Below are positions 1-32,537 of a stretch of 32,537 nucleotides of DNA, piece by piece. The first letter of the stretch is position 1. Every line of letters begins with the position of its first letter. The notes under the pieces were generated by a model that ran no database searches, was not told where the DNA came from, and saw only the letters and a list, made by a program, of their open reading frames with translations. The stretch lies in NCBI GenBank assembly GCA_945907245.1, contig CAMDTB010000036.1, forward strand, positions 1 through 32,537, in the 5' to 3' direction. The DNA comes from Rhizobium sp. Q54. GTDB lineage: Bacteria > Pseudomonadota > Alphaproteobacteria > SMXS01. A program made the position numbers and the translations under genes.

Positions 1-2
1 AA

Positions 3-137
3 CGATTCAACGCCATCGTCAGCCTCTACAACAACACACCTCGAAAGTGCCTCGACTTCAAAACCCCTGCAGAACTCTTCTGCAGCCAACTGTTGCACTT
101 CAAATGTGAATCCATCTCCCGGCCTTCGCCGGGATGA
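3..137 (+). CDS. IS30-family transposase, C-terminal tail (5' end outside window)
   Basis: The reading frame is open from the window edge and ends at TGA 135-137. Its translation contains NNTPRKCLDFKTPAELF followed by LLHFKCES, the conserved end of IS30-family DDE transposases (the integrase-core tail, often N-x-R-P-R-K-x-L-x-x-x-T-P-x-E). Only about 44 codons are inside the window; the catalytic core lies upstream and cannot be judged. The last few residues are encoded by a hairpin-forming intergenic repeat, so the true end of the insertion sequence probably lies near base 110. Family assignment is firm; whether the element is intact is unknown. Confidence 0.85.
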   Translation, partial: RFNAIVSLYNNTPRKCLDFKTPAELFCSQLLHFKCESISRPSPG

Positions 138-140
138 CAA
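118..140. repeat. Short palindromic intergenic repeat (VIPAKAG type)
   Basis: CCCGGC at 118-123 and GCCGGG at 128-133 form a perfect six-base-pair stem around CTTC, followed by ATGACAA. Read on the minus strand, this family of repeats gives the peptide VIPAKAG, a familiar signature of a dispersed proteobacterial intergenic repeat. It overlaps the last codons of the IS30 transposase and sits just downstream of coq7 on the minus strand, where it could also help terminate transcription. Confidence 0.55.
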
Positions 141-146
141 CGAGAA

Positions 147-695
147 CTAAACCCTGCTCGACAGCCAGATCGCCAGCCGCGCGCCGGTCTTGATGGCGCC
201 GGTCAGGACCGGATAGCCCACGGCCTCGCGGGCGCCGTGTTCCTCGGCCTCCTGCTTGTGCTCGATCTCCTCTGCGCGGCATTCCTCGATCAGCGCCTTC
301 AGCTCGGGATCGCTATCCTCGAGCCGCTCGGCCTGCTGCGCGTAATGCTCGTCGATCACTTCCTCGACGGCGACGGTGCAGGCCATGGCCGCCTTCTCGC
401 CGATCAGCGCGGTGGCCGCGCCCAGCGCGAACCCGGCCATGTGCCACACCGGCGACAGCAACGTCGGACGTACCCGGCGCTCGGTCAGCAGCCGGTCGAA
501 CTTTTCCAGGTGCCGTGCCTCCTGGGCAGCCATGCGGCGGATCACCGCGCCCGAGGCGCGCGGACCGAGCACGGCAAGCTGGCCTTCATAGATGCGCACG
601 GCGCCATATTCGCCAGCCTGGTCGACGCGGATCATCCGCGCCTTCACGTCGTCCTCGGTCAGTTCGCCGGGCAGCCGGCTGGGAATGTCGCTCAT
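147..695 (-). CDS. coq7: 3-demethoxyubiquinol 3-hydroxylase (COQ7/CAT5 family)
   Basis: The protein is 182 aa, a normal length for bacterial COQ7. The family hydroxylates 3-demethoxyubiquinol late in ubiquinone synthesis at the inner membrane, using a carboxylate-bridged di-iron centre. The iron ligands are visible: Glu29 in GEYGA, Glu59 and His62 in QEARH, Glu111/112 in EEVIDEH, and Glu143-x-x-His146 in EEIEH. The ATG at 695 shares ATGA with the dsbB stop, so the two are translationally coupled in a dsbB-coq7 operon; the frame upstream of this ATG is only an antisense shadow. The presence of coq7 means that at least one ring hydroxylation in ubiquinone synthesis is oxygen-dependent through a di-iron enzyme. 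Confidence 0.95.
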   Translation of the reverse strand: MSDIPSRLPGELTEDDVKARMIRVDQAGEYGAVRIYEGQLAVLGPRASGAVIRRMAAQEARHLEKFDRLLTERRVRPTLLSPVWHMAGFALGAATALIGEKAAMACTVAVEEVIDEHYAQQAERLEDSDPELKALIEECRAEEIEHKQEAEEHGAREAVGYPVLTGAIKTGARLAIWLSSRV

Positions 696-1180
696 GGCCG
701 TCCTTTCAGGGCGAGCCGGAACGCGAACAGCGCCAGCAGGCCAGAGATGACGAAATTGTAGCCCGCCATTGAGACGCCGAACAGCGCCCACGGCGTCTCG
801 TCGCAGCGGATCAGGCCCGGGCCGATCTCCTGGTGGAAGATGTCGCCGGTGACCGGCGGGCCCGAGCAGGTCTCCGGGCCCGGCCACCAGTGATATTCGA
901 CGCCGGTGTGGAAGCCGGCGATACCCATGCCCACCAGCAGGGCGATGCCGGTCAGCATTACCGGCAGCCGGGACGCCGCCATGCCGCGCGTCGCCGCGAC
1001 CACCACCGCCAGCGCCGCCAGCGGGATCGCGGCGTAATAGGCATAGCGCTGCCAGTAGCACATCTGGCATGGCTCGAAGCCGCCAATATACTGGAAGCCG
1101 TAGGCGCCGAGGATCATGGCGAGGCAGGCCGCGAGCAGCAGGACGGGTCCGGTGATGGACGGTTTCGCCGATGGGGTCAT
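692..1180 (-). CDS. dsbB: Disulfide bond formation protein DsbB
   Basis: This 162-aa inner-membrane protein has four predicted transmembrane helices. DsbB reoxidises the periplasmic thiol oxidase DsbA and passes electrons to quinone. Both periplasmic cysteine pairs are present: Cys38-x-x-Cys41 in EPCQMC, and Cys105/Cys126 in the second loop (ETCSG and IRCDE). GAGGA is placed for the ATG at 1180. It is the first gene of a minus-strand pair with coq7 (4-base overlap), a pairing that makes sense only through the shared quinone pool and may be incidental. It is transcribed divergently from the aldo/keto reductase; the 110-base gap must hold both promoters. Confidence 0.95.
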   Translation of the reverse strand: MTPSAKPSITGPVLLLAACLAMILGAYGFQYIGGFEPCQMCYWQRYAYYAAIPLAALAVVVAATRGMAASRLPVMLTGIALLVGMGIAGFHTGVEYHWWPGPETCSGPPVTGDIFHQEIGPGLIRCDETPWALFGVSMAGYNFVISGLLALFAFRLALKGRP

Positions 1181-1290
1181 GCGGTCCTCGCTGCCGGAAA
1201 AAGGGCGCCGGAATCATGTAACAGCCCGCTTTTGCCGCTGCAATCCAAACCGCCGCGCCTATCTGAACGGGACGGCAACGGGAGACGCTG

Positions 1291-2103
1291 ATGGAGACCA
1301 TGCACCGCCGGCCCATTCCCTCGACCGGTGAGCTGTTGCCGGTGATCGGCTGCGGCACCTGGCAGGCGTTCGACGTGCGAGACGCCGCGCCGCTGGTGCC
1401 GGTGGTCGAGTCGCTGTTCGCCGGCTGCGGCTCGCTGATCGACAGCTCGCCCATGTACGGCAAGGCGGAAGGCGTGGTCGGCGATGTGCTCGGCCGCATG
1501 GACGCGCTCGAGCGCGCCTTCGTCGCCACCAAGGTCTGGACCTCGGGCCGCGACGCGGGCGTCGCCCAGATGGAGCGCTCCCTCGCCCTGCTCGGCCGGG
1601 TCGACCTGATGCAGGTGCACAATTTGCTCGACTGGCGCACCCACTTCGCAACCCTGCGGCGCTGGAAGGAGGAGGGCCGGGTGCGCTATTTGGGCGTGAC
1701 CCACTACACGCCGACCGCCCACGACTCGCTGGAAGCGGCGATGCGCGCCGAGCCGATGGATTTCGTCCAGCTCGACTACGCGCTCGACGACCGGGCGGCC
1801 GAGCGCCGGCTGCTGCCGCTGGCCGCCGACAGGGGCATCGCGGTGATCGTCAACCGCCCGTTCGGCGGCGGCGGGCTGGCGCGGCGGGTGCGCGGCCGCA
1901 AGGTGCCGGACTTCGCCGCCGAGCTGGGCTGCGAGACCTGGCCGCAGCTGCTGCTGAAATTCATCCTCGGCCATCCCGCCGTCACCTGCGCCATCCCCGC
2001 CACGGCCAATCCGGCCCACATGGCGGACAATGCCCGCGCCGGCGCCGGGTCCTTGCCCGACGAAGCCATGCGCGCCCGCATCGCGGCGGCGTTCGGAAGC
2101 TGA
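1291..2103 (+). CDS. Aldo/keto reductase family protein
   Basis: The protein has 270 aa, slightly short for the superfamily. The AKR catalytic tetrad can be placed at Asp51, Tyr56 (SPMYGKAE), Lys81 (ATKVW) and His110 (LMQVHN). The N-terminal GCGTWQ motif is the usual first strand. AKRs are soluble NAD(P)H-dependent TIM-barrel oxidoreductases acting on carbonyls; the substrate cannot be predicted. GGGAGA lies just before the chosen ATG; an ATG three codons later (1300) has poorer spacing. The first strand and the Ala/Arg-rich C-terminus are typical of proteobacterial AKRs in general. The gene stands alone. Confidence 0.9.
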   Translation: METMHRRPIPSTGELLPVIGCGTWQAFDVRDAAPLVPVVESLFAGCGSLIDSSPMYGKAEGVVGDVLGRMDALERAFVATKVWTSGRDAGVAQMERSLALLGRVDLMQVHNLLDWRTHFATLRRWKEEGRVRYLGVTHYTPTAHDSLEAAMRAEPMDFVQLDYALDDRAAERRLLPLAADRGIAVIVNRPFGGGGLARRVRGRKVPDFAAELGCETWPQLLLKFILGHPAVTCAIPATANPAHMADNARAGAGSLPDEAMRARIAAAFGS

Positions 2104-2200
2104 ATTCGACCGCAAGACCCGGAGTGTCCTCTGCTGCGTCCTTCCATAGATATGGGTTGAAGCCGGCGCCGTTGCGCGGCTCAATCGGAAGGACAGGATC

Positions 2201-3235
2201 ATGGAAATGACCGCGATCATCGACACATCCCGCTGGCAGGCCGTGCTGGACCGCGATCCGGCGGCGAGCTTCTACTATGCCGTCGTCACCACCGGCGTCT
2301 ATTGCCGGCCCGATTGTCCGTCGCGCCGGGCCAAGCGCGAGAACGTTCGCTTCTTCGACAGCAACGGCGAGGCCGAGGCGGCGGGATTCCGCGCCTGCCT
2401 GCGTTGCCGTCCCGCCGAGGCCGACCGCGCGTCGGAGCTGGTGGAGAAGGCCTGCCGCACCATCGAGACCGCCGAGGAAACGCCGGACCTGGCGTCGCTG
2501 GCGGCGGACTCCGGGCTCAGTACGTTCCACTTCCACAGGGTGTTCAAGGCGCGCACCGGCCTGACGCCGCGCGGCTATGCCAGGGCACTGCGCGACCGGC
2601 GGGTGCGCTCGGCGCTGGTCGAGGCGGGCACGGTGACCGAGGCGCTCTACGACGCGGGCTTCGGCTCGTCGGGGCGATTCTATGCCGGTTCCAACGCCAG
2701 CCTGGGCATGACGCCGACCCGCTTCCGCGACGGCGGCCCGGGCGAGACCATCCGCTACGCTATCGGGCAAAGCTCGCTGGGCGGGGTGCTGGTGGCGGCG
2801 ACGGACAAGGGCATCTGCGCCATCATGCTGGGCGACGACCTGGAGATGCTGGCCGGCGCGTTGCGTGGCCAGTTCGGCAAGGCGCGGCTCGTGGCGGGCG
2901 ATGCCGACTTCGACCGCTGGGTGTCGCAGGTGGTCGCGTTCGTCGACGACCCGCATCTGGGCCTCGACCTGCCGCTCGACATCAGGGGCACGGCGTTCCA
3001 GCGGCTTGTGTGGCAGGCATTGCGCGCTATCCCGATGGGCGAGACCCGCACCTATACCGATATCGCGGAGTCGCTCGGCATGCCGAAGGCGGTGCGCGCG
3101 GTGGCCGGCGCCTGCGCGTCCAACGCCATCGCCGTCGCCATCCCGTGCCACCGGGTCCACCGGATCGGCGGCGTGCTGGCCGGCTACCGCTGGGGCATCG
3201 AGCGCAAGCGCGCCCTGCTGGAGAAGGAAAAGTGA
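2201..3235 (+). CDS. ada: Bifunctional Ada: transcriptional regulator and O6-methylguanine-DNA methyltransferase
   Basis: The 344-aa protein has the complete Ada architecture. The N-terminal zinc/methyl-phosphotriester domain has Cys35, Cys39, Cys66 and Cys69 (E. coli 38, 42, 69, 72). An AraC-type helix-turn-helix region spans about residues 85-175, and a C-terminal alkyltransferase domain has active Cys316 in IPCHRV. Ada removes methyl groups from phosphotriesters and O6-methylguanine by suicide transfer; once methylated at its N-terminus it activates the adaptive response. GGAAGGA precedes ATG 2201; ATG 2207 is a possible alternative start. The stop overlaps the alkB start (GTGA), so ada-alkB is a compact alkylation-repair operon likely autoregulated by methylated Ada, as in E. 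coli. Confidence 0.95.
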   Translation: MEMTAIIDTSRWQAVLDRDPAASFYYAVVTTGVYCRPDCPSRRAKRENVRFFDSNGEAEAAGFRACLRCRPAEADRASELVEKACRTIETAEETPDLASLAADSGLSTFHFHRVFKARTGLTPRGYARALRDRRVRSALVEAGTVTEALYDAGFGSSGRFYAGSNASLGMTPTRFRDGGPGETIRYAIGQSSLGGVLVAATDKGICAIMLGDDLEMLAGALRGQFGKARLVAGDADFDRWVSQVVAFVDDPHLGLDLPLDIRGTAFQRLVWQALRAIPMGETRTYTDIAESLGMPKAVRAVAGACASNAIAVAIPCHRVHRIGGVLAGYRWGIERKRALLEKEK

Positions 3236-3879
3236 CCGGCGACCTGCTGGCAGGACTGATGACGGCCTCGGTCGAGGACCTGGCCGATGGCGCGGTGCTG
3301 CTGCGCGGCTTCGCCGTCGCCGAGGCGCCCGCGCTGCTCGCGGAGATCACCGCGATCGCCGAGGCCGCGCCGTTCCGGCACCTGATCACGCCGGGCGGTT
3401 TCCGCATGTCGGTGGCCATGACAAATTGCGGCGCCGTCGGCTGGATCAGCGACCGGCGCGGCTATCGCTATGGCGCCGACGACCCCGAAACCGGCTGTCC
3501 CTGGCCCGCCATGTCGCCGCTGTTCCGCGATCTGGCCGGCCGGGCGGCGCAGGCGGCGGGCTTTTCCGGCTTCGCGCCCGAGGCCTGCCTGATCAACCGC
3601 TACGCGCCCGGCGCGCGGCTGACTCTGCACCAGGACCGCGACGAGGGGAACCTGTCGCACCCGATCGTCTCGGTATCGCTGGGCGTGCCCGCCACCTTCC
3701 TGTTCGGCGGTCTCGACCGGAAGGACAAGCCGCGCCGGTTCCGGGTCGACCATGGCGACGTCGCCGTCTGGGGCGGCCCGTCGCGACTCGCTTTCCACGG
3801 CGTCGATGCGCTTAAGCAGGGGCATCACGATCTTACCGGCCAGCTGCGTTACAACCTCACCTTTCGCAAGGCGCTTTAG
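3232..3879 (+). CDS. alkB: DNA oxidative demethylase AlkB
   Basis: At 215 aa the protein is almost the same length as E. coli AlkB. This Fe(II)/2-oxoglutarate dioxygenase repairs 1-methyladenine and 3-methylcytosine. The iron facial triad is His133-x-Asp135 (LHQDRDE) and His189 (AFHGV); the 2-oxoglutarate arginines are Arg206 and Arg212 (RYNLTFRK). Each is offset by exactly two from E. coli numbering. The start is GTG 3232, which overlaps the ada stop by four bases and is preceded by GGAGAAGGAAA inside ada, so translation is coupled. The pairing with ada defines its role in alkylation repair. Confidence 0.95.
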   Translation: MTGDLLAGLMTASVEDLADGAVLLRGFAVAEAPALLAEITAIAEAAPFRHLITPGGFRMSVAMTNCGAVGWISDRRGYRYGADDPETGCPWPAMSPLFRDLAGRAAQAAGFSGFAPEACLINRYAPGARLTLHQDRDEGNLSHPIVSVSLGVPATFLFGGLDRKDKPRRFRVDHGDVAVWGGPSRLAFHGVDALKQGHHDLTGQLRYNLTFRKAL

Positions 3880-3906
3880 AGACAGCCTCACAAATACCGG
3901 CAAGGG

Positions 3907-4344
3907 CTAGGGCGCGGCAGGATCGTCGCCGTAGCGGTTGGGACCTTTCGTGCCGGCGCGGGCGAGCATGACCACCAGCACGATGAGCATCGGCGGCAGG
4001 GCCATTAGTCCCCACGCGCCCCCCAGGCCGCGATCATGCAGCCGCCGCGTCACCGCGCCCGCCAGCAACAGGCAGAAGCCTGCGCTCGCGGCGATACCCC
4101 ACGGGATCAATCGGTTGAGGTCCGGCTCGGCTGCCAGTAGCTCGGGATGGCCGACGGACAGTTCGGTCCTGCGCTCCATCACGCCGTAGATCAGCGGAAC
4201 GGTGACCGCAATCTGGGCCATCGTCAGCGCGAGATAGAGGAAGATGGCGTAGGACCAGAACTGCGACCGCGTGTCCCTGCCGGAAAACACGGCAACCATG
4301 CGGAATCCACGCCAGACCAGCCCAAATATTCTACCGAAACTCAT
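3907..4344 (-). CDS. DUF805 inner-membrane protein
   Basis: The protein has 145 aa. It shows the family's opening pattern, FSGRDTRSQFWSY, which matches the usual GRxxRxxFW in DUF805/YhaH proteins. Hydrophobic helices lie near residues 33-55, 80-102 and 112-132, and the RRLHDRGLGG motif between helices is also typical. No biochemical function is established for the family. The ATG at 4344 is preceded by GGGGGAGG; the frame stays open upstream but without a comparable ribosome-binding site. It converges on alkB, with only 27 bases between the stops and no clear hairpin. Confidence 0.85.
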   Translation of the reverse strand: MSFGRIFGLVWRGFRMVAVFSGRDTRSQFWSYAIFLYLALTMAQIAVTVPLIYGVMERRTELSVGHPELLAAEPDLNRLIPWGIAASAGFCLLLAGAVTRRLHDRGLGGAWGLMALPPMLIVLVVMLARAGTKGPNRYGDDPAAP

Positions 4345-4459
4345 GGTCCTCCCCCGTACAATATCGCTTTTGTGTACTCCGGCCTGGCGCCACGGTCCAC
4401 AGGCGGCGCTTGCCGACATTGACCCGGCGCGTGCCCTCGCTATGATGCGCTTCCTCCGC

Positions 4460-4545
4460 GCGGGCGTGGCGGAATGGTAGACGCGGCGGACTCAAAATCC
4501 GTTTCTAGCGATAGAGTGTCGGTTCGAGTCCGACCGCCCGCACCA
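4460..4545 (+). tRNA. tRNA-Leu (anticodon CAA)
   Basis: This is a class II tRNA of 86 bases including an encoded CCA. The acceptor stem pairs GCGGGCG (4460-4466) with CGCCCGC (4535-4541), followed by discriminator A4542 and CCA. The anticodon stem GCGGA/TCCGT encloses the loop CTCAAAA, giving anticodon CAA (UUG codons). A long variable arm precedes the T-arm, GTCGG-TTCGAGT-CCGAC. The length and discriminator A are as expected for leucine. Confidence 0.95.
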
Positions 4546-4552
4546 GCCTTCG

Positions 4553-4622
4553 CGCTGCGCGCTTCGGCTTGGCAAGCCAGTGCACGTAATTCGAACCGCT
4601 GCGCGCTTCGGCCTGGCGAGCC
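4553..4622 (+). repeat. Two direct copies of a 26-base repeat just downstream of tRNA-Leu
   Basis: Copy one (4553-4578) and copy two (4597-4622) match at 24 of 26 positions, differing only at two transitions. Both start CGCTGCGCGCTTCGGC and end in GGC-A/G-AGCC. They start 44 bases apart, beginning eight bases after the tRNA CCA end. They do not duplicate the tRNA 3' end, so they are not a normal integrase attachment pair. The second copy abuts the end of the Lrp-family gene. Confidence 0.7.
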
Positions 4623-4636
4623 GGTAACGGGATTTC

Positions 4637-5119
4637 TCAAATCGGCAGATGATCGAGCGGCAGCGATGCCGGCGACTTCACCGTACGGATGGCGAAGTTC
4701 GACCGAACGTCGACAACGCCGGGGAGCCTAAGCAGCCGGCCCATCAGGAACTGCTCGTAGCCCTCCAGGTCGGGCACCACCACCTCGATCAGGAAGTCGT
4801 GCTCGCCCGATACCAGATAGCAGGCGATCACCTCGGACACGTCCGCCACCGCCCGTTGGAACGCCGTCGCTTCCTCGTCGTGGTGGCGATCCACCTTAAC
4901 GCCGACGAACACGGTCAGGCCCAGCCCGGCGTTCTTGCGCGACAATGTCGCGCGGTAGCCGGCGATGATGCCGGCCTCCTCCAGAATCCGCACCCGGCGC
5001 AGGCAGGGCGACGGCGACAGGCCGATGCGGTCGGCCAGCTCCACATTGGTCAGCCGGGCATCCTCCTGCAACTCGCGCAGAATGCGCCGGTCGATGGCGT
5101 CCAGGGTAAGTTTTGGCAT
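4637..5119 (-). CDS. Lrp/AsnC-family transcriptional regulator
   Basis: The protein has 160 aa, the standard length. It opens with LDAIDRRILRELQEDARLTN, the family's N-terminal winged helix-turn-helix (residues about 5-55, with LADRIGLSPSPCLRRVRIL as recognition region). A C-terminal RAM ligand-binding domain follows (about 70-145; VSGEHDFLIEVV is its core strand). Members act as octameric amino-acid-responsive regulators, usually of themselves and a divergent neighbour. Here the divergent neighbour is the tautomerase-like gene, 169 bases away, with a short inverted repeat between them. The effector is unknown. Confidence 0.93.
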   Translation of the reverse strand: MPKLTLDAIDRRILRELQEDARLTNVELADRIGLSPSPCLRRVRILEEAGIIAGYRATLSRKNAGLGLTVFVGVKVDRHHDEEATAFQRAVADVSEVIACYLVSGEHDFLIEVVVPDLEGYEQFLMGRLLRLPGVVDVRSNFAIRTVKSPASLPLDHLPI

Positions 5120-5171
5120 AAGACGATGATTATATAGGTTTTAGTGGTGAGTAGTGCCAATACGTTCTGAC

Positions 5172-5185
5172 TTTTCCGCAGAAAA
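5172..5185. promoter_or_regulatory. Candidate operator between Lrp-family gene and tautomerase
   Basis: TTTTC-CGCA-GAAAA is a perfect five-base inverted repeat with a four-base spacer. It lies 53 bases upstream of the regulator start and 104 bases upstream of the tautomerase start. Lrp-type proteins bind degenerate 15-base dyads with AT-rich centres; this one has a GC-rich centre, so the assignment is tentative and rests mainly on position. Confidence 0.3.
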
Positions 5186-5288
5186 CGCAAGGACATGCGC
5201 CGGCCGCGAAGCCTAGATTCCGCTTGTCGCCGGCACCGGCGGCGACGCGCAGGGCGGCGCACCCGCCCGACCAGAAGGAGCGAGAGAG

Positions 5289-5522
5289 ATGCCATTGGTC
5301 ACCATCAAGGGAATCGAAGGCGTGTTTTCCCCGGACCAGAAGCGTGACGTGATCGAGCGCGTCACCGAGGCCATGGTCGCGGTCGAAGGCGAGGCGCTGC
5401 GGCCCTACACCTTCGTCATCTTCGAGGAAGTGAAGAGCGGCGACTGGGGAATCGGCGGCAGGACGCTCGAGGCCAGCGACGTGAAGGCCATGCAGGCCGC
5501 CGGCGCCGCGAAGGCAGCCTGA
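5289..5522 (+). CDS. 4-oxalocrotonate tautomerase-like protein
   Basis: The protein has 77 aa. It begins Met-Pro-Leu-Val-Thr-Ile, so removal of Met would expose the catalytic N-terminal proline that defines the tautomerase superfamily. It continues GVFSPDQKRDVIERVTEAM and ends with a Gly-rich GDWGIGGRTL segment, the normal beta-alpha-beta fold with a C-terminal extension. Such enzymes isomerise unsaturated alpha-keto acids or act on related small molecules; the substrate here is unknown. AGAAGGAGCGAGAGAG precedes the ATG. It is divergent from the Lrp-family gene, which may regulate it. Confidence 0.85.
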   Translation: MPLVTIKGIEGVFSPDQKRDVIERVTEAMVAVEGEALRPYTFVIFEEVKSGDWGIGGRTLEASDVKAMQAAGAAKAA

Positions 5523-5593
5523 GTGATTCGGGCGCGGGTTTTGCGATCTCGGCCGGTCAGTGTAGCCTTCGCGTTCCCAGGCCGGAGGTGACC

Positions 5594-5920
5594 ATGTCCA
5601 GGGACGCAAAACCCGCAATCCGCATCGGCATTGGCGGCTGGACGTTCGAGCCGTGGCGCCGCGTGTTCCATCCCGAGGGCCTGGTCCAGAAGCGTGAGCT
5701 GGACTATGCCAGCGGCAAGCTCACCTCCATCGAGGCCAACGGTACCTTCTGCCGCTCGCAGAAGCCCGAGACCTTCGCCAAATGGCACGATGAGACGCCT
5801 GCGGATTTCGTGTTTGCGCTGAAGGGGCCGCGCAATGTCTTCCGCTACGTCATCAGTGGCCACAAGGTGCGCAATCCGGCCGCCGCCATGGCGTTGATCG
5901 AGCGGCTCAGATCCGGTTGA
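5594..5920 (+). pseudogene. DUF72 protein, truncated to the N-terminal third
   Basis: The translation starts with IRIGIGGWTFEPWRRVFHP and continues with IEANGTFCRSQKPETFAKW and TPADFVFALKGPRNV, the characteristic opening of DUF72 (YecE-like) TIM-barrel proteins. These are normally about 240-300 aa; this frame has 108 and ends inside the 3' end of the opposing TPR gene, with 14 bases of overlap. GGAGG at 5584-5588 supports ATG 5594 (GTG 5588 is an alternative). I find no continuation of the domain downstream, so a deletion that joined it to the TPR gene is likely. The family's function is not established. Confidence 0.75.
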
Positions 5921-7702
5921 TCGCCGGATCCGCCTCGCCCGCCCAGGCCTTGCGGTAAAGCTCCCGCGTCGCCGAGGCGGCGAACGGATCGCCCGCCCTG
6001 GCGTACGCTTCCTTCAGGTCATAGAGCGCCCAGCCATTGCCCGGGCTGCGGACCAGCGCCTCGCGGAACGCCTGCACCGCCTCGTCGGTCTTGCCCGCCT
6101 GCAGCAGCACGGTGCCCAGGGTCTGGCGGATCGGATAGTACCAGAAGGGCGGCTCGGTATAGGGAATGGCGTCCTCCAGTGCGATGGCCTCGCGCAGCAG
6201 CTTGGCGCTGCCGGGGTAGTCGGCCTTCGCCTGCGCGGCCCGGGCGCGGACCACCAGTTCGGCGGTCTGCAGGATTTGCGGCGCGGGCACCATGTTGTCG
6301 ACCAGGTTCTTCAGGTCGGCTGTCTCGCGGAGGCCGGCGATGGCCTGGGCCTCGGCGTTCGCCGCGTCCGGCTTGCCGTCGAGTGCCAGGGCAACGCCGC
6401 GCGCGTAGTGCCACATGGCGACCACGTAGGGGAACCGCGTGTCGGGCCGCTCGAGGGCGAGCACGTCCTTGGGCGCGCCGAACCGGGCGTGGACGACGTA
6501 AGGCGACGCCATCATCGGCTGCAGCAGGCCGGCGACCGCCAGCGCCATTTCGGGATTGATGATCTTTGCCAGCTTGTCCGCTGCCACGAGGGCGTTTTTC
6601 CCGTCGCCGGCCATCAGTGCCGAGGTCAGGATGAAGTGCACGTTGTGCGGGTAGTAGGCGTTGGCGTAGAGCGTCTCGCCGGCGTTCGCGGCGCGGATGA
6701 ACGCCTCGTCGGCCTCGGCGGCGGCGATGTTGCTGGCCAGCGAGTCCTTGAACCGGCCGATCCGGTACCAGGTGTGCGACGGCATGTGCACGAGATGGCC
6801 CTGGCCCGGCATCAGCGCCGCCAGCCGCCCGGCCGGCGCCTCCGCCTTCCACGGATCGCCGGACGCCTCGGTCAGGTGGATGTAGAGATGGATCGCGCCC
6901 GGATGGTCAGGGTGGGCGGTGATCACCTGCTCGATGGCGGCGATGGCCGGTCCCATGCGGCCCTTCGGCGTCACCCGGTCCGCTTCCCAGTAGTCCCAGG
7001 GCTGGGTGTTCATGGCCGCCTCGGCGTAGAACACGGCGACGTTCTGGTCGTCCGGGAACCGCTGGTGCACCGCCCTCATGGCGTCGGCATAGGCCGCGTC
7101 GAACGGCGCGCGCTCCGACTTGGGGTCGATGGAGTAGCGGGCCTTCAGCGCCTCGATCAGCGCCTTCTCCACCTCGGTCTCGGTGTCGGCGGCTGCAACG
7201 GCCTTCTGCAGCGCCTCCCAGGCGGGCGGCGAGGCTTCCGGATCCATCGGCACGTTGATGTTGGCGCCCAGCGACAGCGATTCGCCCCAGAAGCACATGG
7301 CGCAGCGCGGATCGAGCCGTTGGGCTTGCCTGAAGGCGCGGATCGCCTCGGCATGGTTGAAGCCGAACATCAGCCGCATGCCCTGGTCGAAATAGGCCTG
7401 CGCCTGTGGCGAGGTGGAGTCACCTTCATGGAGAAGCTGCCGAGATTGTCGTAGAGCGGCGGCCCGTCGCCCGGCTGGATCGCGGCCTGCGCGGCTGGGA
7501 CGGCGAACAGGGCGACAAGGCGGGACAGCCGATTGTCCCGGGCTTGGTCGCCGCCGCACAGACCGGCGTTGAGCCGCGATGGATCGAGAAGTTGCCGTGG
7601 GTCCGACATCTTCGGCTGACGGTCGGTGCTTCCGGGCGTGAGCACCGATGCTCCGATGACGAGAGCCGCGGCTGCAAGGGTACCTGCAAGAATGTGGTTC
7701 AT
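5907..7702 (-). pseudogene. Secreted TPR-repeat protein gene with probable frameshift near 7425
   Basis: From about 7424 down to 5907 one frame encodes a roughly 500-aa tetratricopeptide-repeat protein: SPQAQAYFDQGMRLMFGFNH near its start, LDPRCAMCFWGESLSLGANI, and repeat-like helices through to the C-terminus. That frame has no credible start. A different frame upstream supplies ATG 7702 with a GGAGGGG site, a signal-peptide-like stretch (MNHILAGTLAAAALVIGAS), and LYDNLGSFSMKVT leading into the TPR part. One missing base near 7425 joins the two. It could be a real mutation or a sequencing error. Related proteins are secreted with unknown function. The 3' end overlaps the DUF72 remnant. Confidence 0.75.
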
Positions 7703-7861
7703 GTTCCCCTCCGAGAATGATGAATCCAGTCGACGGGTACTGCGCATAGCTTAGCACAAGACGGGGCGGAATCGAAGCCCGTGGCACCGTCGGCGTATCG
7801 CTGTTGCCTCTGCGGCGCGACAAAGGGAAACTGGGATACCGTCAACCGCCGGGGATCGCCG

Positions 7862-8320
7862 ATGCCTGCACTCTACTCCGTCAAGCGGTCATGGCTCGTC
7901 GGGATATTGGTCCTCGCGGCCTGCGGCGTGATCGGACCGTCCAAGGAGGCGGTGGAGAAGTTCTCCACTGAGGTGGTGCCGGTGATCGCCGAATGGCGGG
8001 CCGATGCGCTCAAGCCCTACGGCACCGAGGAATTCAACAGCACGATCGACAGCGCCGACCAGCAGCGCAAGTTCATCGTGTTCTCGAAGCTGGGCGACCT
8101 TTCCAGCTTCGAGCCGCCGGCGATGACCGGTTACTTCTCATCCACCGGCAAAGGCACCTTCGTCACCGTCGACATCAACGCCAAATTCGCGAAGGGACCC
8201 GCCGTTATCCGCATGGTGCTGCGCAGCAGCGGCGGTGAGTTGAAGCTCAACGCCCTCAACATCCGTTCGCCGGCGTTCGGCGACCCATCCGCCCAGCCCA
8301 ACGCGGTGCAGCAGATTTGA
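7862..8320 (+). CDS. Small predicted lipoprotein of unknown function
   Basis: The protein has 152 aa. The N-terminus has KR followed by a hydrophobic stretch and LAAC, a lipobox with the lipidated Cys at residue 20. The mature part is soluble, with VEKFSTEVVPVIAEW near its start and a likely beta-rich region (GKGTFVTVDINAKF, AVIRMVLRSSGGELKLNALN). I do not recognise a named family. ATG 7862 is chosen because it places the signal peptide correctly; the open frame upstream is poorer. It converges on the MFS gene, the stop codons being directly adjacent. Confidence 0.75.
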   Translation: MPALYSVKRSWLVGILVLAACGVIGPSKEAVEKFSTEVVPVIAEWRADALKPYGTEEFNSTIDSADQQRKFIVFSKLGDLSSFEPPAMTGYFSSTGKGTFVTVDINAKFAKGPAVIRMVLRSSGGELKLNALNIRSPAFGDPSAQPNAVQQI

Positions 8321-9712
8321 TCATGCCGCGGCCGCGTGTGCATCCGCCAGGTCGCGGGGCAGGCGGCGCGCCGCCAGGTAGTAGAACACCACGCTGAGCA
8401 GGATCGGCACGGTCAGCGCCAGCATGGCGTAGCGCAGCGACTCACGGCCCAGCGACGGCTCCATCAGGTCGCTCAGCAGGCCGACGACAAACGGGCCGAG
8501 GCCGCCGCCGATCACGTTCAGGCAGAACAGCAGGAACGCCGCCGCCAGGGCGCGCAGCCGCAGCGGCACCAGCTCCTGCACCAGCGCGAAGCTGGGCCCG
8601 GCATGGAAGATCGCGACCGACGCGGGCAGGGTCATCAGCGCCAGCGTCAGCCACTGGTTCTGCGCCAGGAACGCGGCGGCCGACAGCGGCGCGGCGATGC
8701 TGGCCGAGATGCAGATGATCCACAGCCGCCAGCGCACGTCGTGCCGGCCGGTGCGATCGGCCAGCCAGCCGCCGGCCAACGTGCCGATGGCGCCGCCGAC
8801 GCCGACCAGGATGCCGATGATCGGCCCGATCTCGCCCGGGCTCAGGCCGTAGCTGCGGTTGAAGAACGCCGTCGCCCAGGCGATGGCGCCATAGCCGAAC
8901 ATGCCGGCGCAGGAAAACCCGGCGATGATCCACAGCAGTGACCGGCGTTTAATGATCGTTCGAAGCAAGTCTCCAAAGCCGAAGTTCCAAACCGCTACGA
9001 TGAGCGTCCGAAACCGGTGAAGCAGTTGGCCGCCAAACAGTATGCTCAGGGCTGTTCCGGACAAAATCTCGGTCATGCTAGTTTTGAATCTGATCCATTC
9101 CTCATCGTCTGGTTCATCTTGAAGGCCGTCCATATAGCCGCGGCGCGGCTCGCGCATGGCGGCGAGGATGACCAGCGCCATCAGCAGGCCGGGCACGCCG
9201 ACGGCAATGAACGCCATGCGCCAGCCGAACATTTCCGCCAGCAGGCTGCCGGCGACGAAGCCGAACATGATGCCGAGATTGGGCCCGACGGCCAGCATCG
9301 CCATCGGCAGCGCCCGCTCCTTGGGCGCGAACAGGTCCGACACGATGCTCTGCGACGCCGGTCCCGCGCCCGCCTCGCCCACCGCCACGCCGATGCGCGC
9401 GAGGACGAGCTGCAGCGCGGTCGTCGCCAGGCCGCAGAACACGGTCATGGCGCTCCACACGGCGAGGGCGGCGGCGATCAGATTGCGCCGGTTGGCGCGG
9501 TCGGCCAGCAGGGCGAGCGGCACGCCGAGGACGGCGTAGAACACCGAGAACGCGGCGCCGGTCAGCAGCCCCATCACTTTGTCGGACAGCCCGAACTCGG
9601 CCTTCACCGGCTCGACCAGCACATTCAGGATCTGGCGGTCGACATTGGCGAAGATCTGCACCGCGAGCAGCAAGGTCACGATGGTCCAGCGGCCGGCGGT
9701 TTCTGGCGACAT
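8321..9712 (-). CDS. MFS transporter, spinster-like
   Basis: The protein has 463 aa and 12 expected transmembrane helices. The first loop contains NVDRQILNVLVEPVKAEFGL and then LLADRANRR, the MFS motif-A region typical of spinster-like carriers, which occur near aromatic and lipid catabolic genes. Residues about 198-257, the cytoplasmic loop between helices 6 and 7, are unusually long and include DEPDDEEW and two hydrophobic patches. The DNA for it (8941-9120) has 90 G/C of 180 bases by hand count, well below its surroundings. The substrate is unknown. It is divergent from the NCS2 permease. Confidence 0.88.
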   Translation of the reverse strand: MSPETAGRWTIVTLLLAVQIFANVDRQILNVLVEPVKAEFGLSDKVMGLLTGAAFSVFYAVLGVPLALLADRANRRNLIAAALAVWSAMTVFCGLATTALQLVLARIGVAVGEAGAGPASQSIVSDLFAPKERALPMAMLAVGPNLGIMFGFVAGSLLAEMFGWRMAFIAVGVPGLLMALVILAAMREPRRGYMDGLQDEPDDEEWIRFKTSMTEILSGTALSILFGGQLLHRFRTLIVAVWNFGFGDLLRTIIKRRSLLWIIAGFSCAGMFGYGAIAWATAFFNRSYGLSPGEIGPIIGILVGVGGAIGTLAGGWLADRTGRHDVRWRLWIICISASIAAPLSAAAFLAQNQWLTLALMTLPASVAIFHAGPSFALVQELVPLRLRALAAAFLLFCLNVIGGGLGPFVVGLLSDLMEPSLGRESLRYAMLALTVPILLSVVFYYLAARRLPRDLADAHAAAA

Positions 9713-9884
9713 GGCCGTCCGGTCAGGGGTGTCCAATTCAACGCTCCGCGCAGTGAGCCGCAACCTTAGCGATCATGACCGGTGCGCGCCACCGCCCAGA
9801 GGCCATGCGGGAGGACCGATGGCAATGCTTTGCGTGCGCGCGGCCGTGAACTAGCATCATGCAGGGTTCCTTGAGGGGCGGGGA

Positions 9885-11549
9885 ATGTCGTCGATCACCT
9901 ATGCCGTCGATGCGGTGCCGCCGCGCCGGATCACCTGGCTCAACGCGCTGCAGCACATTTCGCTCAGCGCGGTGACGCTGATCTTCCCGCGCATCGTCGC
10001 CGAGGCCGCGGGCGCCGATCCGGAAACCATCACCCGCTATGTCAGCCTGGCCATGGTCGCCATGGGTACCGCCACCCTGATCCAGGCGTTCGGCCGGCGC
10101 GGCATCGGCTCGGGCTGCCTGCTGCTGGGGCACTGCACCATCCTCTATGTGCCGTTCGCGGTCGCGGCGGCGCAATCGGGCGGGTTGGGCGCGGTAGCCG
10201 GTCTCACCATCGTCGCCGGCCTGACCGAGATGGCGTTGTCGCGGTGCATTCGGCCGTTGCGCGCCTGGATCTCGCCAGAGATCATCGGCGTCGTCATCAC
10301 CCTGCTGGGCATCATGCTCGGTGTGCTGGGGCTGAAGCTGATGATCGGCGCCGGGCCGGGAGGGGCGGCCGGGCCCCTGGAGATGGCCGCGGCCGCCATC
10401 GCGCTCGCCACCATCATCGCCGCCGCCATCTGGGGAACGCCGGGACTGCGCTCGCTCGCTGTGCTGGTCGGCGTCGCCGCCGGCTGCGCGGCCTGGGTCG
10501 TGCTGGAGATCGCCATCGGCGACATCGGCGCGGCCACGCGGGACGTGGCGTTCGTCCTGCCCGTCTGGCCGCTTGCCACGCCGTCCTTTCCGCTCCAGTT
10601 TTTGCCGGGCTTCCTGATCGGCGCGCTGGCGTGCTTCATCCGCGCCATCGCCGACCTGACCGCCTGCCAGCAGCTCGCCGACCCCAACTGGAAGGCGCCG
10701 GATTTCAGGAACATCCGCGCCGGCACGCTGGCCGACGGCATGGGCACGGTGGTGGCGGGGATCGCCGGCGTGCTGGGCAGCAACACCTATTCGGGCAGCG
10801 TCGGCCTGGCCGCGGCCAACGGCGTGATCGCCCGCCGGGTCGGCATCGCCGCGGGCATCGGCTGGATCGTCCTCGGGCTCACGCCGGGCGCCGCCAGCCT
10901 GCTCTATGCCATTCCCGCCGGCATCCTGGGCGCGGCCTGCTTCTACTCGGCCACCTTCACCATCAAGATGGGCATCGGCATGCTGGCGCAGCGGCTGGTC
11001 GACGCGCGCCGGACGCTGGTCATCGGCTCGGCCATTGTCATCAGCGTGCTGACGCCGGACCTGCGCGGGCACCTCGATCTGCCGCCGCTGGGCATGCAGG
11101 TGCTGAACTCGCCGCTCGCCGTCGCCATGATCGCGGCGCTGGCGCTCAACGCCATGCTGCGGCTGGGCATCCCGAGGGACGCGAGTTTGCGGTGGCGCCT
11201 GGACGATGCCGGCGCGCTGAAGGACTTCGCCGAGACGCAGGGCCGCGCCTGGGCCGCGCGCGTCGACCTGATCCGGCGCGCCGGCAATTTCCTCGAGGAG
11301 TTCGCCGCCCTCGCGCCTCGCGTGGTGATGCGCGGCAGCGACGCCGGTCTCGAGCTGCGCTACGACGAAACTGGCTTGCAAATCGAGTTGTCCTGGCAAG
11401 GCGAGCCGCTCACCCTCGATGGCCCGGTCAACACCGACGCCGACGACGGGACCCTCCAAATCGCGCTGATGCGGCACTGGGCCGACGAAATCAGCCTGTC
11501 GAGCGACGATGGACGGCAGACGCTGACGGCTTATGTGGACGATCGCTGA
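9885..11549 (+). CDS. NCS2 (uracil/xanthine-type) permease with an extra C-terminal domain
   Basis: The protein has 554 aa, about 100 more than a plain NCS2 carrier. Residues about 15-430 form the membrane part: ALQHISLSAV is the conserved first-helix Gln-His motif, GLTEMALSRCIRPLR the central helix, and GSNTYSGSVGLAAANGVI the NAT-signature region (normally QNxGxxxxTG; here with Ser/Thr changes). Residues about 435-554 are soluble, beginning ALKDFAETQGRAWAARVD, with helices then beta strands (GLELRYDETGLQIELSWQG) resembling the layout of GHKL-type folds, though I see no clear ATP motif. Members carry nucleobases with H+ or Na+; the substrate and the role of the tail are unknown. Confidence 0.85.
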   Translation: MSSITYAVDAVPPRRITWLNALQHISLSAVTLIFPRIVAEAAGADPETITRYVSLAMVAMGTATLIQAFGRRGIGSGCLLLGHCTILYVPFAVAAAQSGGLGAVAGLTIVAGLTEMALSRCIRPLRAWISPEIIGVVITLLGIMLGVLGLKLMIGAGPGGAAGPLEMAAAAIALATIIAAAIWGTPGLRSLAVLVGVAAGCAAWVVLEIAIGDIGAATRDVAFVLPVWPLATPSFPLQFLPGFLIGALACFIRAIADLTACQQLADPNWKAPDFRNIRAGTLADGMGTVVAGIAGVLGSNTYSGSVGLAAANGVIARRVGIAAGIGWIVLGLTPGAASLLYAIPAGILGAACFYSATFTIKMGIGMLAQRLVDARRTLVIGSAIVISVLTPDLRGHLDLPPLGMQVLNSPLAVAMIAALALNAMLRLGIPRDASLRWRLDDAGALKDFAETQGRAWAARVDLIRRAGNFLEEFAALAPRVVMRGSDAGLELRYDETGLQIELSWQGEPLTLDGPVNTDADDGTLQIALMRHWADEISLSSDDGRQTLTAYVDDR

Positions 11550-11586
11550 TGGGACTCGACCGCGCCTCTCGGGAAGGTTCGCCGTA

Positions 11587-11606
11587 ATTTGCAGAAACCG
11601 GCAAAT
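11587..11606 (+). terminator. Weak hairpin downstream of the NCS2 permease
   Basis: ATTTGC and GCAAAT form a six-base-pair stem around an eight-base loop, followed by CACCCCTTT. It lies 38 bases after the permease stop. The stem is short and the T run poor, so termination is only a possibility. Confidence 0.25.
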
Positions 11607-11737
11607 CACCCCTTTAAGATGTAAAATACGGTGTTATATGCGGAAGCGATGCAGTCATCGATGCATCCCGGGGCGCAACCTATCCAGACACCCTACTGGC
11701 CGGGTGCGCCGGACACGACATCGCACGCGTCCTGGGG

Positions 11738-11772
11738 CGCACCTTGCCGGATCCCCTCCCTGGCAAGGTGCG
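11738..11772 (-). terminator. Hairpin downstream of Rieske gene 1
   Basis: CGCACCTTGCC (11738-11748) and GGCAAGGTGCG (11762-11772) form a perfect 11-base-pair stem with a 13-base loop, starting 28 bases past the stop of the minus-strand Rieske gene. There is no strong T run after it on the minus strand, so it may act as an RNA-stabilising or Rho-assisted terminator. Confidence 0.55.
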
Positions 11773-11799
11773 TCCCTCCCGGGCCTTCTCCGCGCGTTG

Positions 11800-13182
11800 T
11801 CAGTCGGCGACGTACTTCATCAGCGTCTCGTGCACCCGGCGGATGCGTGACTCCTGGTAGCTCGACAGGGTGGCCTTGCCCTTCCTGCTCGTGCGCATGC
11901 CTTCCTGCTGCCAGCGCATGATGCTGGTGTCCTGGTCGTAGACCTTGGCGACGAAGGGATCGAGTCCCGGCACCGTTGAAAAGCTCTCGTCCTCGCGGAT
12001 GCGGACCGGCTCGGCGGGTTCGGGGCGGCCGTCCTCGGGACGGAACGGGCGCAGTCGGAAGGACTCCATCACCGAACGGTTCGGGTCGTTGCCCAGCGGC
12101 CAGAACACGGTGATCGAGGCGGCGGCGACGCCCGCGTTTACCATCACGTTGGGGAACAGGTTGTATTTCAGCGAGTCGATGATCTCGGCATCGGACAGGT
12201 CCGACAGGTCGATCCCGTATTTGTCCGCATAGTTCTGGCGCATGGTCTTTGCGAGCACGATGCGCGCCGTCTCGCCCTCCGGCACCATCATCCGGTTGCC
12301 GCCCTTGGCGGTGCTGGGATCGCCCAGGAACATGTTGTCGAGCAGCTCCTGCTCGCTGCGAGGCTCCGCGGTCGGGCTGGTGACGCCCATGGCCGACAGG
12401 TCGCGGCTGACATGGTCGCCGAACACGTCGTGCTGCAGGTTCCAGTCGCCGACCACGGTGGTCAGCTCCGGATGCACTACCGGCGTGTGATAGGCCTCCA
12501 TGAAGGCCTCCAGCACGACCTTCCAGTTGCAGGCCAGCTCCTTGCGGAAGTGAATGAAGGTGTACCAGTTGCTCAGGTCCCGCCTGGCGAAGTGCTCGGG
12601 CAGCACTTCCAGATACTCGAGCAGCGGCCGGGCGTTCTCGTCCATGTTGATGAACACGAAGCTGTTCCACACCTCGACCTTCACCTGCGGCAGCCGGTTG
12701 GCGTCGTAGTCCAGGTGCTTGAACTCCCAGGCGCAGGGCACTTCGGTCAAGGTGCCGTCCAGGGTCCAGGTCCAGCCGTGGAACGGGCACTGCAGCTCGC
12801 CCGTCCAGCCACTGGTGCCCGACGGCTTCAGCTTGGTGCCGCGGTGCAGGCAGGAATTGTAGTAGCCGCGGATGCCGTCCTCGGTGCGGATGACGACGAT
12901 CGACCAGTCGCCGATATCGTGCACCCAGTAGTCGCCGACCTCGGGAACATGCTCCTCGCGGCAGACGAACTGCCACACGCGCGGCCACATGCGCTCCATC
13001 TCCAGGTCGAAGAACGCCTGCGAGGTGAATTGGTCCAGCGGAATGTCGTCGGTGGGCTGCGGCGGGTTGGACTTCAGCGCCAGCAGGTCCGCCACCGGCG
13101 TGCTGTCGCGGGCGATGATGTCCTGGTAGCTCTCGAACGCCGGCGCGTCCGCCTTGCTGAACTTCTTGATGCGCTCGTTCAT
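11800..13182 (-). CDS. Rieske non-haem iron oxygenase alpha subunit, paralog 1
   Basis: The protein has 460 aa. The N-terminal Rieske domain has Cys111-x-His113 (CLHRG) and Cys132-x-x-His135 (CPFHGW) for the [2Fe-2S] cluster. The C-terminal catalytic domain has the NWK motif at 219-221 and the mononuclear-iron histidines His232 and His237 (EAYHTPVVHPEL); the acidic third ligand cannot be fixed by eye. Enzymes of this family insert oxygen into aromatic or alicyclic substrates and need electrons from a ferredoxin/reductase, neither encoded in the window. GGGGAC precedes ATG 13182. It is divergent from a TetR gene across a palindrome, so probably repressed by it. It is the most diverged of the three paralogs. 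Confidence 0.93.
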   Translation of the reverse strand: MNERIKKFSKADAPAFESYQDIIARDSTPVADLLALKSNPPQPTDDIPLDQFTSQAFFDLEMERMWPRVWQFVCREEHVPEVGDYWVHDIGDWSIVVIRTEDGIRGYYNSCLHRGTKLKPSGTSGWTGELQCPFHGWTWTLDGTLTEVPCAWEFKHLDYDANRLPQVKVEVWNSFVFINMDENARPLLEYLEVLPEHFARRDLSNWYTFIHFRKELACNWKVVLEAFMEAYHTPVVHPELTTVVGDWNLQHDVFGDHVSRDLSAMGVTSPTAEPRSEQELLDNMFLGDPSTAKGGNRMMVPEGETARIVLAKTMRQNYADKYGIDLSDLSDAEIIDSLKYNLFPNVMVNAGVAAASITVFWPLGNDPNRSVMESFRLRPFRPEDGRPEPAEPVRIREDESFSTVPGLDPFVAKVYDQDTSIMRWQQEGMRTSRKGKATLSSYQESRIRRVHETLMKYVAD

Positions 13183-13202
13183 TGCGTTCGTCCCCGTGAT
13201 CT

Positions 13203-13220
13203 ATTAGACGTTTGTCTAAT
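13203..13220. promoter_or_regulatory. TetR-type operator palindrome
   Basis: ATTAGAC-GTTT-GTCTAAT has perfect seven-base arms. Its near edge is 20 bases from the Rieske 1 start (13182) and 27 bases from the chosen TetR start (13248). TTAGAC-N4-GTCTAA is a familiar kind of TetR-family operator. Its position in the only space between the divergent genes implies autoregulation of the TetR gene and control of Rieske 1. Confidence 0.8.
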
Positions 13221-13247
13221 ACTGAAGCGGCAGTCAGGCAAGCCTTC

Positions 13248-13904
13248 ATGTCCACGGTGCGCAGGCGGGATGCGGCGGCGACGCGCGAGAAGATCCTCGA
13301 CGCGGCCGAGGAGCTGTTCGCCGAGCGCGGCTATCATGGCGTCTCCATTCGCGAAATCGTCGCGCTGGCCGGTGTCGATCTGGCGCTGGTGCATTACTAT
13401 TTCGGGCCGAAGGACGCGCTGTTCCGCGAAGTGATCGAGCGCCGCGGCGCCGGGCACGCGGCCGACCACATGGCGGCGCTGGACAAGCTGCGGGCCGAGT
13501 CGGACGGCCCGCCCGGCGTCGCCGCGCTGATCCGCGCCTTCTGTGCGCCGATGTTCGAGAAAATGGGCCGCGGTCCGCAATGGCGGAACTACATGCACCT
13601 GCTGGCGCACCGGGCACTGGCCCGCCAGAGCGAGGTGTTCCTGGCGCCCTACGAAAAGACCTTCGAGCCGATGACCCGCGCCTTCATCGCCGCGTTCCGC
13701 GAGGCGCTGCCCGGGGCGGATGAGAAGAACCTGTTCCATGCCGTCTATTTCATGCACGGCGCCATCGTCTACGCGCTGGCCGAAACCGGCGCCATCGAAC
13801 GGCTGTCCGACGGCAAGATGGATTCCTCGGATTTCGATACGTTGCTGGACCGGTTCGTGCCGTTCTTCACGGCCGGGTTCATGGCGCTGGCGAAGCCGAC
13901 TTAG
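13248..13904 (+). CDS. TetR-family transcriptional regulator
   Basis: The protein has 218 aa from ATG 13248. A TTG start at 13212 would lie within the operator and is less likely. The N-terminal DNA-binding domain reads REKILDAAEELFAERGYHGV then IREIVALAGVDLALVHYYFG with PKDALFREVI, a textbook TetR helix-turn-helix (residues about 8-55). The C-terminal ligand domain (about 75-215) is not assignable to an effector. It is divergent from Rieske 1 with a palindromic operator between, suggesting induction by an oxygenase substrate or product. The gene converges on a short minus-strand gene across a long inverted repeat. Confidence 0.93.
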   Translation: MSTVRRRDAAATREKILDAAEELFAERGYHGVSIREIVALAGVDLALVHYYFGPKDALFREVIERRGAGHAADHMAALDKLRAESDGPPGVAALIRAFCAPMFEKMGRGPQWRNYMHLLAHRALARQSEVFLAPYEKTFEPMTRAFIAAFREALPGADEKNLFHAVYFMHGAIVYALAETGAIERLSDGKMDSSDFDTLLDRFVPFFTAGFMALAKPT

Positions 13905-13940
13905 GGGCCGCTCCTGTTGATGCAGTCATCATCTATATCC

Positions 13941-14010
13941 GTGTCCCTGAGCTTGTCGAAGGGTCCTGCATCAATGCCTGTGCGAGGCCCTTCGACAAGC
14001 TCAGGGACAC
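13941..14010. repeat. Long perfect inverted repeat between convergent genes
   Basis: Two 23-base arms (13941-13963 and 13988-14010) are exact reverse complements, with a 24-base loop. Each arm contains CTGAGCTTGTCGAAGGG or its complement CCCTTCGACAAGCTCAG, a sequence widely dispersed as an intergenic palindrome in proteobacterial genomes. It sits between the end of the TetR gene and the end of a small minus-strand gene, so it may act as a two-way terminator, and it is likely a mobile or dispersed repeat copy. Confidence 0.85.
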
Positions 14011-14049
14011 GGTAAAGTTGGCGTATTGCCCACATCGTCGCGGCGCTCT

Positions 14050-14238
14050 TTACCCCTTCAGCAGCGCGACGAAGTCGATCATGTGCGGGTCGGCGTCCTT
14101 GATGTCGCCGTCGATCCAGCGGCCGTTGCCCTTGAACCGGCCGCGCTTGCCCGTCGCCGGGTCATGGACGGCGACGGTGCCGTCGTCCTGCCTGGTGTAG
14201 ATGCGCCCGTCGATGGCGCTGGTGCGCGAAACCGTCAT
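14050..14238 (-). CDS. Small conserved-looking protein of unknown function
   Basis: The protein has 62 aa. It contains SAIDGRIYTRQDDGTVAVHD, GKRGRFKGNGRWIDGD and ends DPHMIDFVALLKG. It looks like a compact beta-rich soluble protein; I do not recognise a family. GGGGGAG lies six bases before the ATG at 14238, a strong reason to accept it. It lies downstream of Rieske 2 on the same strand but is separated from it by a strong hairpin, so it may be expressed by readthrough or from its own promoter. Its proximity suggests, but does not prove, a link to the oxygenase. Confidence 0.6.
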   Translation of the reverse strand: MTVSRTSAIDGRIYTRQDDGTVAVHDPATGKRGRFKGNGRWIDGDIKDADPHMIDFVALLKG

Positions 14239-14256
14239 GCCGCTCCCCCGAAACGA

Positions 14257-14280
14257 AGGACCCGGCCGAAGCCGGGTCCT
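14257..14280 (-). terminator. Strong stem-loop downstream of Rieske gene 2
   Basis: AGGACCCGGC and GCCGGGTCCT form a perfect ten-base-pair stem. On the minus strand the loop is TTCG, an extra-stable tetraloop, and the following bases are TCGTTTCGG. It starts 11 bases beyond the Rieske 2 stop, so it is a plausible intrinsic or attenuating terminator before the 62-aa gene. Confidence 0.7.
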
Positions 14281-14291
14281 GGAACCGCGCC

Positions 14292-15686
14292 TTACTCGGC
14301 GTTGATGTATTCGTCGATCTTCCAGTGCAGGTGACGCACCCGGCTTTCCTGGTAGTTGGCCAGGGTCACGCCCTTCTTCAGGGACTTCATGCCCTTCTGC
14401 ACCATGGGCATGTTGGTCATGTCCTGCTGGAACACGGCCGCCAGCCCGCCGATCTCGTCCTCGGCGACGATCCATTCCTGGTCCTCGCCCAGCATGCGCA
14501 TAGGCGCCGGGTCGGGACGCGGGCCGTTCAGGTCGTAATCGCTGAGGATGAACACCTCCATGATCGCCGAGTCCGGGTTCAGCCCGTCGGGCCGGAAGCG
14601 GTAGGTGATGTTGGTGCCCATGCCGCCCCACGGGAAAAAGTTGGGAAACACGAAATACTGGATGGCGTCGAGCATCTCGCTGTCGGTGGCGTCGGAATAG
14701 TCGCGGTTCTTGGCCGCGCCCACCTGCTTGCGGCGCATCTCGGCCATGTACTGGCGCGCCGTCATGCCCTCGGGCACCTTGAATTCGTTCATGGCCATGC
14801 CCATGCGGTAGGCGCGCGGCGTCATCGAGTCGACGATTGCCTGCTCCTCGATCGGCGGGATATGCGGGCTCTGCACGCCCATGGCGGTGATCATGCGGTT
14901 GTAGTTCAGCTTGGGGTCGACGTCGTACTGGGTGTTGGCGTCGGCCGTGGACGGCATGATCTGCGGATGGGTGGCGACCACGTGGAAGCTCTCGGCGAAC
15001 GCCTCGATGCCGACCTTCCAGTTCATGTCCACCCGCTTGGCGATGTGGTTCATGACGTACTTGTTCTTGAAGTCCCAGCGCTCGAACTCCGGGATCAGGT
15101 CGCCCAGGAAGCTCTCCAGGCTCTCGGCGTCGTCATCCATGTTGATGAACACGAAGCCGCCCCAGGTGCCGACCTTGACTTCCGGCAGGGCGTATTCGGC
15201 GTCGACGATGTGCGGGAAATCCCAGCGGCAGGGGAAATCGCTCAGCGTGCCGTCGATGGTCCAGGTGAAGCCGTGGAAGGTGCAGCGCAGCTCGGTGGCG
15301 TTGCCGTGGGTGCCTTCCGGCTTCAACTGGTTGCCGCGGTGCAGGCAGGCGTTCCAGTAGGCCTTGATGGTCTCGGGCGCGGTGCGGATGACGAGGAACG
15401 ACCACTCGCCGATCTCGTAGGTGGTGAAGTCGCCGACTTCCGGGATGTGCTCCTCGCGGCAGGCGAATTGCCAGACCTTGGTCCACATCTTGTCCATCTC
15501 GAGCCGGGCGAATTCCGGGTCGGTCCAGCGCGACGTCGGCAGCCGGTCCGAGCCCATGTGGACATTGAAGTTCTTGCGCAGCACCGGCGGCACGGGAAGC
15601 TTCTCGCGGTCGAGCAGCTCCTGCACGGAAATGGCTTCCGAGCGGGCCTCGCCTGGCTTCAGCGTCTTGGGGTTCTCGATGTTCAT
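14292..15686 (-). CDS. Rieske non-haem iron oxygenase alpha subunit, paralog 2
   Basis: The protein has 464 aa. The Rieske cluster ligands are Cys114, His116 (CLHRG), Cys135 and His138 (CTFHGF); the catalytic domain has NWK at 222-224 and His235/His240 (ESFHVVATHPQ). CTFHGF has Thr and Phe where paralogs have Pro and Trp. It is close to paralog 3 in ligand numbering and shares its KVGTWGGFVFIN and N-terminal PGEAR motifs. GAGGAG precedes ATG 15686. The frame remains open upstream, and that extension contains a second motif resembling PGEARSEA, but has no good start. Redox partners are not in the window. The substrate is unknown. Confidence 0.93.
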   Translation of the reverse strand: MNIENPKTLKPGEARSEAISVQELLDREKLPVPPVLRKNFNVHMGSDRLPTSRWTDPEFARLEMDKMWTKVWQFACREEHIPEVGDFTTYEIGEWSFLVIRTAPETIKAYWNACLHRGNQLKPEGTHGNATELRCTFHGFTWTIDGTLSDFPCRWDFPHIVDAEYALPEVKVGTWGGFVFINMDDDAESLESFLGDLIPEFERWDFKNKYVMNHIAKRVDMNWKVGIEAFAESFHVVATHPQIMPSTADANTQYDVDPKLNYNRMITAMGVQSPHIPPIEEQAIVDSMTPRAYRMGMAMNEFKVPEGMTARQYMAEMRRKQVGAAKNRDYSDATDSEMLDAIQYFVFPNFFPWGGMGTNITYRFRPDGLNPDSAIMEVFILSDYDLNGPRPDPAPMRMLGEDQEWIVAEDEIGGLAAVFQQDMTNMPMVQKGMKSLKKGVTLANYQESRVRHLHWKIDEYINAE

Positions 15687-15857
15687 GGCTTTGCTCCTCG
15701 TTTCGCCCGGCTGGATGGTGCGCATCCTGCGCGCTGCTGAAAACCTGTCATGTTTGTTCAGCGGCCGCAACCGCGCGCGGCATACTTTAATCGCAGATGA
15801 CTTTTACATACAGGGATTCTCTCACCCCGGCCATAAAAATGGTTTTTGTTCCGATTT

Positions 15858-17243
15858 TCAACCCGCCAGATATTTGTCCAGGGTCTGGTGAATGTGCCGC
15901 ACCCGGGCTTCCTGGTAGTTGCCCAGGGTGATGCCCGGCTTGCGCGCCGCCTTCAGGCCGATCTGCAGCCGCTCCAGGTTCGACGTGTCCTGATCGAACA
16001 CCGGACCGAGTCCGCCCAGCTCCGGCGCGTCCGAGAACATCTCGTGCTCGCCCAGGATGTGCAGCGGCGCCGGCTCGGGGCGCGGGCCGTCTTTCGGGCA
16101 GGGCCGCAGGATCAGGATGTCCATGATCGAGCTGTCCGGGTCGTTGCCGTTGGGCCGGAAGCGGTAGACCAGCGGCACGGTGATGTTCGCCCAGGGATGG
16201 AAGTTGGGGAACAGGAAGTACTCGATGGTGTCGAGCGTCTCGCTGATCGTCAGGTGCGACAGGTCGGTGCCCAGTGCCGGACCGATCGAGTCCTGCACGC
16301 CTTTCGCGATCACCTGCCGCGCGGTCATGCCGTCGGGCACCCTCAGCATGTTGCCTTCGCCGGCGTGGCCCAGATCCATCAACATGGCGTCGGCGATCAC
16401 CTGCTGGCTGACCTCGCCCAGATGCGGGCTGGCGACGGCCTGGGTGTTGAGCTGGCGGCTGACATGGTCGCCCCAGATGTCGTACTGGGAATTGGCGTCG
16501 CCCAGATAGGCCAGCGCCTGCGGGTGCGTCGCCAGCACGTGGTAGGATTCCATGAAGGCTTCCTGCGTCACCTTCCAGTTGCAGCGGATCACCTTGCGGA
16601 CATTGGCGGCGATGGCGCGGTCCTCCAGCGGCCAGAGCTTCATCTGCTCGGGCAGCACGCCGAGATAGTCCTCGAAGGGCTGGCAGTTCTCGTCGGGGTT
16701 GATGAACACGAAACCGCCCCAGGTGCCCACCTTCACCTCCGGCAGGCGGAACGCCTCGTCGGTGACCTTCGGGAAATCCCAGCGGCAGGGGATTTCCTTC
16801 AGCGACCCGTCCAGATTCCAGGTCCAGCCATGGAACGGGCAGCGGAACTGTGTGGCCGATCCCGCCGAGTCGGACGGCCGCAGCTGGGTGCCGCGGTGCA
16901 GGCACGAATTGACATAGGCCTTGATGTCGCCAGCCTCGGTGCGCACCACCAGGAACGAGAAATCGGCGATACCGTATTCCATGTAGTCGCCCGGCTCCGC
17001 GATCTCCTCCTCGCGGCAGGCGAATTGCCAGACCTTCGACCACATCCTGGCCACTTCCAGGTCATGGAAGGCGCGGCTGGTGTAGCGCTCGGTGGGAATG
17101 TCGGCGTCGCCGAGGAAGCGGTAGGACTGCTCGCGCAGCACGGCGGGCACGTCCTGGCCGTCTGCGGCGATGATGTCCTGGGCGCTCGGGCCGGGACAGC
17201 GCGCCTCGCCGGGCTGCAATGACGTCGTCGTCTGTACGTTCAT
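15858..17243 (-). CDS. Rieske non-haem iron oxygenase alpha subunit, paralog 3
   Basis: The protein has 461 aa. The Rieske ligands are Cys114, His116, Cys135 and His138 (CPFHGW). The catalytic domain has NWK at 222-224 and His235/His240 (ESYHVLATHPQ). GGGGAGAC lies before ATG 17243; an ATG eight codons upstream is less well placed. It is divergent from the crotonase gene (99 bases between starts), so may share control with it. The 171 bases between it and Rieske 2 hold no clear terminator, but no tight coupling either. As with the others, no beta subunit, ferredoxin or reductase is adjacent, so it probably draws on shared electron carriers. Confidence 0.93.
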   Translation of the reverse strand: MNVQTTTSLQPGEARCPGPSAQDIIAADGQDVPAVLREQSYRFLGDADIPTERYTSRAFHDLEVARMWSKVWQFACREEEIAEPGDYMEYGIADFSFLVVRTEAGDIKAYVNSCLHRGTQLRPSDSAGSATQFRCPFHGWTWNLDGSLKEIPCRWDFPKVTDEAFRLPEVKVGTWGGFVFINPDENCQPFEDYLGVLPEQMKLWPLEDRAIAANVRKVIRCNWKVTQEAFMESYHVLATHPQALAYLGDANSQYDIWGDHVSRQLNTQAVASPHLGEVSQQVIADAMLMDLGHAGEGNMLRVPDGMTARQVIAKGVQDSIGPALGTDLSHLTISETLDTIEYFLFPNFHPWANITVPLVYRFRPNGNDPDSSIMDILILRPCPKDGPRPEPAPLHILGEHEMFSDAPELGGLGPVFDQDTSNLERLQIGLKAARKPGITLGNYQEARVRHIHQTLDKYLAG

Positions 17244-17342
17244 CGTGTCTCCCCTTACCGATGACATGCGCCGGTTTTACGCCAACAATGCGGAGCGCGC
17301 GACTCAAAGAGGCAAGAGGCTGGCGCGGCAAAGGGGAGACAG

Positions 17343-18137
17343 ATGGATTATTCGTCTTATCAACACCTGCTGGTCGAGCGGCAGGACAAGGTGCTGCGGG
17401 TGACCTTGAACCGGCCCGAGGTGCTCAACGCGGTCAACGCGCGGCTGCACTACGAGCTGTCCCACATCTGGGACGACGTGATGTATGACGACGAGGTCGA
17501 CGTGGTGGTGCTGACCGGGGCCGGAAGGGCGTTCTCGGCGGGCGGCGATTTCCCCTGGCTGCTCGAGGGCCTGAAGACCCGCACTGTCGGCAAGCTGTCG
17601 AGCTACGAGGCCAAGCGGGTGGTGTTCAACCTGTTGGACTGCGAGAAGCCGGTGATCTGCCGCATGAACGGCGACGCCATCGGCCTCGGCGCCACGCTGG
17701 CGCTCTGCTGCGACATGGTGATCGCCGCCGACACCGCCCGGATCGGCGACCCGCACGTCCGCGCCGGCCTGGTGGCGGGCGATGGCGGCGCGGTGCTGTG
17801 GCCGCAGCTGATCGGCTATGTCCGCGCCAAGTACTATCTGATGACCGGCGACCTGATCGAGGCCAGGGACGCGGTCGAGATGGGCCTGATCAACAAGGCG
17901 GTGCCCGAGGCCGGGCTCGATGCGGCGGTGGACAAGCTGGCCGGCAAGCTGGTCGGCGGCGCCACCAAGGCGATCCGCTGGACCAAGGTGTCGGCCAACA
18001 TCGCCCTGAAGCAGCTCGCCCACAGCGTTTTCGACGCCGGTATCGCCTACGAGCTGATGACCCAGGTCGCCGACGACCACGCCGAGGCGGTCCATTCCTT
18101 CGTCGAGAAGCGCAAGCCGAACTTTACCGGGTCGTAG
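17343..18137 (+). CDS. Crotonase (enoyl-CoA hydratase/isomerase) family protein
   Basis: The protein has 264 aa, normal for the family. Oxyanion-hole segments are visible: FSAGGD (Gly67/Gly68) and GDAIGLGA (around Gly114). The two glutamates of classical enoyl-CoA hydratase (rat Glu144 and Glu164) align with Thr118 and His138 here, so simple hydratase activity is doubtful; Asp147 in VAGDGG is a possible catalytic acid, as in other crotonase branches. The fold binds acyl-CoA and stabilises an enolate. GGGGAGA precedes the ATG. SCP2 follows 70 bases later on the same strand, consistent with work on a CoA-activated lipid. Confidence 0.9.
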   Translation: MDYSSYQHLLVERQDKVLRVTLNRPEVLNAVNARLHYELSHIWDDVMYDDEVDVVVLTGAGRAFSAGGDFPWLLEGLKTRTVGKLSSYEAKRVVFNLLDCEKPVICRMNGDAIGLGATLALCCDMVIAADTARIGDPHVRAGLVAGDGGAVLWPQLIGYVRAKYYLMTGDLIEARDAVEMGLINKAVPEAGLDAAVDKLAGKLVGGATKAIRWTKVSANIALKQLAHSVFDAGIAYELMTQVADDHAEAVHSFVEKRKPNFTGS

Positions 18138-18207
18138 GTCGGTTGCGCTTGGCGACGGCCGAAACAGGGGACATATTGTGCGCGGACCAACAGAGCGGGA
18201 GGCTCGC

Positions 18208-18513
18208 GTGACACTGGACGACGCAACGCAGGCGATGAAGACCCTCTTCGAGGGCAAGGACAGCGGTCTGGGGCGCACGCTGAAGATGGATTTCGGCGCC
18301 GACGGCGTGGTGTTCATCGACGCCAAGAGCGCGCCGAACTCGGTGAGCAACGAGAACCTCGATGCCGACACCACGATGATCATCTCGCTGGAGAACTTCG
18401 GCCGGCTGCGCAGCGGCGAGTTGCAGGGCCAGCAGGCGTTCATGACCGGCGCGTTGAAGGTCGAGGGCGACCTGATGGGGGCCATGGCCTTCGGCACCTA
18501 TTCGTCGAAGTAG
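18208..18513 (+). CDS. SCP2 sterol-binding domain protein
   Basis: The protein has 101 aa from GTG 18208, supported by GGGAGG five bases upstream; GTG 18178 would add ten residues without a good site. It is a single SCP2 domain: TLKMDFGADGVVFIDA, the SVSNENLDADTTMIIS strand pair, then GELQGQQAFMTGALKVEGDL, the conserved C-terminal signature. SCP2 domains bind sterols, fatty acids or acyl-CoA in a hydrophobic tunnel. It may present a lipid substrate to the neighbouring crotonase; this is inference from position. It converges on ccoS. Confidence 0.88.
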   Translation: MTLDDATQAMKTLFEGKDSGLGRTLKMDFGADGVVFIDAKSAPNSVSNENLDADTTMIISLENFGRLRSGELQGQQAFMTGALKVEGDLMGAMAFGTYSSK

Positions 18514-18544
18514 GCGCCCGGAAGCAACCGGAGCTGATTTGCGG

Positions 18545-18693
18545 TCAGCGCGGCGGATCGTCGTCGTCATCCAGGATTCGTGCCGCGGCGCCGTCCAGGT
18601 CGTCGTACTGGCCGGATTTCAGCGACCACAGGAAGGCCGCGAGCCCGAGGCCGCCCAGGAACAGCGCGCAGGGAATGAGGACCAGCAGGTTCG

Positions 18694-18697
<4 letters not shown>
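18545..18697 (-). CDS. ccoS: cbb3 oxidase maturation protein CcoS
   Basis: The protein has 50 aa: one transmembrane helix (LVLIPCALFLGGLGLAAFLW) followed by SLKSGQYDDLDG, the conserved CcoS motif (normally W-x-x-x-x-GQ-[FY]-D-D), and an acidic tail. CcoS is needed to insert cofactors (haem b and copper) into the cbb3 catalytic subunit. Its ATG overlaps the ccoI stop (ATGA). It is the last gene of the operon. Confidence 0.93.
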
Positions 18698-20958
<2,261 letters not shown>

Positions 20959-20959
20959 C

Positions 20960-21439
20960 TCACTCTCCGGCCCAGAGGCGGAATGCGCGCTGGTAGTCGC
21001 GTCCGTGGGAGTCATGCACCGCCACGTCGGCGTTCCACGTTCCCTTCGGCAGGGCCAGCGCCATGGCATAGCTGCCGCCGGTCGATGGCCTCAACACGAC
21101 GCGGCGGTCCTCGCCCTCGTGGGTCGGCCGCCGTAGCGTGATCTCGACGCTCATGCCCGACAGCGGCGCGCCGTCGCGGTCGCTCAGGGTGAATTTCAGG
21201 CTGCCACCCGCATAGCCCAGCGTGCTCCGCCATCCCAGCGCCTGCTGCCGATGGGCGCGCGCAAGGTCCTCGTTGAAGTGCTGGCTGGCCACATAGCTGT
21301 TCTTTACGACAAGGCCGGTCCAGCTGGTGCTCGCCAGGATCGCCAGGGTCGCGTTCACGCCGATGATGACGCCGAAGAACCCCAGCATCACCGCCAGCAT
21401 GCGGCGGCCGGTGAAAGGTTTTGGGACGGTGCCGGTCAT
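20960..21439 (-). CDS. ccoH: cbb3 assembly protein CcoH (FixH)
   Basis: The protein has 159 aa: one transmembrane segment (about residues 13-36, MLAVMLGFFGVIIGVNATLA) then a periplasmic FixH domain. LVVKNSYVASQHFNE and the R-Q-Q-A-L-G-W segment are the FixH signature. CcoH stays bound to the mature oxidase and stabilises it. GAGGGAG precedes the ATG at 21439. Its location between ccoG and ccoI fits the usual order. Confidence 0.95.
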   Translation of the reverse strand: MTGTVPKPFTGRRMLAVMLGFFGVIIGVNATLAILASTSWTGLVVKNSYVASQHFNEDLARAHRQQALGWRSTLGYAGGSLKFTLSDRDGAPLSGMSVEITLRRPTHEGEDRRVVLRPSTGGSYAMALALPKGTWNADVAVHDSHGRDYQRAFRLWAGE

Positions 21440-21455
21440 GAATCGCTCCCTCGTG

Positions 21456-22952
21456 TCACGGACGTGCGAACATGGCGTCGTAGATGGCGGACTCGCCGCC
21501 GCCGCGTTCCTCGACGATGAAGCGCAGCGGCGTCTCGGCTGCATCGAGGTCCTGGGGAGACGCGCTGACATACACCTTCAGCACGCGCACATCGTCCCTC
21601 GGAACCGCCACCAGCAGGCGCGAGGCGCGGGCGGCGTCGGAACCAGCGGTGGTCATCAGCGCGCCGTCGATGCCCTCGGTGCGCAGGGTGAAGTCGCGCG
21701 GGATGGTCTTCATGTTGAGAATCTTGATGGTGTAGCCGTTGCGGATGGTGCCGTCGGCGAGCCGGACCGCCAGCGGGTTGCGGTCATGCAGCACATTGAC
21801 GTCGAGCCGCTCCCGGGTCAGCAGAGCGAACAGCATGCCCAGCCCGACGAGCGACCACAGGGTGACATAGATGATCGTCCGCGGCCGGATCAGCGAGCGC
21901 AGCGAGGTGTGGACCGGCGCTTCGCGCGTGCTGGCGTTGTAGTCCTTCAGGGTCGCGTAGGAGATCAGGCCGCGAGGCTTGCCGACCTTGTCCATCACGC
22001 CGTTGCAGGCGTCGATGCACAGCGCGCAGGTGATGCACTCCAGCTGCTGGCCGTCGCGGATGTCGATGCCCATCGGGCAGACGACGACGCACTGGTTGCA
22101 GTCGACGCAGTCGCCGCCAGCCTGGCCGGTTTCCTGCTGGACCTTCTGGTGCCGCCCGCGCGGTTCGCCGCGCCAGTCGTTGTAGGTCACGACCAGCGAA
22201 TCCTCGTCCAGCATCGCCGCCTGGATGCGCGGCCACGGGCACATATAGGTGCAGACCTGCTCGCGCATCAGCCCGCCGAACAAATAGGTCGTGGCGGTGA
22301 GGACGGCGATGGTGATCCAGGCGATCGGCGGTGCGTCGAAATGGGCGAGCCGGGCCGCGAGCGTCGGCGCGTCGGCGAAATAGAAGATCCACGCGCCGCC
22401 CGTCGCCACGCCGGTCAGTATCCAGAGCGCATGCTTGGAGGCGCGCTTGCGCAGCTTGTCGAAGGTCCAGGGCGCGCTGTCGAGCTTGATGCGCGCCGCC
22501 CGGTCGCCTTCGATCCAGCGTTCGATCACCAGGAACAGGTCGACCCAGACGGTCTGCGGGCACGCATAGCCGCACCAGGCCCGGCCGACGGTCGAGGTGA
22601 GCAGGAACAGGCCGATTCCGGCCATGATCAGCAAGCCGGCGATATAGTAGAATTCCTGCGGCCAGATCTCGATGAAGAAGAAGTAGAAGCGGCGGGCCGG
22701 CATGTCGATCAGCACCGCCTGGTCCGGCGCGCCGGCGCCACGGTCCCAGCGAATCCACGGCGTCAGATAGTAGATCGCCAGGGTGACGGCCATGATCTGC
22801 CATTTCAGCGACCGGAAGAAGCCGTGGACGCGCTTCGGGAAGATCTTGACGCGCGCCTTGTACAGCGACCGGGTCTCCCGCTTGTTCACGGGGGTGACGC
22901 TGGCGCGCTCCACCTCAAGCGACGGCGGGATATCCGGCCTGTGCAACATCAT
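21456..22952 (-). CDS. ccoG: cbb3 accessory ferredoxin-like membrane protein CcoG (FixG)
   Basis: The protein has 498 aa from ATG 22952 (ATG 22949 is directly after it). Membrane segments fill the N-terminal half. Two [4Fe-4S] motifs follow: CVDCNQCVVVCP and CITCALCIDAC. An immunoglobulin-like periplasmic tail (DUF3526/FixG-C type) ends the protein. CcoG reduces Cu(II) for the oxidase-maturation pathway. The start lies ten bases after ccoP; the ribosome-binding site is weak, so translational coupling is likely. All key cysteines are present. Confidence 0.94.
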   Translation of the reverse strand: MMLHRPDIPPSLEVERASVTPVNKRETRSLYKARVKIFPKRVHGFFRSLKWQIMAVTLAIYYLTPWIRWDRGAGAPDQAVLIDMPARRFYFFFIEIWPQEFYYIAGLLIMAGIGLFLLTSTVGRAWCGYACPQTVWVDLFLVIERWIEGDRAARIKLDSAPWTFDKLRKRASKHALWILTGVATGGAWIFYFADAPTLAARLAHFDAPPIAWITIAVLTATTYLFGGLMREQVCTYMCPWPRIQAAMLDEDSLVVTYNDWRGEPRGRHQKVQQETGQAGGDCVDCNQCVVVCPMGIDIRDGQQLECITCALCIDACNGVMDKVGKPRGLISYATLKDYNASTREAPVHTSLRSLIRPRTIIYVTLWSLVGLGMLFALLTRERLDVNVLHDRNPLAVRLADGTIRNGYTIKILNMKTIPRDFTLRTEGIDGALMTTAGSDAARASRLLVAVPRDDVRVLKVYVSASPQDLDAAETPLRFIVEERGGGESAIYDAMFARP

Positions 22953-22962
22953 GGCGGGTCCG

Positions 22963-23886
22963 TCAGGGCATCGCGGCGGCCGGTGCTTCGACCGACGCCG
23001 CGGGGGCGGGTTTCGACGCCTCGCCGCCGCCCAGCGAATGGACGTAGACGGTGAGCTGCTTGATCGTCGCTTCGTCCAGCTTGTCGCCCCACGCCGGCAT
23101 GACGCCGCGCCGCGCGTTGGTGATGGTTTCGACGATGGTCGCTCGATCGCCGCCAAACAGCCAGATCGCATCGCGCAGCGACGGCGCGCCCTGGGCGCGG
23201 TCGCCGCCGCCGTTGGCGCCGTGGCACACGCTGCATTGCTCGGCGAAGATCGTCGCGCCGCGCCCGGCGGCCGCGGCGTCGTGGTCCTCGCCGGACAACG
23301 ACAGCACATAGTCCGCCGTATCGGCGATCTGCGCGCGTTCCAGGAGACCGTCGCGGCCGAAGGCGGGCATCTGGGAATTGCGCGTGTTCTCATCCGCCTC
23401 GTGGCGCACGCCGTGCACCAGCGTATGGTGAATGTCGTCCAGCGTGCCTCCCCACAGCCATTCGTCGTCATTGAGGTTGGGATAGCCCTTCGCGCCCGCC
23501 GCTCCCGCGCCATGGCACTGGACGCAGTTGACCGCGAACGCCGACCGGCCGCCGGCATTGGCGAATTCCAGCAGTGCCGGATCGCCGCGGATCTCGTCGA
23601 GCGGCAGGGTGCGGATCTTCTCCAGGTTCCCCGACTGGGCCTGCTGCGCCTGTTGCACAGACTGGGCCAGGTTGGCGCGGCTCGAATAGCCGAGCAGGCC
23701 TTGTGTCGCGCCGTCGATCAGCGGCCAGGCGGGGAACAGGATCGTGTAGACCAGCGCCCAGGCGATCGTGATGTAGAACGTCCAGATCCACCACCGCGGC
23801 AGCGGGTTGTTCAGCTCCTTGATACCGTCCCACTCGTGGCCGGTGGTCTCGACGCCGCTCATTTCGTCATGTTCAGGCTGGGCCAC
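22963..23886 (-). CDS. ccoP: cbb3 oxidase dihaem cytochrome c subunit CcoP
   Basis: The protein has 307 aa. The N-terminal helix follows LNNPLPRWWIWTFYITI, the conserved CcoP anchor. Two haem c sites are Cys121-x-x-Cys124-His125 (CVQCH) and Cys218-x-x-Cys221-His222 (CSVCH), with likely axial methionines in SQMPAF and VMPAW. It receives electrons from soluble cytochrome c and passes them to CcoO and CcoN. The tail is Ala/Pro-rich. It starts only three bases past the ccoQ stop. Confidence 0.96.
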   Translation of the reverse strand: MAQPEHDEMSGVETTGHEWDGIKELNNPLPRWWIWTFYITIAWALVYTILFPAWPLIDGATQGLLGYSSRANLAQSVQQAQQAQSGNLEKIRTLPLDEIRGDPALLEFANAGGRSAFAVNCVQCHGAGAAGAKGYPNLNDDEWLWGGTLDDIHHTLVHGVRHEADENTRNSQMPAFGRDGLLERAQIADTADYVLSLSGEDHDAAAAGRGATIFAEQCSVCHGANGGGDRAQGAPSLRDAIWLFGGDRATIVETITNARRGVMPAWGDKLDEATIKQLTVYVHSLGGGEASKPAPAASVEAPAAAMP

Positions 23887-23889
23887 GGC

Positions 23890-24039
23890 TCACTCCTCAT
23901 CCAACGGGATGCGGGCGGCGCGGTCGTAGAAGGCCTTGGCGCCCGGGCGGAACAGGAATGCGACGGCGGCCACGAAGACCACCATCAGGTAAACCAGACC
24001 CCAGCTGTCCGCGAGGTGGCGGAATTGGTGATAGTCCAT
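23890..24039 (-). CDS. ccoQ: cbb3 oxidase small subunit CcoQ (FixQ)
   Basis: The protein has 49 aa, starting MDYHQFRHLADSWGLVYLM; one transmembrane helix (LVYLMVVFVAAVAFLF) and the tail FRPGAKAFYDRAA follow. That order, helix then F-R-P-G-x-K, is typical of CcoQ. It stabilises the ccoP interaction in the complex. The site is AGGAGAGGATC before the ATG. It is too short for most gene finders, but is in the exact place and frame. Confidence 0.93.
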   Translation of the reverse strand: MDYHQFRHLADSWGLVYLMVVFVAAVAFLFRPGAKAFYDRAARIPLDEE

Positions 24040-24048
24040 GATCCTCTC

Positions 24049-24777
24049 CTACCGCCGGTTGGCTTCGTCGTTGTAGGCATTGAAGTCGACCAGTGTGCCG
24101 AGCATCTGCAGGTAGGCGACCACCGCGTCCATTTCGGTCACCTGGCCGGGATCGCCGTCGAAATCCCGGATCACCGCCTTCGGGTAGCGTGCCTGCAGCG
24201 CCTCGGCGCCGGAGTCGTCCGGGTTGGCCTGGGCTTTCAGGTCGGCCAGGGCGTTCTCGACCATGGCCTCGGTATAGGGCACGCCGACCTTGAGATTGGC
24301 GCGCAGATGGTCGGCGATGTCGTCGGTGCGCAGCGGCGTCTCCGCCAGGAACGGATAGCCCGGCATCACCGACTCCGGCACCACCGAACGCGGCGCTTTC
24401 AGGTGCTCCACATGCCATTCGTCGGAATACTTGCCGCCGACGCGGGCAAGGTCCGGGCCGGTGCGCTTGGAGCCCCACTGGAACGGATGGTCATACATAC
24501 TCTCGGCGGCGAGGCTGTAGTGGCCGTAGCGTTCGACCTCGTCGCGGAAAGGCCGGATCATCTGGCTGTGGCAGGTGTAGCAGCCTTCGCGGATATAGAT
24601 GCCGCGTCCCGCCAGTTCGAGTGGGGTATAGGGACGCATGCCCTGTGTCTTCTCGATGGTGTTCTGGAGATAGAACAGCGGGGCGATCTCGACGATGCCG
24701 CCAATGGACACCGCGATGAAGCTCAGCACGAGCAGCAACGTGGCGTTCTTCTCGATGATGGCATGGCTGAACTTCAT
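24049..24777 (-). CDS. ccoO: cbb3 oxidase monohaem cytochrome c subunit CcoO
   Basis: The protein has 242 aa. An N-terminal membrane anchor ([20 protein letters not shown]) is followed by haem c site Cys66-x-x-Cys69-His70 in [16 protein letters not shown], the invariant CcoO signature. [13 protein letters not shown] carries the expected axial Met. CcoO sits between CcoP and CcoN in the electron path. The start codon lies one base after the ccoN stop. Confidence 0.96.
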
Positions 24778-24778
24778 G

Positions 24779-26389
24779 TCACGCTCCCTGGACGGCCGGG
24801 GCGGCGAAGCCCATGGGAATCTCGCGCCGCTGATGCCCCATGATCGTGCGGGCGATGTTGTAGGCCATGATCAAAGCGCCCAGCAGGTAGAGCCCGCCGC
24901 CGGCGGCCCGGATCAGGTAGAACGGGTGCATGGCGGCGACGGTCTCGGCGAAGCTGTACTGCAGGAAGCCGAGATTGTCGTAGGCGCGCCACATCAGGCC
25001 CTGCATGATGCCGCTGACCCACATGGAGGCGGCGTAGAGGACGATGCCGATGGTCGCCAGCCAGAAGTGCCAGTTGACCAGGCGGGCGCTGTACAGGCCC
25101 TGGCGGTCCCACAGTTTCGGCGCCAGGAAATAGACCGCGCCGAAGCTGATCATGCCGACCCAGCCCAGCGCGCCCGAATGCACGTGGCCGATGGTCCAGT
25201 CGGTATAGTGGCTGAGCGAGTTGACCGACTTGATCGACATCATCGGCCCCTCGAAGGTGCTCATGCCGTAGAAGGCGATGGCCATGACCATCATGCGCAG
25301 CACCGGATCGGTGCGCAGCTTGTCCCACGCACCCGACAGGGTCATCAGGCCGTTGATCATGCCGCCCCAGCTGGGCATCCACAGCATGATGGAGAACACC
25401 ATGCCCAGCGTCTGCGCCCAGTCGGGCAGCGCGGTATAGTGCAGGTGATGGGGTCCGGCCCAGATGTAGAGGAAGATCAGCGCCCAGAAATGGATGATCG
25501 ACAGCCGGTAGGAGTAGATCGGCCGGTCCGCCTGCTTGGGCACGAAGTAGTACATCATGCCCAGGAAGCCCGCGGTCAGGAAGAAGCCGACCGCGTTATG
25601 GCCGTACCACCACTGGGTCAGCGCATCCTGGACCCCCGAGAACAGCGAATAGCTCTTGGCGCCCAGCAGCGAGACCGGCATGGACAGGTTGTTGACCACG
25701 TGCAGCATCGCGATGGTCACGATGAACGACAGGTAGAACCAGTTTGCGACGTAGATATGCGGTTCCTTGCGCCGGAACAGCGTGCCCAGGAATACCGCCA
25801 GGTACGCCACCCAGACGATGGTCAGCCAAAGGTCCACGTACCATTCGGGCTCGGCGTATTCCTTGCTCTGGGTGATGCCCAGCAGGTAGCCGGTGGCCGC
25901 CAGCACGATGAACAGCTGGTAGCCCCAGAACACGAACCACGCGGTGTTGCCCAGCGCCAGCCGCGCGCCGGTGGTCCGCTGCACCACGTAGAAGCTGGTG
26001 GCGATCAGCGCGTTGCCGCCGAAGGCGAAGACCACCGCCGAGGTGTGCAACGGCCGCAGTCGGCCGAAATTGGTGTATGCCGTATCCAGGTTCAGCGCCG
26101 GGAACGTCAGCTGCAGGGCGATCACCACGCCGACCAGGAAGCCTGCAAGACCCCAGAACATGGTTGCGATCACGCCCGCCTGGATGACGCCGTCCAGGTA
26201 TTTTCCCTTGGCGGGCTTGGGCTTGCCTTCGGGATCGAAGGTGTTGAGGCCGGCGACGATCGCCACCAAGGCCGCGAGCACGACGATCCAGGCATGGATG
26301 GCGAAGTTGGGATCGTGGGTGAGCGAGGCGACGATCACCGCGAACGTCGCCACCAGACCCATGATCACGTAGAAGAATGCGGCACCCAT
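24779..26389 (-). CDS. ccoN: cbb3 oxidase catalytic subunit CcoN
   Basis: The protein has 536 aa with about 14 transmembrane helices. Haem-copper ligands are visible: the low-spin haem His in [13 protein letters not shown], CuB histidines in [10 protein letters not shown] and [11 protein letters not shown], and the haem histidines in [13 protein letters not shown]. It reduces O2 to water at high affinity and pumps protons in low oxygen. ATG 26389 has a modest AAGGA site. The gene is 16 bases downstream of the outer-membrane gene, so it is most simply the second gene of that transcript. Confidence 0.96.
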
Positions 26390-26405
26390 GCCCGGTCGTC
26401 CTTGG

Positions 26406-27281
26406 CTAGAAGGTGATGACGGCGTCGGCGTAGAGACGCCAACTGGTGATGTCCTTGCGGCTGGTGACCGGCATTTCGTATGCCGCGCCCAGCAGAAGGT
26501 TCGGTGCCACGCGGAAACGGGCGCCCGCGGCGACGGTGGCGACGGTGCCGGCATCCGTCGCGCCGAAGTTCACGAGGTCGAAGCCCTCGAACGGAACCGG
26601 CATGCGCGAGCCGTTGTCGATCACCGAGAAAACGTTGAACTCGACCACCGGATAGAACCAGTCGGTCACCGCGTAGTTGGCGGCCAGCGACGCGACCAGC
26701 AGCGAACTGTCCGCGCTGCCGTCGATGGCCATGTTGGCGTTGACGCTGGCCTGGAGCTGCAGGCTGTCAAACTGCTGCAGCGCCGTGACGAACACGTTGA
26801 TGAAGCCGTCGCCATGGCCCTGCAGGCTGATGCCGCCAGTCTTCAGGCTGCCGATCGGCGCCTCGTAGCGCAGGCCGACCGTGACCACGGTGCCGGTCTG
26901 CTCGTTGAGGATCAGGGCATATTTCAGGCCGGCGGCGATGTTGGCGAAGCCATCCTCGTCCGGCAGCACGCCGGCGAAGTGGATATCGGCGTAACCGTCC
27001 TTGGTGGCGATGATCGCCAGCCTGTCGGTCACCGCCAGCCGCGCCTGAACAGCGCCCACATCGACGTTGCCGCCGCCGGTCAGGAACTCGTCGGGGATCT
27101 GATGATGAATGTAGATCGGCCGGATTTCCGTCTTGATCAGCGGGCTCTCGTTGAACAGCGGGTTGCTGACCGACGGGACATAGCGGAGCGGTTCCGCATG
27201 CGCGCCGGTGGAGGCGAGGCACAGCACCGCCGCCAGGGCGATGCCTGCCGTGCCGGTCTTGCCGTTCGTTGTCATGTTCAT
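26406..27281 (-). CDS. Predicted outer-membrane beta-barrel protein leading the cbb3 operon
   Basis: The protein has 291 aa. A signal peptide ([17 protein letters not shown], cleavage after Ala29) is followed by alternating amphipathic strands and a final [12 protein letters not shown], ending in Phe as outer-membrane barrels do. It resembles putative transporters of the phenol meta-pathway (Phenol_MetA_deg-like) family, but I cannot be certain. GGAG precedes ATG 27281, and a perfect FNR/FixK box lies 70 bases upstream. Only 16 bases separate it from ccoN, so it should be co-transcribed. An outer-membrane gene is not part of the classical cco operon. Confidence 0.8.
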
Positions 27282-27635
27282 GTCTTGCTCCGTATCTGCC
27301 CGACACTTCCCTCGCGCAGTCGAGCAATGGTCCCGGACGGGCCACGGAGCCTTGATCGGGATCAACTAGGTGCGGACGACAGGGGCAACCGGTGCGTCAA
27401 AGGCGCAGCGACACGGGCCGCGCCGGCTGTCTTCGGGCTCTTAAGTAATTGGGATACATGTAAAAAAATATCAACGCCGCGCAGTGTGGCCTGCGTGACA
27501 CGCAACTTGTTGCATGGCAGCAATGCATGTTGCGGCGTTCCCGCGGGGCAGGGAGTGCGTGTTTCGTCGGCTTCCATTTTCATTCATGTGGAAAAATCAT
27601 ACGATGCTCGGGTTTTGGACAGCGGGAGACGGGGA
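27282..27635. other. 354-base intergenic region with divergent promoters
   Basis: Besides the anaerobox, the region has an AT-rich patch (27439-27471) and a perfect palindrome TGCGTG-A-CACGCA at 27492-27504. Further on lie TGCAT/ATGCA arms around 27513-27529. These may belong to the promoter of the VOC gene (27636); I see no coding sequence here. Confidence 0.45.
27352..27365. promoter_or_regulatory. FNR/FixK/ANR-type anaerobox
   Basis: TTGATCGGGATCAA is an exact match to TTGAT-N4-ATCAA. It is upstream of the outer-membrane gene, 70 bases from its ATG to the near edge, so a class II position (near -41) leaves a leader of about 35 bases. Activation under low oxygen would fit a cbb3 oxidase operon. 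Confidence 0.9.
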
Positions 27636-28235
27636 ATGGCCGCGCCGAAGAACGAGAAATTCGAGATCATGGGCATCAACCACCTGGCACTGGTGTGCAA
27701 GGACATGAAGCGCACGGTGGAGTTCTATTCGGGCGTCCTCGGCATGCCGCTGATCAAGACCCTCGACCTGCCCTATGGATCGGGCCAGCACTTCTTCTTC
27801 GACATCGGCAACGGCGATTCGCTGGCGTTCTTCTGGTTTCCCGACGCGCCGGACAGCGCGCCGGGTATCACCCATCCGGCCCATCTGATCGGCCGCGGTC
27901 CGATCACCTCGGCGCATGCGTCGATGAATCACCTGGCGTTCAACGTGCCGGCCGAGAAGATCGACGAGTACCAGAAGAAGCTGGAGGCGGCGGGCATCCA
28001 GGTCACGCCGGTCGTCAACCACGACGAGTCGGAGACCCAGGCCAGCATGGAGCTGACGCCGACCACCTTCGTCCGCTCGATCTATTTTCTCGACCCGGAC
28101 GGCATGATGCTGGAGTTCGCGTCGTGGACGCGCGCCATGGGCGCGCCGGGCGATGTCCGCCACGAACCGGCTACCGACGCCGACCGCGCCCGCTACCTGG
28201 CGGTGAAGCCGAAGCTGAAGCAACCGGCCGAATAG
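27636..28235 (+). CDS. VOC-superfamily protein (glyoxalase/dioxygenase fold)
   Basis: The protein has 199 aa. Two beta-alpha-beta-beta-beta modules are visible: GINHLALVCKDMKRTVEFYS at residues 13-32, and the second from MNHLAFNVPAEKID. His16, the His in MNHLAFN and the Glu in MMLEFASW are likely metal ligands, as in glyoxalase I and extradiol dioxygenases. The reaction cannot be inferred. GGGGA precedes ATG 27636. It is divergent from the cbb3 operon across a shared intergenic region. Confidence 0.88.
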   Translation: MAAPKNEKFEIMGINHLALVCKDMKRTVEFYSGVLGMPLIKTLDLPYGSGQHFFFDIGNGDSLAFFWFPDAPDSAPGITHPAHLIGRGPITSAHASMNHLAFNVPAEKIDEYQKKLEAAGIQVTPVVNHDESETQASMELTPTTFVRSIYFLDPDGMMLEFASWTRAMGAPGDVRHEPATDADRARYLAVKPKLKQPAE

Positions 28236-28248
28236 GCGCCGGCCGCCC

Positions 28249-28371
28249 TCAGAACCGCCAGACCATGTCGGCCTTGACGCCATGGTCGGTCGCGCCGCTG
28301 GCGATCTGGCCGGAATAGCGCACGCCCAGAGACACAGCCGGACCCAGCGAGGCCGTGTTGTCCTCGTCGCC
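28249..28371 (-). pseudogene. C-terminal remnant of an outer-membrane protein
   Basis: One minus-strand frame gives 40 codons, including LGPAVSLGVRYSGQIASGA and ending VKADMVWRF and TGA. That is a typical beta-barrel terminal strand with a final Phe. The codon before it is TAA, and I find no start, so the rest of the gene is gone. It lies 13 bases past the VOC gene's stop and may have been left by the deletion that brought the MFS gene next to it. Confidence 0.55.
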
Positions 28372-28490
28372 TTAGGCATGGCGCAGCCAAGCCGCGCAGG
28401 CCGATGGTGGAGGAGGCCGCGCGCCACATTTCCCTTGCCCCGCCGCCGTCCCCGGCGGATCGTTCCGGCGGGGTCGAGGGGGAGGTGGCC

Positions 28491-29822
28491 ATGACGGAAT
28501 CCGGTGGAGCGACGCGGAGCCATGCCTATGCCTGGTTCGTGGTGCTGGTGCTGTCCTTCGCCAACATCGTGTCGTTCGTCGACCGGCTGATCATGAGCCT
28601 GCTGGTCGACCCCATCAAACGCGACCTGATGCTGAGCGACACCCAGGTGGGCTGGCTGCTCGGCATGGCCTTCGTGCTGTTCTATGCGGCCACGGCGCTG
28701 CCGATAGCGTTTCTTGCCGACCGCACCAACCGCAAGCGCCTGATCTTCGTCGGCGTGCTGCTGTGGACGGCGGCGACCGCCATCTGCGCCTCGGCGCGGT
28801 CGTTCTGGACGCTGTTCCTGTGCCGGATGAACGTCGGCATCGGCGAGGCGGCGCTGTCGCCGGCCACGATGTCGATCATCGCGGATTACTTCCCGCGCGA
28901 CCGGCTGGCGCGGCCGGTCAGCGTGTTCTCGGCGGCCGGCTACATGGGCGGCGGCATCGCCCTGCTGGTTGGCGGCGCGGTGGTGCAGATGGTCAAGACC
29001 GTGGGCGAGGTCACGGTGCCGGTGCTGGGGACCATCCAGTCGTGGCAGCTGACGTTCCTGATCGTGGCGGCGCCCGGCGTGCTGGTGCTGGCGCTGGTGT
29101 CGCTGATCCGCGAGCCGCCGCGCGGCGGGATAGCGGCGTCAACGGCCGCCTCGACGCCGCCGCGCTCGTCCCCTGCCGACGTGGCGCGCCACATGCGCGC
29201 CCACTGGCAGGCCTATGCCGCCATTTTCGCCGGCTTTTCCATTCTCGCGACGCTCGGTTACGGCACTTTCATGTGGGTGCCGACCTTCTTCCGCCGGGTG
29301 CATGGCTGGGACTATGCCCAGGCCGGTTATGTATACGGCCTGATCGTGCTGGTGTTCGGCACCGGCGGCGTGCTGGCGGGCGGCTGGATCACCGACCGTC
29401 TGCTCCGACGCGGGGTGCGCGACGCCAATCTGCGGGTCGCTCTGGTCTCGGCGCTGGTGCTGCTGCCGTTCGCGGTGGGCTTTCCGCTGGCGCCCTCGGG
29501 CACGCTGGCGGTGGCGCTGCTGATACCTGCTTCGCTGCTCGGCAGCATGCCGTTCGGGGTCGGCCTCGCGGCGCTGCCGGTGATTACGCCCAACTCCATG
29601 CGCGCCCAGGTCACCGCGCTCTACCTGTTCGTGGCCAACGTTGTCAGCCTGGGCTTCGGGCCGGTGCTGGTGGCGCTGTTCACCGACCGGGTTTTCGGCT
29701 CCGAAGCGGCGGTGCATTATTCGCTGGCCTCGGTCGCGGTGCTGGCCGTCGGCCTCGGTGCGCCGATCCTGGCGCTGGGGCTGCGTCCTTTCCGCGCCGC
29801 GGTCGACGTCGCGTCGACGTAG
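28491..29822 (+). CDS. MFS transporter, spinster-like
   Basis: The protein has 443 aa with 12 expected transmembrane helices. FVDRLIMSLLVDPIKRDLML and LADRTNRKR mark the same spinster-like group as the minus-strand MFS at 8321-9712; here the central loop is of ordinary length (PPRGGIAASTAASTPPRSSP). GGGGGAGG lies before ATG 28491. The substrate is unknown. It precedes a carboxymuconolactone-decarboxylase-like gene (57 bases), so the three downstream plus-strand genes may form one unit. Confidence 0.88.
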   Translation: MTESGGATRSHAYAWFVVLVLSFANIVSFVDRLIMSLLVDPIKRDLMLSDTQVGWLLGMAFVLFYAATALPIAFLADRTNRKRLIFVGVLLWTAATAICASARSFWTLFLCRMNVGIGEAALSPATMSIIADYFPRDRLARPVSVFSAAGYMGGGIALLVGGAVVQMVKTVGEVTVPVLGTIQSWQLTFLIVAAPGVLVLALVSLIREPPRGGIAASTAASTPPRSSPADVARHMRAHWQAYAAIFAGFSILATLGYGTFMWVPTFFRRVHGWDYAQAGYVYGLIVLVFGTGGVLAGGWITDRLLRRGVRDANLRVALVSALVLLPFAVGFPLAPSGTLAVALLIPASLLGSMPFGVGLAALPVITPNSMRAQVTALYLFVANVVSLGFGPVLVALFTDRVFGSEAAVHYSLASVAVLAVGLGAPILALGLRPFRAAVDVAST

Positions 29823-29879
29823 ATCGTCCGCGCCGATCCGCTCTATCCTCGCATCGTCGCCGCAAAAGGGAGACCGACC

Positions 29880-30554
29880 ATGCCCAGACTTCGCCAGGTG
29901 CCGCGCGCCGAAGCCGCGCCGGAGGTGCTGAAATATTACGACGCCCTCTTCCCCGGCCGCGATCCGGTCGCCGAGCCCGGCACCGCCACGGGCACGCCGG
30001 GCAACTGGTGGACCGTGTTCGCGTTGCGGCCCGCCATCTTCAACCACGCCACCGCGCATTTCGGCATGTTCGGCATGTTCGCCGAGACATCCGTCAGCAA
30101 GCTGGACCCGGCGATTCGCGAGATCGGCATCCTGCGCGCCGGGTTCGCAACCGGCAGCCAGTTCGTGTTTTCGCAGCACTGCAAGGCAGGCCGGAAGAAC
30201 GGGTTGCCCGAGGACAAGATCGCCGCCATTCCGCACTGGGCGGTTGCCGACGTCTGGACGCCGCTGGAGCGGGCCGTCCTTGCCTACACCGACTGCCTGA
30301 TCTTCGACCGGGGCCGGACGCCCGACGGCGTGTTCGAGTCGCTCAAGGCGCTGATGAGCGACGAGGACATCCTGGAGCTCACCTACCATGTGTGCGGCTA
30401 CAACCTTCACGCCACGATGTGCCGGGCGCTGCGGCTGGAATATGACGACGTGCCCGAGCGAATCGAGGAAGTGCCCATGCCCGACGGACCGGGCGGACAG
30501 GCCAGTTCTGCCACTGAAAACTGGGCGGGCCGCGCATGGTCCAAGCCGGCTTGA
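29880..30554 (+). CDS. Carboxymuconolactone decarboxylase-like (AhpD-fold) protein
   Basis: The protein has 224 aa. The AhpD-type core is visible: LDPAIREIGILRAGFATGSQ, then FSQHCKAGRKNGL, where most members have E-W-x-x-H or the CxxC redox pair. Here only one Cys is present, so the peroxidatic AhpD chemistry is unlikely. ILELTYHVCGYNLHATM is the second half of the fold. These proteins are decarboxylases or have unknown roles. AAAAGGGAGACC precedes the ATG. The tail overlaps the next gene by 19 bases. Confidence 0.85.
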   Translation: MPRLRQVPRAEAAPEVLKYYDALFPGRDPVAEPGTATGTPGNWWTVFALRPAIFNHATAHFGMFGMFAETSVSKLDPAIREIGILRAGFATGSQFVFSQHCKAGRKNGLPEDKIAAIPHWAVADVWTPLERAVLAYTDCLIFDRGRTPDGVFESLKALMSDEDILELTYHVCGYNLHATMCRALRLEYDDVPERIEEVPMPDGPGGQASSATENWAGRAWSKPA

Positions 30555-31486
30555 AGGCGGTCCTGCAATACCGCGCCAGCGTCGGCTTCCGCGCCCAGCT
30601 CGAGGCGGGGCGGCCGGACTGGCTGGCGCTGGCCATCGTCGATGAGGACGACCGCCCGGCGTTCGCGCGCGAGATGGAGGACGCCGACGTCCTGCTGCAT
30701 GTGCTCGAGCCGGTGACCGCCGCGGTCATTGGCGCGGCGCCGCGGTTGCGGCTGATCCAGAAGATCGGGGTGGGCGTCAACACCATCGACCTCGACGCCG
30801 CGCGCGCCCACGGCGCCGCGGTCTGCAACATGCCGGGAAGCAACAGCCAGGCGGTTGCCGAGGCCACGCTGATGCTGATGCTGGCCGCGCTCCGGCGGGC
30901 GGTGCCGCTCGATCGGCAGACCCGCGCCGGTCTCGGCTGGCGCATGGACTCCGAGGTCTTCGACCACGTGGGCGAGCTGGGCGGCCGTACCGTCGGGCTG
31001 GTGGGCTACGGCGCCATTCCGAAGCTGCTCGCGCCCGTCCTCAGGGCGCTTGGCGCCCACGTCATCCATACCTCGCGCACCCCGGGCGGGGAAGGCTGGC
31101 ATCCGCTGGCCGATCTGCTCGCCCGCGCCGATGTGATCTCGCTGCACGTGCCGCTGACGACCGAAACCGCGCGGCTCGTGAACGCGAGCAGCATCGCGGC
31201 GATGAAACCGGGCGCGGTGCTGGTCAACACCGCGCGCGGCGGCCTGGTCGATGAAGCCGCGCTGGTTGCGGCGCTTCGCTCCGGACAGATCCGCGCTGCC
31301 GGCCTCGACGTTTTCGCCGACGAGCCGGCGTCGGCGTCCAACCCGCTGTTCGCACTGGACAATGTGATCGTCGCGCCGCACGTGGCCTGGCTTACGCCCG
31401 AGACTCTCGACCGGAGCATCCATGTCGCCATGGAGAACTGCCGCCTGCTGCGCGACGGCAAGGCGCTGCTCAACAGGGTCGGGTGA
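30536..31486 (+). CDS. D-isomer-specific 2-hydroxyacid dehydrogenase family protein
   Basis: The protein has 316 aa. The nucleotide-binding turn is GLVGYGAIP (Gly157, Gly159), and the catalytic triad is Arg234 (NTARGG), Glu263 (FADEP) and His282 (APHVAW). After the second strand HTSR, with no Asp/Glu, suggests NADPH rather than NADH, tentatively. The ATG lies inside the preceding gene with a 19-base overlap, so the two should be co-translated. Its stop abuts the minus-strand nuclease gene. The acid substrate is unknown. Confidence 0.92.
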   Translation: MVQAGLKAVLQYRASVGFRAQLEAGRPDWLALAIVDEDDRPAFAREMEDADVLLHVLEPVTAAVIGAAPRLRLIQKIGVGVNTIDLDAARAHGAAVCNMPGSNSQAVAEATLMLMLAALRRAVPLDRQTRAGLGWRMDSEVFDHVGELGGRTVGLVGYGAIPKLLAPVLRALGAHVIHTSRTPGGEGWHPLADLLARADVISLHVPLTTETARLVNASSIAAMKPGAVLVNTARGGLVDEAALVAALRSGQIRAAGLDVFADEPASASNPLFALDNVIVAPHVAWLTPETLDRSIHVAMENCRLLRDGKALLNRVG

Positions 31487-32044
31487 TCAGGGTGCCATGT
31501 TGAGCGGGCCGTAGTCGGGCAAGCCGTCGTCCTGCTCCTCGGTCTGCGGCGTCTCCGGCAGCTTGAGGCGTTTGCCCTCGCGCCATTCCGAAGGCGTTAC
31601 GTACTCGCCGCTCCAGACGCCCTCGCGGGCGACCTGGGCTGCTTCCTCGCTAGGCGCGTAGTCGCCGCTGGCCGGGCGGTCGGCGAACGCCCAGCCATTC
31701 GATACCATCCACGCCGCCAGATCCTCTCCGTTGAGGTCGCAGGTCGCCAGGATGTTCCCGCCCACGTTGCGAATCGTCTGGCAGCGGACAGGCTGGCCGC
31801 CGATCAGCTCCGCCAGGGATCGCACCGATTCGTCGCCGCAGGGCCAAGGGCGGTTGCCGTTCAGGCATATCTGATCGACCTCGAGCGCGTCGATGCCGAA
31901 CAGCTTTACAACTTGACCTTGCATTTCCAGCGTTTCGCCGTCGATGACATTGACGGTGCCCGTCTGGTCCGCCCAGGCGGTGCCGAGCCACCACGCCACG
32001 CCCAGCGCTGCAGCGGCGACCCCCAGAATCGGCCTCATGCCCAT
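31487..32044 (-). CDS. Secreted SNase-like (thermonuclease-fold) protein with altered active site
   Basis: The protein has 185 aa with an N-terminal signal peptide (cleavage after Ala25, AWA|DQ). The SNase fold is clear: VNVIDGETLEMQGQVVKLFG then IDALE and ATCDLNGEDLAAWMVSNGWA. Compared with staphylococcal nuclease, Asp21 aligns with Glu37, Arg35 with Lys47 and Arg87 with Asn97; Asp40 and Glu43 are kept (Asp52, Glu55). Four cysteines (60, 69, 88, 102) suit disulfides in the periplasm. Catalysis is therefore doubtful. The two ATGs are six bases apart; the first has AGGA. Confidence 0.85.
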   Translation of the reverse strand: MGMRPILGVAAAALGVAWWLGTAWADQTGTVNVIDGETLEMQGQVVKLFGIDALEVDQICLNGNRPWPCGDESVRSLAELIGGQPVRCQTIRNVGGNILATCDLNGEDLAAWMVSNGWAFADRPASGDYAPSEEAAQVAREGVWSGEYVTPSEWREGKRLKLPETPQTEEQDDGLPDYGPLNMAP

Positions 32045-32411
32045 GCGATTATCCTAAGCCGTTGAAAAGTCCGTTCGATGCGTAAAGCAATAAATCAACA
32101 GCATGGCTTTGGCGATGTCGAAGGCGTCCTGGCCGCGCTGGCGCCCGGCGTTGTAAACGGCGTGCGGCGGGGATTTCAGTCTCCGGAATGCCGTTTCGCC
32201 GTGGAGCGGCGGGCCCCGGAAATATTGAGACTCCGTAACCATCATTGCCTATGGTGGTGCCTTATTTGAGGGGGACTGTGCCGGAACGGGGCCGGTCGCA
32301 AAAAATCCAGCGATATTCTCCCCTTAGGCATCGGCGGCGCGCGGTTGACACGAAAAATTCCGTTGCTGCTCACGATACGCGATGATGTGGCGTTATACCA
32401 ACCTGCATTGA
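32045..32411. other. Intergenic region up to the IS630-type element
   Basis: There is no convincing gene here. Two weak open frames (32078-32269 plus, 32054-32245 minus) have no ribosome-binding site or family resemblance. The end of the insertion sequence probably falls between about 32360 and 32411, where the sequence GATGTGGCGTTATACCAACC looks like an IS630-type end, but its mate is outside the window. Confidence 0.4.
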
Positions 32412-32537
32412 TCATGACCCATGCGCCCACTTGCGCCGCCCGATGGTCATGATGTGCCAAGGCTGATCGACGAGCTTGTTCCAAGCCTCGCAGCAGTGGT
32501 CGACGATGTTGTCATATGAGGTGAAGACCCGGTTGGA
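32412..32537 (-). CDS. IS630-family transposase, C-terminal tail (5' end outside window)
   Basis: The frame is open from the right edge of the window to TGA at 32412-32414 and encodes 41 residues. SNRVFTSYDNIVDHCCEAWN and MTIGRRKWAH are the conserved end of IS630-family (Tc1/mariner-like DDE) transposases, whose C-terminus usually reads S-I-x-x-R-x-W-A-H. Only the tail is visible. Confidence 0.87.
   Translation of the reverse strand, partial: SNRVFTSYDNIVDHCCEAWNKLVDQPWHIMTIGRRKWAHGS

Follow-up and report, generated by a model that had tools for sequence, protein, structure and literature searches.

Standard ccoNOQP-GHIS clusters of Alphaproteobacteria carry, upstream of their cbb3 oxidase genes, an anaerobox that is usually found near ccoN. 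An outer-membrane barrel, OmpW, also sits behind an FNR site and, in some alphaproteobacteria, beside ccoN. The ompW promoter is bound by FnrL in R. sphaeroides and is predicted to belong to the core alphaproteobacterial FNR regulon (PMC2908626). In Sphingopyxis, ompW is divergent to ccoN, and the authors suggest that the same Fnr site may be used (PMC7713065). For Fnr boxes that paper reports class II spacing, in which transcription begins about 41 nt downstream of the centre of the box. The protein, an eight-stranded barrel, is presented as a porin that lets small hydrophobic molecules through (PMC12491237). Hydrophobic molecules are also the presumed cargo of the COG4313 channels. These are 12-stranded, with their N-terminus within the barrel; they have been linked to the uptake of hydrophobic compounds, and a lumen plug is described for one of them, Pput2725 (PMC4493636).

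The stretch of DNA analysed here as a whole, hereafter the window, comprises 32,537 nt of Rhizobium sp. Q54 (contig CAMDTB010000036.1, assembly GCA_945907245.1). Its minus strand carries ccoN-ccoO-ccoQ-ccoP-ccoG-ccoH-ccoI-ccoS, a cluster that looks complete and has the standard gene set, but its anaerobox precedes an extra gene, coding for an outer-membrane barrel, that is placed ahead of ccoN on the same strand. We propose, with moderate confidence, that this gene is under FNR control and specifies a 12-stranded channel through which hydrophobic or amphipathic molecules would pass, OmpW-like in its role, which shares the cco transcript without being a part of the oxidase.

Layout of the locus

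The features are listed below in the order in which the minus strand is read. CcoN, CcoO and CcoP were assigned with family models and CcoH/FixH with Pfam, while CcoG, CcoI, CcoQ and CcoS were assigned by eye or by position.

27352–27365, no strand assigned: perfect anaerobox (FNR/FixK type), TTGATCGGGATCAA, the sole perfect TTGAT-N4-ATCAA in the window
26406–27281, minus: outer-membrane beta-barrel gene, 291 aa (ORF, translation, fold model, fold matches and homologues)
27195–27281, minus: signal peptide, residues 1–29 (cleavage after AHA by eye; helix 9–22 in the model)
27129–27194, minus: N-terminal segment before the first strand, residues 30–51 (alignments; first strand from residue 52)
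26390–26405, minus: barrel-ccoN gap, 16 bases (AAGGA ahead of the ccoN ATG; free of minus-strand terminator-like sites)
24779–26389, minus: ccoN, cbb3 oxidase subunit I (TIGR00780, 788 bits, cut-off 583)
24049–24777, minus: ccoO, cbb3 oxidase subunit II (TIGR00781, 371 bits, cut-off 201)
23890–24039, minus: ccoQ-like small membrane protein, 49 aa (sequence by eye and cluster position)
22963–23886, minus: ccoP, cbb3 oxidase subunit III (TIGR00782, 373 bits, cut-off 180)
21456–22952, start approximate, minus: ccoG-like ferredoxin-type protein (translation by eye; homologues in L014, L016 and L059)
20960–21439, start approximate, minus: ccoH/fixH (PF05751, E 1.5e-39)
18694–21069, minus: ccoI-like copper P-type ATPase (translation by eye; homologues in L016, L059 and L067)
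18545–18697, minus: ccoS-like small protein (translation by eye)

A preliminary description of this DNA had placed the perfect anaerobox ahead of the barrel gene rather than directly ahead of ccoN, and had counted 16 bases between the two genes. Both points hold, the barrel stop codon occupying 26406–26408 and the ccoN ATG 26387–26389. The same description had read the barrel gene as 26406–27365. That start must be given up because TTG 27365 sits inside the anaerobox itself; the likely start is ATG 27281, which is preceded about 8 nt upstream by GGAG and separated from the box by 70 bases. As a finding that would speak against joint expression it had named a separate ccoN promoter, and we see none. 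A scan of 26200–27700 is devoid of sigma-70-type sites, with the proviso that alphaproteobacterial promoters may not fit such a scan, and neither of its two terminator-like sites is on the minus strand. A box with at most two mismatches is likewise absent from the 400 nt before ccoN, in each of the five host-family loci. The candidate of a hidden ccoN promoter was dropped on these two grounds. Elsewhere on the minus strand of the window, at 11800–17267, three consecutive genes resemble, by eye, those for alpha subunits of Rieske ring-hydroxylating oxygenases.

The protein and its predicted fold

The signal peptide and the beta-barrel character that had been proposed for the product are both borne out, the former by eye and the latter by an AlphaFold2 model built from 52 sequences (mean pLDDT 87.8, pTM 0.83), in which strands run from residue 52 to the end. 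The model has 14 strand segments, which we read as 12 strands. Its best structure matches are FapF (5o65; Z 22.6, 233 residues aligned, rmsd 2.7) and the COG4313 channel Pput2725 (4rl8; Z 22.3, 234 aligned, rmsd 2.6). Autotransporter domains form the next group, at Z 18.1, and the copper channel PcoB reaches Z 13.2, as against 22.3 for the COG4313 channel. The barrel is thus predicted to have the 12-stranded COG4313/FapF fold.

Sequence comparison gives less. No Pfam family matches the window protein above cut-off, and the PDB yields no sequence relative, either for this protein or by a profile of the barrel family. Within the family, 21/52 members match PF13557 at E ≤0.01 (best E 3.4e-11) and 14/52 match OMP_b-brl at the same threshold, the window protein being among neither. 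It resembles the COG4313/PF13557 channels (Pput2725, SphA, TcpY) in predicted fold and in having a similar mature length; to their lumen plug corresponds, by sequence position, the segment 30–51 before strand 1, which in the alignments ranks among the most conserved parts of the barrel family. It differs from them in the missing PF13557 match and in its genomic place, a cco operon rather than a catabolic one, with an anaerobox upstream. FapF, an amyloid secretion channel, has the same predicted barrel fold, but identity over the aligned residues is 11%, and we recognised no amyloid subunit gene among the neighbours of the barrel. Membership of the OmpW family was considered and rejected: PF03922 finds nothing, and the model has about 12 strands where OmpW, of another sequence family, has eight (PMC12491237). 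In the literature that was accessible, in part and with few subscription papers, we found no hint of a cco operon that includes a COG4313/PF13557 barrel, and the present barrel apparently represents an undescribed family of low-oxygen channels.

Conservation, distribution and low-oxygen control

In the host family the layout is stable. The order box, barrel, gap, ccoN is kept in all five barrel-bearing genomes, with a perfect box before the barrel in each and a gap of 11–19 nt (by eye), so that the adjacency sought by the preliminary description in related genomes is indeed there. Among the ten genomes of the family, barrel and ccoN are both present in five and both absent in five. Identity of the barrel protein across the family is 64–96%, which suggests selection on the protein itself. 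With this conserved adjacency and an upstream region, anaerobox included, that both genes share, the expression of the barrel together with the oxidase in low oxygen, as first proposed, is well supported on sequence grounds, and a joint low-oxygen transcript would be its natural reading. The gene is also, as had been claimed, no standard member of the cco cluster: no barrel was found in the approximately 1.4 kb upstream of ccoN in 20 other alphaproteobacterial regions, hand-picked, mostly as the best rows among the 150/385 genomes over cut-off, and including two barrel-holders. By hand count, 13 of these 20 have a box, with no more than one mismatch, at up to about 200 nt from the likely ccoN start, and including one at −333 raises the number to 14; for two of the box-bearing regions this rests on a start further in than the automatic one.

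Beyond the host family, one scan of a collection of genome contigs gave 65 barrel loci, with labels that comprise Alpha- and Gammaproteobacteria, Nitrospinota, Planctomycetota, Lentisphaerota, Deltaproteobacteria or Myxococcota, and others. Genes around these relatives were called with a simple length-based caller and many were identified by eye. The 52-row alignment (A2) consists of the window protein and 51 of the 65 loci, near-copies, fragments and L065 having been dropped. No plasmid copy appeared in the collection searched. In two other alphaproteobacterial genomes the barrel copies (L007, L012, L013) are broken by in-frame stops. Within a class sample of 385 alphaproteobacterial genomes, ten have the barrel, two of them as weak or partial matches. 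CcoN is found in six of these ten and not in the other four, to which the two weak or partial matches belong. In 46 other barrel genomes, to which 46 of the 65 loci led and which served for both the ccoN and the OmpW tests, ccoN is over cut-off in 19 and without any match in ten. Beyond the host family, barrel and cco mostly lie well apart. The existence of barrel genomes without ccoN argues that the barrel does not depend on cbb3.

Away from cco, too, the barrel is often behind an anaerobox. When boxes with one mismatch or none are counted in the 300 nt upstream, 19/64 barrels have one, against 11/442 other genes of the same loci (p 1.2e-11), and the difference stays when the cco-linked loci are removed (15/55 barrels vs 7/375 genes, p 5e-10), where it must be added that close relatives were kept as separate rows, so that these p-values overstate independence. 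The test covered 64 of the 65 barrels (L052 was left out), its starts were guessed for the planctomycete and some other rows, and its control genes include some cco genes. Eleven of the 19 barrel boxes, from several branches, begin between −71 and −104 relative to the start codon adopted. For L016 the start adopted here is 45 nt further upstream than the one taken for the same contig (L005) in the comparison of the five host-family loci, which puts the box at −62 here and at −107 there. As 45/64 barrels have no box at this threshold, FNR control is not universal in the family.

The perfect motif occurs seven times in the 3.34 Mb host genome, its reversed-pattern control not at all. Of the six boxes outside the window, one neighbours an fnr-type gene and another precedes a gene that resembles hcp (both by eye); four of the seven adjoin genes that we did not recognise as FNR targets. 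The hcp gene, for hybrid cluster protein, is a usual FNR target, and the box in question (L096, on G000:C47, at 1501) is just upstream of the gene resembling it. Another (L097, on G000:C49, at about 1501) stands between the fnr-type gene and a gene for a Rieske-type oxygenase, while three more (L092–L094, on G000:C27) fall in a stretch of 3.4 kb around a second Rieske-type gene, a hint that FNR controls some of the oxygenases of Rhizobium sp. Q54. HTH_Crp_2 has six matches in the genome, five over cut-off. One Crp-family protein has N-terminal cysteines that, by eye, resemble those of FnrL, and its gene adjoins a perfect box.

The parallel with OmpW can be followed in the class sample. At least 11 of its genomes have OmpW no more than 10 kb from ccoN, five of them at less than 1 kb (one a contig-end fragment), counted by hand among the matches listed. 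In one locus, L118, a perfect box, OmpW and ccoN succeed one another on one strand, with OmpW directly upstream of ccoN. The OmpW-ccoN gap has no box at one mismatch or fewer, and a box-like site with two mismatches is visible there by eye, so that this parallel is imperfect. PF03922 detects no OmpW in the ten genomes of the host family, Rhizobium sp. Q54 included. None of the ten class-sample barrel-holders, three of which are of the host family, has it over cut-off, one giving a weak match below; the class sample as a whole has it in 100/385 genomes. It is found in one of the 46 barrel genomes of several phyla, at least two of which are also in the class sample. Set against about 26%, 0/10 has a p of about 0.05 by hand calculation, and the barrel-holders cluster in few lineages. 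This hints weakly at mutual exclusion and suggests that an unrelated barrel has replaced OmpW; shared ancestry of the barrel-holders could yield the same pattern.

Oxidase linkage and rival explanations

Genes for cbb3 or cbb3-like oxidases are near the barrel in 9/65 loci. Three are in the host family (L014–L016). In the gammaproteobacterial L047 and L059 they are on the same strand, in L064 (Planctomycetota) and L067 (Lentisphaerota) they are divergent, and in L024 and L039 they are cbb3-like, divergent and more distant. On the 52-row tree the linkage label changes five times (four to five in bootstrap), at least three changes being forced. The linkage does recur, in about five lineages, and by a rough hand estimate some 0.3–0.5% of random genes would be so close to cco, which makes chance an unlikely cause. 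Co-transcription of barrel and ccoN is not clear in L059, where a box of one mismatch precedes ccoN itself and the gap contains, by eye, a hairpin resembling a terminator. With 9/65 loci and 0/20 alphaproteobacterial regions, the barrel is not an accessory gene found with cco across bacteria. Haem genes form a further neighbourhood: a hemN-like gene is directly downstream of the barrel in three Lentisphaerota loci (L067, L073, L074), hemA and a globin gene follow it in L055, a globin gene is present in L064 and CbiX in L045. These neighbours fit a low-oxygen regulon and do not single out haem transport. Just past the barrel of L049 (8931–9392) a 153-aa protein has a weak, partial match to haem-copper oxidase subunit I (E 4.5e-5, below cut-off).

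The preliminary description was half right: likely co-expression with the oxidase, as read from sequence, stands, whereas the role in oxidase function, for example in the supply of copper or haem, finds no support. That the barrel directly serves the oxidase by supplying copper, haem or another cofactor now seems unlikely to us. Its operon position and its co-inheritance with ccoN in the host family speak for such a service, as do the linkages in L047, L059, L064, L067, L024 and L039, the tetrapyrrole-related neighbours of some loci (hemN-like, hemA, globin, CbiX) and a pair of histidines on one strand (A2 columns 272 and 276) that 71% and 87% of the 52 members possess. However, in the window protein both residues of the pair are replaced (V196, A200), as they are in the nearest relative. 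Three host-family members (L003, L004, L005) retain the second of them. Conserved metal ligands of the PcoB kind were not found: His59 and His60 of the window protein are common to 42–44% of members, and none of its other histidines or cysteines, nor any methionine past the initial one, is common to more than 17%. The PcoB match is well under that of the COG4313 channel, the best matches being a presumed channel for hydrophobic molecules and FapF, and the barrel occurs in genomes in which ccoN was not found, namely four of the ten class-sample (two of them weak or partial barrel matches) and ten of the 46 other barrel genomes. Finally, hemN, hemA and cco are themselves bound by FnrL in R. sphaeroides (PMC2908626), and because all are FNR targets the shared neighbourhoods can be explained without shared function. 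We regard as very improbable the more specific idea that the family is dedicated to carrying a tetrapyrrole, or some other hydrophobic cofactor, across the outer membrane in low oxygen, and here leads the oxidase operon; its repeated occurrence, in several phyla, next to genes for cbb3, hemN, hemA and globin would then be due to that task.

An uptake channel for a hydrophobic, perhaps aromatic, growth substrate met in low-oxygen habitats, which would simply ride the cco promoter, is an improbable reading too. The uptake of hydrophobic compounds to which COG4313 channels are tied (PMC4493636) would suit it, and so would the three Rieske-oxygenase-like genes seen in the window and, by eye, CoA-ligase and acyl-CoA dehydrogenase neighbours in some relatives. 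The span from the box to the last cco gene contains no catabolic gene, however, and the neighbours of the relatives are varied. The adjacency might instead be an accident of hitch-hiking, in which a barrel gene with its own FNR promoter replaced the promoter of ccoN and was kept for that promoter only. Relatives do have their own anaerobox away from cco, and in most of the other alphaproteobacterial regions the box is near ccoN itself; the conservation of the barrel protein in the host family speaks against this, and we give it very little credence.

We favour, as stated at the outset, an FNR-controlled channel: the barrel is probably an OmpW-like envelope protein of another fold and not a part of the oxidase. 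In the host lineage a channel gene would have been placed, together with its FNR site, ahead of ccoN. As oxygen falls, an FnrL-type regulator on the anaerobox would activate transcription, and a single transcript would bear the channel gene and ccoNOQP-GHIS. The secreted product, a predicted outer-membrane channel of COG4313/FapF fold, would probably offer a passive route to hydrophobic or amphipathic small molecules and, being neither a subunit nor an assembly factor of the oxidase, may adapt the outer membrane to low oxygen as OmpW would in many other alphaproteobacteria. Membership of the FNR regulon, as for OmpW, would explain co-expression without any role in the oxidase. Even so, that the barrel is repeatedly linked to cbb3 or cbb3-like genes, and to genes for haem, could betray a closer tie to the oxidase than this FNR-regulon reading allows.

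With OmpW, an outer-membrane barrel was already part of the alphaproteobacterial low-oxygen response. If the favoured reading is true, a barrel of a different fold has taken the regulatory and genomic position of OmpW in genomes that yield no OmpW match, and the need that both answer would be general. Low-oxygen respiration would then require an outer-membrane route for some hydrophobic compound and, OmpW and this barrel being unrelated, a comparison of their substrates could reveal which compound it is.
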